From Lacibacter cauensis (GTDB lineage: Bacteria; Bacteroidota; Bacteroidia; Chitinophagales; Chitinophagaceae): a stretch of DNA of 64,000 nucleotides. The notes under the pieces are model-generated. The model searched no databases, had not been told where the DNA came from, and was given only the letters and a program-made list of their open reading frames with translations. The position numbers and the translations under genes were made by a program. How positions within the stretch are numbered: the first letter of the stretch is position 1; each line of letters opens with the position of its first letter. This document shows positions 1 through 64,000 of the stretch, piece by piece. The DNA is taken from contig NZ_VLLE01000004.1 of assembly GCF_007830055.1 (NCBI RefSeq), positions 525,248 through 589,247 of the forward strand. Reading direction: 5' to 3'.

Positions 1-240
1 AAAATACAGCTGAGCAAAAAAGAAAGTATGCTGCTGCACCTGCTCATCGAAAACAAGAACGAGGTAGTAACCCGTGAAAAAATTTTACAGGTTGTTTGGG
101 GCTACAACGTATATCCTACCACACGCACCATCGATAACTTCATCCTCAGCTTCCGTAAGTATTTTGAAGAAGACAGCCGCAACCCGGTTTATTTCCACTC
201 TGCAAGAGGTGTGGGGTATCGGTTTGTGATTGGGGAGTGA
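1..240 (+). CDS. Response regulator, C-terminal DNA-binding domain (5'-truncated)
   Basis: The reading frame is open from the first base of the window, so the gene starts upstream and only about the last 79 residues are present. They form an OmpR/PhoB-type winged-helix domain: the pattern LSKKESMLLHLLIENKNEVV, then EKILQVVWG, the recognition helix region TRTIDNFILSFRKYFE and the closing wing HSARGVGYRFV. Proteins of this family are phosphorylated by a histidine kinase and bind promoter DNA. The receiver domain and the partner kinase lie outside the window, so the signal is unknown. Confidence 0.9.
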   Translation, partial: KIQLSKKESMLLHLLIENKNEVVTREKILQVVWGYNVYPTTRTIDNFILSFRKYFEEDSRNPVYFHSARGVGYRFVIGE

Positions 241-277
241 ACCTGATAATTAAGATAATTACAGCTTTTGCAACAGT

Positions 278-652
278 ATGGAAAACAACGATACTATTTT
301 CTCAGATATTCAAAAGTCTGAAACAGAAGCATCTTATTTCAAAAAATTCTCGGCAAGCTTGATCGACTGGATTTTTGAGTTAGCACTAATATTCAGTTCT
401 TACATCTTTTTGCCCAGAAGTATCATTTTAGAAATTTCGGATTCAGATTCAATTCTGCGATTCTTTATCATATTAATCTTCATTATTCTTTACAGGCTTG
501 TATGCCTATTGTTGTTTAACAAAACAATCGGCATGGGACTGTTACGCTTAAAGTATCTCAACAGCAGTTTACAACCGCTATCTGTTAAAGAGAAGATCAT
601 TGCATCTTTCGCACCAAAAGTGTCGGATATTAAAACATACAACAACGGCTAA
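278..652 (+). CDS. RDD family membrane protein
   Basis: A 124-residue protein with two hydrophobic segments, about residues 30-47 and 61-79. The stretch FSASLIDWIFE before the first segment and NKTIGMGLLRLKYL after the second match the RDD family layout, although the first conserved Arg is replaced. RDD proteins are small inner-membrane proteins of mostly unknown function, some linked to ion transport. It lies 37 bases after the response regulator and may be cotranscribed with it. It is short for the family, with little after the second helix. Confidence 0.7.
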   Translation: MENNDTIFSDIQKSETEASYFKKFSASLIDWIFELALIFSSYIFLPRSIILEISDSDSILRFFIILIFIILYRLVCLLLFNKTIGMGLLRLKYLNSSLQPLSVKEKIIASFAPKVSDIKTYNNG

Positions 653-668
653 TAAGATTTTTCTTTCC

Positions 669-849
669 CAGCAACGTCTCCCGATAGATAATGCTGACAT
701 TTAGCAAAAAGTTAATGGGGACGTTGCGTGCTACGAAGGAAGCTAATATCTAGCATATGTTTGTTATTGCATACTCATCTACTTACACGCAACGTCCTCC
801 TCGAACTCTGTAATAAAATTGCAACTAATTGCAAGGAGAGACGTTGCTG
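669..849. repeat. Nested inverted-repeat element with four GCAACGTC cores
   Basis: This is most of the 336-base gap between the RDD gene and the hydrolase gene, and no ORF is credible in it. The outer arms are CAGCAACGTCTC (669-680) and GAGACGTTGCTG (838-849), perfect over 12 bp. The inner arms are GGACGTTGCGTG (719-730) and CACGCAACGTCC (786-797), also perfect over 12 bp. All four arms share the core GCAACGTC/GACGTTGC. The arrangement is two roughly 63-bp units in opposite orientation about 55 bp apart, which resembles a BIME/MITE-type dispersed element. The identity of the family is not known to me. Confidence 0.75.
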
Positions 850-988
850 AGAAGAAATTTGTTCGAAAGTATGATCATTGGAGTATAGTGAACCTCTGCT
901 TGATTTGATTTTTTATAGGTTGGTGTCTCGAGGGTGATCGATAAGAAAAGTGGATTGTATGATTATCTTTAGAACAAAAAAGTGACCC

Positions 989-1729
989 ATGGCAGCAACA
1001 AAATGGACCATCAAAAGAGTTCTCAAAACAATTTGGGTAGCTGCAGGTCTGCTGTTCACTTGCTGCATGATCTATTCTTATCAGGCAAAAAATGTAGAGC
1101 CCGCTTTGCTTAAAAGCGATACAAACCTTATCGTACAACAAACCGATTCGTATTACCTGTTCACTCCACGCCAACCGTTTACCCAAGTCGTATTTTTTTA
1201 TCCGGGCGCTATGGTTGAAACAAAAGCGTATGCTCCGCTTTGTAATGCACTTGCTAAAAAGAATCTTCAGGTGTACTTAATTAAAATGCCGTGGCGACTC
1301 GCATCAAAAGGTTACAACAAACCAAAAGAACTCAAGTTATTTACAGACAGCAGTAAAACATTTATTCTTGCAGGCCATTCCCAGGGAGCAAAAATGGCGG
1401 CGCAGTTTGTCTATGAAAATCCGGGGCTGATCGATAAGCTTATCCTTATCGGCACTACCCACCCACGGGATATTTCATTGGCCGAAGCAACTATTCCAAT
1501 ACTTAAAATTTATGGCACAAACGATGGCGTTGCAGATGAAAAAACAATTATTGCCAATAAGCATCAACTTCCGTCTGCAACAAGCTTTGTAAAAATAGAG
1601 GGCGCCAATCATGCTCAGTTTGGCTATTATGGTTTTCAGTTGGGCGATGACAAAGCCAGCATCAGCAGAGAGCAACAGCTGCAGTTAACTGTAAACAGCA
1701 TCATAAATTTTTTGAACAGCGAGCGTTAA
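989..1729 (+). CDS. Alpha/beta hydrolase, membrane-anchored or exported
   Basis: This 246-residue protein has a hydrophobic N-terminal segment (about residues 12-30) that would act as an anchor or signal. The alpha/beta hydrolase core follows: the nucleophile elbow GHSQG with Ser131, a candidate acid Asp179 in YGTNDG, and His208 in GANHAQFG. It matches the small alpha/beta hydrolase_5 type whose substrates are mostly unknown; esterase or lipase activity is an inference. It lies upstream of the DinB-like gene with a 51-base gap. Confidence 0.8.
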   Translation: MAATKWTIKRVLKTIWVAAGLLFTCCMIYSYQAKNVEPALLKSDTNLIVQQTDSYYLFTPRQPFTQVVFFYPGAMVETKAYAPLCNALAKKNLQVYLIKMPWRLASKGYNKPKELKLFTDSSKTFILAGHSQGAKMAAQFVYENPGLIDKLILIGTTHPRDISLAEATIPILKIYGTNDGVADEKTIIANKHQLPSATSFVKIEGANHAQFGYYGFQLGDDKASISREQQLQLTVNSIINFLNSER

Positions 1730-1780
1730 TTGCTAAAGCATCGAGCCGTTGCTATAAGAAGGTTTTCATTAATTTTAATC

Positions 1781-2623
1781 ATGCCATCATCAACCTATCC
1801 TCCCCTCAACACCCTTCCGCTTATTCCGAAGCTGGATGCATTACTGATTGATCTATTGCAATCACTATCGCCGGAAGAATGGCAGGCGCCAACAGTTGCC
1901 AAACTGTGGACGGTGAAGGATGTAGCTGCACATCTGCTCGATACAACGTTGCGGAATATCTCTACCTCACGTGATGGTTTCTTTGGTGAAAAAGCGGAGA
2001 ACATTCATTCCTATGCCGACCTGGTTGCATTCTTAAACAACCTCAACATGAGCTGGACTAACACGGCCAAACGTATCAGTCCGCAGTTATTAATCACATT
2101 GCTGCAACAATCTTGTAAGGAGTATGATGCACATCTGCAAACACTCGATCCTTTTGCTCCTGCCATCTTCTCTGTTGCATGGGCCGGGCAGGAAACATCA
2201 CCCAACTGGTTTCATATTGCAAGGGAATACACCGAAAAATTTTTACACCAGCAACAGATACGTGATGCAGTTGGTAAACAGGCTTTGTTTACCAAAGAAC
2301 TGTTCGGTCCGTTTATCGATACGTTCATGTACGCATTGCCACACACTTATCGGAACGTTGATGCTGCCATTGGTACAACCGTAAAAGTGGTTGTTACAAC
2401 GGATATTGGCGGCGAGTGGATCATCTCTAAACAAAAACCAGGCTGGCAGTTCGTTTCATCAATCAGCACTGAACCCAATGGCTCACTGTCCATTGATCCA
2501 AACACTGCCTGGAAACTGTTTTCGAAAAGTATGCAACCTGCAGATGCATTACCGCTTGTTGAACTTGCAGGCGAAAAAACACTTGCAGCAAACGCTTTGC
2601 AAATGGTTTCGGTAATGGCATAA
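1781..2623 (+). CDS. DinB-like / maleylpyruvate isomerase N-terminal domain protein
   Basis: The ATG at 1781 is preferred over an in-frame TTG at 1730 that directly follows the previous stop, because the family homology begins close to the ATG. The protein has 280 residues. The segment LWTVKDVAAHLLDTTLRN near the N-terminus is the helical-bundle signature of the TIGR03083/DinB superfamily, in which a metal is bound by histidines and thiol-dependent reactions are common. A second part near residues 200-270 resembles the C-terminal region of mycothiol-dependent isomerase-like proteins. Bacteroidota lack mycothiol, so the actual cofactor is unknown. Confidence 0.7.
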   Translation: MPSSTYPPLNTLPLIPKLDALLIDLLQSLSPEEWQAPTVAKLWTVKDVAAHLLDTTLRNISTSRDGFFGEKAENIHSYADLVAFLNNLNMSWTNTAKRISPQLLITLLQQSCKEYDAHLQTLDPFAPAIFSVAWAGQETSPNWFHIAREYTEKFLHQQQIRDAVGKQALFTKELFGPFIDTFMYALPHTYRNVDAAIGTTVKVVVTTDIGGEWIISKQKPGWQFVSSISTEPNGSLSIDPNTAWKLFSKSMQPADALPLVELAGEKTLAANALQMVSVMA

Positions 2624-2657
2624 CAGATTTTGCTATCTTACAGCAAACAATTCAACG

Positions 2658-3737
2658 ATGCTTCGCTCCTGCTTTTCGGCCTGCATATTTGCAGTTTTCT
2701 TTTGTGCATGTAATCAAACTCCACAACAAAATAATAAGAACTGGACTTTAACAGGCTTTGTAAAAGAGGACAGCCTCAATCCCATCCTTCAACCCGATTC
2801 GTTGCAGCAATTTGTTTGTCCGGTAAGCAACCAAACCGTGCAGTGGGAAGAACGGAATGTATTAAATCCTTCAGCTGTTGTAAAAGATGGAAAAGTGTAT
2901 TTGCTCTATCGTGCACAGGACCGAAACATGACTTCCCGTTTAGGGCTGGCCGTTAGTGAAGATGGTTTGCATTTTACAAAAATGAAGCAGCCGGTATTCT
3001 ATCCTTCCAACGACAGTATGCAAGTCTACGAATGGAAAGGCGGCGTAGAAGATCCTCGTTTGGTAGAAAGCGAAGACGGTACGTACATCCTCACGTATAC
3101 TTCATACGATGGCAAAACAGCCAGGCTTTGTTTAGCTACTTCAAAAGATCTGCAAACATGGACCAAACATGGTCTTGTATTAAGCGATGCAAAGTATAAA
3201 AACAGCTGGTCGAAATCGGGAGCAATTGTTGCAAAACAAAACGGAAGCAAAATGATTGCAACAAAAATCAACGGCAAGTACTGGATGTATTTTGGCGATA
3301 CCGATCTGTTCATGGCATCGTCTGCTGATCTTATTCACTGGACGGTTGCAGAAAATGAAGAGAGCAAAAAGATGATCAGTGTACTGCATCCACGCATGGG
3401 CTATTTCGACAGCCGCCTGGTTGAACCGGGTCCGTATGCCTTACTGAAAGACGAAGGTGTGTTGCTCATTTACAATGGCAGCAATGCCGCCAACTTCAAT
3501 GATTCTTCAATGCCGAAGTTTACCTATGCTGCAGGCCAGGCGTTGTTTGCAAAAGATGCACCGTGGAAACTCATCGGCAGAACCGATTCGAATTTCATTC
3601 GTCCTGATAAAGATTATGAACGTATTGGCGAAGTAAATGAAGTGTGCTTTGTAGAAGGGCTGGTGTACTTCAACAATAAATGGTTGTTGTATTATGGTAC
3701 AGCCGATTCTAAAATTGCGGTGGCGGTAAAAGAATAA
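2658..3737 (+). CDS. Glycoside hydrolase family 130 lipoprotein
   Basis: A 359-residue protein with a signal peptide ending in a lipobox (FFCAC), so it should be a lipoprotein. The five-bladed propeller motifs of GH130 are visible: EERNVLNPSAVV, YLLYRAQD, GGVEDPRLV, SWSKSGAIV, FDSRLVEPGP and EVCFVEGLV. GH130 enzymes are beta-mannoside phosphorylases or, in some branches, hydrolases acting on mannosides; lipoprotein members are more likely hydrolases because phosphate and phosphosugar use fits the cytoplasm. The Asp in VEDPR is the expected catalytic acid. Its stop codon directly abuts the stop of convergent batD. Confidence 0.85.
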   Translation: MLRSCFSACIFAVFFCACNQTPQQNNKNWTLTGFVKEDSLNPILQPDSLQQFVCPVSNQTVQWEERNVLNPSAVVKDGKVYLLYRAQDRNMTSRLGLAVSEDGLHFTKMKQPVFYPSNDSMQVYEWKGGVEDPRLVESEDGTYILTYTSYDGKTARLCLATSKDLQTWTKHGLVLSDAKYKNSWSKSGAIVAKQNGSKMIATKINGKYWMYFGDTDLFMASSADLIHWTVAENEESKKMISVLHPRMGYFDSRLVEPGPYALLKDEGVLLIYNGSNAANFNDSSMPKFTYAAGQALFAKDAPWKLIGRTDSNFIRPDKDYERIGEVNEVCFVEGLVYFNNKWLLYYGTADSKIAVAVKE

Positions 3738-5555
3738 CTAAACGGAATGTTTTGTTTCGATCTGTTGTAACAGGTTATTCGCAGCATGCAATAATTCTTC
3801 CCGGTCGTCATTCAATTCAACCGGGCTAAACACAGCCAGTTCGCAAGTGCTCATGATTTGCTGATATTGTTCTGCTTCGTCCATCAACTGCTGCTGTTTT
3901 AGTAAGGATACTGTAGACAGCGTATTCACTGCTTGTGCCTCCAGTTTATACCGATCAATCATATAATCCTGCATGCCCTGCATCAGCATGGTATAAAACT
4001 GTTTTTTATGTGTGCTGTTTATGGTATCGGCAGCTGGCTGTAAAAAATTTTCAATACTTGTTTTTGCTATTTCAGGTATTGGGTTATCTTCTGTAAGGGG
4101 AGTTACTACAGCCGTTTCCTTTTTTGTTCGCTTTGCCTGTATCAGCAATACAGCTATCATCAGCACTAAAATTATTGAGCCAACCGAAGCTACCCAAACC
4201 CAACGAGGCGTTCCCTCATCTTCCAACACAGCCTGTTCAAATACAGGCGTTTTCCGTTTTACTGCTGCGGTAACCTGCAGTTGCAGCGTATCACTCTTAA
4301 GTGTGTGATAGGTTTTTGTTGCTTCATCGAAATACGAAAACTGAATAGCCGGCACAACAAAGGTGCCCGTTTGTGTAACAGAAAAGGGAATATCGAATGT
4401 TTTGCTTCCGCTGATGGGCGCATGTTGTTTATCGAGATTTTCTGTAAGTCTTGCGTCGAATGAATCAACCCCTGAAGGCCATTTCACCACCGGCGCTGTA
4501 ATCATCGGTAGATTTCCTTTGCCTTTAATAACAATCCGTAATGTGGCATTATCGTTCGCTGCAATACGATTGTTGAGCAATGCTGTTTCCATCGTAAATG
4601 TTCCCACTGCGCCATTAAAACTTTCCGGTTTGTTTTTTTCGGGTACGTCCAGCACTTTTACTTTCAGTTCATCGCTTTTCAGTACCACTCTTTCTTCTAT
4701 TGTACCCGCACTTTCTATCTCCGCCTCTTTCATTTTATCCATTACTGCGTCGAGCCAGGTACTGGTTTCTTTTGTACTGCGTACTTTTGCTTTAATTAAC
4801 CGTACAAGATTTTCTACTTCAACCGGCTCAATGGTCAGTTCGCCCGACTGCAACGGAAACAACTGTACTTTGCGAATGAGATAGCAGTTGTACATCTTGC
4901 CGTTGACCATTTCTTTTGAAAAATTTCCAGACTCAGGTTGTTCCATATCCACTACCGAAAAACCATTCAGCGATGGGCGTTTAACAATCTTCGATTCACT
5001 GTCGAGGCGTGTAAATAATTTAAACGTAGCAAGCACCGGTTCACCTACATAGCAACGTTGTTTATCGATGGTTGCTTTCACAAAAAGATTCTTTGTAATT
5101 TTTTCTTTGAAGGTTTCGTTCGGCAGTAAATAATAATCCGGACGTTCTTCTGCAACAGCCTGTTCGGCGGCCGGCTTGACAAAAATTACCAAACCAAGCG
5201 AAGTAACTATTTTGCCACTTGCTTTAACAGTGGCAGGTTCAATTGACAAGCGTCCTTTTGTTTTTGGGCGAAGTGTAACCGTGTACGTTACATATTCGGT
5301 AAGCGAACCGTTGACCCAGGTTACACCAGTTGTTTTATCGTAACCACCTATTTTTTCAAAATTGTGGAAAGCAGGCGGAATAAATTCGTCTACCTCATTA
5401 GTGCCTTCAACCACAAACTGCAGTTGAAATGTTTCAGTTAACTGCACCACTGTTTTACTGGGCAATACGGCCAGCTTTACCTGTGCAGTTGCAACAGTGA
5501 TAACCAGTAACAGTATTGCTGTGCAACTAAAACGATATAACGGCTGCGTGTACAT
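3738..5555 (-). CDS. batD: BatD-like oxygen-tolerance membrane protein
   Basis: The start is placed at MYTQPLYRF (5555), directly ahead of a signal peptide ending ATAQ; an in-frame ATG at 5588 would only add a polar extension. The 605-residue product has repeated Ig-like beta domains in the periplasm, including GTNEVDEFIPPAF near the N-terminus, and one membrane helix near residues 460-480 followed by a cytoplasmic tail. This is the BatD layout. In Bacteroides the Bat proteins aid aerotolerance. The usual batA, batB, batC and batE neighbours are not in this window. Confidence 0.85.
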   Translation of the reverse strand: MYTQPLYRFSCTAILLLVITVATAQVKLAVLPSKTVVQLTETFQLQFVVEGTNEVDEFIPPAFHNFEKIGGYDKTTGVTWVNGSLTEYVTYTVTLRPKTKGRLSIEPATVKASGKIVTSLGLVIFVKPAAEQAVAEERPDYYLLPNETFKEKITKNLFVKATIDKQRCYVGEPVLATFKLFTRLDSESKIVKRPSLNGFSVVDMEQPESGNFSKEMVNGKMYNCYLIRKVQLFPLQSGELTIEPVEVENLVRLIKAKVRSTKETSTWLDAVMDKMKEAEIESAGTIEERVVLKSDELKVKVLDVPEKNKPESFNGAVGTFTMETALLNNRIAANDNATLRIVIKGKGNLPMITAPVVKWPSGVDSFDARLTENLDKQHAPISGSKTFDIPFSVTQTGTFVVPAIQFSYFDEATKTYHTLKSDTLQLQVTAAVKRKTPVFEQAVLEDEGTPRWVWVASVGSIILVLMIAVLLIQAKRTKKETAVVTPLTEDNPIPEIAKTSIENFLQPAADTINSTHKKQFYTMLMQGMQDYMIDRYKLEAQAVNTLSTVSLLKQQQLMDEAEQYQQIMSTCELAVFSPVELNDDREELLHAANNLLQQIETKHSV

Positions 5556-5630
5556 ACGGTACAAAATTAACCGAAGATGAGCGGGCATGTGTTGCCGCTG
5601 CTGTAAGTTGCTGTTAAAATCAATCAGTGG

Positions 5631-6347
5631 TTACAAATCGCCCAGTTGCGGACGAATAACAAGCTCTTCCACACATGCCTGTGGCGATAATTGCGAACAG
5701 CTGAAAACCATTTGAGCAATATCTGCTGCTTCCATAATGCGTTTATCCGAATTGTCATAATCGCCCCAGGAATCGGTTAGCACAGCACCGGGAAAAACAG
5801 ACGTTACTTTGATTAAATGCTGCTTCATTTCCTCCCGCAGGTTTTTGCTGAAGCCGTATAATGCAAATTTACTGATACTGTATGCGCCGCCGTTTGCATA
5901 AGCGTTGAGTGAAGCAATAGAGCACATGTTGAAGATGTGTCCTCGTGTACCCGATACCGGACTTTGCTTCATCATTTGCGGTAACAGTTTGCGGGTGAGG
6001 TGATAGGCGCTGTACAGGTTTACAGCCATCATTTCTTCCAGCACACCACGTTCTTCGTTATGTACACTGCCGGGTAAAAAATTACCGGCGTTGTTTACCA
6101 GCACATCGATATTGATGCTGTTATCCAAAATCCACTGGCCAAAATTTTCCACTTCTTCCTGTTTGCTCAGGTCTCTTGCTTTGGCTTTGATTTTTACCCC
6201 CGGATATTTGGTGAGCAGTTCTTCCATGGTTTTGTACAAGGCCACTTCGTTTTTCGAGCACAGGTACAACGCATGCCCATTGGCAGCATATACTTCTGCA
6301 ACAGCTTTGCCGATTCCTCTAGACGCTCCGGTAATAACAACGTTCAT
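5631..6347 (-). CDS. Short-chain dehydrogenase/reductase (SDR)
   Basis: A 238-residue Rossmann-fold oxidoreductase. The cofactor motif TGASRGIG is at residues 6-13, the NNAG motif is in VLVNNAGNF, and the catalytic pair is in YSISK with an upstream Ser in MCSIASLNAY. The length is usual for classical SDRs. Substrate cannot be read from the sequence. It is transcribed divergently from the YjjG-type gene across an 86-base region that contains degenerate AGATT-type repeats. Confidence 0.88.
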   Translation of the reverse strand: MNVVITGASRGIGKAVAEVYAANGHALYLCSKNEVALYKTMEELLTKYPGVKIKAKARDLSKQEEVENFGQWILDNSINIDVLVNNAGNFLPGSVHNEERGVLEEMMAVNLYSAYHLTRKLLPQMMKQSPVSGTRGHIFNMCSIASLNAYANGGAYSISKFALYGFSKNLREEMKQHLIKVTSVFPGAVLTDSWGDYDNSDKRIMEAADIAQMVFSCSQLSPQACVEELVIRPQLGDL

Positions 6348-6433
6348 GATTTCAGATTTTAGATTGTAGATTGCAGATTTTTAGCAGACTGTGCAATTAC
6401 CACAAATCTAAAATCGTAATTCTGAAATCTGAA
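6348..6433. repeat. Intergenic simple repeats with inverted arms between divergent genes
   Basis: The short region holds variants of ATTTCAGATTTTAGATT on the left and AATCTAAAATC...CTGAAATCTGAAAT on the right, so its two halves are loosely inverted. It must also hold the start signals for both divergent genes, but no clear TAnnTTTG box was found. Confidence 0.45.
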
Positions 6434-7132
6434 ATGAAATATCGTCACTTGTTTTTCGATCTTGATCATACCCTGTGGGATTTTGATGCCAATGCCATGG
6501 AAACGCTGGCCGATGTGTACCGGGATCTGCAACTGGAAGCAGCAGGCGTAAACGATTTTGATGCGTTTTGCAAACACTACCTGCATCACAATGCCGTACT
6601 GTGGGATCGCTACCACAACGGTTATATTTCTGCTGACGATCTGAAATGGAAACGGATGTGGCGCACCTTGCTGGAGTTTAAAATCGGCAGTGAAGAACTG
6701 GCCCGTAAAATGAGTGGTTATTTTCTGGAAGTATTGCCTACCAAACAAAACCTGTTTCCGTACACACACGAAATACTGCAACATCTCAAGGAAAAAGAAT
6801 ACAGGCTGCACCTTATTACCAACGGGTTTGAAAAAACACAATGGCGCAAACTCGATAACAGTAAGCTGGGTCAGTATTTTGAAGAAGTAATTACCAGCGA
6901 AACCAGCAACAGTGTAAAGCCCAACAAAGAAATTTTTGATTATGCGTTGCGCATTACCGGTGCAGAATTGCAGCAAAGCATTATGATCGGCGATAATTTA
7001 GATGCAGACATTAAAGGTGCGATCAATGCCGGCATGGATTCCATCTTTGTCAATCACATCAATGCCGATTTAAAAGGAATAAAGCCGACGTATGTAATTA
7101 CGCATTTGAAGGAGCTGGAGGGGATATTTTGA
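6434..7132 (+). CDS. YjjG family noncanonical pyrimidine nucleotidase (HAD)
   Basis: The start is ATG at 6434 (MKYRHLFFDLDHTLWDFD), where the HAD homology begins; upstream in-frame codons come from the intergenic repeat. The 232-residue product has HAD motif I DLDHT (Asp9 and Asp11), motif II TNGFEKTQ, a motif III Lys in SVKPNKEIF and motif IV IGDNLDADIKGA. The cap region follows motif I, as in YjjG/YfnB enzymes that dephosphorylate nucleoside 5'-monophosphates, including noncanonical pyrimidines. Confidence 0.88.
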   Translation: MKYRHLFFDLDHTLWDFDANAMETLADVYRDLQLEAAGVNDFDAFCKHYLHHNAVLWDRYHNGYISADDLKWKRMWRTLLEFKIGSEELARKMSGYFLEVLPTKQNLFPYTHEILQHLKEKEYRLHLITNGFEKTQWRKLDNSKLGQYFEEVITSETSNSVKPNKEIFDYALRITGAELQQSIMIGDNLDADIKGAINAGMDSIFVNHINADLKGIKPTYVITHLKELEGIF

Positions 7133-7185
7133 GCATTGTAAGTTTATTAGATGCTAATCAGTGTCAAGTATGGGCCCTTAAACTT

Positions 7186-7223
7186 TTGTTGTATTTGAAT
7201 AAAATCAAGTTAAAATACAACAA
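7186..7223. other. Hairpin of unknown role after the YjjG-type gene
   Basis: The arms TTGTTGTATTT (7186-7196) and AAATACAACAA (7213-7223) are perfectly complementary over 11 bp with a 16-base loop. It lies 53 bases past the nucleotidase stop. It lacks a GC-rich stem or T tract, so it is not a standard terminator. Confidence 0.5.
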
Positions 7224-7239
7224 CACTATTGAGCAAATG

Positions 7240-7266
7240 AAAGCCCGATTCAAAGAACCGGGCTTT
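7240..7266. terminator. Putative terminator between yjjG-type gene and psd
   Basis: AAAGCCCG (7240-7247) pairs with CGGGCTTT (7259-7266) around an 11-base loop. It sits between two convergent genes. T tracts are short on both strands, so termination would be modest; it could serve either direction. Confidence 0.55.
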
Positions 7267-7297
7267 AAAATTTGATTTCCTTTTTTGCAACTCACTA

Positions 7298-7954
7298 TCA
7301 GTATTCTGCCAGCACGGTAACACCACCTTTCACCACTTCGTTCAACTTTACATTGATCTTCGTGCCAACAGGCAACAGAATATCCACACGTGAACCAAAT
7401 TTGATGAAGCCAAGCTCTCCGCCTTGTTCTACTTTTTGTCCGGGCTGCAGGTAGTTGACAATGCGTTTTGCAACAGCGCCTGCAATTTGTTTTACGAGGA
7501 TAACAATACGATCATTGCTGAGTACAACACTGTGGCGTTCGTTCTCGGTGGATGATTTGGGATTCCATGCAACGAGGTATTTGCCTTTATGGTATTGCGA
7601 ATAGTTGACTTCGCCTGCAATTGGATTGAGGTTCACATGCACATTCGCCGGACTCATAAACACACTCAGCTGAATGCGTTTGTCTTTGAAATATTCTTCA
7701 TCCACAATTTCTTCAATAACCACCACCTTACCATCGCAGGGGCTGTAAATGGCATTGGGATTAATGGGTGTAACACGACGAGGTATGCGGAAAAACGAAA
7801 CGATAAACAAAAAGAAAAACAAGGTTACTGCAAAAATGAGCCATGCAACAACGGGTAATACCGGGCTAAGAAAATTAAACGCAAGCAGGTTAATAACTAC
7901 AAATAAAACTGCTGCAATGGAAATACTCTTAAAGCCTTCTCTGTGAATTGTCAT
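7298..7954 (-). CDS. psd: Phosphatidylserine decarboxylase family protein
   Basis: The start is ATG at 7954 (MTIHREGFKSISIA); an upstream in-frame codon at 7981 would add only nine residues. The 218-residue product has two close hydrophobic segments (about residues 10-50), then YSPCDGKVVVIEE, FMSPANVHVNLNP and FGSRVDILLP. The Gly-Ser in FGS is the autocleavage site that makes the pyruvoyl group in the short archaetidylserine/phosphatidylserine decarboxylase type. It makes phosphatidylethanolamine, and its position downstream of cdsA fits a phospholipid role. Confidence 0.93.
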   Translation of the reverse strand: MTIHREGFKSISIAAVLFVVINLLAFNFLSPVLPVVAWLIFAVTLFFFLFIVSFFRIPRRVTPINPNAIYSPCDGKVVVIEEIVDEEYFKDKRIQLSVFMSPANVHVNLNPIAGEVNYSQYHKGKYLVAWNPKSSTENERHSVVLSNDRIVILVKQIAGAVAKRIVNYLQPGQKVEQGGELGFIKFGSRVDILLPVGTKINVKLNEVVKGGVTVLAEY

Positions 7955-7990
7955 ACAAGAAATTGAGCAGCGAAAGTACAAAGATTCGGC

Positions 7991-8656
7991 CTATTGGTAC
8001 TCCTGTTTACCAAACTTCTGCCAATGTTCTACTGCATATTGCAAAAAGGCTTTGGGTGCACTGTTAAACAAAGTATCGGCAACATATTGTCCGCCAAGTG
8101 TATCTTTCTGCAGCACCATCAACTCTTCTCCCCGAATGGCGTACTTCTGCCCGCCTTCGTACATGATGAGTTTTTTGGTATTCGGACTAACATCACCTTT
8201 GCAACTGAGCGCATACACCATCGTTATTTCTGCCAATCCGTTACTGTCTAGATCGGTAATGGTTAAATGATCGTCGTAAAAAGCACAGGTTACATCTACT
8301 TCGCAGTCGTCGATATAATCAACCATCTTCCATTTTTGTACAAAGCCGCTATCAGTCTTTTGATAAAGTATCGCCGACAGTTTTGCGGAAGCACCTGAAA
8401 ATCCTTTGCGGATGTATGAGCCGGTTTCGTAAAGCACCAGCCAGTTTTCGCCGGAAGCATCGTGCCATTTTTTTGCACGCTTCAACTCGTACGAGCTTGG
8501 TGCAGGCAATAACGCACTCACAGCTGCTGTTACTTCTTCTGGTTCCGAAAGCATTTTTTCTTCCTGAACAGGAATAACTGCTTTCTGCTCCTGCTGTTTG
8601 TTTTTGCAGGCAAACCAACAGGAAGCAATCAATAATAAAAGTAACAGGCGTTTCAT
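7991..8656 (-). CDS. Lipoprotein encoded between cdsA and psd
   Basis: The start ATG (8654-8656) overlaps the cdsA stop as TAATG, implying translational coupling. The 221-residue product has a signal peptide with lipobox SCWFACK. The rest is soluble, with a central TITDLDSNGLAEITMVY segment like calcium-binding or FG-GAP-type beta-propeller repeats, and a C-terminal KYAIRGEELMV. It resembles proteins labelled as M949_RS01915-type surface polysaccharide biosynthesis proteins, but I recognise it only weakly. Function is unknown; its position suggests an envelope role. Confidence 0.75.
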   Translation of the reverse strand: MKRLLLLLLIASCWFACKNKQQEQKAVIPVQEEKMLSEPEEVTAAVSALLPAPSSYELKRAKKWHDASGENWLVLYETGSYIRKGFSGASAKLSAILYQKTDSGFVQKWKMVDYIDDCEVDVTCAFYDDHLTITDLDSNGLAEITMVYALSCKGDVSPNTKKLIMYEGGQKYAIRGEELMVLQKDTLGGQYVADTLFNSAPKAFLQYAVEHWQKFGKQEYQ

Positions 8657-9561
8657 TAGCTGAATATTTTTAATAACAGCCATACAAAAGGTACAGCCAG
8701 TAATAACGAATCGAACCGATCGAGAAAACCACCATGCCCCGGCATAAAGCTGCCGCTGTCTTTTACATTAGCCAGTCGCTTGAGTTTACTTTCGAGCAAA
8801 TCGCCAACTGTTCCTGTAACTGCTGCAACAGCTGCAACTACTGCCCACAACCACGCCGATGATGATTGGCTGAGATAACCTAAACCCCACATCACTGCAA
8901 CCGACAATATAATTCCGCCAATGGTTCCTTCCCAGGTTTTTTTCGGAGAGATAGCGCTCAAGGGTGTTTTGCCAATAAGCGAACCAACAATGTAAGCCAT
9001 AGTATCGTTGATCCAGATTGAGCCAATGATCATCAGCGGTACTGCATAGCCACTTACTTTGGCCAACAGCATTGAAAGATTGGCAAGTGTATCTTCGCCG
9101 TTATGCGGCATCCACAACGCACCGCTGCGTAAATGCATCAGCAATGCCCAGCTGAGCGAAATGTAAAGCAGTCCAAAAAACGAATGAGCAATGTATTTAA
9201 AGTTGAATTGCTTCGAGAAAAGCAGTTCGCTTACCGGTACCAGTAAAAATCCCGCCAGCATCAACATCCATCCAATAGAATGCAACGATACTGTTTCGGT
9301 AAGATACCAATCGGCCGTTAGAAATAACATCAAACCATAGCCGCCAATCATTACGCCATACTTATGAAACGGATTAATACTTTGATAACCTTTATCAATC
9401 AACCCAACCAGCTTTTGGTATTCGAACCAGCAACCGAAATGAATAATGGAAAACAATGCAAGGAAACTCCATTTGTTCCAGAGTAAACCAACCAACATAA
9501 TCACTACAAACAAAATTGCAGTGAGTGCTCTTGTTTTAAATGTTTGCCAGTTAAACGCCAT
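8656..9561 (-). CDS. cdsA: Phosphatidate cytidylyltransferase
   Basis: This 301-residue polytopic membrane protein makes CDP-diacylglycerol from phosphatidate and CTP. The family signature is complete near the C-terminus: SPKKTWEG, then LESKLKRLANVKDSG followed by PGHGGFLDRFDS. About eight hydrophobic segments fit the family. It follows the CPBP protease gene by 14 bases and overlaps the lipoprotein gene by one base, so CPBP-cdsA-lipoprotein-psd is probably one operon. Confidence 0.95.
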   Translation of the reverse strand: MAFNWQTFKTRALTAILFVVIMLVGLLWNKWSFLALFSIIHFGCWFEYQKLVGLIDKGYQSINPFHKYGVMIGGYGLMLFLTADWYLTETVSLHSIGWMLMLAGFLLVPVSELLFSKQFNFKYIAHSFFGLLYISLSWALLMHLRSGALWMPHNGEDTLANLSMLLAKVSGYAVPLMIIGSIWINDTMAYIVGSLIGKTPLSAISPKKTWEGTIGGIILSVAVMWGLGYLSQSSSAWLWAVVAAVAAVTGTVGDLLESKLKRLANVKDSGSFMPGHGGFLDRFDSLLLAVPFVWLLLKIFS

Positions 9562-9575
9562 GTAAGGATATTAAA

Positions 9576-10526
9576 TTAAGAATTGAAACGGTTGATGCTG
9601 GCGTTGTTATTTGCCAAACTATCGGGGTAAACTTTTGTTGCAGAAAACTTCTTTAATAAAATAAACAAGCCCACCAACACTGCTGCGCTGATAACGCCTG
9701 CCCACCAGGGAGCGCTTTCGCCAACTTCCATATCAATTTTTTTGTCTTTTGTGTATTGATAATACAGCACCGTAACCATCAGCGCATTGTTAAAGAAATG
9801 GCCGATAATGCTGTACCATAAATTACCTGTGTAATAAAAAATATAGCCTAACAGCATACCTAACGCCACACGAGGAATAAATCCGTACCACGAAAAATGC
9901 ACCACACTGAAAATAACAGATGTAATAATAATTGCCAGCCAGGGTACTTTAATAGAACGTGTAAGTGATGATTGCAAGGATCCACGGAAAAAAACTTCTT
10001 CAACAATAGCCGGCATTAATGCGATAATAAAAAGTGCACCAATATAATCGGTGGGTGTTTTAAAGGTGGCCATCAGCTTCACCTGTTCGGCATACTGCGA
10101 TTCCATATTGTCGAAAAACTTTTTTGCCGATGCTGTAAGCGGAATAGCCTTATTCAATTCTGCCAAAGAAGCAACGAGCGGCAGGGCGGCAAACATAATC
10201 AGCATGGCAAGTATGGCACGGTTCAGTTTAACCCCACCGTTCAATCCTAAATGAGCAAATGGCTTTTTGGTAACAATGCGGGCTGTTACATAGGCGGGTA
10301 TAAAAAACATGATAATGGTTGAAATAACCTGCATGGCTTTTACCGCATCAACATAAGCCGGGTTAAGCATGTCTTTTGCCATATCCAGCGGACTTTTCCC
10401 GGTCATAATCATCCATACAGGAATGGTTGCCACAGAACCAACAATTAAACCCGCTATTAACAAACCAATGAGGATGAGGACTTCGATGCCGGGCTCTATT
10501 TTACGCTGATATTGATTTTCGTACAT
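9576..10526 (-). CDS. CPBP family intramembrane glutamic endopeptidase
   Basis: A 316-residue protein with about eight membrane helices. The CPBP/Abi motifs are visible: the catalytic EExxxR in IVEEVFFRGSL, then FSVVHFSWYGFIPR, and HFFNN in SIIGHFFNNAL. Bacterial members are related to CAAX prenyl proteases and are proposed intramembrane peptidases with largely unknown substrates. It is the first gene of the cdsA-psd cluster and is divergent from dusB across 45 bases. Confidence 0.9.
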   Translation of the reverse strand: MYENQYQRKIEPGIEVLILIGLLIAGLIVGSVATIPVWMIMTGKSPLDMAKDMLNPAYVDAVKAMQVISTIIMFFIPAYVTARIVTKKPFAHLGLNGGVKLNRAILAMLIMFAALPLVASLAELNKAIPLTASAKKFFDNMESQYAEQVKLMATFKTPTDYIGALFIIALMPAIVEEVFFRGSLQSSLTRSIKVPWLAIIITSVIFSVVHFSWYGFIPRVALGMLLGYIFYYTGNLWYSIIGHFFNNALMVTVLYYQYTKDKKIDMEVGESAPWWAGVISAAVLVGLFILLKKFSATKVYPDSLANNNASINRFNS

Positions 10527-10546
10527 AACTACTGGTAAAAACTGAC

Positions 10547-10554
10547 TAAATTTG
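10547..10554 (+). promoter_or_regulatory. -7 box TAAATTTG upstream of dusB
   Basis: TAAATTTG matches the Bacteroidota primary-sigma -7 consensus TAnnTTTG and ends 17 bases before the dusB ATG. A matching TTG -33 box is not evident. Confidence 0.5.
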
Positions 10555-10571
10555 CAGCTTGCTTTTGTAAA

Positions 10572-11612
10572 ATGGTAAAGATAGGTAACATATCGCTTCC
10601 CGAGTTTCCGCTGCTCCTTGCGCCCATGGAGGATGTAAGTGATCCGCCTTTTCGTGCGGTTTGTAAAGATAATGGCGCTGATATGATGTTCAGTGAGTTC
10701 ATCAGCAGTGAAGGTTTGATTCGGGATGCAATCAAAAGTCGCCAGAAGTTAGACTTTGAGGAAGAAGAGCGTCCGTTTGGTATTCAGATCTTTGGTGGCG
10801 ATGAAGAGGCGTTGGGCATGAGTGCCAAAATTTGCGAAACAGTCAATCCTGATTTAGTTGATATCAATTTCGGTTGCCCTGTAAAGAAGGTTGCCATGAA
10901 AGGTGCTGGTGCGGGTGTATTGAAAGATATTGATCTGATGATTCGTTTAACCGAATCTGTTGTAAAATCTACTTCGTTACCTGTAACGGTGAAAACACGT
11001 TTGGGTTGGGATGACAATAACAAGAACATTGAAGAGGTTGCTGAGCGTTTGCAGGATATCGGTATTCAAGCCCTGAGTATTCACGGCCGTACCCGTATGC
11101 AGATGTACAAAGGCGAAGCCGACTGGACGTTGATTGGTAAAGTGAAGAACAACCCCCGCATTAAGATTCCGATTTTTGGAAATGGCGATATTGACAGTTC
11201 GGAAAAGGCAGTGGAGTACAAAAACCGTTATGGGGTGGATGGTATTATGATCGGTCGTGCTGCCATTGGTTATCCATGGATCTTTAACGAGATCAAGCAT
11301 TTTGTAAAAACAGGAGAGCATCTTGCACCACCAACGGTTGAACAACGGGTGGAAGTTTGTCGCAAGCATTTACATAAAAGCTACAAATGGAAAGGACCGA
11401 AGGTGGGCATTTTTGAAATGCGCCGCCACTATGCCAACTATCTAAAAGGCTTACCAAATATTAAAGAATACCGCTCCAAGCTTGTTACGATGATGACGGT
11501 GGAAGAAATTGATGCCGTACTGGACGAAATCGTTACCAAGTTTGCGGGTTTTGAATTTGCTCCTTCTAAAATTGAATTGATCAATTACCACGAGAAGTGC
11601 CCGGTGAATTAA
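10572..11612 (+). CDS. dusB: tRNA-dihydrouridine synthase DusB
   Basis: This 346-residue flavoenzyme reduces uridine to dihydrouridine in tRNA. Features are the N-terminal APMEDVSDPPFRA, the catalytic Cys in INFGCPVKKV, KTRLGWDD, SIHGRTRMQMYKG and the FMN phosphate-binding GNGDI and GVDGIMIGRAAIG. The C-terminal helical tRNA-binding domain is complete. The gene begins a plus-strand stretch and is followed 10 bases after its stop by a REP element. Confidence 0.95.
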   Translation: MVKIGNISLPEFPLLLAPMEDVSDPPFRAVCKDNGADMMFSEFISSEGLIRDAIKSRQKLDFEEEERPFGIQIFGGDEEALGMSAKICETVNPDLVDINFGCPVKKVAMKGAGAGVLKDIDLMIRLTESVVKSTSLPVTVKTRLGWDDNNKNIEEVAERLQDIGIQALSIHGRTRMQMYKGEADWTLIGKVKNNPRIKIPIFGNGDIDSSEKAVEYKNRYGVDGIMIGRAAIGYPWIFNEIKHFVKTGEHLAPPTVEQRVEVCRKHLHKSYKWKGPKVGIFEMRRHYANYLKGLPNIKEYRSKLVTMMTVEEIDAVLDEIVTKFAGFEFAPSKIELINYHEKCPVN

Positions 11613-11622
11613 GGATGCCTGA

Positions 11623-11649
11623 GTCAGGCCGCTCCAAGGCGGCCAGACG
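11623..11649 (-). repeat. REP element, left copy of the RAYT-flanking pair
   Basis: A 27-bp imperfect palindrome starting GTCAGGCCGCTC. Its reverse complement matches the copy at 12308-12334 at 26 of 27 positions. Together with that copy it brackets the transposase gene in inverted orientation. Confidence 0.85.
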
Positions 11650-11667
11650 ATAAAATTGGGCAATCTC

Positions 11668-11698
11668 TTGCAAAGCTTCCGGTCATTTTCTACATTTA
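11668..11698 (+). promoter_or_regulatory. Candidate promoter abutting the RAYT start codon
   Basis: TTG (11668-11670), a 20-base spacer and TACATTTA (11691-11698) resemble the TTG/TAnnTTTG promoter. The ATG follows at 11702, so transcripts would be leaderless or start inside the gene; it may be chance. Confidence 0.35.
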
Positions 11699-11701
11699 AA
11701 A

Positions 11702-12301
11702 ATGCACTTCGAACCACATGAAGCCTATCACCTTTACAATCGTGGAAACGAAAAGCAATCCATTTTCTTCTCAGACAAAAACTACCTTTTCTTTTTACAA
11801 AAAGTCAAATATGAATGGCTTGCGTATGCCGATGTCTTGGCATATTCTTTAATGCCTAATCACTTTCATTTTATACTTGTACCGAATGAAGATGGATGCA
11901 GGAACATCTTTCTCAAAGAAAAGGAAACACATATGCAGGAGCTTTCAAAAGCAATAGGCAAAACATTGAGTTCGTACACACAAGCTGTGAATCTTGAATT
12001 GAAGCGAACCGGTAATTTGTTTCAAAAGAAAACAAAAGCGAAATGTTTAACGGATAACAACAGCCCTCAAGATTATCTTACTACCTGCACGCACTATATC
12101 CACAACAATGCCTATGCTGCAAATCTTGTATCCTCCCCTTTTGATTGGACCTTTTGTTCTTTAAAAGATTATGCAGGTCTTCGAAACGGCACACTTTGCA
12201 ATAAAGAATTACTTTATCAATTATCCGGACTGACTGAACATGATTTTAAAGATGGGAATATCCCTTCTTTAAACGCAAGCTTTTTAAAGGATATCTTTTG
12301 A
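11702..12301 (+). CDS. REP-associated tyrosine transposase (RAYT, Y1 family)
   Basis: A 199-residue HUH-family nuclease. The opening AYHLYNRGNEKQSIFF, the metal-binding HFHF inside SLMPNHFHFILVP (residues about 51-63), and the following KRTGNLFQKKTKAKCL and THYIHNNAY are characteristic of REP-associated Y1 transposases. The catalytic tyrosine is probably in SSYTQAVN. RAYTs are usually single-copy, domesticated proteins that bind and cut REP hairpins rather than moving as IS200 elements. The gene is intact and lies between inverted 27-bp REPs. Confidence 0.9.
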   Translation: MHFEPHEAYHLYNRGNEKQSIFFSDKNYLFFLQKVKYEWLAYADVLAYSLMPNHFHFILVPNEDGCRNIFLKEKETHMQELSKAIGKTLSSYTQAVNLELKRTGNLFQKKTKAKCLTDNNSPQDYLTTCTHYIHNNAYAANLVSSPFDWTFCSLKDYAGLRNGTLCNKELLYQLSGLTEHDFKDGNIPSLNASFLKDIF

Positions 12302-12307
12302 ATTCCC

Positions 12308-12334
12308 CGTCTGGCCGCCTCGGAGCGGCCTGAC
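12308..12334 (+). repeat. REP element, right copy of the RAYT-flanking pair
   Basis: A 27-bp imperfect palindrome starting CGTCTGGCCGCC and ending GCGGCCTGAC, six bases after the transposase stop. It is inverted relative to the copy at 11623-11649 and parallel to the one at 13231-13257. Confidence 0.85.
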
Positions 12335-12393
12335 TTCACACCCCGATAGGGCAGGAACAACAAGCGCTATAACGGTTTTCCTTAATTTCATTT

Positions 12394-13170
12394 ATGCATC
12401 AATTTAACCAGCTGTTCTATAAACCAGTGTTATTTCTTTTACTTGCTACAGTGGCAATTGCTGCAATCTGGAAAGTAGAAATCAAATGGATTGCTTTGCC
12501 TGCTTTTGTTACAGCCGGCCTCGTTATCATTTATCAGCTTCATAAAATCAGTTTGCTGTTTGACATCAAATACAAAATAGCCTTGGAAAAAGAGCGTGAA
12601 AAAAACATGCTTAATGAAGAAATAAAAGTTCCGTGGTCTAAAAAAAAGGAAAGCCTGTTATACTATGGCATGCAAATCGTCTTCTTTATCTGCGGTTATT
12701 CAATCACGTTTTCTGGAAAACTCATAGAAAATTATCTCAACTGGAAAGATTTTATTCTTGAAGCTCTCCTTGTCGGAGGTTTTATCGGCTATCTCTGCTA
12801 TAGATTGTTCCGGCACTATATACACCCTGTGTTCTATGAAAGAGAAAAGGAAGATCATGTGAAACTTGCAGCATTTGTTATTCCCATATTGATCAGCTTT
12901 CACGCAATGGTTTGGATAAACAAGCTTAAGCCCTCTGCTGTAATCGCAAACAGTGAGTTAATTGTTACAGATAAGGGAGAAAATTATCGTTACGGCAATA
13001 AATACATCTTTCTGAATATCGATTACAAACAAGTGCGCTTTGAAATCCCCAAAAAAGATTTTATGAAAATCAGAGAAAAAGATACTGTAACGATTGTTAT
13101 TCGTAAAGGAGCTTTGGGGTTCAACTACGTTGACTCCTTCCTTGTTAAACCAAGCTATACTAAAAATTAG
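12394..13170 (+). CDS. Hypothetical integral membrane protein
   Basis: I do not recognise a family. The 258-residue protein has an N-terminal hairpin of two membrane helices (about residues 10-50), a charged amphipathic stretch with many Lys and Glu (residues 55-90), then three more hydrophobic segments (about 92-110, 120-137, 160-178). The last 80 residues are soluble and beta-rich (NYRYGNKYIFLNIDYKQVRF). It lies between REP copies next to the transposase gene. Base composition is more AT-rich than its neighbours, so recent acquisition is possible. Confidence 0.6.
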   Translation: MHQFNQLFYKPVLFLLLATVAIAAIWKVEIKWIALPAFVTAGLVIIYQLHKISLLFDIKYKIALEKEREKNMLNEEIKVPWSKKKESLLYYGMQIVFFICGYSITFSGKLIENYLNWKDFILEALLVGGFIGYLCYRLFRHYIHPVFYEREKEDHVKLAAFVIPILISFHAMVWINKLKPSAVIANSELIVTDKGENYRYGNKYIFLNIDYKQVRFEIPKKDFMKIREKDTVTIVIRKGALGFNYVDSFLVKPSYTKN

Positions 13171-13230
13171 AAACCGACATAATCGGAAATACAGAAGTAA
13201 AAAAGTTTTTAGAAAAACATCAATCCATCA

Positions 13231-13257
13231 CGTCTGGCCACCGCAGAGCGGCCTGAC
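13231..13257 (+). repeat. Third REP copy, upstream of the Gdx/SugE gene
   Basis: A 27-bp copy of the RAYT-linked REP, starting CGTCTGGCCACC. It differs from the 12308 copy at three positions, all in the central part, while the outer arms are conserved. Confidence 0.8.
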
Positions 13258-13292
13258 TTACTATCCGAGCATTCGCATTACCCAACAACAAA

Positions 13293-13300
13293 TATCTTTG
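13293..13300 (+). promoter_or_regulatory. -7 box TATCTTTG upstream of the Gdx/SugE gene
   Basis: This is a perfect TAnnTTTG match ending 17 bases before the ATG at 13318. No -33 TTG at the usual distance is visible. Confidence 0.5.
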
Positions 13301-13317
13301 CATCTCATTCATCAACC

Positions 13318-13647
13318 ATGAACTGGATTCTCCTCATCATTGCTGGTTTATTTGAAGTGGGCTTTGCTACATGCCTCGGCAAAGCAAGAACGGTTACGGG
13401 CGCAGCATCTGTTTACTGGATGATTGGCTTCTTTGTTTGTCTCAGCATCAGTATGCTGCTGTTGTACAAAGCCACTCAAACATTACCGATTGGTACGGCT
13501 TATGCGGTATGGACGGGAATCGGCGCTGTTGGAACAGTATTGATGGGCATCATCTTCTTTAAAGAACCGGCCGATTTCTGGCGACTGTTTTTCATTACTA
13601 CACTCATTGCATCCATCATCGGACTAAAAGCCGTATCAGCACATTAA
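13318..13647 (+). CDS. sugE: SMR family exporter, guanidinium (Gdx/SugE) type
   Basis: A 109-residue protein with four membrane helices. The conserved helix-1 glutamate is in LIIAGLFEVGFA (Glu13), and PIGTAYAVWTGIGAVGT in helix 3 matches the Gdx/SugE branch rather than EmrE. Gdx proteins work as dual-topology dimers that exchange guanidinium for protons. No guanidine riboswitch was recognised upstream; instead there is a REP and a -7 box. Confidence 0.88.
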   Translation: MNWILLIIAGLFEVGFATCLGKARTVTGAASVYWMIGFFVCLSISMLLLYKATQTLPIGTAYAVWTGIGAVGTVLMGIIFFKEPADFWRLFFITTLIASIIGLKAVSAH

Positions 13648-13658
13648 TCAATCATTTT

Positions 13659-14648
13659 TCAGAACTGATGCTTTGCACCAATAGCCAGATGCAGCACTGC
13701 ATCTATGTTCTGCTGCTCCTGCAACTGCAGTAACTCCTGCTTGGGATAAAACAACGGCTCATCGCTTAAATCGAAGGTGGCAAAATGCATCGGCACCAAC
13801 TGCTTTGCATTTAATTGTTGCAACGCAATCAATGCATCAGCCGGACTGGTATGTGCTGTATGCATAAACCATTCGGGTTTATAAGCACCAATGCCCAGCA
13901 TAGCATAATCAATCGATGGAAACAATTGCCCTATCTCTTCAAAGTGCATTCCCAATCCACTGTCTGCACCAAAATAAATGGTTTGTGTGGGCGATTGTAA
14001 CATGAAGCTGCCCCACAACATATTATTCATATCAGTTAAACCACGGCGGTTCCAATGCTTTGCCGGCAGGTAGGTAACCTGTACATCTGTTTCGAGTTGA
14101 TATTGCTGATACCAACCTGCTTCAATAATGGGATTGGTTATTTTCCAGCTGCGCAATAAGGGAGCAATATTTAATCCTGTAAGAATAACGGCTTTCGGAT
14201 TCAATGTGCACAGGTGCTGCATACTTTTTTTATCAGCATGATCCCTGTGGTTGTGTGAAAGTAAAATGTAATCGATTTGCTTTAACTCCGCAACATCGCA
14301 AGGCAAAGGCGTAAACCGTTTCAGCGGACCAACATTGTACAATACCGGATCGGTAAGAAAATGTTTTCCGGCCAACGTAAATAAATAGCTCGCATGCCCC
14401 AGCCACACAAAACCGTTCTCCCTGTTTTGTGTAATGAATTTAGTTTGCAGTATATCTACATTCGGCTGTTGCTTTTTCTTTAAGGGCTTTAGTTGATTTT
14501 TTTCAAACTGCCATTTGAATAATTCAGCAAAGCCACGTTCCGATGGGCCATCGAGATTGATGTACTGTTGCTTTTCGTTGAGCAAATTACCATTCCAGTT
14601 TGCTTTAATAAACGGGAGTGCAGGGTTATGTGTAGGAATGATGTTCAT
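13659..14648 (-). CDS. MBL-fold metal-dependent hydrolase (NAPE-PLD/UlaG-like)
   Basis: A 329-residue metallo-beta-lactamase fold protein. The NAPE-PLD-like opening FVWLGHASYLFTLAG and HFLTDPVL is followed by the metal motif LLSHNHRDHADKKS (HxHxDH), PAKHWNRRG, YFGADSGLG and the late HFATFDLSDEP. The family includes phospholipase D-like and lactonase enzymes. It is the last gene of a four-gene minus-strand group with hemolysin III, glutathione peroxidase and aldehyde dehydrogenase, so a lipid or detoxification substrate is plausible but not shown. Confidence 0.85.
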   Translation of the reverse strand: MNIIPTHNPALPFIKANWNGNLLNEKQQYINLDGPSERGFAELFKWQFEKNQLKPLKKKQQPNVDILQTKFITQNRENGFVWLGHASYLFTLAGKHFLTDPVLYNVGPLKRFTPLPCDVAELKQIDYILLSHNHRDHADKKSMQHLCTLNPKAVILTGLNIAPLLRSWKITNPIIEAGWYQQYQLETDVQVTYLPAKHWNRRGLTDMNNMLWGSFMLQSPTQTIYFGADSGLGMHFEEIGQLFPSIDYAMLGIGAYKPEWFMHTAHTSPADALIALQQLNAKQLVPMHFATFDLSDEPLFYPKQELLQLQEQQNIDAVLHLAIGAKHQF

Positions 14649-14696
14649 ATAGAGTTAAAAGACGAAGCGCTATGCATTTTACTTTTGTACAGCAGG

Positions 14697-15329
14697 TCAG
14701 ATCATTAACAATACCGCTACATAATGACAAATAGCGGCTGCCAGTACAAACAAATGCCAGATAACGTGATGATAGTATAATTTCTCCCAAAGATAAAACA
14801 GTGTGCCCACCGTATACAATAAACCTCCAATGATAATCATTGTTAAAACCGGCCATGGAATGACAGTAAAAAAGCTGCGGCCACCAAACAGCAAGATCCA
14901 GCCCATACCAATATACACGGCCGTTGATGCATAGTTAAAACGGCCGGTAAAGAACAGCTTAAATACAATACCAACAAGGGTTAAACCCCACAATACACTC
15001 AGCAATGTAATGCCGGTTGTATTCATCATGTAGTTAAGCAGAAAAGGGGTGTAAGTACCTGCAATTAAAAAATAGATGCTGATGTGATCGAAAATATTCA
15101 GCACCCGTTTTACTCTCGGGTTTTGAAATGCATGGTACAGGGTTGAAAACGTAAACAGCAGTAAAAAACAAAATCCATAAACTGCAGCACCAACCACTGC
15201 TACCATATGGTTTTTTGTAACAGCCAATGCACTCAACACAGGCAGCGCTGCAAGACCAAACAAAATACCAATGCCGTGCGTAATGCTGTTGGCAATTTCC
15301 AGTTTCAGACTGCTGTGTTCATCCTTCAT
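14697..15329 (-). CDS. Hemolysin III / PAQR family membrane protein
   Basis: A 210-residue protein with seven predicted membrane helices. The PAQR metal and core motifs are visible: EIANSITHGIG near the N-terminus, STLYHAF, FDHISIYFLIAGTYTPF and the last-helix HHVIWHLFVL. Members are proposed membrane hydrolases. It starts 6 bases past the glutathione peroxidase stop, which supports cotranscription. Confidence 0.92.
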   Translation of the reverse strand: MKDEHSSLKLEIANSITHGIGILFGLAALPVLSALAVTKNHMVAVVGAAVYGFCFLLLFTFSTLYHAFQNPRVKRVLNIFDHISIYFLIAGTYTPFLLNYMMNTTGITLLSVLWGLTLVGIVFKLFFTGRFNYASTAVYIGMGWILLFGGRSFFTVIPWPVLTMIIIGGLLYTVGTLFYLWEKLYYHHVIWHLFVLAAAICHYVAVLLMI

Positions 15330-15335
15330 GCTGCA

Positions 15336-15998
15336 TTATTTTAGTTCATTCACTACCTGTTCACTCAATGGCGATACTGCAGGGTCGAAGTAATGTGTCA
15401 GGATACCATTTTCATCAACCAGGTATTTGGAAAAATTCCATGAAGGCGACTGATTATTCCAACCATTTTTAGCTGCATCTGTAAGCCACTGGTACACTTC
15501 GTTCTGCTGGTTCGATTTTACAACCGAACTTTTTTTCATTAACGGAAAGGTTACTCCAAAATTTACTTTGCAGAATTGTGCAATCTCTTCATCATTTCCT
15601 TTTTCCTGCTCTTTAAAATCGTTCGCAGGAAAACCAAGTATCACCAGTTTGTTTTCAAAACGCTTGTACAATTGCTGCAACTCGTCGTATTGACCGGTAT
15701 AACCGCAATTACTCGCCGTATTTACAATCAACACTTTCTTTCCTTTCAATTGCGAAAAATCGTATGTAGCTCCGCTACCCGTTACAGCTTTTAAAGAATG
15801 AAAAGGAACAGCAGGTGCTTTGTGTTCATTCTCCAATACTTTACCGCTCTTGCCTTGTAAGCGCATGAAAACGGGGTACACTGCTTTTAAAATTTTTTGT
15901 CTGATCGTCATGTCTTTACTGTTTCTGTTTACTACATATACATAGCCTGCAAAGCAACCCAGCATTACAACAACTACTATCGTTATTTTTTTGATCAT
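15336..15998 (-). CDS. Glutathione peroxidase family protein with N-terminal anchor
   Basis: A 220-residue thiol peroxidase of the glutathione peroxidase family. An N-terminal hydrophobic segment (residues 4-23) makes it membrane-anchored or exported. The peroxidatic residue is Cys98 in NTASNCGYT, not selenocysteine. LGFPANDFKEQE replaces the animal FPCNQF motif, as in many bacterial homologues, and SWNFSKYLV carries the Trp-Asn of the active site. Bacterial forms usually use thioredoxin as reductant. It lies 16 bases after the aldehyde dehydrogenase gene. Confidence 0.92.
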   Translation of the reverse strand: MIKKITIVVVVMLGCFAGYVYVVNRNSKDMTIRQKILKAVYPVFMRLQGKSGKVLENEHKAPAVPFHSLKAVTGSGATYDFSQLKGKKVLIVNTASNCGYTGQYDELQQLYKRFENKLVILGFPANDFKEQEKGNDEEIAQFCKVNFGVTFPLMKKSSVVKSNQQNEVYQWLTDAAKNGWNNQSPSWNFSKYLVDENGILTHYFDPAVSPLSEQVVNELK

Positions 15999-16014
15999 GC
16001 TTTTTGCTTTACAC

Positions 16015-17400
16015 TTATCCTCTACCTAACAAATAACGCCACAGTTTTGTTTTTGCGCTGCTGAAAGGCGCATGGCGGAAAGCCGGCTCCATCCAGGTAT
16101 AACGCTTTACAACGCCTTTGTAGTTGGTAAATGTATCGAAGGAGTGTTTGCCCAAATAACCTCCGTGACCACTGTAGCCCACTCCGCCAAACGGCAATTC
16201 ACTGTTGCCAAGCTGCAGAATGGTTTCGTTTATACCTCCACCACCAAACCGGATGTGTTCAATAAAAAACTGTTCGGTTTGTTTGCTGCCCGTAAATACA
16301 TACAGTGCCAGCGGATATGGATTTTTTTCTACCAGCTCCACTACTTCGGCATTTTCCTTGTACGTAAACACAGGTAATACCGGGCCAAAAATTTCTTCCC
16401 GCATGATCGGTGCATCGGGTTGAATATTATCAAGAATGGTTGGCGCAATAAACAAATCAGTTTCATCGGTTTGCCCGCCGTAAAGAATGTTCCCATCGTT
16501 TAAGAAACGTTTCACTGCTTCAAATCTTCGTTTGTTGATGAGGCGTGGATAGCTATCGTGCTGTTGCGGATTAGTGCCGAACCCTTTTTCAAATTCAGCA
16601 ATAATGGCCAACACCAGTTTATCCTTTACCGATTCGTGCACAACCAAATAATCCGGAGCCACACAACTTTGTCCGCAGGCAATCAGTTTACCCCATACAA
16701 TCCGTTTAGCCGCAACGCTGATGTTTGCATCGGGCGCAATAATACAAGGGCTCTTACCACCCAGCTCCAACGTAACAGGCGATAATTGTTTTGCTGCCAT
16801 CTCCATCACCTTCTTACCAACTGCTGTACTGCCGGTGAACATCACATGATCGAAATGAAAATGCTCCAACAGTTGCGGTACAACTGTTACCCCATCGCCA
16901 TTTATCACATGCAAAAAACCTGCATCAAAATTTTCGTTGATGATTTTTTCCATAACTGCTGCGGTATGTGCACTCAACTCCGATGGTTTAATGAGTACCG
17001 TGTTACCGGCAGCTATTGCACCGGCAACACCACGCAGCGTTAACAGAATGGGGTAATTCCACGGCGATATCACCAATACATTACCAACAGGTTCTGCATA
17101 AATTTTTGATACAGCCGGAAATAAAAACAACGAAGAAGGAACGGTCTTTGGCCGCATCCAGCTGCGCATATTCTTCAGCTGTACGTTTATTTCTTCGTAC
17201 ACAGCCCCGGTCTCCGTCATGTATACTTCCTGCGGATGTTTGCGCAAATCTTTATACAATGCTTCGTTGATTAATGCTTCGTTGGCACGTAAAACCGCTT
17301 CCAGCTTTTGTAACTGTTGCTTTCGGAAAGTATATGGTTTTGTAGCGCCCGATTTAAAAAAAGCTTTCTGTGTATCGTAAATAGTTTGATAAACGTTCAT
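16015..17400 (-). CDS. NAD(P)-dependent aldehyde dehydrogenase (ALDH3-like)
   Basis: A 461-residue aldehyde dehydrogenase of the shorter class-3/fatty aldehyde type. Motifs are PWNYPILLTLRGVAGAIAAGN, the cofactor loop FTGSTAVGK, the general base in ELGGKSPC, the nucleophile Cys in ACGQSCVAPDY and the C-terminal LPFGGVGYSGHGGYLG. It oxidises aldehydes such as lipid breakdown products. It leads a probable operon with glutathione peroxidase, hemolysin III and an MBL hydrolase, which suggests defence against lipid peroxidation (inference). Confidence 0.92.
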   Translation of the reverse strand: MNVYQTIYDTQKAFFKSGATKPYTFRKQQLQKLEAVLRANEALINEALYKDLRKHPQEVYMTETGAVYEEINVQLKNMRSWMRPKTVPSSLFLFPAVSKIYAEPVGNVLVISPWNYPILLTLRGVAGAIAAGNTVLIKPSELSAHTAAVMEKIINENFDAGFLHVINGDGVTVVPQLLEHFHFDHVMFTGSTAVGKKVMEMAAKQLSPVTLELGGKSPCIIAPDANISVAAKRIVWGKLIACGQSCVAPDYLVVHESVKDKLVLAIIAEFEKGFGTNPQQHDSYPRLINKRRFEAVKRFLNDGNILYGGQTDETDLFIAPTILDNIQPDAPIMREEIFGPVLPVFTYKENAEVVELVEKNPYPLALYVFTGSKQTEQFFIEHIRFGGGGINETILQLGNSELPFGGVGYSGHGGYLGKHSFDTFTNYKGVVKRYTWMEPAFRHAPFSSAKTKLWRYLLGRG

Positions 17401-17473
17401 GTGCTGCTGTTTCTATGGATCAATCGTTATGAAATGTTGTGCTGGTTTAAAATTAAGCATCTAATCAACACAC

Positions 17474-17496
17474 TGCAGAAATGTGTGCGTTCTGCA
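17474..17496. promoter_or_regulatory. Dyad in the divergent region aldehyde dehydrogenase / ATL-like gene
   Basis: TGCAGAA (17474-17480) and TTCTGCA (17490-17496) are perfect inverted arms with a 9-base spacer in the intergenic region between divergent genes. An operator or a short hairpin are both possible. A TATCTTTT box lies at 17534-17541 before the plus-strand gene. Confidence 0.35.
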
Positions 17497-17558
17497 ACTG
17501 ATGAAGATTCTTGTTTTGCATAAACGGCTACTGTATCTTTTAAGTTTAATTGAATGTT

Positions 17559-17993
17559 ATGTGTGCATACAAACGTAAAACCCGGATTGAAAAAAGAGAT
17601 TTGGAAAAACAGCCGGAGGTAAAACGTATCGATGGCGATTTTGCCGATATGAAGAAAGGCGATAAAATGCTGATTGCAACGCCTGCTATTGTAGATGACT
17701 ATGTGCGTCATATTCCAAAAGGTAAACAAAGTACCATCGCTCAAATGCGGAAAGATCTGGCAGCAGAATATCATGCAGTGAATTGCTGTCCTACCAGCAC
17801 AGGTATCTTTCTTCGCATAGTTGCCGAAGCTGCGTACGAAGAATACCAGCAGGGAAAACCCATCAGCAAGATTACTCCCTTTTGGCGCATCATCAACGAA
17901 CAATCGCCTGCTGCCAAAAAGCTGACGTTCGGCATCGATTTTCTGCTTGAGCAACGACGTAAAGAAAAATTAGAGTTACCTGCAGTAAAATAG
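17559..17993 (+). CDS. MGMT-family alkyltransferase-like protein (no acceptor Cys)
   Basis: ATG at 17559 (MCAYKRKTR) is preferred to an in-frame TTG at 17550. The 144-residue product has a basic N-terminus, then IPKGKQSTIAQMRKDLAAEY (residues 52-71), which aligns with the MGMT winged-helix DNA-binding domain, TGIFLRIVAEA, and PFWRII (107-112) where alkyltransferases carry PCHRV. The acceptor Cys is therefore absent and an aromatic pair is present, as in alkyltransferase-like (ATL) proteins that flag O6-alkylguanine for nucleotide excision repair. The ATL role is an inference. It is followed by tadA after 15 bases. Confidence 0.65.
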   Translation: MCAYKRKTRIEKRDLEKQPEVKRIDGDFADMKKGDKMLIATPAIVDDYVRHIPKGKQSTIAQMRKDLAAEYHAVNCCPTSTGIFLRIVAEAAYEEYQQGKPISKITPFWRIINEQSPAAKKLTFGIDFLLEQRRKEKLELPAVK

Positions 17994-18008
17994 TTGCAAT
18001 TTTGCAGC

Positions 18009-18464
18009 ATGGATATTTTACAGCCGAAGAGCGATGAGTACTTTATGCAACAGGCATTGAAAGAAGCAAGAATTGCTTTTGATGAAGGCGAAGTGCCAAT
18101 CGGTGCAGTGGTGGTTGCCAATGGAAAAATTATTGCACGTGGACATAATGAAACAGAGAAATTAAATGATCCTACTGCACATGCCGAAATGATTGCGCTG
18201 ACATCTGCCTTCAGTCATATAGGTGCAAAGTATTTACCCGATGCAACGTTGTATGTAACAGTTGAACCTTGTTTGATGTGTGCCGGTGCGTTGTACTGGA
18301 GTAAGATCACCCGTATTGTATGGGGTGCCGATGATGAAAAGAACGGGCACAAACGTATTGCAAAAGAGGAGAATCCTTTTCACCAGAAAGCAGAGGTAAC
18401 ACAAGGTGTGTTGAAAGAAGAATGTGCACAGCTGATGAAAGATTTTTTTAAACAAATGCGATAA
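18009..18464 (+). CDS. tadA: tRNA-specific adenosine deaminase
   Basis: ATG at 18009 (MDILQPKSDEYFM) is chosen over an in-frame TTG five codons upstream. The 151-residue zinc deaminase has the motif HAE (His58, Glu60) and PCLMC (Cys88, Cys91), plus EVPIGAVVV and the HNETEKLNDPTAHAE loop typical of TadA. It converts A34 to inosine in tRNA-Arg. Guanine or other nucleoside deaminases have related sequences, so some doubt on the substrate remains. Confidence 0.9.
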   Translation: MDILQPKSDEYFMQQALKEARIAFDEGEVPIGAVVVANGKIIARGHNETEKLNDPTAHAEMIALTSAFSHIGAKYLPDATLYVTVEPCLMCAGALYWSKITRIVWGADDEKNGHKRIAKEENPFHQKAEVTQGVLKEECAQLMKDFFKQMR

Positions 18465-18466
18465 TT

Positions 18467-18769
18467 ATGGCAATGGCTGTTTCTAAAAAAGTAGTGGTTA
18501 CACATCCGCAAACAGGAACAGAACGCAAGTTTGATGCGGCTGTTTATGAGCCGGTAAAAGCGGCCATTCTCCAAAGCCTTAAAGGAAGCAAAGGCAAAAC
18601 CTTTACCGAACTTACCGATGATGTGGTAAAGATGATCCGCAAAAAAATGCCCGGCTTTGATAAATCAATTCCCTGGTACACGATCTCCATCCGTCTCGAT
18701 CTGGAAACAAAAGGCATTGTTGAAACCTTTACCGAAAAAGGGAAAAAACTCAACCGCTTAAAAAAGTAA
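18467..18769 (+). CDS. Small conserved hypothetical protein (DUF6958-like)
   Basis: A 100-residue basic protein starting two bases after the tadA stop. The middle part (EPVKAAILQSLKGSKGKTFTE, then VKMIRKKMPGFDKSIPWY and IRLDLETKGIVE) reads like a small winged-helix fold, and it may belong to DUF6958; I recognise that only tentatively. An alternative start lies two codons downstream. DNA binding is possible but not shown. Confidence 0.65.
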   Translation: MAMAVSKKVVVTHPQTGTERKFDAAVYEPVKAAILQSLKGSKGKTFTELTDDVVKMIRKKMPGFDKSIPWYTISIRLDLETKGIVETFTEKGKKLNRLKK

Positions 18770-18856
18770 ACCTCCTGCTGCTTTAACAAAATCTTGTTAC
18801 GGCCCTTTACAACTTCTATACATACTCCTCATCTAATTTGTGTAAACAGGTTAGCT

Positions 18857-19219
18857 ATGAAGAAGATACTTGGTTTTATTGCAATCAGCCTGCTGTTCCT
18901 TACAGCCTGTCGCAAAAGCGATTTCGGAACAGGTTATATTGATGAATCGCAATGGCTGCAGAAAGAACGTGCTGTTGTTGTATTTGCAGATAACAGCTGT
19001 AACTATTTTGTAGTGGAAACCCGCAACGGTTATGCAATACTTGAGAACTGGAGTCTTCGTCCTTTTAATGGTGATGTGCTGTATGGCGACTTCAGCCATT
19101 GGGGCCCGGCACAGGTTTACAACCGTACCCGTGGCAGCCTGATACAGGTAAATGTGCGTGATTTCTGGTTAAGTTATTTCGAAGCAGAGAATCGTATTTA
19201 CAACTACTGTTCGCCATAA
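18857..19219 (+). CDS. Small hypothetical lipoprotein
   Basis: ATG at 18857 begins a signal peptide with lipobox LLFLTACRK; upstream in-frame codons precede no hydrophobic segment. The mature part is about 100 residues, rich in aromatic residues, with no recognised family. A terminator follows at 19242-19265, so it is probably a single transcript or the end of the tadA group. Confidence 0.7.
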   Translation: MKKILGFIAISLLFLTACRKSDFGTGYIDESQWLQKERAVVVFADNSCNYFVVETRNGYAILENWSLRPFNGDVLYGDFSHWGPAQVYNRTRGSLIQVNVRDFWLSYFEAENRIYNYCSP

Positions 19220-19241
19220 CCCAAAATGCCGTCAAAGGAGA

Positions 19242-19265
19242 AAAGGAATGCGGGTGCATTCCTTT
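19242..19265 (+). terminator. Intrinsic terminator after the small lipoprotein gene
   Basis: AAAGGAATGC (19242-19251) pairs perfectly with GCATTCCTTT (19256-19265) around GGGT, followed by CTTTATTT. Confidence 0.75.
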
Positions 19266-19329
19266 CTTTATTTAACAGCATGCTAATCTTCGTAAGCTTA
19301 ATCGATCGAGATTGTAAACGATCTGTTTG

Positions 19330-19337
19330 TACATTTG
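19330..19337 (+). promoter_or_regulatory. -7 box TACATTTG upstream of superoxide dismutase
   Basis: A perfect TAnnTTTG box ends 39 bases before the ATG at 19377. A TTG at 19312-19314 is 15 bases upstream, shorter than the usual spacing. Confidence 0.5.
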
Positions 19338-19376
19338 TGCTCCATAACAATTTTCGTAAATCTTAAATTCAAGAAC

Positions 19377-19976
19377 ATGGCATTTACATTAGCACCTCTT
19401 CCTTATGCACATGATGCATTGGAACCCCATATCGACACAACCACCATGCAGATACATCACGGTAAACACCACCAGGCTTATGTTGACAACCTCAACAAAG
19501 CGATTGCCGGTACAGAACACGAAGGCAAAACACTGGAGCAACTGGTAGCAGCTGCAGGCAGCATTTCACCTGCTGTACGTAACAACGGTGGTGGTCATTG
19601 GAACCATACCTTCTTCTGGGAATCATTGGCAGCAAATGCCGGTGGTACACCAACAGGTGCATTAGCCGATGCGATTACTGCAGCATTCGGTTCGTTCGAT
19701 GCATTCAAAGAAAAATTTGCAGCAGCAGGTATGACACGTTTCGGCAGCGGCTGGGCTTGGTTGATTGTAAAAGATGGTAAACTCGAAATTACCTCTACTC
19801 CTAACCAGGATAATCCGTTGATGGATGTTGCTGAAGTAAAAGGCACACCGATCCTTGGCGTGGATGTGTGGGAACATGCGTACTACTTAAAGTATCAAAA
19901 CCGTCGTGCTGATTATTTAGCTGCTTTCTGGAATGTAGTAAACTGGAGCAAAGTAGCTGAGCGTTTCGGTAAATAA
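19377..19976 (+). CDS. Superoxide dismutase, Fe/Mn type
   Basis: ATG at 19377 gives [20 protein letters not shown], the normal family N-terminus; the protein has 199 residues. Metal ligands are in [17 protein letters not shown] (first His), [13 protein letters not shown] (second His) and the [18 protein letters not shown] signature (Asp and third His). It converts superoxide to oxygen and hydrogen peroxide in the cytoplasm. Whether Fe or Mn is used cannot be decided by eye. A strong terminator follows. Confidence 0.96.
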
Positions 19977-19993
19977 TTAGAAGTCTCACCAAT

Positions 19994-20029
19994 AAAAAAG
20001 AGCCTGCTGTATACAGTAGGCTCTTTTTT
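19994..20029. terminator. Bidirectional terminator after superoxide dismutase
   Basis: AAAAAAGAGCCT and AGGCTCTTTTTT form the lower stem, with CTGTATACAG continuing it above a single G/T mismatch. The hairpin serves the sod gene and reaches into the stop of the convergent small membrane-protein gene. Confidence 0.85.
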
Positions 20030-20342
20030 ATTTAGAGTTTCCCTTTTTCTTTAATTGATTGTTTGCAAATGAAATAAACCGTTCAAAAAGAAATGCATAA
20101 AACAAACAATTAATTAGTAAGCCTGCTAGGTAGACGAGAAATCCACCATTCGAAAAAATATTCCAAAGCAAAGTATGCGTCGGGAATCTCAATATCAAAA
20201 ATAGTTTAGCAAAAAGCCTCCAAATAAAGTTGCTTCCTAATGTCCCTTCATCTTCAGCCCAAGCCGCAAAAAAAGAAGGTATAGTCAGCATTATAAGAAA
20301 TGCTGTTATAATTATGATTAGTGAAAAATTAAGCTTTCGCAT
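20028..20342 (-). CDS. Small hypothetical membrane protein
   Basis: A 104-residue protein with an N-terminal hydrophobic segment (about residues 7-25, ending SFFAAWAE) and a longer pair around residues 45-55 and 66-88, then a basic tail NQLKKKGNSK. No family recognised. It is convergent with sod and shares the terminator with it. Tag lies upstream by 34 bases on the same strand. Confidence 0.55.
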   Translation of the reverse strand: MRKLNFSLIIIITAFLIMLTIPSFFAAWAEDEGTLGSNFIWRLFAKLFLILRFPTHTLLWNIFSNGGFLVYLAGLLINCLFYAFLFERFISFANNQLKKKGNSK

Positions 20343-20376
20343 TTATTGAAATCATTACCCTTTAATTGATAAGGGT

Positions 20377-20937
20377 TCATTTCTTCCAACAATCATTTAC
20401 ATGGTCATTCACCATACCACTGGCCTGCATAAACGCATAGCAAATTGTAGAGCCAACAAACTTAAACCCACGCTTCAGTAAGTCTTTACTCATTGCATCG
20501 GAGATCGGTGTTTTTGCAGGCACATCGCCAAGCGAACGTACATTGTTTACAATGGGTTTACCTCCCACAAATTGCCAGATGTATTTGTCGAAACTGCCGA
20601 ACTCTTTCTGTATCGCTAAAAAAGCCTGTGCATTCAATACAAACGCATTTACTTTTAACCGGTTGCGGATAATGCCTTCATCCTGCAGTAATGCTTCCTT
20701 TTTCTTATCTGTATACTTCGCCATTTTCTTTGCATCAAATCCATCAAAGGCTTTGCGGTAGTTTTCACGCTTCTTCAAAACGGTATACCAGCTTAACCCT
20801 GCCTGGGCTCCTTCCAAACAAAGCAGTTCAAATAACTTGTTATCATCATGCAGAGGTCTGCCCCATTCTTCGTCGTGATATGCTTTGTACAAATCATCTT
20901 TTAAGCACCAGCTGCAACGTGTTTTTTCTTTTGCCAT
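20377..20937 (-). CDS. tag: DNA-3-methyladenine glycosylase I
   Basis: A 186-residue base-excision repair enzyme. The zinc site is formed by RCSWC and YHDEEWG at the N-terminus and by NDHVNDC at the C-terminus. LEGAQAGLSWYTVLKKRENYR carries the conserved Glu and base-binding Trp, and FKFVGSTICYAFMQASGMVNDH is diagnostic for Tag. Length is normal. Confidence 0.95.
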   Translation of the reverse strand: MAKEKTRCSWCLKDDLYKAYHDEEWGRPLHDDNKLFELLCLEGAQAGLSWYTVLKKRENYRKAFDGFDAKKMAKYTDKKKEALLQDEGIIRNRLKVNAFVLNAQAFLAIQKEFGSFDKYIWQFVGGKPIVNNVRSLGDVPAKTPISDAMSKDLLKRGFKFVGSTICYAFMQASGMVNDHVNDCWKK

Positions 20938-20994
20938 GGTTTATGGTATGGTTCCTGTGCAAAGTAGTAATTTCACAGTCCCAATCAAAAGAAG

Positions 20995-21492
20995 ATGATT
21001 CGCAAAGCAACTTCTTCCGATTTTCATTTTCTCTATTACCTGTATATGCATCCGCAGGTGAATCCGTATTTGCTTTACGAATACATGCAACAGGAAGATT
21101 TTCATGCTGTGTTTGATGAGCTGCAACACAAAGGCGTGCTGTATATTTTTGAAGAGCACGGCGAAGATATTGGCATGTTTAAACTAATGCCGCAACGATT
21201 TCGTAATGCACATATTGCCTACCTCGGCGGAGTAGCCATTGATCCCGAAGAAGCAGGTAAAGGCTATGGCCTGCAGATGATGGAAGAAATTATTGCGTAC
21301 GCCAAACAGCAGGGCTATGTGCGTATCGAATTAACGGTTGCCACCAATAACGAAAAAGCCATTCAACTTTATTTGAAAGCAGGTTTCCATCATGAAGGAG
21401 TGTTGAAGAAATACACGTACTTAAAAAGTAAAGACCAGTATGTAGACGAAGCAGTGATGGCTTATTTGTTCGATCAGGGAAGCGGATCGTAA
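20995..21492 (+). CDS. GNAT family N-acetyltransferase
   Basis: A 165-residue GNAT protein. The acetyl-CoA binding motif is at [19 protein letters not shown], followed by the motif B region [29 protein letters not shown]. The substrate is unknown; RimI/RimL-like or PhnO-like roles are possible. Its 3' end overlaps the 3' end of yidD by 19 bases in convergent orientation. Confidence 0.85.
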
Positions 21493-21740
21493 CCGCTGCC
21501 GCCCCAAGGATGACATTTACTCACCCGTTTTGCAGTTAACCAGAAGCCTTTGATGGGTCCGTATTTTTTAAATGCCTCTAAACCATATTGGCTGCAGGTT
21601 GGTGTGTATCTGCACTTGGGGCCAATGGCCGGACTGATGACGTATTGATAAAATTTGATGAGCAGTATAAACGGAAAGCTCAGCACCGTTTTGAGTTTGC
21701 TGCTTTTTTGCGGAATAGTATTAAGATGCTGACTGCACAC
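21474..21740 (-). CDS. yidD: YidD membrane protein insertion efficiency factor
   Basis: An 88-residue protein with the YidD core [20 protein letters not shown], then [10 protein letters not shown] and [14 protein letters not shown]. The annotated start overlaps the end of rnpA by 20 bases; a later start is possible since family members usually begin near the hydrophobic [13 protein letters not shown]. YidD lies at the membrane and aids YidC-dependent insertion. The order rpmH-rnpA-yidD is the widespread conserved one. Confidence 0.93.
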
Positions 21741-22143
21741 GAAGTTCTTCGAGTTTTTGCAAAGCTATTGTTGTCTTGCCATAGATCAGCTGATATTCCG
21801 GAAGTTCTTTTCCGGTGTACAGTACAAACACCTGCATTTGCAAACCGCTTTGCTGTAACTGCTGCTGCAATTCATTTTTTTGTAATCGCCATGCTTCACG
21901 GATCAAACGCTTAACACGGTTGCGGTGCACAGCCCGTTTAAAATGTTTGGTACCAACAGCAACGCCAAACAACAACGGACATTCTCCTGCAGGCAACGGC
22001 TGCAACACATAATACAAACGCAGCGGCTGCGCCGAAACTGTTTTGCCCGCTCTAAACAGATGCTCGATCTGTTTGCGGCTCTTCATCCGCTCCTGTTTGC
22101 CTAATGTATATCGTGTTGCTTTTTCCAAAATCTGAGATTGCAA
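21721..22143 (-). CDS. rnpA: Ribonuclease P protein component
   Basis: A 140-residue basic protein. The RNR motif is complete in [17 protein letters not shown], and the N-terminal [16 protein letters not shown] and [12 protein letters not shown] match the family. It binds the RNase P RNA and helps mature tRNA 5' ends. A terminator hairpin lies 35 bases upstream, between rpmH and this gene, so its expression may depend on readthrough or a separate promoter. Confidence 0.95.
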
Positions 22144-22149
22144 AAATAA

Positions 22150-22169
22150 CTCCCCTTCAGGGGATGGGG
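22150..22169. repeat. CCCCT...AGGGG palindromic repeat, copy 1
   Basis: The sequence CTCCCCTTCAGGGGATGGGG lies just upstream of rnpA. Related G/C-rich palindromes occur at 22691-22706 and 59288-59305. Confidence 0.55.
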
Positions 22170-22177
22170 CAAATAAA

Positions 22178-22203
22178 AAGTCCCGACCGGAAAGTCGGGA
22201 CTT
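22178..22203 (-). terminator. Terminator between rpmH and rnpA
   Basis: On the minus strand a 10-bp perfect stem (AAGTCCCGAC with GTCGGGACTT) around a 6-base loop is followed by TTTTATTT. It starts 27 bases after the rpmH stop. Confidence 0.8.
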
Positions 22204-22230
22204 AAAATATCTTGTTGTTATTACAAGTGC

Positions 22231-22395
22231 TTATTTCTTAGCGCCACGCTCATCAGAGATAGTGAGCTTATGACGGCCCTTTGCACGACGGCTTGCTAAT
22301 ACTTTGCGGCCATTAGCATCCTGCATACGCTTACGGAAACCATGAGTAGTTTTTCTGCGACGCTTCGAAGGCTGGTATGTACGTTTTTGTGCCAT
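22231..22395 (-). CDS. rpmH: 50S ribosomal protein L34
   Basis: A 54-codon gene read on the minus strand: it begins [20 protein letters not shown], continues with [20 protein letters not shown] and ends DERGAKK. The pattern [19 protein letters not shown] and [13 protein letters not shown] is diagnostic for L34. The C-terminal extension is slightly longer than in E. coli. It precedes rnpA and yidD, the classic arrangement, with a terminator in between. Confidence 0.97.
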
Positions 22396-22720
22396 TTTTA
22401 ATGTTTTTACTTCTTTAAAAATACCGGGGAGAAACCGGGAATTTCAAGCCATTCAGTGAGAACACCACTTCCCACTGTTTGTGAAAGGACGGCAAAGGTA
22501 GGGGAAAATGCCCGAAAACAGAGGGCCTGAAAGAAGAAAATTTCGGTGCGGGCTGTTCTACAACTGGCATCGTGGGTTGAAGTTTATCCTTAGCATGTCG
22601 AAGGACAATTCCTTGTACGTTCAGAAATAATCCTGAGCGAAGTCGAAGGACCCACCCCTTTTGTTACTCCGCTGTGAAGCACTCAAATTACCCCTCCCAG
22701 GAGGGGATAGGCGAACTACC
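22396..22720. repeat. Repeat-rich intergenic region upstream of rpmH
   Basis: This 325-base gene-free stretch contains a direct repeat with the shared form ATCCT(T/G)AGC...GTCGAAGGAC at 22586-22606 and 22630-22651. The pair is flanked by inverted GTGGGT (22572-22577) and ACCCAC (22650-22655). A palindrome CCCCTCCCAGGAGGGG lies at 22691-22706. The remainder up to 22560 presumably holds the rpmH promoter, though no TAnnTTTG box was identified. Confidence 0.65.
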
Positions 22721-23548
22721 CTATTTTACAAGTTCTACATGAGCAGAGTGTATTTCAGATCCATAAAACAAGCCTGCGTGTTTATCAAAATCCACTACCG
22801 AATCGGTGGTAAAGAATTGCCGGTCAACGCCCTTCGAAAGCCGCACCTCCATTTCAGGATGCCGCTGCAGGTAATTGGCCAGGCTTTCGGCTACAATTTT
22901 TCCCTGCGATAATAACTGCACATTGGGTGGCAGCTGCTCTTTTATTTTTTTGCCCAGCAGCGGATAATGTGTACAGCCCAGCAAAACGGTATCAATGTCT
23001 GTGCTCTGTTGCAGTAACGCATCTACATATTCCTTTACAAAATAATCGGCACCTGCACTTTCATGCTCATTGTTTTCAATCAGCGGCACCCACATGGGGC
23101 AAGCCTGTTGAAAGACCTTTGCTTCGGGATAAAATTTCGTGATCTCTATTTCATAAGAACCCGATTGCACCGTACCTGCTGTTGCCAGCACACCCACATT
23201 TTTTGTCTGGCTGTATTGCCCGATCACTTCTGCTGTTGGGCGAATAACACCCAGCACCCTGTTGTTTGGATTGAGATGCTGCAAGTCGTTTTGCTGAATG
23301 CTGCGTAATGCTTTTGCAGAAGCGGTGTTGCAGGCGAGTATTACCAGCGGGCAACCCTGTTTAAAAAACCATTCCACACATTCCAACGTATAGCGATATA
23401 CGGTTTCAAAACTGCGTGTACCGTATGGCGCTCGGGCATTATCGCCGAGATAGATGTAATTGTATTGCGGCAACTGCTGAACAATCTCTTTCATCACAGT
23501 TAAACCGCCATAGCCCGAATCGAAAATACCTATTGGTCCTTGCTGCAT
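22721..23548 (-). CDS. murI: Glutamate racemase
   Basis: A 275-residue enzyme making D-glutamate for peptidoglycan. It has the N-terminal GIFDSGYGGLTVMKEI, the first catalytic Cys in LACNTASAKAL and the second in LLGCTHYPLLG; GDNARAPYGTRS is also conserved. Length is usual. It follows the two OmpH genes but is separated from them by a terminator hairpin. Confidence 0.96.
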   Translation of the reverse strand: MQQGPIGIFDSGYGGLTVMKEIVQQLPQYNYIYLGDNARAPYGTRSFETVYRYTLECVEWFFKQGCPLVILACNTASAKALRSIQQNDLQHLNPNNRVLGVIRPTAEVIGQYSQTKNVGVLATAGTVQSGSYEIEITKFYPEAKVFQQACPMWVPLIENNEHESAGADYFVKEYVDALLQQSTDIDTVLLGCTHYPLLGKKIKEQLPPNVQLLSQGKIVAESLANYLQRHPEMEVRLSKGVDRQFFTTDSVVDFDKHAGLFYGSEIHSAHVELVK

Positions 23549-23572
23549 GCTGCTAATGTAAGCACAAAAAAA

Positions 23573-23595
23573 ATCCCGCTGTACAACAGCGGGAT
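23573..23595 (-). terminator. Terminator after the OmpH pair
   Basis: ATCCCGCTGT (23573-23582) and ACAGCGGGAT (23586-23595) form a 10-bp stem with an ACA loop; on the minus strand seven T follow. It ends the bamA-ompH-ompH transcript before murI. Confidence 0.85.
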
Positions 23596-23616
23596 CAATA
23601 TCATAATAAGCTAAAC

Positions 23617-24132
23617 TTATTTTGCAGCAGGTGCGTCAGGTATTTTCAGATACTTCTTTACCAGCGGCAACAGATCGTCTGTTGTTGGTACAACCAATAA
23701 AGCATCTCTCGAAAGTACATAAGCATAACCATTTGCTTTTGCAACTGCCTGGATAGCGTCAATAGCTGCTTTTTGTACAGGAGCAAAAAATTCTTGTTCC
23801 TTTTGTTGCAGGTATTGTTGCGCTTGAGTAGAATAGTTTTGAACTGCGTCAGCTAAGTCCTGGAATTCTTTAAAACGGATTTGCTTAATTGCTGGAGTCC
23901 ATTTTATTGAATCAACTCTGATAACGCTATCTTTTTCCTGGTATTCTTTAATTAACTGGCCGTACACAACGTTCAAAGAATCCTGTGTGTTTTTCAGTTT
24001 GTCTTGAGCCTTTTTTGTTTCGGGCATCGCCATCAATAAATCGTTTGTGTTGATGTGGCCGATCTTTTGAGCATTCACTGTTGCAGCGGTTCCCATAATT
24101 GCTACAACTGCCAGAACAATAATCTTTTTCAT
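23617..24132 (-). CDS. OmpH/Skp family periplasmic chaperone, second copy
   Basis: ATG at 24132 (MKKIIVLAVVAIMG) begins a signal peptide ending VNAQ; an upstream in-frame ATG at 24189 would put a polar extension before it. The 171-residue product has a long coiled-coil helix region (about residues 45-130), as in Skp, which holds unfolded outer-membrane proteins in the periplasm. It is a paralogue of the gene directly upstream, with weak similarity. Confidence 0.88.
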   Translation of the reverse strand: MKKIIVLAVVAIMGTAATVNAQKIGHINTNDLLMAMPETKKAQDKLKNTQDSLNVVYGQLIKEYQEKDSVIRVDSIKWTPAIKQIRFKEFQDLADAVQNYSTQAQQYLQQKEQEFFAPVQKAAIDAIQAVAKANGYAYVLSRDALLVVPTTDDLLPLVKKYLKIPDAPAAK

Positions 24133-24200
24133 TTTTCTTTTTTGTTTTAAATAAAGTGTGCTTACTCCCCTCAATGGTTGTGTGTGCACATGGGTTTTTA

Positions 24201-24716
24201 TTAAAGTTTAACACCCAGTATTTTCAGCACATCGTCGCTTTTGTCCAGTTTAGGGTCGGCAAATATAACGGTAATTCCTTCACTTTTGTCCAAAATAAAG
24301 TCGTATAATCTTTCCGTTGCCAAACGTTGTACAGCGTTGTAAACCTTATCCTGTATGGGTTTCACCAGTTCCTGTTTCTTGCGGAAGTAGTCTCCTTCAA
24401 AACCAAAGCGTCGACGTTGCAAATCTCTTACCTGCTTTTCTTTATTGAAAATTTCATCTTCTCTCTTTTTCAATAATTCCGGTGTAAGCATTACCCTTTC
24501 TGTTTCCAGCTGGCGATACATTTTATCCAGGTCGGCCTGCATCAGATCAATTTCTTTTTGCCATGCATCCGCCATTTCTTCCAGCTTTTTATTGGCATCC
24601 TTATACTCCGGTATTTTATCGAGGATGTATTTGGTATCAATAATAGCATAACGCTGTGCGTTTGCACTAAAAGCAGTAAACGTAAATACGAGTGCGGCAA
24701 AAAGGATCTTTTTCAT
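24201..24716 (-). CDS. OmpH/Skp family periplasmic chaperone, first copy
   Basis: ATG at 24716 (MKKILFAALVFTFT) starts a signal peptide ending ANAQ. RYAIIDTKYILDKIPEYK begins the mature protein, typical of Bacteroidota OmpH, followed by coiled-coil arms rich in charged residues (about residues 45-140). It lies 44 bases after bamA and would deliver outer-membrane beta-barrel clients to it. Confidence 0.9.
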   Translation of the reverse strand: MKKILFAALVFTFTAFSANAQRYAIIDTKYILDKIPEYKDANKKLEEMADAWQKEIDLMQADLDKMYRQLETERVMLTPELLKKREDEIFNKEKQVRDLQRRRFGFEGDYFRKKQELVKPIQDKVYNAVQRLATERLYDFILDKSEGITVIFADPKLDKSDDVLKILGVKL

Positions 24717-24760
24717 ACAATTGTTTTTATACATGATGTATTCTGTAAGCCGGAAGTTGT

Positions 24761-27499
24761 TTATTCCGGTTCAAAGCCAAGCATAAAGGTAAAGCGTGTA
24801 AGATCTCTGAATCTTGCACCGGGGAATGTACGGTCGAAACCAACACCATAATCAAACCCTAACAAACCAAACATTGGCAGGAAGAAACGCATACCTAAGC
24901 CCGCACTACGACGTAATTTAAACGGATTGTAATCCTTTACATCGTACCAACCGTTTGCTGCTTCGAAAAATGCCAAACCAAAAATGGTACTGCTTGGATT
25001 GGTGCTTAACGGATAACGCAGCTCCATTGTGTATTTATTAAAGATGGTAAAGAACCTGTTGGCAGATGTTTGGTTGGAGTTATTAATTCTTGGATTTGAA
25101 TTGTCGTACACGGGGTAACCTCTGTGTGCTATAATGTCGAAACCAATAATACCAAAGTTGTTCTGCATACCTGCATCACCCACCTGGAAACGTTCAAATG
25201 GCGACAAATCAATGTCTTTATTATAACGTCCCAGGAAACCAAACTTAGCAGCTGCCTTCAATACAAATTGGCGGTTCTTTTCTGCACCTGCAGGTTTACC
25301 GATCGGAATAAACCATTCGTAATTCATGCGCCATTTGTGGTATTCTACCAGGCGATATTTTTCTGCCGGGTCGGTGTACTTGCTTACATCACGGAACAAA
25401 CTCCATGGTGGTGTAAATGTTCCTGTTAATGAGAAAGTAGAACCGGAGCGTGGGAATGTTGGTTGATCCACACTCGAACGGATCAACTGCACACGCAGGT
25501 TAAAGTTGTTAGAGTTACCGTTCCTGATTTCTGGGAAAAGCTGGTACTCTTTTAATTTATACTTGGTATAGTTTAACGAGAAAATAAGGTTGAAGAAATC
25601 ATCGGGCCACTTCAATTGTTTACCCAACGATACTGTTGCACCAAATGTACTCAGGTACTGATTGTTTGCACGTGAGCGTAACGGTAATCCTGTTAACGGA
25701 TCAAATGCATTGGATAGTTTTGTTCTGAACAGACTAAGGGTAAGATTATTTCTTTTCTTACCGCCTAACCAGGGTTCGCTGAACGAGAAGTTTTGTGAAC
25801 TAAACGAAGGACCGTTTGATTGTACACGTAATGAAAGTCGCTGACCATCGCCCGATGGTAAAGGCTTCCACGAATCCTTCTTTAAAATATTTTTAGTAGA
25901 GAAGTTATTGAAGGTGATACCCAAAGTACCGGTAAGACCAATGTAACCACCCCAACCTGCGCTTAACTCTAACTGATCGCTTGATTTTTCTTCAAGTGAA
26001 TAGTTGATATCTACCGTACCATCATCCGGGTTGGGAACCGGGTTCGGGTTAATTTTTTCCGGGTTAAAATAGTTCAACGCACTCAGTTCCCTGATAGAAC
26101 GGATCATATCGCTTCTGCTGAATTTCTCACCGGGAACAGTACGCAGTTCACGACGGATAACATAATCTTTTGTTTTGTCGTTGCCGGTAATGTTTACTGT
26201 ACGGATCGTTGCCTGCGGACCTTCAGATAAACGAATCTCGTAATCGATAGTATCGTTGTATACTCTTGTTTCAATCGGCTCCACACGGAAGAACAGGTAA
26301 CCATCATCCATATACAAACCGCTGATGTCTCCACCTTCCTGCGACATTTGCTTGCCCAGCTTTGTATTCAATGTTTCAAGGTTATAAATATCACCCTTCT
26401 GAATGCCGAGGATATTACTGAGCGTTGAATCGGTATACTTGGTATTACCTCTCCAGGTAATGTTGCCGAAGTAATACTGGCGACCCTCATCTACTTTAAT
26501 TTCAACCAGCAGGTTGCCTTTTTTATTATAGTAAGTTGTATCCTTTACAATAGTCGCATCACGATACCCGAGCGAGTTATAATAGTTGAGTAACTTCTCC
26601 TTGTCTTCTACATATTTGTTCTGGTTAAACTTCGCAGCTGAGAATTTCAAGCGGAACCAGGGATCAACAAAATCTCTCACTTTCGACAGCGACATAAAGC
26701 CCCAGTCTTTCATAAACTGCTTAAACGTGATGGTATCTTTACCGCCATAAATCGGGTTGTCAGCTTCGGGGTGTAGGGTTAAACGTAATTTTTCCTTTGT
26801 GCCCTTAAGTTGCTTCTTCAGCTTAAGATCTGATACAACCGTATTGCCCGAAATAAACACCTCTTCAATTTTTACTTTCTTTCCTTTATTGATATTGAAT
26901 GTAAGATCAAGGAAGTTGGGGTTCACTGCATTTTTTGCTTCAGTAATCTTTACCGTTACCTGGCGGAAACCTTTTTCGGTATAAAACTTTTCAATGCGTT
27001 CGATACTTGTTAACCGCAGGTTTTCGGTAATTACTTTATTGGGGGTAAGTCCTACTTTTTCTTTCAGTTCATCTTCTTCGCCTTTTTTAATGCCTTTGAA
27101 AAAGAAGTTGCCGAGTCGAGAACGTTCGGTTACACTTATTTCGATGTAGATATCCTTACCATCTACACGGGTAATATAAATGGCCGCATCATCGAAATAT
27201 TGTTGTTTCCAAATGGATGCAATGGCCTTACTGAAAAGATCGCCACCGGGCAAGAATACCTTATCGCCAACTGCAATGCCGGTAATGGATACCAGTAAAG
27301 CGGAGTCGAATGTTCGGGAACCTGATACAGTAATGCCAGCAATAATATATTCTTTAGGAACCCTTGAGTTCATAATCGCTTCCAGTTCCGGATCTACAGC
27401 AACAGGTTTCGTTGTGTCGGTTTGCTGAGCAGACAGATTAATGGTAAAGCCAATGCAAAGCAGAAGAAGCAGTGATAATTTTCTATTCAAACGCATCAA
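24761..27499 (-). CDS. bamA: Outer-membrane protein assembly factor BamA
   Basis: A 912-residue Omp85 protein. After a signal peptide ending LSAQ there are POTRA repeats (about residues 45-480), visible in IAGITVSGSRTFDSALL, EEVFISGNTVVSDLKLKK, YYFGNITWRGNTKYTD and IRTVNITGNDKTKDYVIRREL. The C-terminal half is a beta-barrel ending FMLGFEPE; the family usually ends in an aromatic residue, so the extra PE is mildly atypical. It folds beta-barrel proteins into the outer membrane. Confidence 0.95.
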   Translation of the reverse strand: MMRLNRKLSLLLLLCIGFTINLSAQQTDTTKPVAVDPELEAIMNSRVPKEYIIAGITVSGSRTFDSALLVSITGIAVGDKVFLPGGDLFSKAIASIWKQQYFDDAAIYITRVDGKDIYIEISVTERSRLGNFFFKGIKKGEEDELKEKVGLTPNKVITENLRLTSIERIEKFYTEKGFRQVTVKITEAKNAVNPNFLDLTFNINKGKKVKIEEVFISGNTVVSDLKLKKQLKGTKEKLRLTLHPEADNPIYGGKDTITFKQFMKDWGFMSLSKVRDFVDPWFRLKFSAAKFNQNKYVEDKEKLLNYYNSLGYRDATIVKDTTYYNKKGNLLVEIKVDEGRQYYFGNITWRGNTKYTDSTLSNILGIQKGDIYNLETLNTKLGKQMSQEGGDISGLYMDDGYLFFRVEPIETRVYNDTIDYEIRLSEGPQATIRTVNITGNDKTKDYVIRRELRTVPGEKFSRSDMIRSIRELSALNYFNPEKINPNPVPNPDDGTVDINYSLEEKSSDQLELSAGWGGYIGLTGTLGITFNNFSTKNILKKDSWKPLPSGDGQRLSLRVQSNGPSFSSQNFSFSEPWLGGKKRNNLTLSLFRTKLSNAFDPLTGLPLRSRANNQYLSTFGATVSLGKQLKWPDDFFNLIFSLNYTKYKLKEYQLFPEIRNGNSNNFNLRVQLIRSSVDQPTFPRSGSTFSLTGTFTPPWSLFRDVSKYTDPAEKYRLVEYHKWRMNYEWFIPIGKPAGAEKNRQFVLKAAAKFGFLGRYNKDIDLSPFERFQVGDAGMQNNFGIIGFDIIAHRGYPVYDNSNPRINNSNQTSANRFFTIFNKYTMELRYPLSTNPSSTIFGLAFFEAANGWYDVKDYNPFKLRRSAGLGMRFFLPMFGLLGFDYGVGFDRTFPGARFRDLTRFTFMLGFEPE

Positions 27500-27671
27500 A
27501 AAATTCAGTTACGGTTATGTTGTAAGTCGGGTTATAAAAATGCCGCTCTTGCCTGTTGTAGCACAAAACTGCCATGCAGCATTTACTACGACTGATAACA
27601 TCATCGGCCGGGCGGCAAAATAGTTGGTTTTGCTGAAACTCTTTGTTAAAATGCCTGTCTTCAAAGGTATC

Positions 27672-28436
27672 TTAGGATTGCGTTAAGGGTTCGTTTTTAA
27701 CCTGGTCGCCTGTTTTACCAAATCGTCTTTCCCTGCTCTGGAAGTCGAGAATTGCTTCGTACAGATTCTCTTTCCGGAAATCGGGCCAGCGTACATTGGT
27801 AAAATACAATTCGGCATAAGCCAGTTGGTATAACAAAAAGTTACTGATGCGGTATTCACCACTGGTACGTATCATCAACTCCGGATCGGGAAATTCACGA
27901 GTGGTTAAATAATCTTTAATGGTATCCTGGTCTATTTCAAACGGCTCCAGCTTGCCGGCTTTTACATCGGCAGCTATGATTTTAATGGCGTTTACAATTT
28001 CCCAGCGGCTGCTGTAGCTTAATGCCATTACCAGGTTAAGACCGGTGTTATCTTTCAAATCGTCTAAACTTGCCTGCAGCTCGTTGCGGGCATATTCGGG
28101 CAGCATATTGGTATCGCCAATAACATGCAGCTTAATATTGTTCTTATGCAGGGTTGCTGTTTCTTTCCGGATGGTATCTACCAGTAACTCCATTAACCCA
28201 GTAACCTCTTCAATGGGGCGATCCCAGTTTTCGGTACTGAAGGCGTAAAGGGTGAGATATTTTACACCCAGTTCGGCACAACCTTCTACAATATTGCGCA
28301 CACTTTCCACGCCGTGGAAGTGCCCGTAGAGGCGATCCTGGCCCTGCTCTTTTGCCCAACGGCCATTCCCATCCATAATAATGGCAATGTGTTGTGGCAG
28401 ACGCTCCAAATCCAGTTTATCCCGAAGGGAAGACAT
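27672..28436 (-). CDS. uppS: Isoprenyl transferase (undecaprenyl diphosphate synthase)
   Basis: A 254-residue cis-prenyltransferase. The opening IAIIMDGNGRWAKEQG contains the catalytic Asp; LTLYAFSTENWDRP, ALSYSSRWEIV and ELMIRTSGEYRISNFLLYQLAYAEL follow. It makes the lipid carrier for cell-wall and surface glycan synthesis. It lies upstream of bamA with a 172-base gap. Confidence 0.96.
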   Translation of the reverse strand: MSSLRDKLDLERLPQHIAIIMDGNGRWAKEQGQDRLYGHFHGVESVRNIVEGCAELGVKYLTLYAFSTENWDRPIEEVTGLMELLVDTIRKETATLHKNNIKLHVIGDTNMLPEYARNELQASLDDLKDNTGLNLVMALSYSSRWEIVNAIKIIAADVKAGKLEPFEIDQDTIKDYLTTREFPDPELMIRTSGEYRISNFLLYQLAYAELYFTNVRWPDFRKENLYEAILDFQSRERRFGKTGDQVKNEPLTQS

Positions 28437-28603
28437 AACCTTTAAAAATTAAGGGCACGAAGGTAATGAAAATAAGGGCTGAGCGGGTTTTAACCAAGGT
28501 ATTTGCAGAAAAAGACCGGCAGCCGAACGGTTTTTTCTAAAAGCTGTCGTCTAAAACAATCAAATTGCAACAAGTTTTAACCCGCAACAATCGTTTTTAT
28601 TTT

Positions 28604-30085
28604 ATGAACCGTGTATTAGCATTTCTTTTTCTATTTGTCGTTCTTTTAGCCGGCGATGGTTTTTCCAACCCCGCAAACCCAAACAACCAGGTTTCCTATA
28701 TTTCCCGTTACGAAAATGTACTGGGCACATCAATGGAAATCAAGATCACCTCCGTTTCTGATAAACAAGCTGCACTGGCTGAAAAGGCAGCACTGGCAGA
28801 AATTAACCGCCTCAACAAAATTCTTAGTGGTTACAATGTTAACAGTGAGTTCAGCCAATGGATGCGTACACATAACAAAGCTGTTCCTGTTTCGAAAGAC
28901 CTGTTTACTATACTCAATCTTTTTGATACATGGCGTAAACAAAGTAATGGTGCTCTCGATGCAGCAGCAGAACTTATTAGCCAGGTTTGGAAGCAATCGG
29001 CCCTCATCCAGCAGCTGCCTGCGCAGGAACAGCTGGCGGCCAGCGTTGCCTTGGTACAACAACAACATTGGGTGCTCGATGCGCAAAAGCAAACAGCTAC
29101 ACATCTTACCAACGTACCATTAAAGCTTAACTCTTTTGCCAAAAGCTATATCATTCAATCGGCAGCCAATGCGGCCATGCGTGTTACCGGTATTAACGGT
29201 TTAATTGTAAACATCGGCGGCGATATGGTTGTTGCCGGCACTGTAAACGAAACAGTACTGGTGAGCAATCCAACTGCCAATACAGAAAATGATGCCCCCA
29301 TCGATCAACTGCAAATAACCAATAAAGCGGTAGCAACAAGCGGCAACTATCGCCGGGGAGAGCTCATCAATGGTGTTTGGTATTCACACATTGTAGATCC
29401 CCGTACAGGCACGCCTGCTTCAGCAATCGTTAGTGCAACAGTAGTGGCCCCATCGGCAACAGATGCCGGCGCATTAGCTACGGCTTTTAATGTATTAACC
29501 GTTGAAGAATGCAAAAGACTTGCTGCTTCGGTTAAGGATGCTGACTATTTACTGATTACGCAAAACGGCGAACGTATTGAAAGTGCAAACTGGAAACACT
29601 TACAGCTTGAAACACCTGCTGTTATACATCAAAGTGATTGGAAGAATGCAATCAACATTTCGCTTGAACTGAAACAGCAGGAAGGATTTGCAAAACGTCC
29701 GTTTGCTGCAATTTGGATAGAAGACAAAGAAGGCAATGTGGTAAAGACGCTTGCACTCTGGTACAATAAACCAAAATGGTTGCGTGACTTACGTTCGTGG
29801 TACCGTAAGAACGGAAGCGCATACACTGCCGACCCAGCTGCATTTGCCTCTGTTACCGGTGCTACACGCTCGGCCGGTAAATACAGTTTTAAATGGGATG
29901 GCACAGATACAAAAGGTAATAGTGTAAAACAGGATGTGTATACTGTATATATTGAAGTTGTGCGTGAACATGGTGGATACGATTTATTAAAACAGGAAAT
30001 GGATTGCAGTAAAAAAGCTCAGCAGTTTACGTTGAAAGGAAATGCTGAAATAACAGAAGTGATGGTGAACTATGGAAAGAAATAA
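28604..30085 (+). CDS. apbE: FAD:protein FMN transferase fused to DUF2271 domain
   Basis: ATG at 28604 (MNRVLAFLFLFVVLLAG) starts a signal peptide; an in-frame TTG at 28565 lies upstream. The 493-residue product has an ApbE domain (about residues 30-330) with SGYNVNSEFSQW, GNYRRGELINGVWYSHIVDP and PSATDAGALATAFNVL, which attaches FMN to Thr/Ser of extracytoplasmic proteins. The last 145 residues (FAAIWIEDKEGNVVKTLALW, KYSFKWDGTDTKGN) form a DUF2271 domain. This fusion overlaps the PepSY gene by 14 bases. No ApbE target motif was seen nearby. Confidence 0.9.
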   Translation: MNRVLAFLFLFVVLLAGDGFSNPANPNNQVSYISRYENVLGTSMEIKITSVSDKQAALAEKAALAEINRLNKILSGYNVNSEFSQWMRTHNKAVPVSKDLFTILNLFDTWRKQSNGALDAAAELISQVWKQSALIQQLPAQEQLAASVALVQQQHWVLDAQKQTATHLTNVPLKLNSFAKSYIIQSAANAAMRVTGINGLIVNIGGDMVVAGTVNETVLVSNPTANTENDAPIDQLQITNKAVATSGNYRRGELINGVWYSHIVDPRTGTPASAIVSATVVAPSATDAGALATAFNVLTVEECKRLAASVKDADYLLITQNGERIESANWKHLQLETPAVIHQSDWKNAINISLELKQQEGFAKRPFAAIWIEDKEGNVVKTLALWYNKPKWLRDLRSWYRKNGSAYTADPAAFASVTGATRSAGKYSFKWDGTDTKGNSVKQDVYTVYIEVVREHGGYDLLKQEMDCSKKAQQFTLKGNAEITEVMVNYGKK

Positions 30086-30695
30086 CAGCACGAAACGCAA
30101 CCTGGTTTTACGGCGCAACGTTGCACAGGTATCGAGATGGTTGCATATTTATTTGTCGATGGTAAGCTTTGTTATTGTACTGTTTTTTTCGGTAACAGGT
30201 CTTACGCTAAACCATGCTGATTATTTTGCAGGCCAAGTAAAAACAACAACAGAAAAAGGCAAACTGAATACAACTTGGGTAAACACAACCGACACCTTGC
30301 ATATTGCAAAGCTTGAAGTAGTAGAATACCTGCGCAAAACCAATAACATTAAAGGCGAATTGAGTGAATTCAGGATTGATGATGCAGAATGCAGTGTTTC
30401 GTTTAGAGGACCTGGTTATAGTGCCGATGTGTTTATTGATCGTGCAACCGGCGCCTACGAACTGTCGCTGATGCGTGCAGGTGCTGTTGGTATTTTAAAC
30501 GATCTGCATAAGGGAAGAGACAGTGGTAAAGCATGGGCATGGGTTATTGATGTATCGGCAATACTGATGACGCTGGTATCACTAACCGGTCTTATTCTTA
30601 TCCTCTACATTAAACGTAAACGTATAAGTGGTTTAACGTGGGCAGTAATTGGTTTGCTGTTGAGTTGGCTGGTGTATGCGTTGTGGGTGAAATAA
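30072..30695 (+). CDS. PepSY-associated membrane protein
   Basis: A 207-residue membrane protein starting inside the end of apbE. The N-terminal VSRWLHIYLSMVSFVIVLFF with the conserved RWxH motif is the PepSY-TM signature of ferric-reductase-like proteins. A periplasmic domain (residues about 50-140) has a PepSY-like fold including EFRIDDAECSVSFRGPGYSA and IDRATGAYEL, and two C-terminal helices follow. Such proteins often carry heme and pass electrons to flavinylated domains, which fits the apbE partner (inference). Confidence 0.88.
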   Translation: MERNNSTKRNLVLRRNVAQVSRWLHIYLSMVSFVIVLFFSVTGLTLNHADYFAGQVKTTTEKGKLNTTWVNTTDTLHIAKLEVVEYLRKTNNIKGELSEFRIDDAECSVSFRGPGYSADVFIDRATGAYELSLMRAGAVGILNDLHKGRDSGKAWAWVIDVSAILMTLVSLTGLILILYIKRKRISGLTWAVIGLLLSWLVYALWVK

Positions 30696-30711
30696 ACAGT
30701 GATGAAATTTA

Positions 30712-30747
30712 TAGAAAAAGCCGATGCAAATGCATCGGCTTTTTCTA
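30712..30747. terminator. Strong bidirectional terminator after apbE-PepSY
   Basis: A 17-bp perfect stem, TAGAAAAAGCCGATGCA with TGCATCGGCTTTTTCTA, closes on AA. It has A and T tracts on both sides. Confidence 0.9.
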
Positions 30748-30821
30748 TTAGCCATAATATGTAATACAGCGTTATATCAAAATCACATCATTATGTGGTG
30801 TAAAAATTTCTTCTTCTGGCA

Positions 30822-30918
30822 GTATGAAATTTGATTGTAAAAAAGTTCAATTGTTGTTTTACAATACACGCTTTCATACCATTAAACACTCCGTTTGTAC
30901 ATTAAACATTCGTTTAAA
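30822..30918. promoter_or_regulatory. Nested hairpin and tandem dyads in a 459-base gap
   Basis: In the gene-free region 30696-31154, GTATGAAA (30822-30829) pairs with TTTCATAC (30872-30879), and inside it ATTGTAAAA (30834-30842) pairs with TTTTACAAT (30857-30865). Immediately after come two tandem 20-bp units starting ATTAAACA(C/T)TC (30881 and 30901); the second contains the dyad TTAAAC-ATTC-GTTTAA. They lie about 240 bases upstream of the lipoprotein gene. Nothing else is apparent in the gap beyond the terminator at 30712-30747. Confidence 0.45.
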
Positions 30919-31154
30919 AAACAACTGCCCGCATTTTTACAAAAAAACACCTGCTCCACAAACCTGAAACTATACAGTGCTTCTGCAGACATTGTATGCT
31001 AAACGGGTATAACAACAGACTGTTTTTCTATTTATATGCCTGTGTTCTGTAGCAAACTTGCTTTCAGTACATGCTGCGCAATTACACAATGAGTATGCAT
31101 AAATAATTATATGCAGGCTAAACCCTTTCATCATCATTAAAACATGTTCGACAA

Positions 31155-32408
31155 ATGAAAATCATTTCACCCTTTATCATCGCCTGTTTGCTAACCTTCT
31201 TTCAAACCGGATGTTCAAAAAAGCCCGCAACTATCCAGGAACCTGCAGAAACACCGGGAGAAGTAACAGCGGTTGGTGTGGCCGATAACACAAACCCTTC
31301 AACCAAAATCATTGGTGCTTCCGGAGGAACTGTAAGCAGTAACGACGGCAAAATATCAATCGCCATTCCACAAGGAGCATTAAACAGCGACCAGACCATC
31401 AGTATTCAACGCATCAGCAATACCAATCCAATGGGTTTGCACAACGGCTACCGTATAACTCCACACAACATTGTATTTACAAAACCCGTTACTATTACAT
31501 TCCGCTATACCGAAAAAGATGTTGTTGGCACCGTACCCGAAGCATTCGGAATTGCCTATCAAAACAACGAAGGTGTATGGAAAGCCATTAACAGCACAAC
31601 CGTAAACAAAAACCTGATGTTGGTTTCGGTAGAAACCACACATTTCTCTGACTGGACATTCTTTAAAAGTTTTGAACTAACGTCGAGCGCTGCTGTATTA
31701 CCGGTAAACGGAGTTGCCCAGCTGGAGTTAATTTCCGATGCTAATTTTTTGCTGGCCGCACTCGAAAAAGCAGAACGCCCTATTGGAAAACGCCAGAATA
31801 TGACGGCGTTATTTATTAAAGGTTGGTCGCTGGCCGGAGCAGGTAAACTTTCGCCCAATCAACAGAAAGCAACGTACACAGCACCGGCAACTGTTCCATC
31901 ATCACCAAACCCCGTTGCAATAAGCGTGAATATTGACCTTAACCAAAGAGGGAAATTTGTAGTGCTGACACATATAAAAATTTCCAACGACGGCGAAATT
32001 TCAGTTCGTGTTGGAGGTGGTGATTGGTTTACACAGGAAGCTTCGCCGGCAGTAAAACTTGCCGACAATTATTACATTCTGGCCGACAGTGACGGTGATG
32101 AGAAAGGAAGATACATTACTGTACGCTGGCAGGGTGCAGGCAACGGAACATTTGCGTACAAATCGCCCTTGGTAAATATCGGTACTCATGTGCAGTATCT
32201 GATAACAGGTGGGCCCAACTACAATTGCGCCTATACTACACCTGCCAATGAGTTTGTTGCAAGCGGTGGCGGTGTTACCATTACCAGCTTAGGTGAAACC
32301 GATGGTTTTGTAACAGGGACATTTGTCATTACGCCATCGGGAACAGGCGATTTTTTAAGTGCAGGTCCAACAGTGGAAGGCAAATTCAGAGTGCGTAAAA
32401 GTTGGTGA
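31155..32408 (+). CDS. Lipoprotein with ZU5-like domain
   Basis: A 417-residue lipoprotein (lipobox FFQTGCSKK). Residues about 55-170 resemble a ZU5 domain: GGTVSSNDGKISIAIPQGAL and PMGLHNGYRITPHNIVFTKP, then VETTHFSDWTFF. The C-terminal half (about 190-417) is beta-rich with no recognised family. ZU5 domains occur in autoprocessing and protein-binding modules; no self-cleaving HFS motif is certain here, although HFSDW is present at the end of the domain. It lies outside the Sus operon, convergent with it. Confidence 0.75.
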   Translation: MKIISPFIIACLLTFFQTGCSKKPATIQEPAETPGEVTAVGVADNTNPSTKIIGASGGTVSSNDGKISIAIPQGALNSDQTISIQRISNTNPMGLHNGYRITPHNIVFTKPVTITFRYTEKDVVGTVPEAFGIAYQNNEGVWKAINSTTVNKNLMLVSVETTHFSDWTFFKSFELTSSAAVLPVNGVAQLELISDANFLLAALEKAERPIGKRQNMTALFIKGWSLAGAGKLSPNQQKATYTAPATVPSSPNPVAISVNIDLNQRGKFVVLTHIKISNDGEISVRVGGGDWFTQEASPAVKLADNYYILADSDGDEKGRYITVRWQGAGNGTFAYKSPLVNIGTHVQYLITGGPNYNCAYTTPANEFVASGGGVTITSLGETDGFVTGTFVITPSGTGDFLSAGPTVEGKFRVRKSW

Positions 32409-32431
32409 TGATGTATTTCTGCAACTTAAAG

Positions 32432-32478
32432 TACAAACGAAACGCCCGTTACAAATTGTAACGGGCGTTTCGTTTGTA
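32432..32478. terminator. Long bidirectional terminator between lipoprotein and Sus operon
   Basis: A 23-bp perfect inverted repeat (arms 32432-32454 and 32456-32478, core AACGCCCGTTACAA) separates two convergent genes. The stem has AAACGAAA/TTTCGTTT flanks that supply U-rich ends. Confidence 0.85.
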
Positions 32479-32493
32479 TGCAGTTTGTATTGT

Positions 32494-33672
32494 TTACTGC
32501 TTAACTACCGTGTAAATATTGTTGAACAGATTTACCGATACTTTGTAGTTGCCTGATGCTGCGGGGCCAGGGAAATTATCGCTGGCTTCGGGTGCAAACG
32601 TACCACCCGCTGCTGCACCGGCAGCTGTTTTGTTAGCAATAGCATATTTACCCCAATTGCCATTTCCGTTAGGCAGAATAAGATATTCGCCACCGCCCTT
32701 CATAGCAACCGTTAAATCATACTCTGTAGAGTTGCGACGGGTAAAGGCCGTACCTGCAGGCATTGGTCCGCCATTAGGATTAGTCCAGTCAGGAATAGTT
32801 GAAAAAGCATTACCTACAATCCACATGTTAGCAGGCGTACCATACTGTTGTGTAAACGGTTCTACTTTGAATTTACCTTTCTGGAAGTCGAGTGTTATTT
32901 TATACAATCCTGCACTTGCCGGTCCTTTAAAGTTATCGGGCAGGTTGTAACCAAAATCGCCGCCGTTTTCTACACCGGTCAATCCTTTATTGGCAATGGA
33001 ATATTTGTTGCTCCATGCACCTTGGTTTTCGGGAAGAATTAAATACTCGCCATTTGCTTTTAAATCAAACACACCACCAAATGTTGTTTCATCGATTCGT
33101 GAAAAACTTTGCGGTATTGTATTAGAGCTCGGATTGATCGGGTTGCTCCAATCGCCTTGTGTGGCACTACCAACAATCCACAATTTGCTGTCGTAAGGCA
33201 ATACAACTTTCGGAGGAATTTTATACGGCGTTGCTTTGATCTTAAGAACATTTGAGTACTTCAGTTCGTTGTTGTTACCGTAAGAAGCAGTAACACGTAC
33301 ATCCAGATCGTATGCCTTGTTAAACTCGAAACCCCATGCCAGCATTACTGCATTCAGATCTTTTGCAATAATTGAATCGGTTAACTTACCAATTACTGTA
33401 CGTGTATAAGCACGGGTGAAATTTTTACTTGCAGAATCGATCTCGATCACAAACTTATACAGCTTTGGATCCTGTGCATATTTTGGATCGGTCCAGTTTA
33501 GTATTAATGAATACTTAGATGAATCAGCAGGTATTGGTGCTACAGTTGTGGACACGGCTGACAATGTAGTTGCCACACCTTCGCCATAAAAAGGCAGTTT
33601 ATCGGCTTTTTCACAGGCAGTAAAACCTGTTACCAACAGCAGCCCAATCATTAGTTTATTGAAATATTTCAT
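32494..33672 (-). CDS. susF: SusF/SusE-like surface glycan-binding lipoprotein
   Basis: A 392-residue lipoprotein (lipobox VTGFTACEK) at the end of the Sus operon. An N-terminal SusE-type Ig domain (residues about 30-150, SKYSLILNWTDPKYAQDPKL) is followed by two tandem starch-binding-like modules, beginning LWIVGSATQGDWSNP and MWIVGNAFSTIPDWTNP. Both modules end with a YKITLDF/YKVSVNLF-type strand. It would bind alpha-glucan at the cell surface without catalysis. It lies 11 bases after susE. Confidence 0.88.
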   Translation of the reverse strand: MKYFNKLMIGLLLVTGFTACEKADKLPFYGEGVATTLSAVSTTVAPIPADSSKYSLILNWTDPKYAQDPKLYKFVIEIDSASKNFTRAYTRTVIGKLTDSIIAKDLNAVMLAWGFEFNKAYDLDVRVTASYGNNNELKYSNVLKIKATPYKIPPKVVLPYDSKLWIVGSATQGDWSNPINPSSNTIPQSFSRIDETTFGGVFDLKANGEYLILPENQGAWSNKYSIANKGLTGVENGGDFGYNLPDNFKGPASAGLYKITLDFQKGKFKVEPFTQQYGTPANMWIVGNAFSTIPDWTNPNGGPMPAGTAFTRRNSTEYDLTVAMKGGGEYLILPNGNGNWGKYAIANKTAAGAAAGGTFAPEASDNFPGPAASGNYKVSVNLFNNIYTVVKQ

Positions 33673-33683
33673 ACTTGCGTTTT

Positions 33684-34523
33684 TTAAAGTTTAACTACAG
33701 AGAAAATACCTAACTGAAAATCGACTGTAATTTTATAATTACCTGGTGATGGCGGACCAGGGAAACCAGGATCAGCATCACGCTTTTCCAGTTCGCCACC
33801 TGCCCATGTACCACCGGGAAGCATATGGTATTGTGAGCCCCAATCGCCTTGTGTTTGAATAAGCTTGTAATTACCTCCGCTCGGCATGTTTACAGTAAGC
33901 TCATACTTTGTTGTAGAAATACGTGTAAACTGTTGTGTTGTGCTGAAGGGTGCAGGCAATGGATTTTGCCAGCTCGAAGCAAACGCATCGCCTGTTGCCC
34001 ATAAAGTACCATTAGCAGGAACTTCTACCTTTGGAGGCGGCGGGAAAGGACTCGCTGTAAACGTAATGATGTCTGACTGCAGAGGAACCGCATCTGTGCC
34101 AACACCAAGGCTTGAGGTAATCCGTGCCTGGAAAGTGTACGAACGACGTGGATCGAGTTGCAAACGCATGGTGTTACCCAGTATGTTGTTCAATTCTCCA
34201 ACGGTGTATGTTTTAGATAAATCGTTGGTAAAAATTGCCTGGTATTTCTTTGAACTATTAAAGTTTGCACCAAGCGTATCTATCTCAAGCTTATATTTCA
34301 CATCATGCGAGCTTATACCTGTTGTAAACTTGTAGTTGGGATTGGTCCAGGAAAAACGTATTGCTACATTATTTTCTTCTCCTGCCTGTAAGCGAACTGC
34401 AGTTGAACTACCGGTTAAGACCGGCCTTGTTCCATCCATTAAATAATTTTTGTTCTCAATTTTTTCGCATGCACCCAAAGAAAAAATCAGAAGCATAGCG
34501 AACAGTTGATAAATCAATTTCAT
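33684..34523 (-). CDS. susE: SusE-like surface glycan-binding lipoprotein
   Basis: A 279-residue lipoprotein (lipobox FSLGACEK). It has the SusE N-terminal domain (residues about 30-155, VAIRFSWTNPNYKFTTG) and one C-terminal binding module starting LWATGDAFASSWQNP and ending NYKITVDFQLGIFSVV. It is shorter by one module than the neighbouring SusF-like protein. The gap to susD is 18 bases. Confidence 0.88.
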   Translation of the reverse strand: MKLIYQLFAMLLIFSLGACEKIENKNYLMDGTRPVLTGSSTAVRLQAGEENNVAIRFSWTNPNYKFTTGISSHDVKYKLEIDTLGANFNSSKKYQAIFTNDLSKTYTVGELNNILGNTMRLQLDPRRSYTFQARITSSLGVGTDAVPLQSDIITFTASPFPPPPKVEVPANGTLWATGDAFASSWQNPLPAPFSTTQQFTRISTTKYELTVNMPSGGNYKLIQTQGDWGSQYHMLPGGTWAGGELEKRDADPGFPGPPSPGNYKITVDFQLGIFSVVKL

Positions 34524-34541
34524 AAACCAAAGATTTTATTA

Positions 34542-36158
34542 TTAATAACCTGGGTTTTGTTTCAGATTCGGGTTAACCGCCAATTGCTTTGAAGGAATTG
34601 GAAGAATTTTACGGTTCACATCAAAAGCAGTTCCGTTGCGAACACCACCTTTCCATGGCCATAAATAGTTAGCTTCTGCATATCGGCCGTACCTGATCAG
34701 GTCCATTCTTCGGAAACCTTCCCAGTATAACTCTCTTGCCCTTTCATCAAGTACGTAATCCAATGTATAAAAGCCTAACGGAGCTGCAGTAACCTGTGCA
34801 CGTGTGCGCAAAGCATTCAGGTATATCAAAGCTTGTGATTCAGAACCGCCAGTGCCGCCACGTTTTACAGCTTCAGCATAGATCAAATACATCTCAGCTA
34901 ACCTTGAAACCGGTATGTCGATGTCTGCAAAAGTTCTGTTTGGATCATTACCATAACCACCACTTCTTGTTCGGTTACGATACTTGGTTGTTGGATAGCC
35001 ATACTGATAATCAAAGAAATCGTTCATACTTTCAGTTTGAGAATCCGTGTACCATAAAGAACGCTTATCGCCCGCACCGGTTACGTCGGGGAAAAGCTGT
35101 GGTATTTTTTCCGTTGCACGCATTGCTCCCCATCCGCCAAGACCGCCCAGCTGAACTAATGGTTGACGATCACCTGAGGCGGTTCCGTTAATAATAAATG
35201 TTGCGCCACCATAGCTTTGAGATTTTACGCCATCATAATTTAACGTCCAGATTGCTTCAGTATTTCCAATGTGGTTGTCGGCAAGGAAAAGCCATTGATA
35301 ATTTGGCATCAGTGTATAACCAGCATCAATTACCTTTTTAGAATTGGCAACAGCTTCGGTGTAATAAGGCGTAAAATCTGTAATTGCAGGCTGAGCCAAT
35401 GATAAATAGACTGAAGCGTTTAAACTCATACGAGCTCTTAATGCCCATGCAATTGCTTTGTCTGCACGACCATATTCATTTGCTCTGGGAGCGGGTAAAT
35501 CTGCTTCAATTGCTTTCAACTCATCGTCAATCCATTTGTACAAGTCTGCTCGCTTAATTTGAGGAGGAGTAAATGTTCCAAATGGATCGTTTTCGGTAAC
35601 AAAGCCTGGATTGCCAAATAAATCCATCAGCGCCCAATACATATAAGCCCGCACAAACCGCACCTCGGCCCGCATTGTTTTTATTTCATTTGCATTAATA
35701 CCTCTGGCATTTATTTTTTCTGGAGTACTTTCTCTCAAAAATTCATTTGCGAAAGTTATCACCAACATACAGCGTCCATACATTCCTTCAACTAAGGGAT
35801 TGTCGGCACCCCACCTGTTAAACTGAATATCGTACAAGCCAGGATCTGCCCACTTCCATTTTGCCATATCTGTACTCATATCTTGTATAGTCCAGTAGTT
35901 ACGGAAGAAGTCGGAGAAACCTTCGTCAACGCCTTTCACGTCACCGTTTCCAAATCCACCAGTTGCAGGTGCATTTTGAGAAGTTAATACCATACTTCCA
36001 TAAACCCTTGCTAATACTCTTTTGTAACCTGCAAGATCCTTATATGCATCTTCGGAGGTTAGAGTGTTAGCTGGAAAACGATCCAGCTTTTTTACGCAGG
36101 CTGTAAGCATGCTTACAGCAAGCATTACCATTACTATTTTTATTCCGGAATATTTCAT
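34542..36158 (-). CDS. susD: SusD/RagB family nutrient-binding lipoprotein
   Basis: A 538-residue lipoprotein (lipobox MLTACVKK) with SusD family marks: an N-terminal TLTSEDAYKDLAGYKRVLAR segment, TPR-like helices including RAEVRFVRAYMYWALMDLFG, and the C-terminal IDIPVSRLAEMYLIYAEAVKRG with LDERARELYWEGFRRMDLIRYG. It forms the lid on the SusC channel and captures oligosaccharides. It follows susC by 18 bases. Confidence 0.96.
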   Translation of the reverse strand: MKYSGIKIVMVMLAVSMLTACVKKLDRFPANTLTSEDAYKDLAGYKRVLARVYGSMVLTSQNAPATGGFGNGDVKGVDEGFSDFFRNYWTIQDMSTDMAKWKWADPGLYDIQFNRWGADNPLVEGMYGRCMLVITFANEFLRESTPEKINARGINANEIKTMRAEVRFVRAYMYWALMDLFGNPGFVTENDPFGTFTPPQIKRADLYKWIDDELKAIEADLPAPRANEYGRADKAIAWALRARMSLNASVYLSLAQPAITDFTPYYTEAVANSKKVIDAGYTLMPNYQWLFLADNHIGNTEAIWTLNYDGVKSQSYGGATFIINGTASGDRQPLVQLGGLGGWGAMRATEKIPQLFPDVTGAGDKRSLWYTDSQTESMNDFFDYQYGYPTTKYRNRTRSGGYGNDPNRTFADIDIPVSRLAEMYLIYAEAVKRGGTGGSESQALIYLNALRTRAQVTAAPLGFYTLDYVLDERARELYWEGFRRMDLIRYGRYAEANYLWPWKGGVRNGTAFDVNRKILPIPSKQLAVNPNLKQNPGY

Positions 36159-36176
36159 AATACTTTTTTTTCAGGC

Positions 36177-39158
36177 TTAGAAATCAAGGTTTAATCCCAA
36201 CACATAAGTTCGTGGGCGAGGATAAATATTATTATCCATGCCTCCGGCAATTTCAGGATCAATCCCCTTGTATTTTGTTATAACAAACACATTCTGAATA
36301 TTAGCTGTTATCCTGAGGTTTGTATTCTTACCTATTCTACCTGCATCATAACCGAAGTTGATGTTGTCAAGTCTGATAAATGATCCATTTTGGATATAAT
36401 AGTCTGAAAGCTCCTGTTTGTTAATGAACCCTGTTTGGGAATAGTCACGATGCATATTTTGTGGCCCGGCACCTATCGAAGCCTGATTAAGTACACCATA
36501 CTGCATTGCTACATTGTTGTATATATAATTTCCGATGTTGCCACGCAATACAAATCCTGCATTAAGTTTTTTATAGGTAACAGAAGAGCTTACACCAAAA
36601 TAAACGGGCGCATCGGATGGCTTAAATACCCGGAGATCTTTTTCATTAATCAAACCATCACGATTTAAATCTTCATACAGACCTTCAATAGGCTTGTTAT
36701 TCTGATCATAAATCTGCTGATACATATAAAACGATGCTGGTCTGTAACCAAGAGCTTCAATTTGAGCTACACCACCTACGCTTCCGCTGATGTTTGTAAT
36801 TCTGTTACCAACAAAATTCGGATCATCGTTAATTAAAAGCCTTGTTATCTTAGGATTTGCATAAGTGACATTGAAACCAAAATCCCATTGAGTAGTCTCA
36901 TTTTTTATAGGTATAAAATTCATTGTAACTTCTACACCTTTGCTTTCAATTGTTCCAACATTCGTTAACAGGCTATTTGCAAAGTTGGCACCCAATGGGA
37001 TAGGAACGATACTAACCAGATCTTTTGTGTTCCGTGAAAAAACTTCCAGAATACCTGTTATTCGGTTATTATAAAATCCATATTCAATGGCTGCATTAAT
37101 GTTTCTTGTTGTTTCCCATCTAATATTTGGATCATACTCAACAGGGCCTAATCTGTTATAAAAGGTGCTCCCCAACTGATATAAGCCATTATTATTTGAT
37201 TGATTATACACTGCCAGGTAAGGGTACAAACCTGGAATATCCTGCTGGCCCGTAATACCATATCCAAGGCGAAGCTTCAAATCCGAAACAACCTGCGAAT
37301 TTTTCAAAAAGTTCTCTTCGTTAATACGCCATGCTAAAGCAGCGGAAGGGAAATAACCCCATCTGTTTGCTTTCGAAAATCTTGATGAACCATCTGCACG
37401 ACCGTTTAATGTGATAATATATTTGTTCGCAAGGCTATAAGTTAAACGACCATAGTATGAGAGCATAGTATACCCATCATCACCATTAATATCATCCGAA
37501 TTATTACTCAGGAAAGTAGGTGCAGGTCCGTTTGGAGATCCGTCGAAATAGCTATTCTGATAGTTGAAGTTGTAATAAAAATACTCCTGCATACCATGAC
37601 CTGCCGTAAAATCAATCCTGCTTTTTATTGATTTGATTTCCCTTACATAATTCAAATAAAAATCGTAAAGATTGTTTCTGCGTTCGAGGTACGATCTGTT
37701 TCTGTAACCGCCTTTACCACCAATGCTTGGATATGCTGCTGCAGCGCTATCTGTTTTAACGAAATTGCCTCGCTCGTTGGCAAACTCTGTACCCAAGTTA
37801 AGGTTCGCCCTTAAACCTTTTACGAAAGGAATAGAATAATCAAATTGAATATTTCCAATGAAACGATTTTGCTCACGTCTGTGATCTCTCATATAAAGTA
37901 AAGCGAGAGGATTTCTGTTGGAGTTGCTGGCAGGACGGCCATCGCTTGTAAGCCACTCAAAATATCCTCCATAGCGATTACTGTTTGTCCGAATAGTCTG
38001 CGTTGGATCGAATGTAACAGCATTTCCAATTGCACCAAAGTCCGCATCAGCATTTACTGTTTGCGCAACCTTCATATTAAGGTCAACTTTGAGGTTGTCT
38101 TTAAAAAATCTGGGGCTTAGATTTAATGCGCCTGAATATCGTTTGAAATTATCAGTACGTAAAATGCCATCCTGATTCAAAAATCCTCCGGAAACACGAA
38201 ATGGCACTTTTCCGTTAATTATTGCACCACTAGCACTTAAATTATAATCCTGACCAAATGCTGGATGATAAATTTCATCCTGCCAGTTAGTATTATTCTT
38301 GCCGAGCAAGTTTGCGACAGATGCAAGAGAAGGTTTAGACTGGAGAACGCTGGTAAACTCTTGAGCGTTCATCATGTCTACATTTTTAATTGCGTTTTGT
38401 AAAAATCCTTGTGCACTGAAATTAAAGCGCACCTTCCCTTTTTTACCTTTTTTAGTCGTAATAATGATAACGCCATTAGAAGCACGTGAACCATAAATTG
38501 CAGCTGCAGAAGGATCTTTTAGCAAAGTGAATGATTCAATATCGTTCGGATTAATTAGGCTTAGTGCATTACCATTGTCAACAGGCAATCCATCAATTAC
38601 AACTAAAGGATCGTTGCTGGCACGCAAGGATGCGCCACCACGTATACGAATACGGCTTCCGCTACCCGCAGCGCCATTATTCGAAGTGATTTGTACGCCC
38701 GCAACCTTTCCTGAAATAAGTTGTTCAGGTGTTTGTATGGCTCCTTTTACAAAATCTTTGGCACTAACAGTCGCTATGGCACCTGTCAGATCCTTTTTAC
38801 GTTGCGTACCATAACCCACCACCACCACTTCGTTGAGTGTGCCGGAGGCAGCAGTTAAAGAAATAGATAAATCTAATTGGCTGCCAACAGTTACTTCGTA
38901 ATTGTTGTAACCAACAGAAGAAATTACCAATACAGCATTGGCATCGTTTACAACAAGGCGGAAGCTACCTGTAGCATCGGTTGTAGTACCGGTGTTGGTA
39001 CCTTTTACAGTAACAGAAGCATTGGGAACAGGTGTTCCATCTTTACTGTCGGTTACTTTACCCGTTACAGTTTTACCTTGTGCAATCACATTCATTGCTA
39101 CGACCAGCAGGGCTACCACAAGCATCCCGAACCTGGCAAGCAGACGATTAAGGGTCAT
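36177..39158 (-). CDS. susC: SusC/RagA family TonB-linked outer-membrane transporter
   Basis: ATG at 39158 (MTLNRLLARFGM) is used rather than a TTG two codons upstream. The 993-residue product has a signal peptide ending NVIAQ, a carboxypeptidase-like beta-sandwich (VTGKVTDSKDGTPVPNASV), the SusC hallmark NEVVVVGYGTQRKKDLTGAI, a plug domain with RIRGGASLRASNDPLVVIDG and a beta-barrel ending YVLGLNLDF. It imports alpha-glucan oligosaccharides with SusD using TonB energy. A 158-base gap separates it from the amylase gene. Confidence 0.97.
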   Translation of the reverse strand: MTLNRLLARFGMLVVALLVVAMNVIAQGKTVTGKVTDSKDGTPVPNASVTVKGTNTGTTTDATGSFRLVVNDANAVLVISSVGYNNYEVTVGSQLDLSISLTAASGTLNEVVVVGYGTQRKKDLTGAIATVSAKDFVKGAIQTPEQLISGKVAGVQITSNNGAAGSGSRIRIRGGASLRASNDPLVVIDGLPVDNGNALSLINPNDIESFTLLKDPSAAAIYGSRASNGVIIITTKKGKKGKVRFNFSAQGFLQNAIKNVDMMNAQEFTSVLQSKPSLASVANLLGKNNTNWQDEIYHPAFGQDYNLSASGAIINGKVPFRVSGGFLNQDGILRTDNFKRYSGALNLSPRFFKDNLKVDLNMKVAQTVNADADFGAIGNAVTFDPTQTIRTNSNRYGGYFEWLTSDGRPASNSNRNPLALLYMRDHRREQNRFIGNIQFDYSIPFVKGLRANLNLGTEFANERGNFVKTDSAAAAYPSIGGKGGYRNRSYLERRNNLYDFYLNYVREIKSIKSRIDFTAGHGMQEYFYYNFNYQNSYFDGSPNGPAPTFLSNNSDDINGDDGYTMLSYYGRLTYSLANKYIITLNGRADGSSRFSKANRWGYFPSAALAWRINEENFLKNSQVVSDLKLRLGYGITGQQDIPGLYPYLAVYNQSNNNGLYQLGSTFYNRLGPVEYDPNIRWETTRNINAAIEYGFYNNRITGILEVFSRNTKDLVSIVPIPLGANFANSLLTNVGTIESKGVEVTMNFIPIKNETTQWDFGFNVTYANPKITRLLINDDPNFVGNRITNISGSVGGVAQIEALGYRPASFYMYQQIYDQNNKPIEGLYEDLNRDGLINEKDLRVFKPSDAPVYFGVSSSVTYKKLNAGFVLRGNIGNYIYNNVAMQYGVLNQASIGAGPQNMHRDYSQTGFINKQELSDYYIQNGSFIRLDNINFGYDAGRIGKNTNLRITANIQNVFVITKYKGIDPEIAGGMDNNIYPRPRTYVLGLNLDF

Positions 39159-39316
39159 AATCAATAGTTGGGGTTTAGAAATTACAATTTATAACGATCA
39201 TTGCTGACCAGCATGTCTTGGATAATGTTGCGCATTTTGTTGCAGCATCTTTTTTAAACAAAACATGTATCAACAATTCATCACGTCCGAACCTTTATTA
39301 GACAGCAGACAATTTC

Positions 39317-42211
39317 TTACTGCTGCACCATCACTTTTTCATAACGCACCAGGTTATCTACCCGCACCTGTAACACATACTGGCCTGCTTTTAACGGCGT
39401 GCCTGCAATGCTGTTACGATCTAACTCAAACAACTGGAATCCTTTTAACTGGAAACCCATATTCTTCGATACAAGAACCTGTCCCTGCATATTAATCAAC
39501 TGCACACTCACTTTTCCACTCTTTGGTAATTCATATTTTACGGTAGCTGTACCACGTACCGGGTTAGGGTAAACGGAAAGACTAAAATCTGCTTTTGATG
39601 CAAGAACGTCTCTGACATTCGTCACAACTCCACCTGATATATTTTGGTTGAGATATACTTTGTACTCACCGGGCTGCAAGGTTATTGCCTGTTGATTTCC
39701 TGAAACAGTAATTGTTCCGCCATTGGTGTAATCGTAAAAAGTTCCATTGGCGGGGAATGTTACTGTTGGCGTTTGCTGCACCACGTCGAAATTGGCAACA
39801 ACTACATATTTTAAATCTGCATGATCAACAACGATTGTTTTCACCAGGTTTGATCCAAGGCTGGTACCTAATGCGAGGTCGGGTGTGCGGAATGTATTTT
39901 TGAACTGGTTACGCAGTTTCGCCATTGCACTAAAAACTTGATATAAACGCTTACGACGCACCTGTTGAAAATAATCCCAACGAATTGGCTTGTTCCCTGT
40001 TCGTCCATTGAAGTTGATATCGTAATCGTATCCAAGTTCCCCAAACTGCCAGATCATTTTCGGACCGGGCAAACCCATCAATACAGCAGCCATTGCTTCT
40101 GTACGGTAAAGCCCTATCGTTGTATCTTTTACATTGTGTGCTGCATTTGCTGTATTACCGGAGTTGATGTTTTCAAACATGATCCGTTGTTCATCATGAC
40201 TCTCGGCATAGGTAATTAAATATGGCTTATCGTTAAATGTTGTGGTATTCCAATTGTTCCTGTTTTTCCAAAACGCACGGGTAATATCTGCACCCGAACT
40301 ATATCCTTTGGTGTTTTGTGCAAACTGGTAGTTCATTATTCCCCACAACATCATTCCACGTTTTGCCAGTTCTGCTTCTTCATCATCATTACCCAAATGT
40401 TCGAGTATACAATACGAACCCGGACTTACCACCTGCATCGAATCGTAATAACGCTGCCAGATATTGATGCGGTCCTGGCTGTATAGGTTCCATGCAGTCA
40501 CATCGGTAGTAAAATTATTGGTAAACCCTTTACTCAAATCCCAACGGAAACCATCAATGCGGTATTCGGTTAACCAGTGACGGATGAAACGTGCCACATG
40601 ATATTTGGTTGGCTCTACATTGTGATTAAAATCGTGAAATACATTGAACGGATGTTGTGCTGTTTCGTAGAAATAAGGATTGTTGGCCGCAGTTTGATTA
40701 GCTGCAGCATTCCACCACATGGCTGCCAACGGCGATTGACCTGTTGCATGATTGAATGCAATATCCTGTATAACGGCAATGCCCAAACTGTGCGCCTGAT
40801 CGATAAATGCTTTCAATGCGTTTTTTGAACCGTAGTATTTATCTGGAGCAAAAAAGTACATAGGATTGTAACCCCAGCTTTCATTACCATCAAACTCATT
40901 AATGGGCATTAGTTGTACCGCATTAAAGCCAAGGTTTTTGATATAGTTCAACGTATCCTTCAGCATTTGCCAGCTGTGCAGTGCTCCAAAATCACGCACC
41001 AGCAATTCGTAGATCATCAGATCACGTTTATCCGGGCGAACATAGCTGTTGCTTGTCCAGTTATATGCAGTTTCGCCGGGAGTAATTACACCAACAATAC
41101 CGCCGGTTGTTTTACCCGTTGGGTATTGGGGCATGTTCGGATAAGTAGATGCCTGAATGTATTGATCGTTGTTTGGATCGAGCACTAACTCACTATAAGG
41201 ATCGGCAATGCGGATAGCATCATCAACAATGTACTGAAAACGATAAGCGGTACCGGGTGTAAGACCAGTTACTTCTGTCCAGAAATAATCACCGTCTTTT
41301 TTCATTTGGCCCGAGCAGGTTTGCTGCCAGTTATTAAAATCACCAACAAGCGACACTTTTGTTTTCAGCGGAGCGTATAAAATAAAAACAGCCTTTGTGT
41401 TGTTGTCTTCGAATGTAATACCATCTTTTCTGCCTGCAGGTCTTGCACCTGTTGGGTTACTGGCCTGTGGTACAAAAAAGTTGAATGTATCACGCTTAAT
41501 AGTTCCGTTATCATCTGCAACGGCAATTAATTGCTGCTCGCAGGTGGTAGTTACATTGGCCGTGCCGCTTACTGTTTGTACTGCATTTGCAGATGCAATG
41601 GATGAACCGTTAAAAGTAACCGAAAGATTTACATTTTTAGAAGCTACTGCCGTTACAGGAACCGAAAAAGGTGGCGTACCAACAGTTAACGGTTCGGGAA
41701 TAGGATTAAATGTTGGTTGCATGGCAGGCGATGTAAACTTTACAGCCAATTCGTTTGCAGCGTAAACCTTGATGTACATATCGCTGCCATCAATATTTGC
41801 CTGTTTCTTTTGCCCGTTACCGCTTCGAAAAAGAATCGAAACACGTAAAATGGTTTCGTTGGCCGGTACACCGTAATACGCACGAATATTGGTAATGGTA
41901 AACTGCCATTTATTGGCATCGGTTGGGTGTGGCGTTGCCTGTAAAGCTGCGTTAGGCGAATTAAAATCCTGATTGAATTTTACGTAACGCCAATTGGTTG
42001 GACTGCTGCTGAGGTTTGTAATTACACCAGTATGCACATAAACATCCGATGCTGTATGATTTAACAGACCTTGATTGCCTTTTGTGGCATCTACCGTAAT
42101 AACTATGATACTTGCATCGGTAGGAAAAGCTACATCAGTAGATAATAGTTGACTGTAAGCTGCAGAGGATGCAGTCATCAATAACACAAACGCAAGCAAA
42201 ATTCTTCTCAT
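39317..42211 (-). CDS. Secreted alpha-amylase family (GH13) enzyme with T9SS sorting domain
   Basis: A 964-residue multidomain protein. Signal peptide ends YSQ; residues 25-255 hold two Ig/CBM-like domains; 265-345 resemble CBM48 (FILYAPLKTKVSLVGDFNNW); 395-780 are the GH13 barrel with DIAFNH (483-488), nucleophile Asp558 in GFRWDLS, acid/base Glu604 in CILEHLG and Asp673 in SHDE. The last 85 residues (FSLSVYPNPVRGTATVKYEL to VRYEKVMVQQ) are a T9SS type A sorting domain. It should be secreted or anchored at the surface, feeding SusCD. Confidence 0.95.
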   Translation of the reverse strand: MRRILLAFVLLMTASSAAYSQLLSTDVAFPTDASIIVITVDATKGNQGLLNHTASDVYVHTGVITNLSSSPTNWRYVKFNQDFNSPNAALQATPHPTDANKWQFTITNIRAYYGVPANETILRVSILFRSGNGQKKQANIDGSDMYIKVYAANELAVKFTSPAMQPTFNPIPEPLTVGTPPFSVPVTAVASKNVNLSVTFNGSSIASANAVQTVSGTANVTTTCEQQLIAVADDNGTIKRDTFNFFVPQASNPTGARPAGRKDGITFEDNNTKAVFILYAPLKTKVSLVGDFNNWQQTCSGQMKKDGDYFWTEVTGLTPGTAYRFQYIVDDAIRIADPYSELVLDPNNDQYIQASTYPNMPQYPTGKTTGGIVGVITPGETAYNWTSNSYVRPDKRDLMIYELLVRDFGALHSWQMLKDTLNYIKNLGFNAVQLMPINEFDGNESWGYNPMYFFAPDKYYGSKNALKAFIDQAHSLGIAVIQDIAFNHATGQSPLAAMWWNAAANQTAANNPYFYETAQHPFNVFHDFNHNVEPTKYHVARFIRHWLTEYRIDGFRWDLSKGFTNNFTTDVTAWNLYSQDRINIWQRYYDSMQVVSPGSYCILEHLGNDDEEAELAKRGMMLWGIMNYQFAQNTKGYSSGADITRAFWKNRNNWNTTTFNDKPYLITYAESHDEQRIMFENINSGNTANAAHNVKDTTIGLYRTEAMAAVLMGLPGPKMIWQFGELGYDYDINFNGRTGNKPIRWDYFQQVRRKRLYQVFSAMAKLRNQFKNTFRTPDLALGTSLGSNLVKTIVVDHADLKYVVVANFDVVQQTPTVTFPANGTFYDYTNGGTITVSGNQQAITLQPGEYKVYLNQNISGGVVTNVRDVLASKADFSLSVYPNPVRGTATVKYELPKSGKVSVQLINMQGQVLVSKNMGFQLKGFQLFELDRNSIAGTPLKAGQYVLQVRVDNLVRYEKVMVQQ

Positions 42212-42426
42212 ATCGCAATCCTTGTTACTTCAATCCGCTTTATGAACGTTTAATGAATAATTGATGGATGATTACAATGAAAACTCTCGGAACAGCTGTT
42301 GTTAATGGGGTTATTGAACAGATGAGAAGCAGGTCATGCAATCATTACGATACAAAACTACTTGAAGGTTAAGGCAGCAAATTGAACTAAAATTCCATTT
42401 TCTAACACTATATTGCCAACAATCGT

Positions 42427-42434
42427 TATCTTTA
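42427..42434 (+). promoter_or_regulatory. -7 like box TATCTTTA before the AraC gene
   Basis: One mismatch to TAnnTTTG, 26 bases before the ATG at 42461, in the 249-base divergent region shared with the amylase gene. No paired -33 box at normal spacing. Confidence 0.35.
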
Positions 42435-42460
42435 AGATCCCGTTTTAACAGGTTAACGAA

Positions 42461-43315
42461 ATGAAAGCAGAACTCGAAAAAATTGTTCCGGGCGAGGACA
42501 AACCGGTTTTGGTAACCTATCACATGTCGCTTCCTTATCTGGAATTTTACTGGCATCACCACCCTGAGTACGAGCTAACGTACAAGATCAATGTAGAAGG
42601 AAAACGGATTGTTGGCGACAGTTACGAAGAGTTTGAAGCAGGCGACCTGGTGCTGATTGGCCCCGATCTGCCCCATACCTGGGTAACCGATAAAAAAGAA
42701 CGTAACGACAGCTGTGATTTTGTGGTGATCCAGTTTTCGGGCTGGCTGTTCAACAGCATGATTGGCTTACCCGAATTTGAAAATGTAAAACGGCTGTTGC
42801 AAAACTGCAGGCTGGGTTTGCACTTTAAAGACAGTGCTCCCTTTAAAGAGCAGATTCTGGCTTTACCCAACAAAACCGGAATAGAAAAGGTTACCGGACT
42901 TATTAACCTGCTTAACCAGCTATCCAAACAAAAAGGACGAAAACTCGCCTCGGCCGATTACGATATTTCGCAGGCCAAAAGCAGCGAACCCCGGATTAAT
43001 AAAGTGTGTACGTATGTTGAGCAGAATTTCGCAAAGCCTATCAGCATCAACGATGCAGCGTCTATCATTAATATTTCACCCAGTGCCTTTTGTAAATTTT
43101 TTAAAAGGGCTACGGGTAAAACTTTTTCCGATTATGTAAACGATCTGCGGCTGGGTTATGCCTGCTACCAGCTACTCGAAACCGATAAACAGATTTCAAC
43201 CATTGCACGTAGTGCCGGCTTTGAGTCCATCACCTACTTTAACCGTGTGTTTGTAAAAAAGAAACATACCACACCAAGAGCATTTCGCAACGAAGCCTTG
43301 TATGCAACAGCCTAG
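42461..43315 (+). CDS. AraC family transcriptional regulator
   Basis: A 284-residue regulator divergent from the amylase-susCDEF operon. The N-terminal cupin-like sensor domain carries YLEFYWHHHPEYELTY and GDLVLIGPDLPHTW. The C-terminal AraC domain has two helix-turn-helix units: ISINDAASIINISPSAFCKF and QISTIARSAGFESITYFNRV. Control of the adjacent Sus locus is inferred from position only. Classical starch loci are controlled by SusR, a different type, so this is a distinct arrangement. Confidence 0.92.
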   Translation: MKAELEKIVPGEDKPVLVTYHMSLPYLEFYWHHHPEYELTYKINVEGKRIVGDSYEEFEAGDLVLIGPDLPHTWVTDKKERNDSCDFVVIQFSGWLFNSMIGLPEFENVKRLLQNCRLGLHFKDSAPFKEQILALPNKTGIEKVTGLINLLNQLSKQKGRKLASADYDISQAKSSEPRINKVCTYVEQNFAKPISINDAASIINISPSAFCKFFKRATGKTFSDYVNDLRLGYACYQLLETDKQISTIARSAGFESITYFNRVFVKKKHTTPRAFRNEALYATA

Positions 43316-43319
43316 TCAA

Positions 43320-43353
43320 AAAAAATGCGCTTCAAAACAGAAGCGCATTTTTT
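43320..43353. terminator. Bidirectional terminator between AraC and amidohydrolase genes
   Basis: AAAAAATGCGCTTC (43320-43333) pairs with GAAGCGCATTTTTT (43340-43353) around AAAACA, between convergent genes. Confidence 0.88.
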
Positions 43354-43367
43354 CTTTATCGGGTAAC

Positions 43368-45008
43368 TTATTTTGAATAAACTGTTTCGCCGCCACAGAT
43401 TGTTTTGAGTACGGTTGTTTTTAACACCTGTTCAAACGAAGCCGTCATTAAATCGGTGTCGAGTACAACAAAATCAGCAAACTTTCCTTTTTCAATACTA
43501 CCCTTTTCGTTTTCTTCGAAGTTGGAACGTGCTGCCCAAATGGTCATACCTCTTAATGTCGCTTCACGAGTTAGTGCATTTTCTGTTTGATAACCTTTTT
43601 CCGGCCAGCCCTTTGCATCTCTGCGAAAAACTGCTGCATAAAATGTTTTCAACGGATCAATATCTTCTACCGGAAAATCGGTACCCAGGGGAATCCATCC
43701 ATTTTGTTTCAGCAGATCGTTAAAGGCGTAAGCACCTTTTACACGTTTGGGTCCTAAACGTTCTTCGGCCCAATACATATCGCTGGTGGCATGTGTGGGT
43801 TGTACGCTGGGCACAATGCTGTACTTACCAAATAAGGCAAAATCATTTTCATTTACTACCTGTGCATGCTCAATGCGCCAACGCAGATCGTTCGTTTCTT
43901 TCAAATACTTACCATAAATATTTAAGATGGTTCGGTTCCCGCTGTCGCCAATGGCATGTGTACACATCTGAAACTGATTTTTATACAACACAGCTGCCAC
44001 CGAATCGAAGTGTTCGGGATTACTAAGCAGGAAACCATAATGATTTGCTTTATCGCTGTAGGGCTCCAGCAAACAAGCGCCTCTTGAACCTAATGCGCCA
44101 TCGCCATACACTTTAAAGCTGCGTACGTTCAGACGATCGGTTTTTATTTTACCCCTTTTAAAAATAGCTTCGTAGTTTTTCTTCGCATCGCTCAGCATTA
44201 CATACAAACGCATTTTCAAATCGCCACTTGCATTGGCTTTTTCAATCTGCAACACATCATCGTAATCAATACCACAATCTGCAATGGTTGTTAAGCCGGC
44301 TGCAAAGCAATTTTTTTGTGCAGCCATCAAGGCATCTTTAATTTGTTTTTCATTCGCAGCCGGAATTTTTGCGCTTACCAGGTCAATGGCGTTATCAATT
44401 AATACGCCTGTAGGTTTTCCGTTTGCAACAAACACATCACCACCGGTTAGCTTTGTTTGTGCAGTAATGCCTGCCTGTTGCAAGGCAAGATCGTTTACCA
44501 CCGCTGCGTGCCCATCCACTCTTGTTAAGATCACCGGGTTATCGGGAAACATTTTATTCAGTTGTTCATTCGTTGGAAACTCTTTCACTGCCCAATCGTT
44601 CTGATCCCATCCACGTCCAATAATCCAATCACCTTTTGCTGGTGCTAATACTTTATTGAATTCACTGAGGCGATGCAGAATATCTTCCCAACTGGTGGTA
44701 CCGGTAAGATCGGCTGTTTGCAAACCCAATCCGTAACGGTAAAAATGCGCATGGGCATCAATAAAACCGGGGTACATAAATTTACCCTGCAGGTCTACTG
44801 TTTCTTTTGCATCAAATTGTTGCTGGAGTTCGGCTGTTGTACCCGTGCCAATAATTTTTCCATCTTTTACGGCCACCGCTTCTGTTTTAGAAAATGCTGA
44901 ATCAACAGTATAGACGGTTCCGTTGATAAACAGCGTATCGGCTTTTGTCTTTCCTTTACAGGCAGCCAGTAAAACGATCAATACAGGCACAAGCAATAAT
45001 CGCATCAT
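43368..45008 (-). CDS. Amidohydrolase family lipoprotein (YtcJ-like)
   Basis: A 546-residue protein with a lipobox (IVLLAACKG), so probably a periplasmic or surface lipoprotein. The amidohydrolase_3 family features are the beta-sandwich start TLFINGTVYTVDSAFSKTEAVAVKDGKI, the metal motif GFIDAHAHF, VYGDGALGSRGA, MCTHAIGDSGN and LGTDFPVEDIDP near the C-terminus. Members cleave amide or related bonds in varied compounds; the substrate is unknown. Confidence 0.85.
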   Translation of the reverse strand: MMRLLLVPVLIVLLAACKGKTKADTLFINGTVYTVDSAFSKTEAVAVKDGKIIGTGTTAELQQQFDAKETVDLQGKFMYPGFIDAHAHFYRYGLGLQTADLTGTTSWEDILHRLSEFNKVLAPAKGDWIIGRGWDQNDWAVKEFPTNEQLNKMFPDNPVILTRVDGHAAVVNDLALQQAGITAQTKLTGGDVFVANGKPTGVLIDNAIDLVSAKIPAANEKQIKDALMAAQKNCFAAGLTTIADCGIDYDDVLQIEKANASGDLKMRLYVMLSDAKKNYEAIFKRGKIKTDRLNVRSFKVYGDGALGSRGACLLEPYSDKANHYGFLLSNPEHFDSVAAVLYKNQFQMCTHAIGDSGNRTILNIYGKYLKETNDLRWRIEHAQVVNENDFALFGKYSIVPSVQPTHATSDMYWAEERLGPKRVKGAYAFNDLLKQNGWIPLGTDFPVEDIDPLKTFYAAVFRRDAKGWPEKGYQTENALTREATLRGMTIWAARSNFEENEKGSIEKGKFADFVVLDTDLMTASFEQVLKTTVLKTICGGETVYSK

Positions 45009-45132
45009 AAGATTTATTTGGGCGTGAAATTAGCCATAAAACAATCATCATTTACTGCTGCAAGCAACGCCTGTTTTATGACTTATACGATGTATCAATA
45101 AACAACATCATTAAAGAACACATGAATTTAAT

Positions 45133-45161
45133 TTGTTTTGATCTTACAGCTTGTAATTTTA
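45133..45161 (+). promoter_or_regulatory. Candidate ligA promoter
   Basis: TTG (45133-45135), an 18-base spacer and TAATTTTA (45154-45161, one mismatch to TAnnTTTG) lie 18 bases before the ligA ATG. Confidence 0.45.
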
Positions 45162-45179
45162 TCCCCTCATTTGAAGTAT

Positions 45180-47282
45180 ATGTATTCTACCGACAGCACA
45201 AAACAACTACAGCAAACAACGACGCAACTGTTACAACTGCTCACTACGGATGGTATTGATGCAACAAAAACAGAAGACTTACGAAATGTGTTGCGTTTTC
45301 ATGAATACAGGTACTATGTATTGAATGACCCGCTCATCAGCGATTACGAATACGATCAGCTGTACAAAGCACTGGAAAAAATTGAAGCGGCAGATCCCTC
45401 CATTATTACACCCGATTCGCCTACACAGCGTGTGGCAAAAGGATTGGGCAACGATTTTAAAAAAGTACAGCACCTGGTACCGATGCTGAGTTTGGAAAAC
45501 TCGTATAATGCGGATGATTTAATTGACTGGGACCGCAAAGCAAAAGAAGCAAGTGGTTTGGATACGATCGAATACTGTGTTGAACCGAAGTTTGATGGTG
45601 CCAGCATTTCGCTCATTTACGAAAACGATTTGCTTACCCGTGGTGCTACACGAGGCGATGGAACAGAAGGTGAAGAAATCACAACGAATATCAAACAGAT
45701 CCGTTCCATTCCTTTATCTGCCGCATTTTCAAGCTATGGCATTAAGCAAATTGAAATACGTGGTGAAATACTGATGAGCAAGAAAAATTTCAAAGCGTAT
45801 AACGATCAGCTGGCCGAAGAAAATTTGCCACCGCTAGCCAATCCACGTAATGCAGCCAGCGGCAGCTTACGTATTAAAGATGCCAAAGAAGTTGCCCGCC
45901 GAAACCTGGAAGCGTTCTTATACCATGTTGGTTACATCAACATGAATGAAGATGAAACGAAGCAATATCCCGAACTGCAAACACATAGTGGTGCATTAAA
46001 GATGATGTGGGAGTTAGGTTTCCGCAGCCCCGAAAAAGAAAAGAAAATTTGCAAAGGCATACAGGAAGTAATTGATTATTGCAACGAGTTTGAACAAAAG
46101 CGTGATACCCTGCCATACGAAATTGACGGCATGGTGATTAAAGTAAACGATCTGCAGCTTCAGGAAAAAATGGGTATGACGAGCCATCACCCACGCTGGG
46201 CCATTGCTTATAAGTTCAAAGCCAGACAAGGCACCAGCAAACTACGTGCTGTTGAATACCAGGTGGGACGTACCGGTGCCGTTACACCTGTTGCCAAAAT
46301 TGATCCTGTTGCCATTGGTGGTGTAACGGTAACTAGTATCTCTTTACACAACCAGGATTTTATTGCCGAAAAAGACCTGATGATTGGCGATACCGTGTTG
46401 GTAGAACGTGCCGGCGATGTGATCCCTTATATCGTAAAGTCAATGGCAGAGCTGAGAAATGGCAGCGAAGAGAAAATTATTTTCCCGACCCATTGCCCTG
46501 TTTGTAACAGCAAGCTGGTGAAGCCGGAAGAAGAAGCGGTGTGGCGCTGCAACAATTACCATTGCGAAGCACAGCTTGTTGAACGCATCATTCATTTTAC
46601 CAGCAAAGATGCAATGGATATACGTGGCATGGGCGATGCGAATGTGCGGAAGTTTTATGAATCTGGTTTCTTAAAAGATATTCCCGGTTTATACCGTTTA
46701 CCATTTGATACAATCAAAAAGCTGGAAGGCTACGGAGCAAAGAGTGTAGATAATCTGCAAACAGCTTTAGAGAATTCCAAGAAGCAACCACTCTATCGTT
46801 TAATTTATGCATTGGGTATTCGCTTTGTAGGTGAAGCCACTGCTAAAACGTTAGCCAACGCAACAAAACATTTGCTTGACATTGCAGGTAAATCGTTAGA
46901 AGAGTTACAACAGTTAGAAGATATTGGTCCACGTGTTGCAGGAAGCATTCACGATTTTTTCAGCAATGAAGAAAATATTGCGATGCTGAAAGAACTGGAA
47001 AGTTTGGGCTTGCAGTTGAACAACGAACAGAAAGAAAGTAAACACGAAGGCAACTTATCCGGTGTTACATTTTTGTTTACCGGAACTTTGCCTACACTTA
47101 AACGTAGCCAGGCCGAGCAAATGGCAGAAGAGCAAGGCGGAAGTATACTGAGTGGCGTAAGCGCTAAACTCAATTACCTGGTGGTGGGTGAAGATGCCGG
47201 CAGTAAACTGGAGAAAGCAAAAAAAATAAGCACTGTAAAAATTATAACTGAAGAAGAGTTTTTAGCACTGTTAAAAAATTAA
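45180..47282 (+). CDS. ligA: NAD-dependent DNA ligase LigA
   Basis: ATG at 45180 (MYSTDSTKQLQQ) is preferred over an in-frame TTG at 45138. The 700-residue enzyme has the N-terminal Ia domain (HEYRYYVLNDPLISDYEYD), the adenylated Lys137 in CVEPKFDGAS, the OB fold, a zinc finger (CPVCNSKL ... CNNYHCEAQ), helix-hairpin-helix repeats (LEGYGAKS, LEDIGPRVA) and a C-terminal BRCT domain from GVTFLFTGTLPTLKRSQAEQ. It seals nicks in replication and repair. Confidence 0.97.
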   Translation: MYSTDSTKQLQQTTTQLLQLLTTDGIDATKTEDLRNVLRFHEYRYYVLNDPLISDYEYDQLYKALEKIEAADPSIITPDSPTQRVAKGLGNDFKKVQHLVPMLSLENSYNADDLIDWDRKAKEASGLDTIEYCVEPKFDGASISLIYENDLLTRGATRGDGTEGEEITTNIKQIRSIPLSAAFSSYGIKQIEIRGEILMSKKNFKAYNDQLAEENLPPLANPRNAASGSLRIKDAKEVARRNLEAFLYHVGYINMNEDETKQYPELQTHSGALKMMWELGFRSPEKEKKICKGIQEVIDYCNEFEQKRDTLPYEIDGMVIKVNDLQLQEKMGMTSHHPRWAIAYKFKARQGTSKLRAVEYQVGRTGAVTPVAKIDPVAIGGVTVTSISLHNQDFIAEKDLMIGDTVLVERAGDVIPYIVKSMAELRNGSEEKIIFPTHCPVCNSKLVKPEEEAVWRCNNYHCEAQLVERIIHFTSKDAMDIRGMGDANVRKFYESGFLKDIPGLYRLPFDTIKKLEGYGAKSVDNLQTALENSKKQPLYRLIYALGIRFVGEATAKTLANATKHLLDIAGKSLEELQQLEDIGPRVAGSIHDFFSNEENIAMLKELESLGLQLNNEQKESKHEGNLSGVTFLFTGTLPTLKRSQAEQMAEEQGGSILSGVSAKLNYLVVGEDAGSKLEKAKKISTVKIITEEEFLALLKN

Positions 47283-47295
47283 TATACAGATTCAC

Positions 47296-47327
47296 TTGCA
47301 GGTATAGCTTTTGTAGTTGTATATTTA
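47296..47327 (+). promoter_or_regulatory. Candidate promoter of the HNH/NUMOD4 gene
   Basis: TTG (47296-47298), a 21-base spacer and TATATTTA (47320-47327, one mismatch to TAnnTTTG), 19 bases before the ATG. Confidence 0.4.
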
Positions 47328-47346
47328 ATAACTCCAATCTTTTTTT

Positions 47347-47916
47347 ATGATCAGGAAAATACCCGGCGAACAATGGAAACAATTGCAATTTGCCGGTTGG
47401 AAACAGTTACGCAAAAGATATGCTGTATCCAATCTCGGACGTTGCGCCAGTTTCACCATCGATGTAACAGAAGATGGCAAATTGTTAAACGGATCGCTTA
47501 CTACCGGCTACCGTACATTAAACCTGCATCGTGCAGATAACAAGGGAACTATTTATCTCCATCGTGAAGTGGCAAAATTGTTTTGTAAAAAAACATCACC
47601 CCGTTGCCGATATGTTATTCATATCAACCATAACAAAACAGACAACAAAGCATCCAATCTTAAATGGGCTACAGTAGAAGAAATGGCAGCGCATCAGCAG
47701 AAAAGTCCACAAAAGATTGCCTATAAAAAACTACAGAAAGAACGCAGCACTACACAAAAAGGATTGAAGCTTACACCTGTGCAGGTAAAAACAATCAAAA
47801 AAATTATTCAGGACCCTAACCGCACTGTTACGTATAAACAACTTGCCAAAAAATACGGCGTCAGCGAAATGACATTGTACAGAATCCGCAGCGGCGAAAA
47901 CTGGGGGGCAGTATAG
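47347..47916 (+). CDS. NUMOD4/HNH-type protein with C-terminal helix-turn-helix
   Basis: A 189-residue free-standing protein. The N-terminus EQWKQLQFAGWKQLRKRYAV and SNLGRC are a NUMOD4 motif. HREVAKLFCKKTSPRC and YVIHINHNKTDNKASNLKWA correspond to the HNH_3 region, but the expected DG after the first His is NH. The C-terminus LTPVQVKTIKKI and KQLAKKYGVSEMTLYRI is a helix-turn-helix. It looks like a homing-endonuclease derivative; whether it still cuts DNA is unclear. Confidence 0.75.
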   Translation: MIRKIPGEQWKQLQFAGWKQLRKRYAVSNLGRCASFTIDVTEDGKLLNGSLTTGYRTLNLHRADNKGTIYLHREVAKLFCKKTSPRCRYVIHINHNKTDNKASNLKWATVEEMAAHQQKSPQKIAYKKLQKERSTTQKGLKLTPVQVKTIKKIIQDPNRTVTYKQLAKKYGVSEMTLYRIRSGENWGAV

Positions 47917-48032
47917 CATTGCAGATTTTTTGAATTGCGATTTGAGATCTACTTGCCATTCCTTACACTAAACCATTCTGCTTCCGTATTGTTAGTTGAT
48001 GCAAATTTGCATATTCACTCTATTCTTTTCTT

Positions 48033-48707
48033 ATGCTGCAAACGTCCACACTCAAGTTTTTAAAAGACCTTCAAAAGAATAACAACAAACCCTGGTTCGA
48101 TGCCAACCGCAAAGCATACGAAGCGGCCAAAGCCGATTATCTTTCGTTTGTGCAGGCGGTAATAGAAAAACATAGTAAGAAAGATCCTTCCATTGCACAC
48201 CTTGTTGCAAAAGACTGCATCTTCCGTATTAACCGTGATGTGCGTTTCAGTAAAGACAAAAGTCCATACAAAACCAACATGGGTGCTTACATGACCAAGG
48301 ATGGTAAGAAGAGCTTTTCTGCCGGTTACTATTTTCACATGGAGCCGGGTGGTTCGTTTGCCGGCGGTGGGCTATACATGCCTCCTCCCGAATTGCTGAA
48401 GAATGTTCGGCAGGAAATTGATTACAACTGGAAGGAATTTCAGAAGATCATCAACAGTAAAAAGTTTAAAGAAGTATTTGGCGATTTATCAACCGAAGGT
48501 GATATGAAATTATCAAGACCACCCAAAGGTTATGAAGCCGATAACCCGGCCATTGAATACATCAAACTCAAAAGCTGGGTAGGTACACAAGCTTTTAGTG
48601 ATGCCGATCTTACATCGAAAGACCTGGTGAAAAAAGTGTGTACCAATTTTGAAACCTTGCAACCGCTTATCGTTTTTCTGAACGAAGGTTTGCATGCTGG
48701 TGAGTAA
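48033..48707 (+). CDS. DUF2461 family protein
   Basis: A 224-residue protein matching DUF2461/TIGR02453: LKFLKDLQKNNNKPWFDANR at the N-terminus, FRINRDVRFSKDKSPYKTNM, then GYYFHMEPGGSFAGGGLYMP and a C-terminal helical part. Function of the family is unknown. It is followed by a strong terminator and convergent with asd. Confidence 0.88.
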   Translation: MLQTSTLKFLKDLQKNNNKPWFDANRKAYEAAKADYLSFVQAVIEKHSKKDPSIAHLVAKDCIFRINRDVRFSKDKSPYKTNMGAYMTKDGKKSFSAGYYFHMEPGGSFAGGGLYMPPPELLKNVRQEIDYNWKEFQKIINSKKFKEVFGDLSTEGDMKLSRPPKGYEADNPAIEYIKLKSWVGTQAFSDADLTSKDLVKKVCTNFETLQPLIVFLNEGLHAGE

Positions 48708-48726
48708 AAAATAATTGTTACAAAAC

Positions 48727-48756
48727 AAAAAAGCGCTTCAACGGAAGCGCTTTTTT
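48727..48756. terminator. Bidirectional terminator between DUF2461 gene and asd
   Basis: AAAAAAGCGCTTC (48727-48739) and GAAGCGCTTTTTT (48744-48756) form a 13-bp stem with an AACG loop, followed by T on both strands. Confidence 0.9.
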
Positions 48757-48788
48757 TATTGCTAAGTTTTTCTGCTAACCAATAAACC

Positions 48789-49796
48789 TTACAGCAAACC
48801 TTTGCCTTGCAGGTATTCTGCAATCTGTACAGCGTTTGTTGCTGCGCCTTTGCGGAGGTTATCGCTCACGATCCACATGTTGAGGGTGTTGGGTTGTGTT
48901 TCATCACGACGGAGACGACCAACAAACACTTCATCTTTTTCATGTGCATCCATTGGCATCGGATACAGTTGGTTTGCATTATCATCTACCACAATCACAC
49001 CAGGTGCGCTGCTCAACAATGCTTTCACTTCGTTTAAATCGAAGTCGTTTGCAAATTCTACATTTACGCTTTCGCTATGGCCACCCATTACAGGTATACG
49101 TACTGTTGTCGCCGTAACACGGATCGAATCATCGCCCATGATTTTGCAGGTTTCTTTTACCATTTTCATTTCCTCTTTGGTATAACCGTTATCGAGGAAC
49201 ACATCAATCTGCGGAATTACATTCAGATCAATAGGGTATTTATACGCCATCGGATATTCTTCGCTGCTGCCTGCAACTGCTTTTTCTCTTTCGCCCATCA
49301 ATTGATCAACTGCTTTTTTACCGGTACCGGTAACGCTTTGGTAAGTTGATACCACCACACGCTTGATCTGGTATTTTTTATGCAAAGGCTGCAATGCTAC
49401 CACCATCTGAATCGTAGAACAATTGGGGTTGGCAATAATTTTATCTTCTGCAGTTAACACATCGGCATTTACTTCAGGCACTACTAATTTTTTAGTAGGA
49501 TCCATACGCCATGCGCTGGAGTTATCAATCACCGTAATACCTGCTTCTGCAAATTTGGGTGCCCACTCTGTTGATGTACCACCACCTGCACTGAAGATTG
49601 CTACGTTTGGTTTTGCAGCAATTGCATCGGTCATGCTTACTACCTTAAACTTCTTCCCCTTAAATTCCACTTCTTTACCAACGGAACGTTCACTTGCAAC
49701 GGGGAGTAATTCGGTAACGGGGAAGTTCCGCTCAGCTAAAACCTGTAACATTTTGGTTCCTACAAGACCTGTGGCGCCAACTACTGCAACTTTCAT
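48789..49796 (-). CDS. asd: Aspartate-semialdehyde dehydrogenase
   Basis: A 335-residue enzyme of the lysine, threonine, methionine and diaminopimelate route. N-terminal KVAVVGATGLVGTKMLQVL binds NADP; the catalytic Cys is in NPNCSTIQMV, the active-site His in MGGHSESVNVEF, and STYQSVTGTGKKAV is conserved. Length fits. Two inverted REP elements and a terminator lie immediately upstream. Confidence 0.96.
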   Translation of the reverse strand: MKVAVVGATGLVGTKMLQVLAERNFPVTELLPVASERSVGKEVEFKGKKFKVVSMTDAIAAKPNVAIFSAGGGTSTEWAPKFAEAGITVIDNSSAWRMDPTKKLVVPEVNADVLTAEDKIIANPNCSTIQMVVALQPLHKKYQIKRVVVSTYQSVTGTGKKAVDQLMGEREKAVAGSSEEYPMAYKYPIDLNVIPQIDVFLDNGYTKEEMKMVKETCKIMGDDSIRVTATTVRIPVMGGHSESVNVEFANDFDLNEVKALLSSAPGVIVVDDNANQLYPMPMDAHEKDEVFVGRLRRDETQPNTLNMWIVSDNLRKGAATNAVQIAEYLQGKGLL

Positions 49797-49811
49797 TTTG
49801 TTTGTTTTCCT

Positions 49812-49880
49812 GTCCGACGCCCCCGTCTGACAGATTGATTTTATGGTTTTTAAATGATCCGTCAGACGGGGGCGTCAGAC
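49812..49880. repeat. Inverted pair of GTCTGACGCCCCCGTCTGAC-type repeats
   Basis: GTCCGACGCCCCCGTCTGAC (49812-49831) and its near-exact inverse GTCAGACGGGGGCGTCAGAC (49861-49880) differ at one position. Each unit is itself a near direct repeat of GTCTGAC. A third copy lies at 61989-62008. They sit in the 314-base region between asd and the lamin-tail gene. Confidence 0.8.
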
Positions 49881-49895
49881 GGGGCCTAAAAAAAT

Positions 49896-49921
49896 AAGGC
49901 CTTCCTGTTCGGGAAGGCCTT
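49896..49921 (-). terminator. Terminator downstream of the mini-ORF
   Basis: AAGGCCTTCC (49896-49905) pairs with GGAAGGCCTT (49912-49921); on the minus strand a run of T follows after one A. No larger gene is transcribed into it from the right on this strand. Confidence 0.85.
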
Positions 49922-49951
49922 TGCGTATGTTCAACTACATAACGTACAAGA

Positions 49952-50005
49952 TTACCTTCCCTTGCGGAACTGTTTCTTAGTGCGTTTTGTATGTTTCTTA
50001 TTCAT
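49952..50005 (-). CDS. Very short basic ORF (17 codons), possible mini-protein or sRNA
   Basis: The minus strand reads MNKKHTKRTKKQFRKGR and stop; a second ATG directly upstream would add one Met. Nine of 17 residues are Lys or Arg, like very small ribosomal proteins. It has a promoter match at 50016-50046 and a terminator at 49896-49921, giving a transcript of roughly 115 bases. I do not recognise the peptide; it could equally be a non-coding RNA. The two nearest genes are asd downstream and the divergent lamin-tail gene. Confidence 0.45.
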   Translation of the reverse strand: MNKKHTKRTKKQFRKGR

Positions 50006-50015
50006 CATTGTGCGC

Positions 50016-50046
50016 CAAAATTAAATGCAGCAAAGCGTTTCACCAA
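50016..50046 (-). promoter_or_regulatory. Near-consensus promoter for the mini-ORF
   Basis: On the minus strand TTG, a 20-base spacer and TAATTTTG (plus-strand coordinates 50016-50023 for the -7 box) fit the Bacteroidota pattern exactly. The -7 box ends 7 bases before the first ATG. Confidence 0.6.
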
Positions 50047-50110
50047 ATTGTTTTTATAAAAAAGTACAGATGACTTACGCAATCGTTTGATTAATGTTAT
50101 TTTTAAGGGT

Positions 50111-51829
50111 ATGGCTAACCGCTTTTTATCTACAACAATTGTTTGTTTGTTGATGATGCAAACAAACCTGCTGTTTGCACAAAACAGGTATGCTGTAGTC
50201 ATCAGCGAAATCATGAGCGACCCTTCTCCGCAAATTGGTTTACCCAACATAGAATGGATCGAAATACGCAATACAACCAACGCTGCAATCAATTTACAAA
50301 ACTGGCGTGTGGGCGATGGCAGTGGCGTAAGTGGTGTTTTACCGAACTTTTTGTTGCAGCCCGACAGCTGTGCTATTATCTGCAGCACAACTTCTGCCAT
50401 TACGATGCAACAGTATGGCCGCACATTTGGCGTAACAAGTTTTCCTTCATTAGATAATACAGGCGAAGCAGTTTTCATCCGCAATAGCAGCGGTGCTATT
50501 GTACATGCAGTAGAATACAATCTCAGCTGGTTTAACAATGCTGTGAAAAGCGATGGTGGCTGGACATTAGAAATGATCGATACCAACAATCCCTGCAGTG
50601 GTAGCTCCAACTGGCGTGCAAGTGTAGATGCAAGAGGCGGTACACCAGGCAGTAAAAATTCGGTTGATGCAGTTAACAGCGATCAGCAACCACCGGCATT
50701 GGTTCGTGCATTTGCAAACAGCAATACGGTTATTGTGAGTTTTGATGAACCACTCGATAGTTTATCGGCAGCAACGGCAGCCAACTATGCATTATCCAAT
50801 GGCGGAGGTACAGCAGTTGCAGCTGTTTGTATTGCTCCATTATTCAATACTGTACAACTAACCTTTGCTAATACATTGCAGCCGGGTATCGTTTATACTG
50901 TTACAGCTACCAATGTGCGTGACTGCAGCGGTAACAGCATCGGCGCATTTAACAACACAAAAACAGGATTGAGTTCGGCAGCTGCAGCCAACGACATTAT
51001 CATTAATGAAATCCTGTTTAATCCAAATGCAAACGGAACAGATTATGTAGAGTTGTATAACCGCAGTACGAAACTCATCAATTTAAAAACATTGTTGCTG
51101 GCCAACCGTAACAGCACTGGAGCAATCGCCAATATGAAAGTACTTACAACACAAGATCAGTTACTGTTCCCCGGCGATTATCTTGTACTGAGTGAAGATG
51201 ATGCAACCGTGAAACGACAGTTTACGGCAAAAAATCTTTCGGCGTTCATCAACCTTGCATCCATGCCTTCTTACAGCGATGATGAAGGAACAGTTGTGCT
51301 GACTGATAACGGAGGATTAGTAATTGATGAAGTAACATACAAAGACGATTGGCATTTCCCACTCATCAGTAACAGCGAAGGTGTTGCATTGGAACGCATT
51401 GACCCCAATGCGCCCTCACAAAACAAAGACAACTGGCACAGTGCCGCAAAAGATGTGGGTTATGGCACACCTTCGTATCAAAATTCGCAGTTCCGTTTAG
51501 ATATACAGGTGAAAGGAGAAGTAACAGTAAGTCCGGAAACCTTTTCGCCCGATAATGATGGAACAGATGATTTGTTAACCATCAACTATCGTTTTCCTGA
51601 AACAGGCTACGTGATGAACATTACTGTTTATGATGCAGGCGGTCGCCCGGTCAAAGCATTACAGCGGAATGCTGTTTGCAGTCAGCAGGGTACTTTCCGT
51701 TGGGATGGACTGAATGACAAACTTCAGCAACTGCCACTCGGCCCCTACGTAGTTTTTACTGAAGTTTTTAACCTGCAGGGAAAAGTAAAGCGGTTTAAAA
51801 ATGCAGTTGTGCTTGCCCGCAGAAAGTAA
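50111..51829 (+). CDS. Secreted lamin-tail-domain protein
   Basis: ATG at 50111 (MANRFLSTTIVCLLMM) begins a signal peptide ending LFAQ. The 572-residue product has a lamin-tail domain (about residues 22-175: VISEIMSDPSPQIG, IEWIEIRNTTNAAINLQNW), an Ig-like domain (about 190-300), a second lamin-tail domain (about 305-460: DIIINEILFNPNANGTDYVE) and a C-terminal FlgD-like Ig or gliding-motility-type domain from VSPETFSPDNDGTDD. It is probably an extracellular structural or adhesion protein, with the last domain possibly serving T9SS export. Confidence 0.85.
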   Translation: MANRFLSTTIVCLLMMQTNLLFAQNRYAVVISEIMSDPSPQIGLPNIEWIEIRNTTNAAINLQNWRVGDGSGVSGVLPNFLLQPDSCAIICSTTSAITMQQYGRTFGVTSFPSLDNTGEAVFIRNSSGAIVHAVEYNLSWFNNAVKSDGGWTLEMIDTNNPCSGSSNWRASVDARGGTPGSKNSVDAVNSDQQPPALVRAFANSNTVIVSFDEPLDSLSAATAANYALSNGGGTAVAAVCIAPLFNTVQLTFANTLQPGIVYTVTATNVRDCSGNSIGAFNNTKTGLSSAAAANDIIINEILFNPNANGTDYVELYNRSTKLINLKTLLLANRNSTGAIANMKVLTTQDQLLFPGDYLVLSEDDATVKRQFTAKNLSAFINLASMPSYSDDEGTVVLTDNGGLVIDEVTYKDDWHFPLISNSEGVALERIDPNAPSQNKDNWHSAAKDVGYGTPSYQNSQFRLDIQVKGEVTVSPETFSPDNDGTDDLLTINYRFPETGYVMNITVYDAGGRPVKALQRNAVCSQQGTFRWDGLNDKLQQLPLGPYVVFTEVFNLQGKVKRFKNAVVLARRK

Positions 51830-51902
51830 TGATATCAATCAGAACGATGCAGGTGCAGCAGCACACAAAGTTTCTTTAACTTGAAGGCTGAAGTGAAGCA
51901 TT

Positions 51903-52946
51903 ATGATCAGCCGCAAAAAAATATTCTACCCTGTTAGTGAGCCTCTGCATCATTACCTGCGGTTATATCACCAGGAGTCGAAGCTTCCGGTATCGTACGA
52001 CGATCTGCAATACTATGCGGAAGCCATTCCGTTGCTGGATAAGTTTGGAAAAGATACGTTGTGGGAAACGGTGATCTATCCGCAATCGGAGATCAACCGG
52101 GTACACGATAATTTAAAAATTGTGTATGCCAAACTGAAAGCTGCAGGTGATCTGAAAGCGTTAAAGCATCTGTACATCGAACGCATCGATTACTGCACGT
52201 TTGGTAACTCGCATCCGTACCGCATAAAGATTGTAAACAAGTATAACGATGTGTACGATTATTTCTATATCAAAACAGCCGATGCCTCCCGTATTTACGG
52301 TTTGGAGCTCGAGCAGTTGCTGTCGCCCAATCCGGTGCACTACCTTGTTGATGGTGGGACTTTGGTAGAAGAACATATTGCAGGCATTCCCGGCGATCAG
52401 TTTTTAAAATTGATTCCCCGCAGGCCCGAATATAATTTGAAGCGTGTTGCCAAAGAATTTGTAAAGTTTAATGAACGTTGCTTTCTGCGTTTGCTGGGCG
52501 ATATGCGTGCGTATAATTTTGTATTCATCATTACGCCCGATTTTGATGATTATAAATTCTTCATCCGCACCATCGATTTTGACCAACAGTTTTACGAAGG
52601 CAGTAAGAACATTTACCTGCCGCAGTTTTTTAAAGAAAATTATCCGTTTGTGGAGTTGGTGCAAAAACACCTCAACCGAGAAGTGGTACAACAATACCAG
52701 CAGGAAGAAAGAGCCGTACTTGCACGCCGCATACGTGAAGAACGTTACCGTTTAAAAGATCTGCGTGATGTATTGGTGAAGGACCAAGTTTCTACACCTG
52801 AAAAAATTCAGCAGTTAGGTCATGAACTGGCGCTGCATTACGAGGATGCCATTTTTGAAAAATGTACAAGCATGGGCGAAATTATTGATCGCAGTTTAAA
52901 ACGGGTATTGATTACCACCCATACTAAAGAGTTCAGAATAGTATAA
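51903..52946 (+). CDS. Unrecognised protein with kinase-like motifs
   Basis: I do not recognise a named family. In the 347-residue protein, the middle shows protein-kinase or aminoglycoside-phosphotransferase features in order: Lys124 in YFYIKTADAS, EEHIAGIPGDQFL (residues 156-168, hinge-like), LGDMRAYN (198-205, like the HGDxxxxN catalytic loop with Leu for His) and TIDFDQ (223-228, like the metal-binding IDFD). The N-terminal 100 residues and the charged C-terminal helix (about 265-310) are extra. No signal peptide or membrane helix. It lies 73 bases after the lamin-tail gene. Confidence 0.6.
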   Translation: MISRKKIFYPVSEPLHHYLRLYHQESKLPVSYDDLQYYAEAIPLLDKFGKDTLWETVIYPQSEINRVHDNLKIVYAKLKAAGDLKALKHLYIERIDYCTFGNSHPYRIKIVNKYNDVYDYFYIKTADASRIYGLELEQLLSPNPVHYLVDGGTLVEEHIAGIPGDQFLKLIPRRPEYNLKRVAKEFVKFNERCFLRLLGDMRAYNFVFIITPDFDDYKFFIRTIDFDQQFYEGSKNIYLPQFFKENYPFVELVQKHLNREVVQQYQQEERAVLARRIREERYRLKDLRDVLVKDQVSTPEKIQQLGHELALHYEDAIFEKCTSMGEIIDRSLKRVLITTHTKEFRIV

Positions 52947-52993
52947 GCAGAATAAGGTCAGCGATGAATCAATAAATGAGCAGACGTATATGT

Positions 52994-53494
52994 TCACAAT
53001 GTTCTGTTTTTTGAACAAACAGCATTTATTAAGTCTTGAAAAGGATCTTTAAGATTTGATGTAGTTGTATTTACTTTCAAAATATGCAAACCGTCGCTTA
53101 TCTCAATCGTTTTAATCGTACCAAATACTAAATCCTTAAATGATGTATCCTTTTCAAGCTTTTTACATTCCCTTATAAATGACTTTATATAAATCTGAAA
53201 GGAGGAGTCAAATAATTTTTTATCTATTACTTTTATTTCATTCATGAAATAAGAAATAACTAGCTGATTATTTGCATTTGTGGAAACTTCTACTCTTTGC
53301 TTCTCTTCATTTACGCAACCCTTGGAATATTGCGTAAAATTTAAATCAACCGCATTTAAAAAAATAGAAGAAGTAATGTAGTCTGCTGGTGATTTATGTT
53401 CTGTATAATTCTCTTTTATTGCTTTATCTACACGATTACAGGCAACCATTAAAAACATTAGCAATATTAATAGTATGGTGCTGAGTTTATACAT
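52994..53494 (-). CDS. Hypothetical lipoprotein
   Basis: A 166-residue AT-rich gene product with a signal peptide and lipobox (FLMVACNR). The mature part has no recognised domain. It lies downstream of the PfkB gene but behind a terminator. Base composition is visibly more AT-rich than its neighbours. Confidence 0.65.
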   Translation of the reverse strand: MYKLSTILLILLMFLMVACNRVDKAIKENYTEHKSPADYITSSIFLNAVDLNFTQYSKGCVNEEKQRVEVSTNANNQLVISYFMNEIKVIDKKLFDSSFQIYIKSFIRECKKLEKDTSFKDLVFGTIKTIEISDGLHILKVNTTTSNLKDPFQDLINAVCSKNRTL

Positions 53495-53524
53495 TCTATC
53501 TGCAAGCTACTGCTGTAAATAAAA

Positions 53525-53546
53525 AAAGCAGCATTTCTGCTGCTTT
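53525..53546 (-). terminator. Terminator after the PfkB kinase gene
   Basis: AAAGCAGCA (53525-53533) and TGCTGCTTT (53538-53546) form a 9-bp stem with a TTTC loop, followed by seven T on the minus strand. Confidence 0.8.
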
Positions 53547-53568
53547 AAAAATTTTATTTAACATTTCA

Positions 53569-54492
53569 TCACACCAACTCAATATCAAAATTCACCAGTT
53601 GTACAAACTGCTGAATACGTGCATCGATATCGGCTTTAGAAATTTCTTTTAAACGGGTAGTACCAAATTTCTCTACGCAGAAGCTAGCCATAGCGCTACC
53701 TACAATTATAGCCGTCTTCATGTTTTCGAAACTGATGTCTTTTGTTTTGGCAATATGGCCAATAAAGCCACCGGCAAATGTATCGCCGGCACCTGTTGGG
53801 TCAAACACATCTTCTAACGGTAATGCAGGAGCGAAAAACACCTGGTCTTCATGGAACAACAATGCACCGTGTTCTCCTTTTTTAATAATCAGGTATTTCG
53901 GGCCCATGTTCATAATTACTTTCGCCGCCTTCACCAACGAGTATTGTGCACTCAGCTGGCGTGCTTCACTGTCGTTTACCATTAACACATCTACCTTACT
54001 CAGCACTTTTTCCAGGTCTTCCATGGCTGTTTCCATCCAAAAGTTCATGGTATCGAGCACAACAAGCTTGGGCTTCTTCTTCATCTGGTCAATCACCGCA
54101 TTTTGTACAGCAGGCACAAGATTACCCAGCATCAGGAATTCGCAATCCTGGTAACTGTCGGGCACCACCGGGTTAAAGTTGGCCAGGACGTTCAGTTGTG
54201 TATCGAGAGTATCACGGGTGTTCATATCGAGGTGGTAGCGGCCACTCCAGAAAAACGATTTTTCGTTTTCTTTAATTTCCACGCCGTCGGTTACCACGCC
54301 ACGTGCTTCGAGCATTTGCAACTCTTCTTTGGGAAAATCGCCGCCAACAACACTCAGTTGCTTAATGGGGGTAGCGAAATTTGAAGCGCTCCATGCAATA
54401 TAGGTAGCAGCTCCGCCAATAATTCTATCACTTTTTCCGAAAGGCGTTTCAATCGCATCGAATGCCATTGAACCAACAACAACTAACGACAT
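53569..54492 (-). CDS. PfkB family carbohydrate kinase
   Basis: A 307-residue ribokinase-fold protein. IGGAATYIAWSASNFA is the substrate-side motif and DPTGAGDTFAGGFIGHIA the catalytic anion-hole motif with its Asp. VLDTMNFWME and LMVNDSEARQLS lie between. The family phosphorylates sugars, nucleosides or cofactors; the substrate is uncertain, and the long helix pattern and NDSEARQL suggest a nucleoside or sugar kinase of the PfkB group B type. Confidence 0.88.
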   Translation of the reverse strand: MSLVVVGSMAFDAIETPFGKSDRIIGGAATYIAWSASNFATPIKQLSVVGGDFPKEELQMLEARGVVTDGVEIKENEKSFFWSGRYHLDMNTRDTLDTQLNVLANFNPVVPDSYQDCEFLMLGNLVPAVQNAVIDQMKKKPKLVVLDTMNFWMETAMEDLEKVLSKVDVLMVNDSEARQLSAQYSLVKAAKVIMNMGPKYLIIKKGEHGALLFHEDQVFFAPALPLEDVFDPTGAGDTFAGGFIGHIAKTKDISFENMKTAIIVGSAMASFCVEKFGTTRLKEISKADIDARIQQFVQLVNFDIELV

Positions 54493-54625
54493 AGTACTTT
54501 TTTTGGGTTATAATCCGTTCATACGGATCGGCGCAAAGGTAATGGCTGCGGGCCTATGGTACGTAAGAAAGCATAAAAAAAGCGCCACCATTTACGGTGA
54601 CGCCTGTATAATTGACCCGTTTTCG

Positions 54626-55099
54626 TTATTTGTCGCTGCGTACCAGGTCGAACGATTTGTTGTCGCTCATTACCAGCCAGATCATATCAATCTGGTTGAT
54701 GTCGAAAGCCTTGTCGAAACAAACATATTGAATATGGTTTTTGCCGGCTTCTACAGTCCAGTTACAAGCCAGATCTCCGTCTTTTGCCTGCGTAGTGTAG
54801 TTATAAAACAGATCGTTATTCTTGAGTTTAATGTAGATCTTGTAATCGCTCCACTTAAACGGATCGGCGCCTTCCTGGTTAATAACGGCCATACGCATTT
54901 TGGTGTAGCCTGTACCATCGTCACGGGTAATGTACTCGTTCTTGGTTACGTAAACACCAATTAAAAAGTTGATGGTTTTGCTTGGGTTGGAAATGCTCTC
55001 GTAATAATAATAGTCACTACTTTGAGCTTTAACGGTTGCAGGTGCAAGAGCCATGAATGCACCGCAGATGAGGGCGAGGAAAAAAAGTTTTTGTTTCAT
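54626..55099 (-). CDS. Hypothetical exported protein
   Basis: ATG at 55099 (MKQKLFFLALICGAFM) begins a signal peptide ending VKAQ; upstream in-frame codons have no signal. The 157-residue product has a mature part starting SSDYYYYESISNPSKTINFL and looks beta-rich, without a known domain. It lies behind the PfkB gene by 133 bases on the same strand. Confidence 0.7.
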   Translation of the reverse strand: MKQKLFFLALICGAFMALAPATVKAQSSDYYYYESISNPSKTINFLIGVYVTKNEYITRDDGTGYTKMRMAVINQEGADPFKWSDYKIYIKLKNNDLFYNYTTQAKDGDLACNWTVEAGKNHIQYVCFDKAFDINQIDMIWLVMSDNKSFDLVRSDK

Positions 55100-55150
55100 G
55101 TGATGAGTTTTTAGTTCGCCGCTTTGCGGCTGGTTTTTTTGCCACATAGT

Positions 55151-55193
55151 ATGCCCATAAACTTTACTGTTGACACACTTAGCTTGTGGGCAT
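55151..55193. repeat. Inverted repeat in the 288-base gap before the TetR gene
   Basis: ATGCCCATAA (55151-55160) and TTGTGGGCAT (55184-55193) pair with one mismatch around 23 bases. Otherwise the gap 55100-55387 shows only a short GCCGC/GCGGC hairpin near 55120 and a TACATTTG box at its end. Confidence 0.4.
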
Positions 55194-55376
55194 TGCATGT
55201 GATAAGTTTTTGAAATTGGGTCAAAACAAGAATACCTGCAAAAAGCTGCAAACTCCCGAAGGGTAAAACTGCAATGCGTTTAACAAGTATGATCTATGCA
55301 ATGTTTACACTTCAAAAATATCAGTTACCGCCATCCATTTCAATACCCACAGTACGGTATTTTACTTAAAAGAAAG

Positions 55377-55384
55377 TACATTTG
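55377..55384 (+). promoter_or_regulatory. TACATTTG box abutting the TetR start codon
   Basis: A perfect TAnnTTTG match, but only three bases separate it from the ATG at 55388, which would make the transcript leaderless or the match fortuitous. Confidence 0.3.
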
Positions 55385-55387
55385 GGC

Positions 55388-55981
55388 ATGGGAAAACTGA
55401 AAGTGCCAAAGAATGGCAACCGCAAAGACCTCATTGTAAAAGCCGGCGCAGCCCTCTTCAGGGAAAAGGGTTTCGGCGCAGCCAGTATGCGTGACCTGGC
55501 CGAGAACCTGGGTATTGAAGCCGCAAGCTTGTACAATCACATTCGTTCCAAGAACGAGATTCTTGAATCTGTTTGTTTTAATGTCGCCAATCGTTTCAAT
55601 CTTCATTTGGATGAAATTGAAAGTGGAAGTTTGTCGCCGATTAAGAAAATCGAAGCAATCCTCCGCTTCCACATTCAGCAGATGATTGAGAATTACGAAG
55701 AAGTAATGGTGAGTGACAGAGAGTGGAAACACCTCGATGAACCTTACCGTTCGAACTTCCACACCCAGCGCCGGAACTACAGAAAACGTTTAGCTGTAAT
55801 TATTGAAGACGGTATTAAGAAAGGCGAAATCAAAAAAATTGATGCGCCGACTGCCGTAGTTATTCTGCTGCATTCTGTAACCGGTATTGAAAGCTGGCAT
55901 CGTTCTACCGCCAAAATAAGCGGAGCTGAACTGGAAGACAACATGGTGATGATTATGATTGATGGTTTAAGAAGTAAGTAA
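55388..55981 (+). CDS. TetR/AcrR family transcriptional regulator
   Basis: ATG at 55388 (MGKLKVPKNGNRK); an in-frame TTG is two codons upstream. The 197-residue product has an N-terminal TetR helix-turn-helix: LIVKAGAALFREKGF, then SMRDLAENLGIEAASLYNHI and RSKNEILESV. The C-terminal domain looks like TetR_C-type ligand-binding helices. It is 14 bases upstream of paaE, so it is the likely regulator of phenylacetate genes, equivalent in role to PaaR (inference). Confidence 0.92.
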   Translation: MGKLKVPKNGNRKDLIVKAGAALFREKGFGAASMRDLAENLGIEAASLYNHIRSKNEILESVCFNVANRFNLHLDEIESGSLSPIKKIEAILRFHIQQMIENYEEVMVSDREWKHLDEPYRSNFHTQRRNYRKRLAVIIEDGIKKGEIKKIDAPTAVVILLHSVTGIESWHRSTAKISGAELEDNMVMIMIDGLRSK

Positions 55982-55995
55982 TTAGTTTTGCTTTC

Positions 55996-57078
55996 ATGTC
56001 CATTCATTTTCATCAGCTTGCTGTTAAAGAAGTAAAACAAGAAACTGCCGACTGCGTATCGATCCTGTTCCGTGTTCCGGAAGAGTTACAGGAAACATTT
56101 CAATTTACACAAGGGCAAAGTCTTACTATGCGCACCACCATCAATGGTGAAGAGGTAAGACGTACCTATTCTATCTGCAGCAGTCCGCAGGATCAACAAT
56201 TGCGGGTAGCTGTAAAAAAAGTAAAAGGTGGTGCTTTTTCTGTGTTTGCCAATGAGCAGTTGCGGGCCGGCGATGTGCTGGAAGTAATGCCGCCCATTGG
56301 CCGTTTTTACACCACACTTAACGCCGGTAATAAAAAGCATTATGTTGCTTTTGCTGCAGGAAGCGGTATTACTCCTCTTCTTTCCATTATTAAAACCACA
56401 CTGGCAGTTGAGCCGCAGAGTTCGTTTACACTGGTGTACGGCAACAGAAATCGCTCATCAATCATTTTCTTTGAAGAGCTGGAAGGGTTAAAGAACAAAT
56501 ACATCGACCGTTTTAACCTGCTGCATATCCTCAGCCGGGAAAAAACAGATTCCGATGTCAACTTCGGCAGAATTACCAGTGATAAATGCACTGACATTTT
56601 CAGTAAGCTTGTTGATATTACTACCGTAGATGAATTTTTCATTTGCGGACCTGAAGAAATGATCTTTACTGTAAAAGCATTTCTCGAAAGCCAACAGGTA
56701 GATGAAAAGAAAATCCATTTTGAATTGTTTACCACACCAGGACAGAGCAAGAAGTACGAGGTAAGAAGTGCGAAGTTCGAAGCAGAAGGACCTCAAAGTA
56801 ATATTACAGTTCGGCTTGATGGAAGAAGTTTTGATTTTACCATTCCACTTAACAGCGATACAACCATTCTGGATGCGGCCATGCAACAAGGTGCCGATGT
56901 GCCTTATGCCTGCAAGGGAGGTGTATGCTGCACCTGTAAAGCTAAACTGCTGGAAGGTGAAGTGAAGATGGATGTTCATTGGGGGTTGGAACAGGAAGAA
57001 ATTGAGCAAGGCTTTATTCTTACCTGCCAGGCTCACCCACTAACCGCTAACGTAGCGGTTGATTTTGATGTGAAGTAA
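55996..57078 (+). CDS. paaE: Phenylacetyl-CoA epoxidase reductase subunit PaaE
   Basis: A 360-residue flavo-iron-sulfur reductase (also called PaaK). The FAD site is in RRTYSICSS, the NAD(P) site in FAAGSGITPLLSII and FFICGPEEMIF, and a C-terminal plant-type 2Fe-2S domain has Cys306, Cys311, Cys314 and Cys344 (ACKGGVCCTC and ILTCQAHP). It feeds electrons to the PaaABC oxygenase. It is first of the paa genes here, with paaA 103 bases downstream. Confidence 0.93.
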   Translation: MSIHFHQLAVKEVKQETADCVSILFRVPEELQETFQFTQGQSLTMRTTINGEEVRRTYSICSSPQDQQLRVAVKKVKGGAFSVFANEQLRAGDVLEVMPPIGRFYTTLNAGNKKHYVAFAAGSGITPLLSIIKTTLAVEPQSSFTLVYGNRNRSSIIFFEELEGLKNKYIDRFNLLHILSREKTDSDVNFGRITSDKCTDIFSKLVDITTVDEFFICGPEEMIFTVKAFLESQQVDEKKIHFELFTTPGQSKKYEVRSAKFEAEGPQSNITVRLDGRSFDFTIPLNSDTTILDAAMQQGADVPYACKGGVCCTCKAKLLEGEVKMDVHWGLEQEEIEQGFILTCQAHPLTANVAVDFDVK

Positions 57079-57130
57079 GCGCTCACATTTTTGCATGAGA
57101 TTTATCGGTACAGACAAACTTTAAACAAAA

Positions 57131-57167
57131 GTCACAAACACACGTTAGTTCTTGTTAAATTTGTGAC
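57131..57167. promoter_or_regulatory. Operator-like dyad overlapping the paaA -7 box
   Basis: GTCACAAA (57131-57138) and TTTGTGAC (57160-57167) are perfect 8-bp inverted arms with a 21-base spacer. The right arm overlaps TAAATTTG (57156-57163), a perfect -7 box 18 bases before paaA. This suggests a regulator site at the promoter, with the adjacent TetR protein an obvious candidate. Confidence 0.5.
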
Positions 57168-57181
57168 CCAACGGAAGTGTT

Positions 57182-58138
57182 ATGTCAGTACATGATTTAG
57201 AAAATACGTTTCAACGAAAGATTGACGAAGAGGTAAAGATTGAGCCGAAGGACTGGATGCCCGAAGCTTATCGCAAAACCAATCTTCGACAGATCAGCCA
57301 GCATGCACACAGCGAAATTGTAGGCATGTTGCCCGAAGGCAACTGGATCAGCCGTGCTCCATCACTCAAGCGTAAAGCTATTCTGCTGGCAAAGGTGCAG
57401 GATGAAGCCGGTCATGGCTTATACCTCTATTGCGCTGCCGAAACATTGGGCATGAGCCGGGAACAAATGATCGACGATCTGCACAGCGGAAAAGCCAAGT
57501 ACTCTTCTATTTTTAATTATCCCACACTTACATGGGCCGATATGGGCGCCATTGGCTGGTTGGTAGATGGTGCTGCCATCCTCAACCAGGTAATGTTGTG
57601 CCGCACCAGTTACGGACCTTATGCCCGTGCCATGGTGCGTATTTGCAAAGAAGAAAGTTTTCATCAGCGCCAGGGATTTGAATCGTTGCTCGTGTTATCG
57701 AAAGGAACGCCTGAACAAAAAGCGATGTGCCAGGATGCAATTAACCGTTGGTGGTGGCCAAGCCTCATGATGTTTGGACCAAAGGATAGCGAAAGTACCA
57801 ACAGCGATCAAAGCATGAAGTGGAAGATCAAACGCAAAACAAACGACGAGCTGCGCCAGCAGTTTGTAGATATGTGTGTGGAGCAGGTGAAATTATTAGG
57901 TATGACCTTACCCGATCCGCATTTGAAATGGAATGAAGCACGTGGTCATTACGATTTCGGTGAAATTGACTGGAACGAATTCTGGAATGTGGTAAAAGGA
58001 AACGGCCCCTGCAACAAACAACGTTTGGATGCACGCCGCAAAGCACACGAAGAAGGCAGATGGGTGCGTGAAGCTGCAGCAGCACATGCAGAAAAACAAA
58101 AGATAAAAGCAGCAAAAGATAATTTAGCAGCCGCTTAA
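57182..58138 (+). CDS. paaA: Phenylacetyl-CoA epoxidase subunit PaaA
   Basis: The 318-residue catalytic subunit of the 1,2-phenylacetyl-CoA epoxidase. Diiron ligands are seen in [29 protein letters not shown] (ExxH) and [15 protein letters not shown] (second ExxH). The C-terminus is alanine- and lysine-rich. Together with PaaC it forms the catalytic dimer, adding oxygen to the aromatic ring of phenylacetyl-CoA. Confidence 0.97.
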
Positions 58139-58153
58139 TCACAACAATCAATT

Positions 58154-58519
58154 ATGAACTTTCAGATAAGAAAATTTTATTACGGCGATATTCCTGAAGA
58201 AAAAGGAGGCGGCAGTAATTATCAAACACAAGCCGAATCTGCTGCATGGCCTTTATGGGAAGTGTTTATCCGCAGCAAGCAAGGTCTCGATCATAAACAT
58301 GTGGGTAGTTTAAAAGCTGCTGATGCACAAATGGCGATTGAAAATGCACGTGATGTGTATACACGCCGTATGGAAGGTGTAAGCATCTGGGTAGTAGAAA
58401 GCAAATACATTCATGCGAGTAATCCGGATGAAGCAGAAAGTTTATACGATCCTGCCAATGATAAAGTCTATCGTCATCCTACTTTTTATGATTTGCCTGA
58501 TGAGGTGAAGCATATGTGA
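58154..58519 (+). CDS. paaB: Phenylacetyl-CoA epoxidase subunit PaaB
   Basis: A 121-residue small subunit with PLWEVFIRSKQGLDHKHVGS, MAIENARDVYTRRMEGVSIW and the C-terminal RHPTFYDLPDEV, all typical of PaaB. It bridges PaaAC dimers in the complex. Spacing is 15 bases after paaA; the end overlaps a possible GTG start of paaC. Confidence 0.96.
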   Translation: MNFQIRKFYYGDIPEEKGGGSNYQTQAESAAWPLWEVFIRSKQGLDHKHVGSLKAADAQMAIENARDVYTRRMEGVSIWVVESKYIHASNPDEAESLYDPANDKVYRHPTFYDLPDEVKHM

Positions 58520-58539
58520 GCTTAATTGATAATTTTTCA

Positions 58540-59277
58540 ATGACTAATTCTTTAATCAACTACACACTTCATCTAGCTGATACAACCCTCATCCTTTCGC
58601 AACGGAACAGCGAGTGGTGCGGACATGGGCCAATACTGGAACAGGATATTGCTATCACGAATATTTCGTTAGACTTACTTGGACAAGCAAGAAATTTTTA
58701 TCAATACGCTGCTGCTTTAAAGAATGATGGTTCAACGGAAGATTCATTAGCGTACTTACGTACTGAACGGGAATTCAAAAATTTACTCTTGGTTGAGCAG
58801 CAGAACGGAGATTGGGGACAAACCATTTTACGGCAATATTTTTTCAGTCAATATCAATTGCTGTTGTTTCAGCAACTGCAGCAACATAGCGATGAACAGT
58901 TGGCTGCCATCGCCACAAAAGCCATCAAAGAAACAACCTATCATGTACGCTGGAGCAGCGAATGGGTCATTCGTTTGGGTGATGGTACAGATGAAAGTCA
59001 TAACCGCATGCTGCACGCCATTGATGAGCTGTGGCGTTACTGCGGCGAACTGTTTGAAGCTGCAGATTATGAAACAGCCATGGGTATTGATCTTACTTCC
59101 ATCAAACAAACATGGACAGAAAAAGTAACCGCTGTGTTTGATGAAGCAAAATTGCCAGTACCGCAAAATGTATTTATGCAGTCGGGTGGCAAGAAAGGTG
59201 TTCATACCGAACAGCTGGGTTATATCTTAACCGAATTACAATATCTTCAACGTACCTATCCGGGAGCAAAGTGGTGA
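58540..59277 (+). CDS. paaC: Phenylacetyl-CoA epoxidase subunit PaaC
   Basis: ATG at 58540 (MTNSLINYTLHLADTTLIL) agrees with family N-termini; a GTG at 58516 overlapping the paaB stop would add 8 residues. The 245-residue product is the PaaC subunit: LSQRNSEWCGHGPILEQDIA, ALTNISLDLLGQARNFYQYA-like helix 2, ETTYHVRWSSEWVIRLGDGT. It supports PaaA structurally and lacks its own diiron site in known members. It ends with a 42-base gap containing a palindrome before paaD. Confidence 0.95.
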   Translation: MTNSLINYTLHLADTTLILSQRNSEWCGHGPILEQDIAITNISLDLLGQARNFYQYAAALKNDGSTEDSLAYLRTEREFKNLLLVEQQNGDWGQTILRQYFFSQYQLLLFQQLQQHSDEQLAAIATKAIKETTYHVRWSSEWVIRLGDGTDESHNRMLHAIDELWRYCGELFEAADYETAMGIDLTSIKQTWTEKVTAVFDEAKLPVPQNVFMQSGGKKGVHTEQLGYILTELQYLQRTYPGAKW

Positions 59278-59287
59278 CCCCACCTAG

Positions 59288-59305
59288 CCTCCCCTTAAGG
59301 GGAGG
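59288..59305. repeat. CCTCCCCTTAAGGGGAGG palindrome inside the paa operon
   Basis: A perfect 18-bp palindrome in the paaC-paaD gap. It resembles the palindromes at 22150-22169 and 22691-22706 and could affect paaD expression as an RNA hairpin. Confidence 0.65.
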
Positions 59306-59319
59306 GATAATTCAGCAAT

Positions 59320-59838
59320 ATGAACAATGAACAACTACATATCGATACTTCTGCTGCAGAACAAAAAATCTGGTCCATACTTTCAACAGTAGTTGATCCG
59401 GAGGTTCCTGTTTTAACTGTTCTTGATTTGGGAATTGTTCGTGAAGTACAAATAAATGGAGGCGAGGTGGAAGTGATTATCACTCCTACTTACACCGGTT
59501 GCCCGGCAATGGATATGATTGCAATGAATATTCGTCTTGCAGTAGCCGAGCAGGGATATAAAACTGTAAAAGTCACTTCAGTTCTATCGCCTGCATGGAC
59601 GACTGATTGGATAACAGAAGCAGGAAAAGAAAAACTGAAACAATACGGCATCGCTCCTCCAAATCCAAAACAGCAAGTGTGTAACGACAAACTGTTTGCA
59701 GCAAATGAAGCGGTACAATGTCCGCACTGCAACTCACATCACACTCACCGCATCAGCGAGTTTGGATCAACGGCCTGCAAAGCATTGTATCAATGCGATG
59801 ATTGCAAAGAGCCGTTCGATTACTTCAAATGCCATTAA
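59320..59838 (+). CDS. paaD: Phenylacetate pathway protein PaaD
   Basis: A 172-residue MIP18/SufT-type protein: AEQKIWSILSTVVDPEVPVL, VLDLGIVREVQINGGEVEV and TPTYTGCPAMDMI, then a C-terminal zinc-ribbon-like region with Cys in VQCPHCNSHHTH, CKALYQCDDC. PaaD is needed for iron-sulfur or diiron maturation of the epoxidase. It is the last paa gene here; paaG, paaJ and paaZ are not in the window. Confidence 0.95.
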   Translation: MNNEQLHIDTSAAEQKIWSILSTVVDPEVPVLTVLDLGIVREVQINGGEVEVIITPTYTGCPAMDMIAMNIRLAVAEQGYKTVKVTSVLSPAWTTDWITEAGKEKLKQYGIAPPNPKQQVCNDKLFAANEAVQCPHCNSHHTHRISEFGSTACKALYQCDDCKEPFDYFKCH

Positions 59839-59842
59839 TAAT

Positions 59843-59916
59843 GTCGGATGGATGATTTATGATGTAGGATTTAAAAATCGACAACAAATCAGACATCATA
59901 CATCCTACATCAGCAA
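59843..59916. repeat. GATGTAGGAT-type inverted repeat between paaD and the next gene
   Basis: GATGTAGGAT near 59861 and its inverse ATCCTACATC near 59901, with related GATGATTTATGATG/CATCATACATC around them. The same motif recurs as GATGTATGATGTAGGATG at about 61961-61978. Confidence 0.5.
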
Positions 59917-60834
59917 TTAAAAGCTATCTGCTTCACGATACGCTTTAATCAACGCCATCTCTCCTTCCTTACCCGGTAGCGCATTGCCATGCTCCATACC
60001 TAAAATGCCTTTGTAGCCTTTCTTGTGAATGTGTTTGAAAATATTCTTGTAATTCATTTCACCGGTGCCGGGTTCTTTACGGCCGGGGTTATCACCAATC
60101 TGGAAATAACCGGTTTCTTCCCACACCCGATCAATGGATGCAATGATGTTGCCTTCATTCCGTTGCATGTGGTACATATCAAACAAAAACTTGCACGACG
60201 GACTGTTCACTGCTTTACAGATCATATAGGTTTGATCGGAGCCTCGTAAAAACAAATCGCTGTTATCGCTCAATGCTTCCAGCACCATTACCAAGCCATG
60301 TGGCTCCAATATGGTAGCACCTTTTCGTAATGCAGTAATGACATTGGCTGTTTGCAGATCCATCGATAAACGACGATCGTAATTACCAGGCACAACCGTT
60401 AACCATTTGGCGTTGCAACGTTTGGCTACTTCAACAGCTGTTCTGCAGTCTTTCTCCATCTTATCAATCCACTCTTGTTTACCACTGGTGAGCGATGTAA
60501 TCCAATGCCAGTTATCGGAAGTAATGACAAACACACCCATGCGCATGCCCAGCTTCGCAAGTAAATCACCAATTTTCTTTTGCTCATCTGCACTACGGCT
60601 CATCATGCCATTATCTTCAATACTGCGGAAACCCTGATCGTATGCCCAACGTATCTGATCTAAAAAACTTTCTCCACCATTGTTTTTAAACATGCCTGCA
60701 TGAAATGCATAATCGAGCTGAAACGGTTTTTCTGCGATAGATGTTGACCGTTGAGTTCCTGCCATTGCTGTTGTTCCTGTTACTGCGGCTGCACCGGCCA
60801 AAATCGATTGCTGAAGAAATTGTCTGCGTTGCAT
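59917..60834 (-). CDS. Exported TIM-barrel sugar isomerase/epimerase-like protein
   Basis: A 305-residue protein with a twin-arginine-like signal (MQRRQFLQQSILAGAAAV). The AP endonuclease 2/xylose isomerase-like barrel shows LDYAFHAGMFKN, EDNGMMSRS, GMRMGVFVITSD, WLTVVPGNYDRRL, MVLEALSDNSD, FLFDMYHMQRNEGN and GYKGILGMEHGNALPG. This resembles hydroxypyruvate isomerase-type proteins exported by Bacteroidota, which process sugar or keto-sugar compounds in the periplasm. The exact substrate is unknown. Confidence 0.87.
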   Translation of the reverse strand: MQRRQFLQQSILAGAAAVTGTTAMAGTQRSTSIAEKPFQLDYAFHAGMFKNNGGESFLDQIRWAYDQGFRSIEDNGMMSRSADEQKKIGDLLAKLGMRMGVFVITSDNWHWITSLTSGKQEWIDKMEKDCRTAVEVAKRCNAKWLTVVPGNYDRRLSMDLQTANVITALRKGATILEPHGLVMVLEALSDNSDLFLRGSDQTYMICKAVNSPSCKFLFDMYHMQRNEGNIIASIDRVWEETGYFQIGDNPGRKEPGTGEMNYKNIFKHIHKKGYKGILGMEHGNALPGKEGEMALIKAYREADSF

Positions 60835-60899
60835 AGTTATTTATTTGAATGTTCAATTTAGCAACTCTGCGCAAGAATACAGAATTCGATTTTCGATGC

Positions 60900-60917
60900 T
60901 GCGCAAACGGTTTCGCA
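60900..60917. promoter_or_regulatory. Operator-like site in a divergent region
   Basis: TGCGCAAACGGTTTCGCA is a near palindrome in the 157-base gap between the minus-strand isomerase gene and the plus-strand SUMF1-like gene. It has the AAACG-GTTT core seen in LacI-family operators, though no LacI gene is in the window. Confidence 0.3.
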
Positions 60918-60991
60918 AATAAAAACGCTTGTCATTTGCATTTCGCTAACATTCGTAACCATTAGTTTCAGTAATTTCCATTTCTACTATT

Positions 60992-61960
60992 ATGAACAAG
61001 AAAAACTTTTTGTCGCTTTTTTGCGTGTTGGGTATTGCTGCCGTACAAGCCCAGTCAACCGATACTTCATTCCGAAATTATCTGCAAGCTATTCCTTCCA
61101 GTAACCTGCAAAGTAAAATGGTTGCTGTTCCGGCAGGTACGTTTAAAATGGGCAGTGCTGATGCCGATAAACAAAAAGAAGCCGATGAAACGCCGCAGCG
61201 TGAAGTAAGCGTGGATGCTTTCTGGATGGGTGCCTATGAAGTAACGTATGATGAGTTCAATGCTTTTTTCCTGGATGAAAGCATCAGTCAAAATACAAGT
61301 GTTGATGCAGTAACAAGGCCCAGCTCGCCTTATATTGATATGACATTGGGCATGGGCAAAGCAGGTGGCTTTCCTGCCAACAGTATGCAGCAATACGGTG
61401 CACTCATGTATTGCAAATGGCTGTATAAAAAAACAGGTGTCTTCTTTCGTTTACCAACAGAAGCCGAATGGGAATATGCCTGCCGTGCAGGTGCAACAAC
61501 TGTGTATCCATTTGGTAACGATGCAAAAGAGTTAGACAAGTATGCATGGTTTAAAACGAACAGCGACAACCGTTATCATAAAGTAGGTGAGAAACAACCC
61601 AATGCCTGGGGCTTGTACGATATGCTGGGCAATGTGGGCGAATGGGTGTTGGATCAATACAGCGAAACATACTTTACAACCATTGGCGATAAAGCAAAGA
61701 ATCCTTTGATTGAACCAACAAACCGTTACCCAAGAACGGTGAAGGGTGGTACGTATCAGGATGAAGCAAAAGAATTGCGTAGTGCCAACAGAACAAAGTC
61801 TGATCCTGTGTGGAACCGCCGTGATCCGCAGATACCAAAAAGTAAATGGTGGAATGCAGATGCACCGTTTATCGGCTTCCGCATTATTCGCCCGTTGAAG
61901 CAACCAACAGCAGAAGAAGCAGAGGCGTTTTTTCAGAAGTATCTTGGGGAAGATCTCTGA
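60992..61960 (+). CDS. SUMF1/FGE-like exported protein lacking catalytic cysteines
   Basis: A 322-residue protein with a signal peptide ending VQAQ. The formylglycine-generating enzyme fold is clear: MVAVPAGTFKMGSADADKQ, VDAFWMGAYEVTYDEF, FRLPTEAEWEYACRAGATT, AWGLYDMLGNVGEWVLDQYS and APFIGFRIIRP. The region after VKGGTYQDEAKELRSANR has no Cys, whereas active FGE enzymes carry a Cys pair here. It is therefore more like the non-catalytic SUMF1 proteins such as GldJ/GldK. Role unknown. Confidence 0.85.
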   Translation: MNKKNFLSLFCVLGIAAVQAQSTDTSFRNYLQAIPSSNLQSKMVAVPAGTFKMGSADADKQKEADETPQREVSVDAFWMGAYEVTYDEFNAFFLDESISQNTSVDAVTRPSSPYIDMTLGMGKAGGFPANSMQQYGALMYCKWLYKKTGVFFRLPTEAEWEYACRAGATTVYPFGNDAKELDKYAWFKTNSDNRYHKVGEKQPNAWGLYDMLGNVGEWVLDQYSETYFTTIGDKAKNPLIEPTNRYPRTVKGGTYQDEAKELRSANRTKSDPVWNRRDPQIPKSKWWNADAPFIGFRIIRPLKQPTAEEAEAFFQKYLGEDL

Positions 61961-61988
61961 TGTATGATGTAGGATGTATGAACGTCCC

Positions 61989-62008
61989 GTCTGACGCCCT
62001 CGTCTGAC
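61989..62008 (+). repeat. Third GTCTGACGCCC-type repeat
   Basis: GTCTGACGCCCTCGTCTGAC matches the copies at 49812-49831 and 49861-49880 (two or fewer changes each). It lies 29 bases after the SUMF1-like gene stop. Confidence 0.75.
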
Positions 62009-62085
62009 GGATTACAAAGAAGTAAAGGAATTAGGAATACTTCAGTGTCAATAAAAAACAAATAATAAATATCTAAACCATAAAC

Positions 62086-63405
62086 ATGAACAACGATAAC
62101 AATTCACGCAGGGAGTTTGTAAAAACTTCTTCGCTGCTTGCCGGCGGTCTTATCATGAGTCCGCTACTATCAAAAGCTAATTTCTTTTCAGGTGCCGAGG
62201 GCGTCATTAAAATTGCCTTAGTTGGTTGCGGTGGCCGTGGTACCGGTGCAGCCACACAGGCATTATTGAGCAAACAAAATGTAAAGCTGGTGGCAATGGC
62301 CGATGCTTTTCGTGATAAGCTCGACACTTGTTATAAACGCCTGATGAGTGATGATGGCTCCGGCTCTTCTGTAAAATCGAAAGTAGATGTGCCGGAAGAA
62401 AATAAGTTTGTTGGATTTGATGGATATGCCAAAGCCATTGCATTGGCCGATGTGGTGATCTTAACCACACCTCCCGGCTTCCGTCCCATTCATTTTGAAG
62501 AAGCGGTGAACAAAGGCAAGCATGTGTTCATGGAAAAACCGGTAGCAACCGATCCCGTTGGTATCCGCCGTGTACTGGATGCTGCTGAAAAAGCAAAACA
62601 GAAAAAACTGAATGTGGTTGTTGGTCTGCAACGCCGTTATCAAAATTCTTACAGAGAATTATATAAACGCAAAGACATTATTGGTGATATCACATCTGCA
62701 CAAGCCTGGTGGAACAACGATGGTGTGTGGGTAAACAAACGCAAATACGGACAAACAGAAATGGAATACCAGATGCGTAACTGGTATTATTTCAACTGGC
62801 TTTGCGGCGATCATATTGTGGAGCAACACATTCACAATATTGATGTGGTGAATTGGTTCAAAGGTAGTTTCCCCGTAAAAGCTCAAGGTATGGGCGGTAG
62901 ACAAGTGCGTAAAGGAAAAGATCACGGTGAAATCTTCGATCACCACTTTGTTGAGTTTACCTATGCCGACGGATCTGTGTTGAACAGCCAGTGCCGTCAT
63001 ATTCCCGGTACGATGAGTCGTGTGGATGAATTGATCATTGGTACCAAAGGAAGCATTAAAGGCGATGCAGCAACGATCTTAGATGCAAAAGGTAAACCTG
63101 TTTACCAGTTCGATAAGAAAGGCGAAAACAATCCTTACCAGAACGAGCATGATGAACTGTTTGCAGCCATTGCCAAAGGCGAATACAAATTTGCTGATGC
63201 GGAGATTGGTGCAAAGAGTACGCTTACAGCTATTATGGGACGTATGGCCACTTACTCCGGCCAACTGCTGGAGTGGGATAAAGTACTTGCTTCTAATCTC
63301 GATCTGCAGCCAAAGAAATACGATTGGGATGCAGCACCACCAATTTTACCAAATGATGATGGTTATTACCCTGTTGCAGTTCCGGGTGTTACAAAATATG
63401 TTTAA
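62086..63405 (+). CDS. Exported Gfo/Idh/MocA family oxidoreductase
   Basis: A 439-residue protein with a twin-arginine signal (NNSRREFVKTSSLLAGG). The NAD-binding Rossmann start IKIALVGCGGRGTGAA, then DVVILTTPPGFRP, HVFMEKPVATDP (the EKP motif), VGLQRRYQNSYRELYK and WNNDGVWV, with GDHIVEQHIHNIDVVNWF as the substrate-side motif. Exported members act on sugar derivatives. A role with the neighbouring isomerase-like protein is plausible. Confidence 0.93.
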   Translation: MNNDNNSRREFVKTSSLLAGGLIMSPLLSKANFFSGAEGVIKIALVGCGGRGTGAATQALLSKQNVKLVAMADAFRDKLDTCYKRLMSDDGSGSSVKSKVDVPEENKFVGFDGYAKAIALADVVILTTPPGFRPIHFEEAVNKGKHVFMEKPVATDPVGIRRVLDAAEKAKQKKLNVVVGLQRRYQNSYRELYKRKDIIGDITSAQAWWNNDGVWVNKRKYGQTEMEYQMRNWYYFNWLCGDHIVEQHIHNIDVVNWFKGSFPVKAQGMGGRQVRKGKDHGEIFDHHFVEFTYADGSVLNSQCRHIPGTMSRVDELIIGTKGSIKGDAATILDAKGKPVYQFDKKGENNPYQNEHDELFAAIAKGEYKFADAEIGAKSTLTAIMGRMATYSGQLLEWDKVLASNLDLQPKKYDWDAAPPILPNDDGYYPVAVPGVTKYV

Positions 63406-63426
63406 TCATTACTAATTGCATAAACC

Positions 63427-63451
63427 AAGGCCATCGGTTAACGATGGCCTT
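63427..63451 (+). terminator. Terminator after the Gfo/Idh/MocA gene
   Basis: AAGGCCATCG (63427-63436) pairs with CGATGGCCTT (63442-63451) around GTTAA, followed by TTTTT. Confidence 0.88.
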
Positions 63452-63475
63452 TTTTATGTGTGAATATCTGTTCTT

Positions 63476-63539
63476 CGTTCCGTAGGAACGCCTGATCGGT
63501 AGGATCCAAACATAACACGATGCGTTCCTATCGGAACGC
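63476..63539. repeat. Pair of GTTCC...GGAAC hairpins in inverted arrangement
   Basis: CGTTCC-GTA-GGAACG (63476-63490) and GCGTTCC-TATC-GGAACGC (63522-63539) are two hairpins which also match each other in inverse orientation with a one-base insertion. They lie in the 284-base gap before the MgtC/SapB gene, which holds nothing else clear beyond the terminator at 63427-63451. Confidence 0.7.
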
Positions 63540-63689
63540 TTGTTGTATTGCGTATATAATGCTACCCACCATAAGTACCTAACGGCACAAAAATCATCTT
63601 CGAAAACAGGGTTATGTATTTATGTTAGTATATCTCTGCATTGTTCTTTTACATTCACTAACTTGTTGTTTGTTTTAAGAATATAGCTT

Positions 63690-64000
63690 ATGGATATTAC
63701 CATCTATTTAGAAGAAGCTGCTCAGGTGTCTATTGCATTCATCATTGGTGCAGTCATTGGCTTAGAACGTGAGTTCCGTAGCAAACCTGCAGGTTTTCGT
63801 ACCATGATCTTTATTTGTGTGGGTTCCTGTTTGTATACCATTCTTTCCAAAGAAAGCAATACCGTCAGTCCCGATCGTATTGCCAGTAACATCGTAACAG
63901 GTATTGGTTTCATTGGCGCAGGCGTTATTTTTAAAGAGGGTATTTCGGTAAACGGTTTAACAACTGCAGCGTTGATCTGGATCACAGCTGCCTTAGGTAT
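63690..64000 (+). CDS. MgtC/SapB family protein (3'-truncated)
   Basis: The gene starts at ATG 63690 and runs off the window, with 103 full codons visible. The MgtC/SapB signature is present: an amphipathic start MDITIYLEEAAQVSIAFIIG, AVIGLEREFRSKPAGFRTMI, and GIGFIGAGVIFKEG with TAALIWITAALG. MgtC-like proteins are inner-membrane proteins involved in magnesium limitation and acid/phosphate balance in other bacteria. Function here is inferred from family. Confidence 0.9.
   Translation, partial: MDITIYLEEAAQVSIAFIIGAVIGLEREFRSKPAGFRTMIFICVGSCLYTILSKESNTVSPDRIASNIVTGIGFIGAGVIFKEGISVNGLTTAALIWITAALG

Follow-up and report, generated by a model that had tools for sequence, protein, structure and literature searches.

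The locus lies on the minus strand of the window (the whole 64,000-nt stretch of Lacibacter cauensis DNA that was analysed) and consists of a short unit with a promoter, a small ORF and a terminator, followed by asd, the gene for aspartate-semialdehyde dehydrogenase. Its parts are the following.

50016..50046, minus strand: promoter, with TTG at 50046-50044, a spacer N20 and the box TAATTTTG at 50023-50016
A50011, minus strand: predicted transcription start, placed by the box position mapped in Flavobacterium psychrophilum (PMC9723704)
49952..50008, minus strand: leader peptide ORF MMNKKHTKRTKKQFRKGR, 18 codons with 6 Lys and 2 Thr, stop TAA at 49954-49952
49974..49995, minus strand: region 1 (codons ..KHTKRTK..), 5′ strand of helix 1:1′
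49955..49961, minus strand: region 2, GGGAAGG, 5′ strand of the putative antiterminator, within the last ORF codons
49933..49951, minus strand: region 1′ (TCTTGTACGTTATGTAGTT), 3′ strand of helix 1:1′
49911..49917, minus strand: region 3, CCTTCCC, partner of region 2 (antiterminator) or of region 4 (terminator)
49888..49921, minus strand: intrinsic terminator, stem AAGGCCTTCC/GGAAGGCCTT at 49921-49896, T tract at 49895-49888
48789..49796, minus strand: asd, the gene predicted to be regulated (NCBIfam TIGR01296 and NF011456)

The asd protein scores 444.5 bits against TIGR01296 (cut-off 324.2) and 462 bits against NF011456 (cut-off 223). On the same strand, asd is the first gene past the leader, and the neighbour on the opposite flank (50087-51829) is divergently oriented. 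From this arrangement the unit is recognised as the 5′ leader of asd and not as an orphan. An earlier, sequence-only reading had taken it for a stand-alone gene or small RNA, a view that we do not share. That reading had correctly located the promoter, TTG-N20-TAATTTTG, and the GC-rich hairpin with a T tract (a 10-bp stem with a loop of 6, followed by ATTTTTTT). The ATG ORF that it described is present as well, with its stop codon, and a second in-frame ATG had been overlooked; with start codons at 50008 and 50005 the ORF has 18 or 17 codons. The box is separated from the first ATG (50008) by 7 nt. In the 17-residue form, Lys and Arg account for 9 of 17 residues, that is, for more than half, as had been stated. 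The RNA fold of 49890-50011 has z = −4.8 relative to dinucleotide shuffles.

Between the terminator and asd there is a near-perfect palindrome, GTCTGACGCCCCCGTCTGACGG ... CTGTCAGACGGGGGCGTCGGACAG (49809-49883, minus strand), and the gap bearing it folds with about −52 kcal/mol as RNA. A second copy lies near 61989-62010 (plus strand), one arm has 16 more short matches in the genome, and the palindrome occupies an identical place in a sister genome (L011); it is a dispersed palindromic repeat. The miRNA matches returned by Rfam were below threshold and correspond to this repeat.

The asd gene was found in 97 of 100 genomes of the same family. The upstream DNA of 30 genomes was read directly, 60 more were added and a scripted scan followed, the last seven genomes in the ranking being left out; the leader stands immediately upstream of asd in 67 of the 97 genomes. 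Conservation of the ORF and of the hairpin in relatives had been set beforehand as a test, and both are kept in these 67. The other 30 genomes mostly have a more divergent asd, and a few have too little upstream sequence. The distance from the terminator end to asd is 25-208 nt (median 65) in the 67 genomes, and a promoter-like motif was seen in this gap in one genome only, the other 66 having no promoter past the terminator. In 19 of the 67 no more than 45 nt separate the end of the terminator from the asd ATG, a gap too short for a promoter, so that at least in these genomes asd would have to be reached by reading through the terminator. A different recurrent element, approximately GTACAAGTGAGTGACACAACGAxGATG, is located between terminator and asd in L016, L018, L024, L026, L029 and L031, which belong to several genera.

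In at least five other families of the class, asd is likewise preceded by leaders built on this plan, whose peptides are rich in Lys and often contain Met (MMNNTGMKRKMKKPSGYRKGN, MKMICSKKCMKKPVR). When 80 named genomes were scanned for promoter box, ORF and terminator, a leader was seen in about 19, mostly Chitinophagaceae, under criteria strict enough to miss some leaders (L214 has the leader of L023 yet fails the box test). For class-wide covariance-model matches, we counted a leader only where both a matching peptide and a biosynthetic gene came after the match; many matches with E above ~1e-5 resemble ordinary gene-end terminators and were not counted.

The promoter is conserved together with its position. 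Of the 67 homologous leaders, 51 have the pattern TTG-N18-21-TAnn[TC]T[TC]G at a distance of 3-14 nt upstream of the ATG, as compared with 0.18% of shuffled upstream segments; the spacer after TTG is 20 nt long in 37 leaders and 19 nt long in 13. Where the box is strict (59 genomes), it is 4-13 nt away from the ATG, mostly 7 or 8. In Flavobacterium psychrophilum the box is situated at −12 to −5 (PMC9723704), which for the asd leaders predicts a 5′UTR of about 3-4 nt (3 nt in the present sequence). A start codon predicted to lie ~3 nt from the 5′ end leaves no space for a Shine-Dalgarno sequence, and judging by this spacing it is likely that the asd leader peptide is effectively leaderless. Leaderless mRNAs amount to 5.5% in F. 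psychrophilum (PMC9723704) and are otherwise rare in the phylum; in Bacteroides thetaiotaomicron ~3.7% of 5′UTRs are shorter than 10 nt (PMC7366714).

The composition of the peptide connects it with the gene downstream. The product of Asd is the precursor of four amino acids, Lys, Thr, Ile and Met. The homologous leader peptides (n = 67) have 14-27 codons, with 3-6 Lys in every one. Lys makes up 25.5% of the in-frame residues, as against 14.0% in nucleotide-shuffled ORFs (maximum 16.1%), and Met 4.8% against 1.5%. Taken together, Lys, Thr, Ile and Met reach 50.7% in frame against 32.0% in the shuffles (maximum 36.0%), and this enrichment is absent from the +1 and +2 frames (22-24%). With such an in-frame amino-acid bias the ORF appears to be translated, and we agree with the earlier remark that an ORF so small is missed by ordinary gene calling. 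Directly before the KK pair, 49 of 62 peptides have Thr or Ile, encoded by six different codons. Thr is missing from five peptides, and sensing of Thr would thus not be universal. Lys is the only one of the four present in every peptide, start Met aside, which makes it the best candidate signal; on this codon content we regard Lys as the probable main signal, with Thr, Ile and Met as co-signals. The KK pair shows a synonymous constraint: its first codon is AAG in 59 of 62 cases, and for the second both AAA (44) and AAG (18) are used.

Elsewhere the peptide is free to change. The residues outside the Lys, Thr, Ile and Met positions vary, and the C-terminus is dictated by the antiterminator sequence. 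The Arg of KRTKK, mostly specified by CGC, which is able to pair with GCG in helix 1:1′, is replaced in many genomes by N, C, V, G, L or K. Searches of Pfam and NCBIfam with six homologous peptides of 20 aa produced zero matches (the window peptide is below searchable length). The likeness to very small ribosomal proteins suggested earlier is not borne out by this variation or by these searches.

Three helices that exclude one another are conserved in the predicted leader RNA. In the terminator, 3:4, 96.5% of alignment cells are paired and six pairs are changed on both sides (65 sequences). The antiterminator, 2:3, joins GGGAAGG with CCTTCCC; its six-pair core is complete in 52 of the 67 leaders and has five of six pairs in the remaining 15. 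The first pair of 2:3 is G-C in 57 leaders and A-U in 6, and the next pair outward is G-C in 23, A-U in 6 and C-G in 3. In helix 1:1′ the KHTKR codons pair with the sequence past region 2. RNAalifold alone returns only the terminator as consensus, because the alternative helices exclude one another.

We compared the pairing of each leader with its own partners and with swapped partners in permutation tests, which remove relatedness only in part. For 2:3, own partners give −15.1 kcal/mol versus −13.2 for swapped ones, with −14.15 as the best of 20000 permutations. Bases of the terminator loop also pair with region 2 beyond what swaps provide (16 of 20000 reach the observed value); the terminator helix 3:4 does not explain these pairs, which thus support 2:3. 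Against the nearest-neighbour leader, own partners in 2:3 are better in the mean, yet they are better in 32 and worse in 24 of 65 individual cases. For 1:1′ the own duplex has a mean of −12.5 versus −9.7 kcal/mol for swapped partners, a value as low being reached in 0 of 20000 permutations, and it is better on average than nearest-neighbour partners too. On a fixed alignment 66% of 1:1′ is paired; a slide by two columns pairs equally often, with lower covariation.

The spacing of codons and helices fits a translating ribosome as the switch. In 61 of the 67 leaders, the start of the last Lys codon ahead of region 2 is at least 11 nt away from that region (mode 15), and the stop codon is located between −6 and +15 nt from the start of region 2 in all 67. 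A ribosome covers about 12 nt ahead of its A site. With this footprint and spacing, region 2 would be exposed with a ribosome waiting for Lys and hidden with one at the stop codon. When folding was computed with the ribosome held at the last Lys codon, mean 2:3 pairing was 0.86; with the ribosome at the stop codon it was 0.00. Without a ribosome the mean was 0.68 (0.95 for the window sequence), and the basal setting of an untranslated leader would, in such folding, depend on co-transcriptional formation of 1:1′.

Leader-peptide attenuation is a classical mechanism, and its parts are recognisable here: an in-frame ORF between promoter and gene, codons for products of the pathway, a terminator and a putative antiterminator that would exclude it. 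On these features we consider it very likely that this element controls asd by ribosome-mediated transcription attenuation. Transcription would start ~3 nt upstream of the leader ATG, and a ribosome would load near the extreme 5′ end of the predicted transcript. With charged tRNA-Lys (and the tRNAs for Thr, Ile and Met) in plentiful supply, the ribosome would get to the stop codon and cover region 2; region 3 would then pair with region 4, the terminator would form and asd would be off. If Lys (or Thr, Ile or Met) were short, the ribosome would stall on the KHTKRTKK codons and open 1:1′, region 2 would be left uncovered, 2:3 would pair and, the terminator being blocked, asd would be transcribed.

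The same architecture is used in front of another biosynthetic gene. The covariance model of the asd leader also matched a hisG leader in the same genome (L103; C1:482789-482902, minus strand), made of peptide MISNTHTHHHHTCPTR, with HIHHHH, and a terminator; at E = 0.06, it was recognised by context and not by score. With 4 nt between the end of its box and the ATG, this leader has a predicted 5′UTR of 0 nt. A scan for box, ORF and terminator yielded His leaders upstream of 25 of the 30 hisG genes of the family that were examined, and His accounts for 32% of the residues of their peptides (for example, MNLFAHIHHHHTYPSR). These leaders resemble the asd leader in having the promoter box just before the ATG, a short peptide and a terminator past the stop codon; they differ from it in the HIHHHH peptide and in the arms, GGCTTAC/GTAAGCC. 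Among other Bacteroidia, a Thr/Ile leader (TIIITIIITT) occurs before thrA and a Trp leader (WWW) before trpB. The codon content appears to track the downstream gene, as attenuation demands, and Lys codons on asd versus His codons on hisG in one architecture make a natural specificity control.

This control bears on the possibility that the signal is arrest by the nascent peptide, or ribosome speed in general as in an antibiotic sensor, rather than uncharged tRNA for Lys or Thr. Basic runs can slow ribosomes, and a leader of this anatomy would respond to a stall of any kind; the peptide, though, is not conserved residue by residue, its amino acids match the pathway products and the hisG leaders bear His instead, and we consider such arrest very improbable. 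We give a similarly small chance to a terminated small regulatory RNA that acts in trans with an incidental ORF. The strong terminator would give an RNA of ~120 nt, and leader peptides of attenuators can work in trans (peTrpL of S. meliloti, PMC7298713), but the in-frame codon enrichment and synonymous variation point to translation as what matters, the 2:3 antiterminator is conserved and the linkage to asd is strict. The leader RNA may still have a secondary role in trans.

Slightly less probable again is that the ORF is a short gene in its own right, encoding a very small structural or ribosomal protein or another functional basic peptide. A promoter and terminator of its own, a conserved core KHTKRTKK and a composition more than half Lys and Arg would suit such a protein. 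The length (14-27 aa) and the C-terminus vary, however, following the antiterminator sequence; the Arg is exchanged for six other residues, the domain databases are empty, the ORF unit always lies 25-208 nt upstream of asd, with no space for a separate asd promoter in 19 genomes, and the hisG counterpart shares the anatomy and carries a His peptide. A ligand-binding riboswitch such as a lysine aptamer, in place of a translation sensor, is equally improbable: the leader is structured and ends in a terminator before an aspartate-pathway gene, and in other bacteria lysine riboswitches govern further genes of the pathway (PMC12925634), but no Rfam family reaches threshold, there is no large conserved unpaired core, and what is conserved is a reading frame of variable length with synonymous changes.

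Among the matches of Rfam covariance models over 49300-50600, up to E = 5, there was neither the lysine riboswitch nor the asd motif. A Phe_leader match of 26 bits, below the gathering threshold of 55, covers the terminator hairpin and the preceding stretch. Like the asd leader, the lysine riboswitch (L box) of lysC is a lysine-responsive RNA leader of an aspartate-pathway gene; it differs in binding lysine directly with no leader peptide, and it was not found at the asd locus.

As an attenuator, the asd leader can be compared with hisL and thrL of E. coli, which likewise have a short ORF with pathway codons, helices 1:1′, 2:3 and 3:4 and a terminator before a biosynthetic gene. It differs from them in combining Lys with Thr, Ile and Met codons, in the gene (asd) and in a predicted start codon too close to the 5′ end for a Shine-Dalgarno sequence. 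For E. coli asd itself, a 1982 report is said to have found a typical attenuation signal absent. Upstream of asd of Streptococcus mutans an attenuator-like sequence was described (Cardineau and Curtiss 1987, as cited in PMC2864571); that sequence and the Rfam asd motif share with our leader the possible control of transcription by an RNA leader before asd, and they differ in that S. mutans is of another phylum and the Rfam asd family has no match in this leader. A parallel within Bacteroidota is F. psychrophilum, with the TAnnTTTG promoter and structured 5′ leaders; the main text of that study describes strong clues for leader-peptide attenuation upstream of amino-acid operons, names hisG and pheA among the genes with conserved 5′ elements and does not mention asd (PMC9723704).

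Our literature search for lysine-codon leaders, asd attenuation and lysine attenuation in Bacteroidota, made in the main texts of mostly open papers, found no report. The asd leader would be a new case of a known mechanism, unusual both in its specificity and in its near-leaderless start; neither in Rfam nor in the accessible literature was a leader with Lys codons found on asd of Bacteroidota. A wider proposal, to which we give somewhat less than an even chance, is that Bacteroidota carry out attenuation from essentially leaderless leader peptides without Shine-Dalgarno sequences, and that the asd version is a multivalent sensor in which a single peptide reads Lys, Thr, Ile and Met. It might be the first attenuator to work through lysine codons, and it would answer how these bacteria, which have no lysine riboswitch at the asd locus, control the aspartate pathway.

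The gene asd is an essential gene of the cell wall and of amino-acid synthesis. If true, attenuation by the leader would account for a conserved unannotated ORF before asd across a bacterial family. It makes a prediction of how the Lys, Thr, Met and Ile pathway is controlled in a phylum where Shine-Dalgarno sequences are generally missing from the mRNAs. The Lys leader of asd and the His leader of hisG would form a natural series in which a ribosome starting at the 5′ end has to keep pace with RNA polymerase.

A Thr-rich leader ORF, MKQTVVHTISTPVAISATGTTTFTTTIR (L167), is located upstream of thrA (C1:640214-641059, minus strand) in the same genome. No obvious terminator was seen after this ORF, and this leader may act at translation. 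The reading frame of the aspartokinase gene downstream is long, and a fusion to homoserine dehydrogenase is likely; the other AA-kinase genes of this genome that were read have no leader. The same plan was also observed in other families of Bacteroidia, before thrA-like (L120, L134), trpB-like (L131) and hisG-like (L118) genes, named from the first protein residues only.
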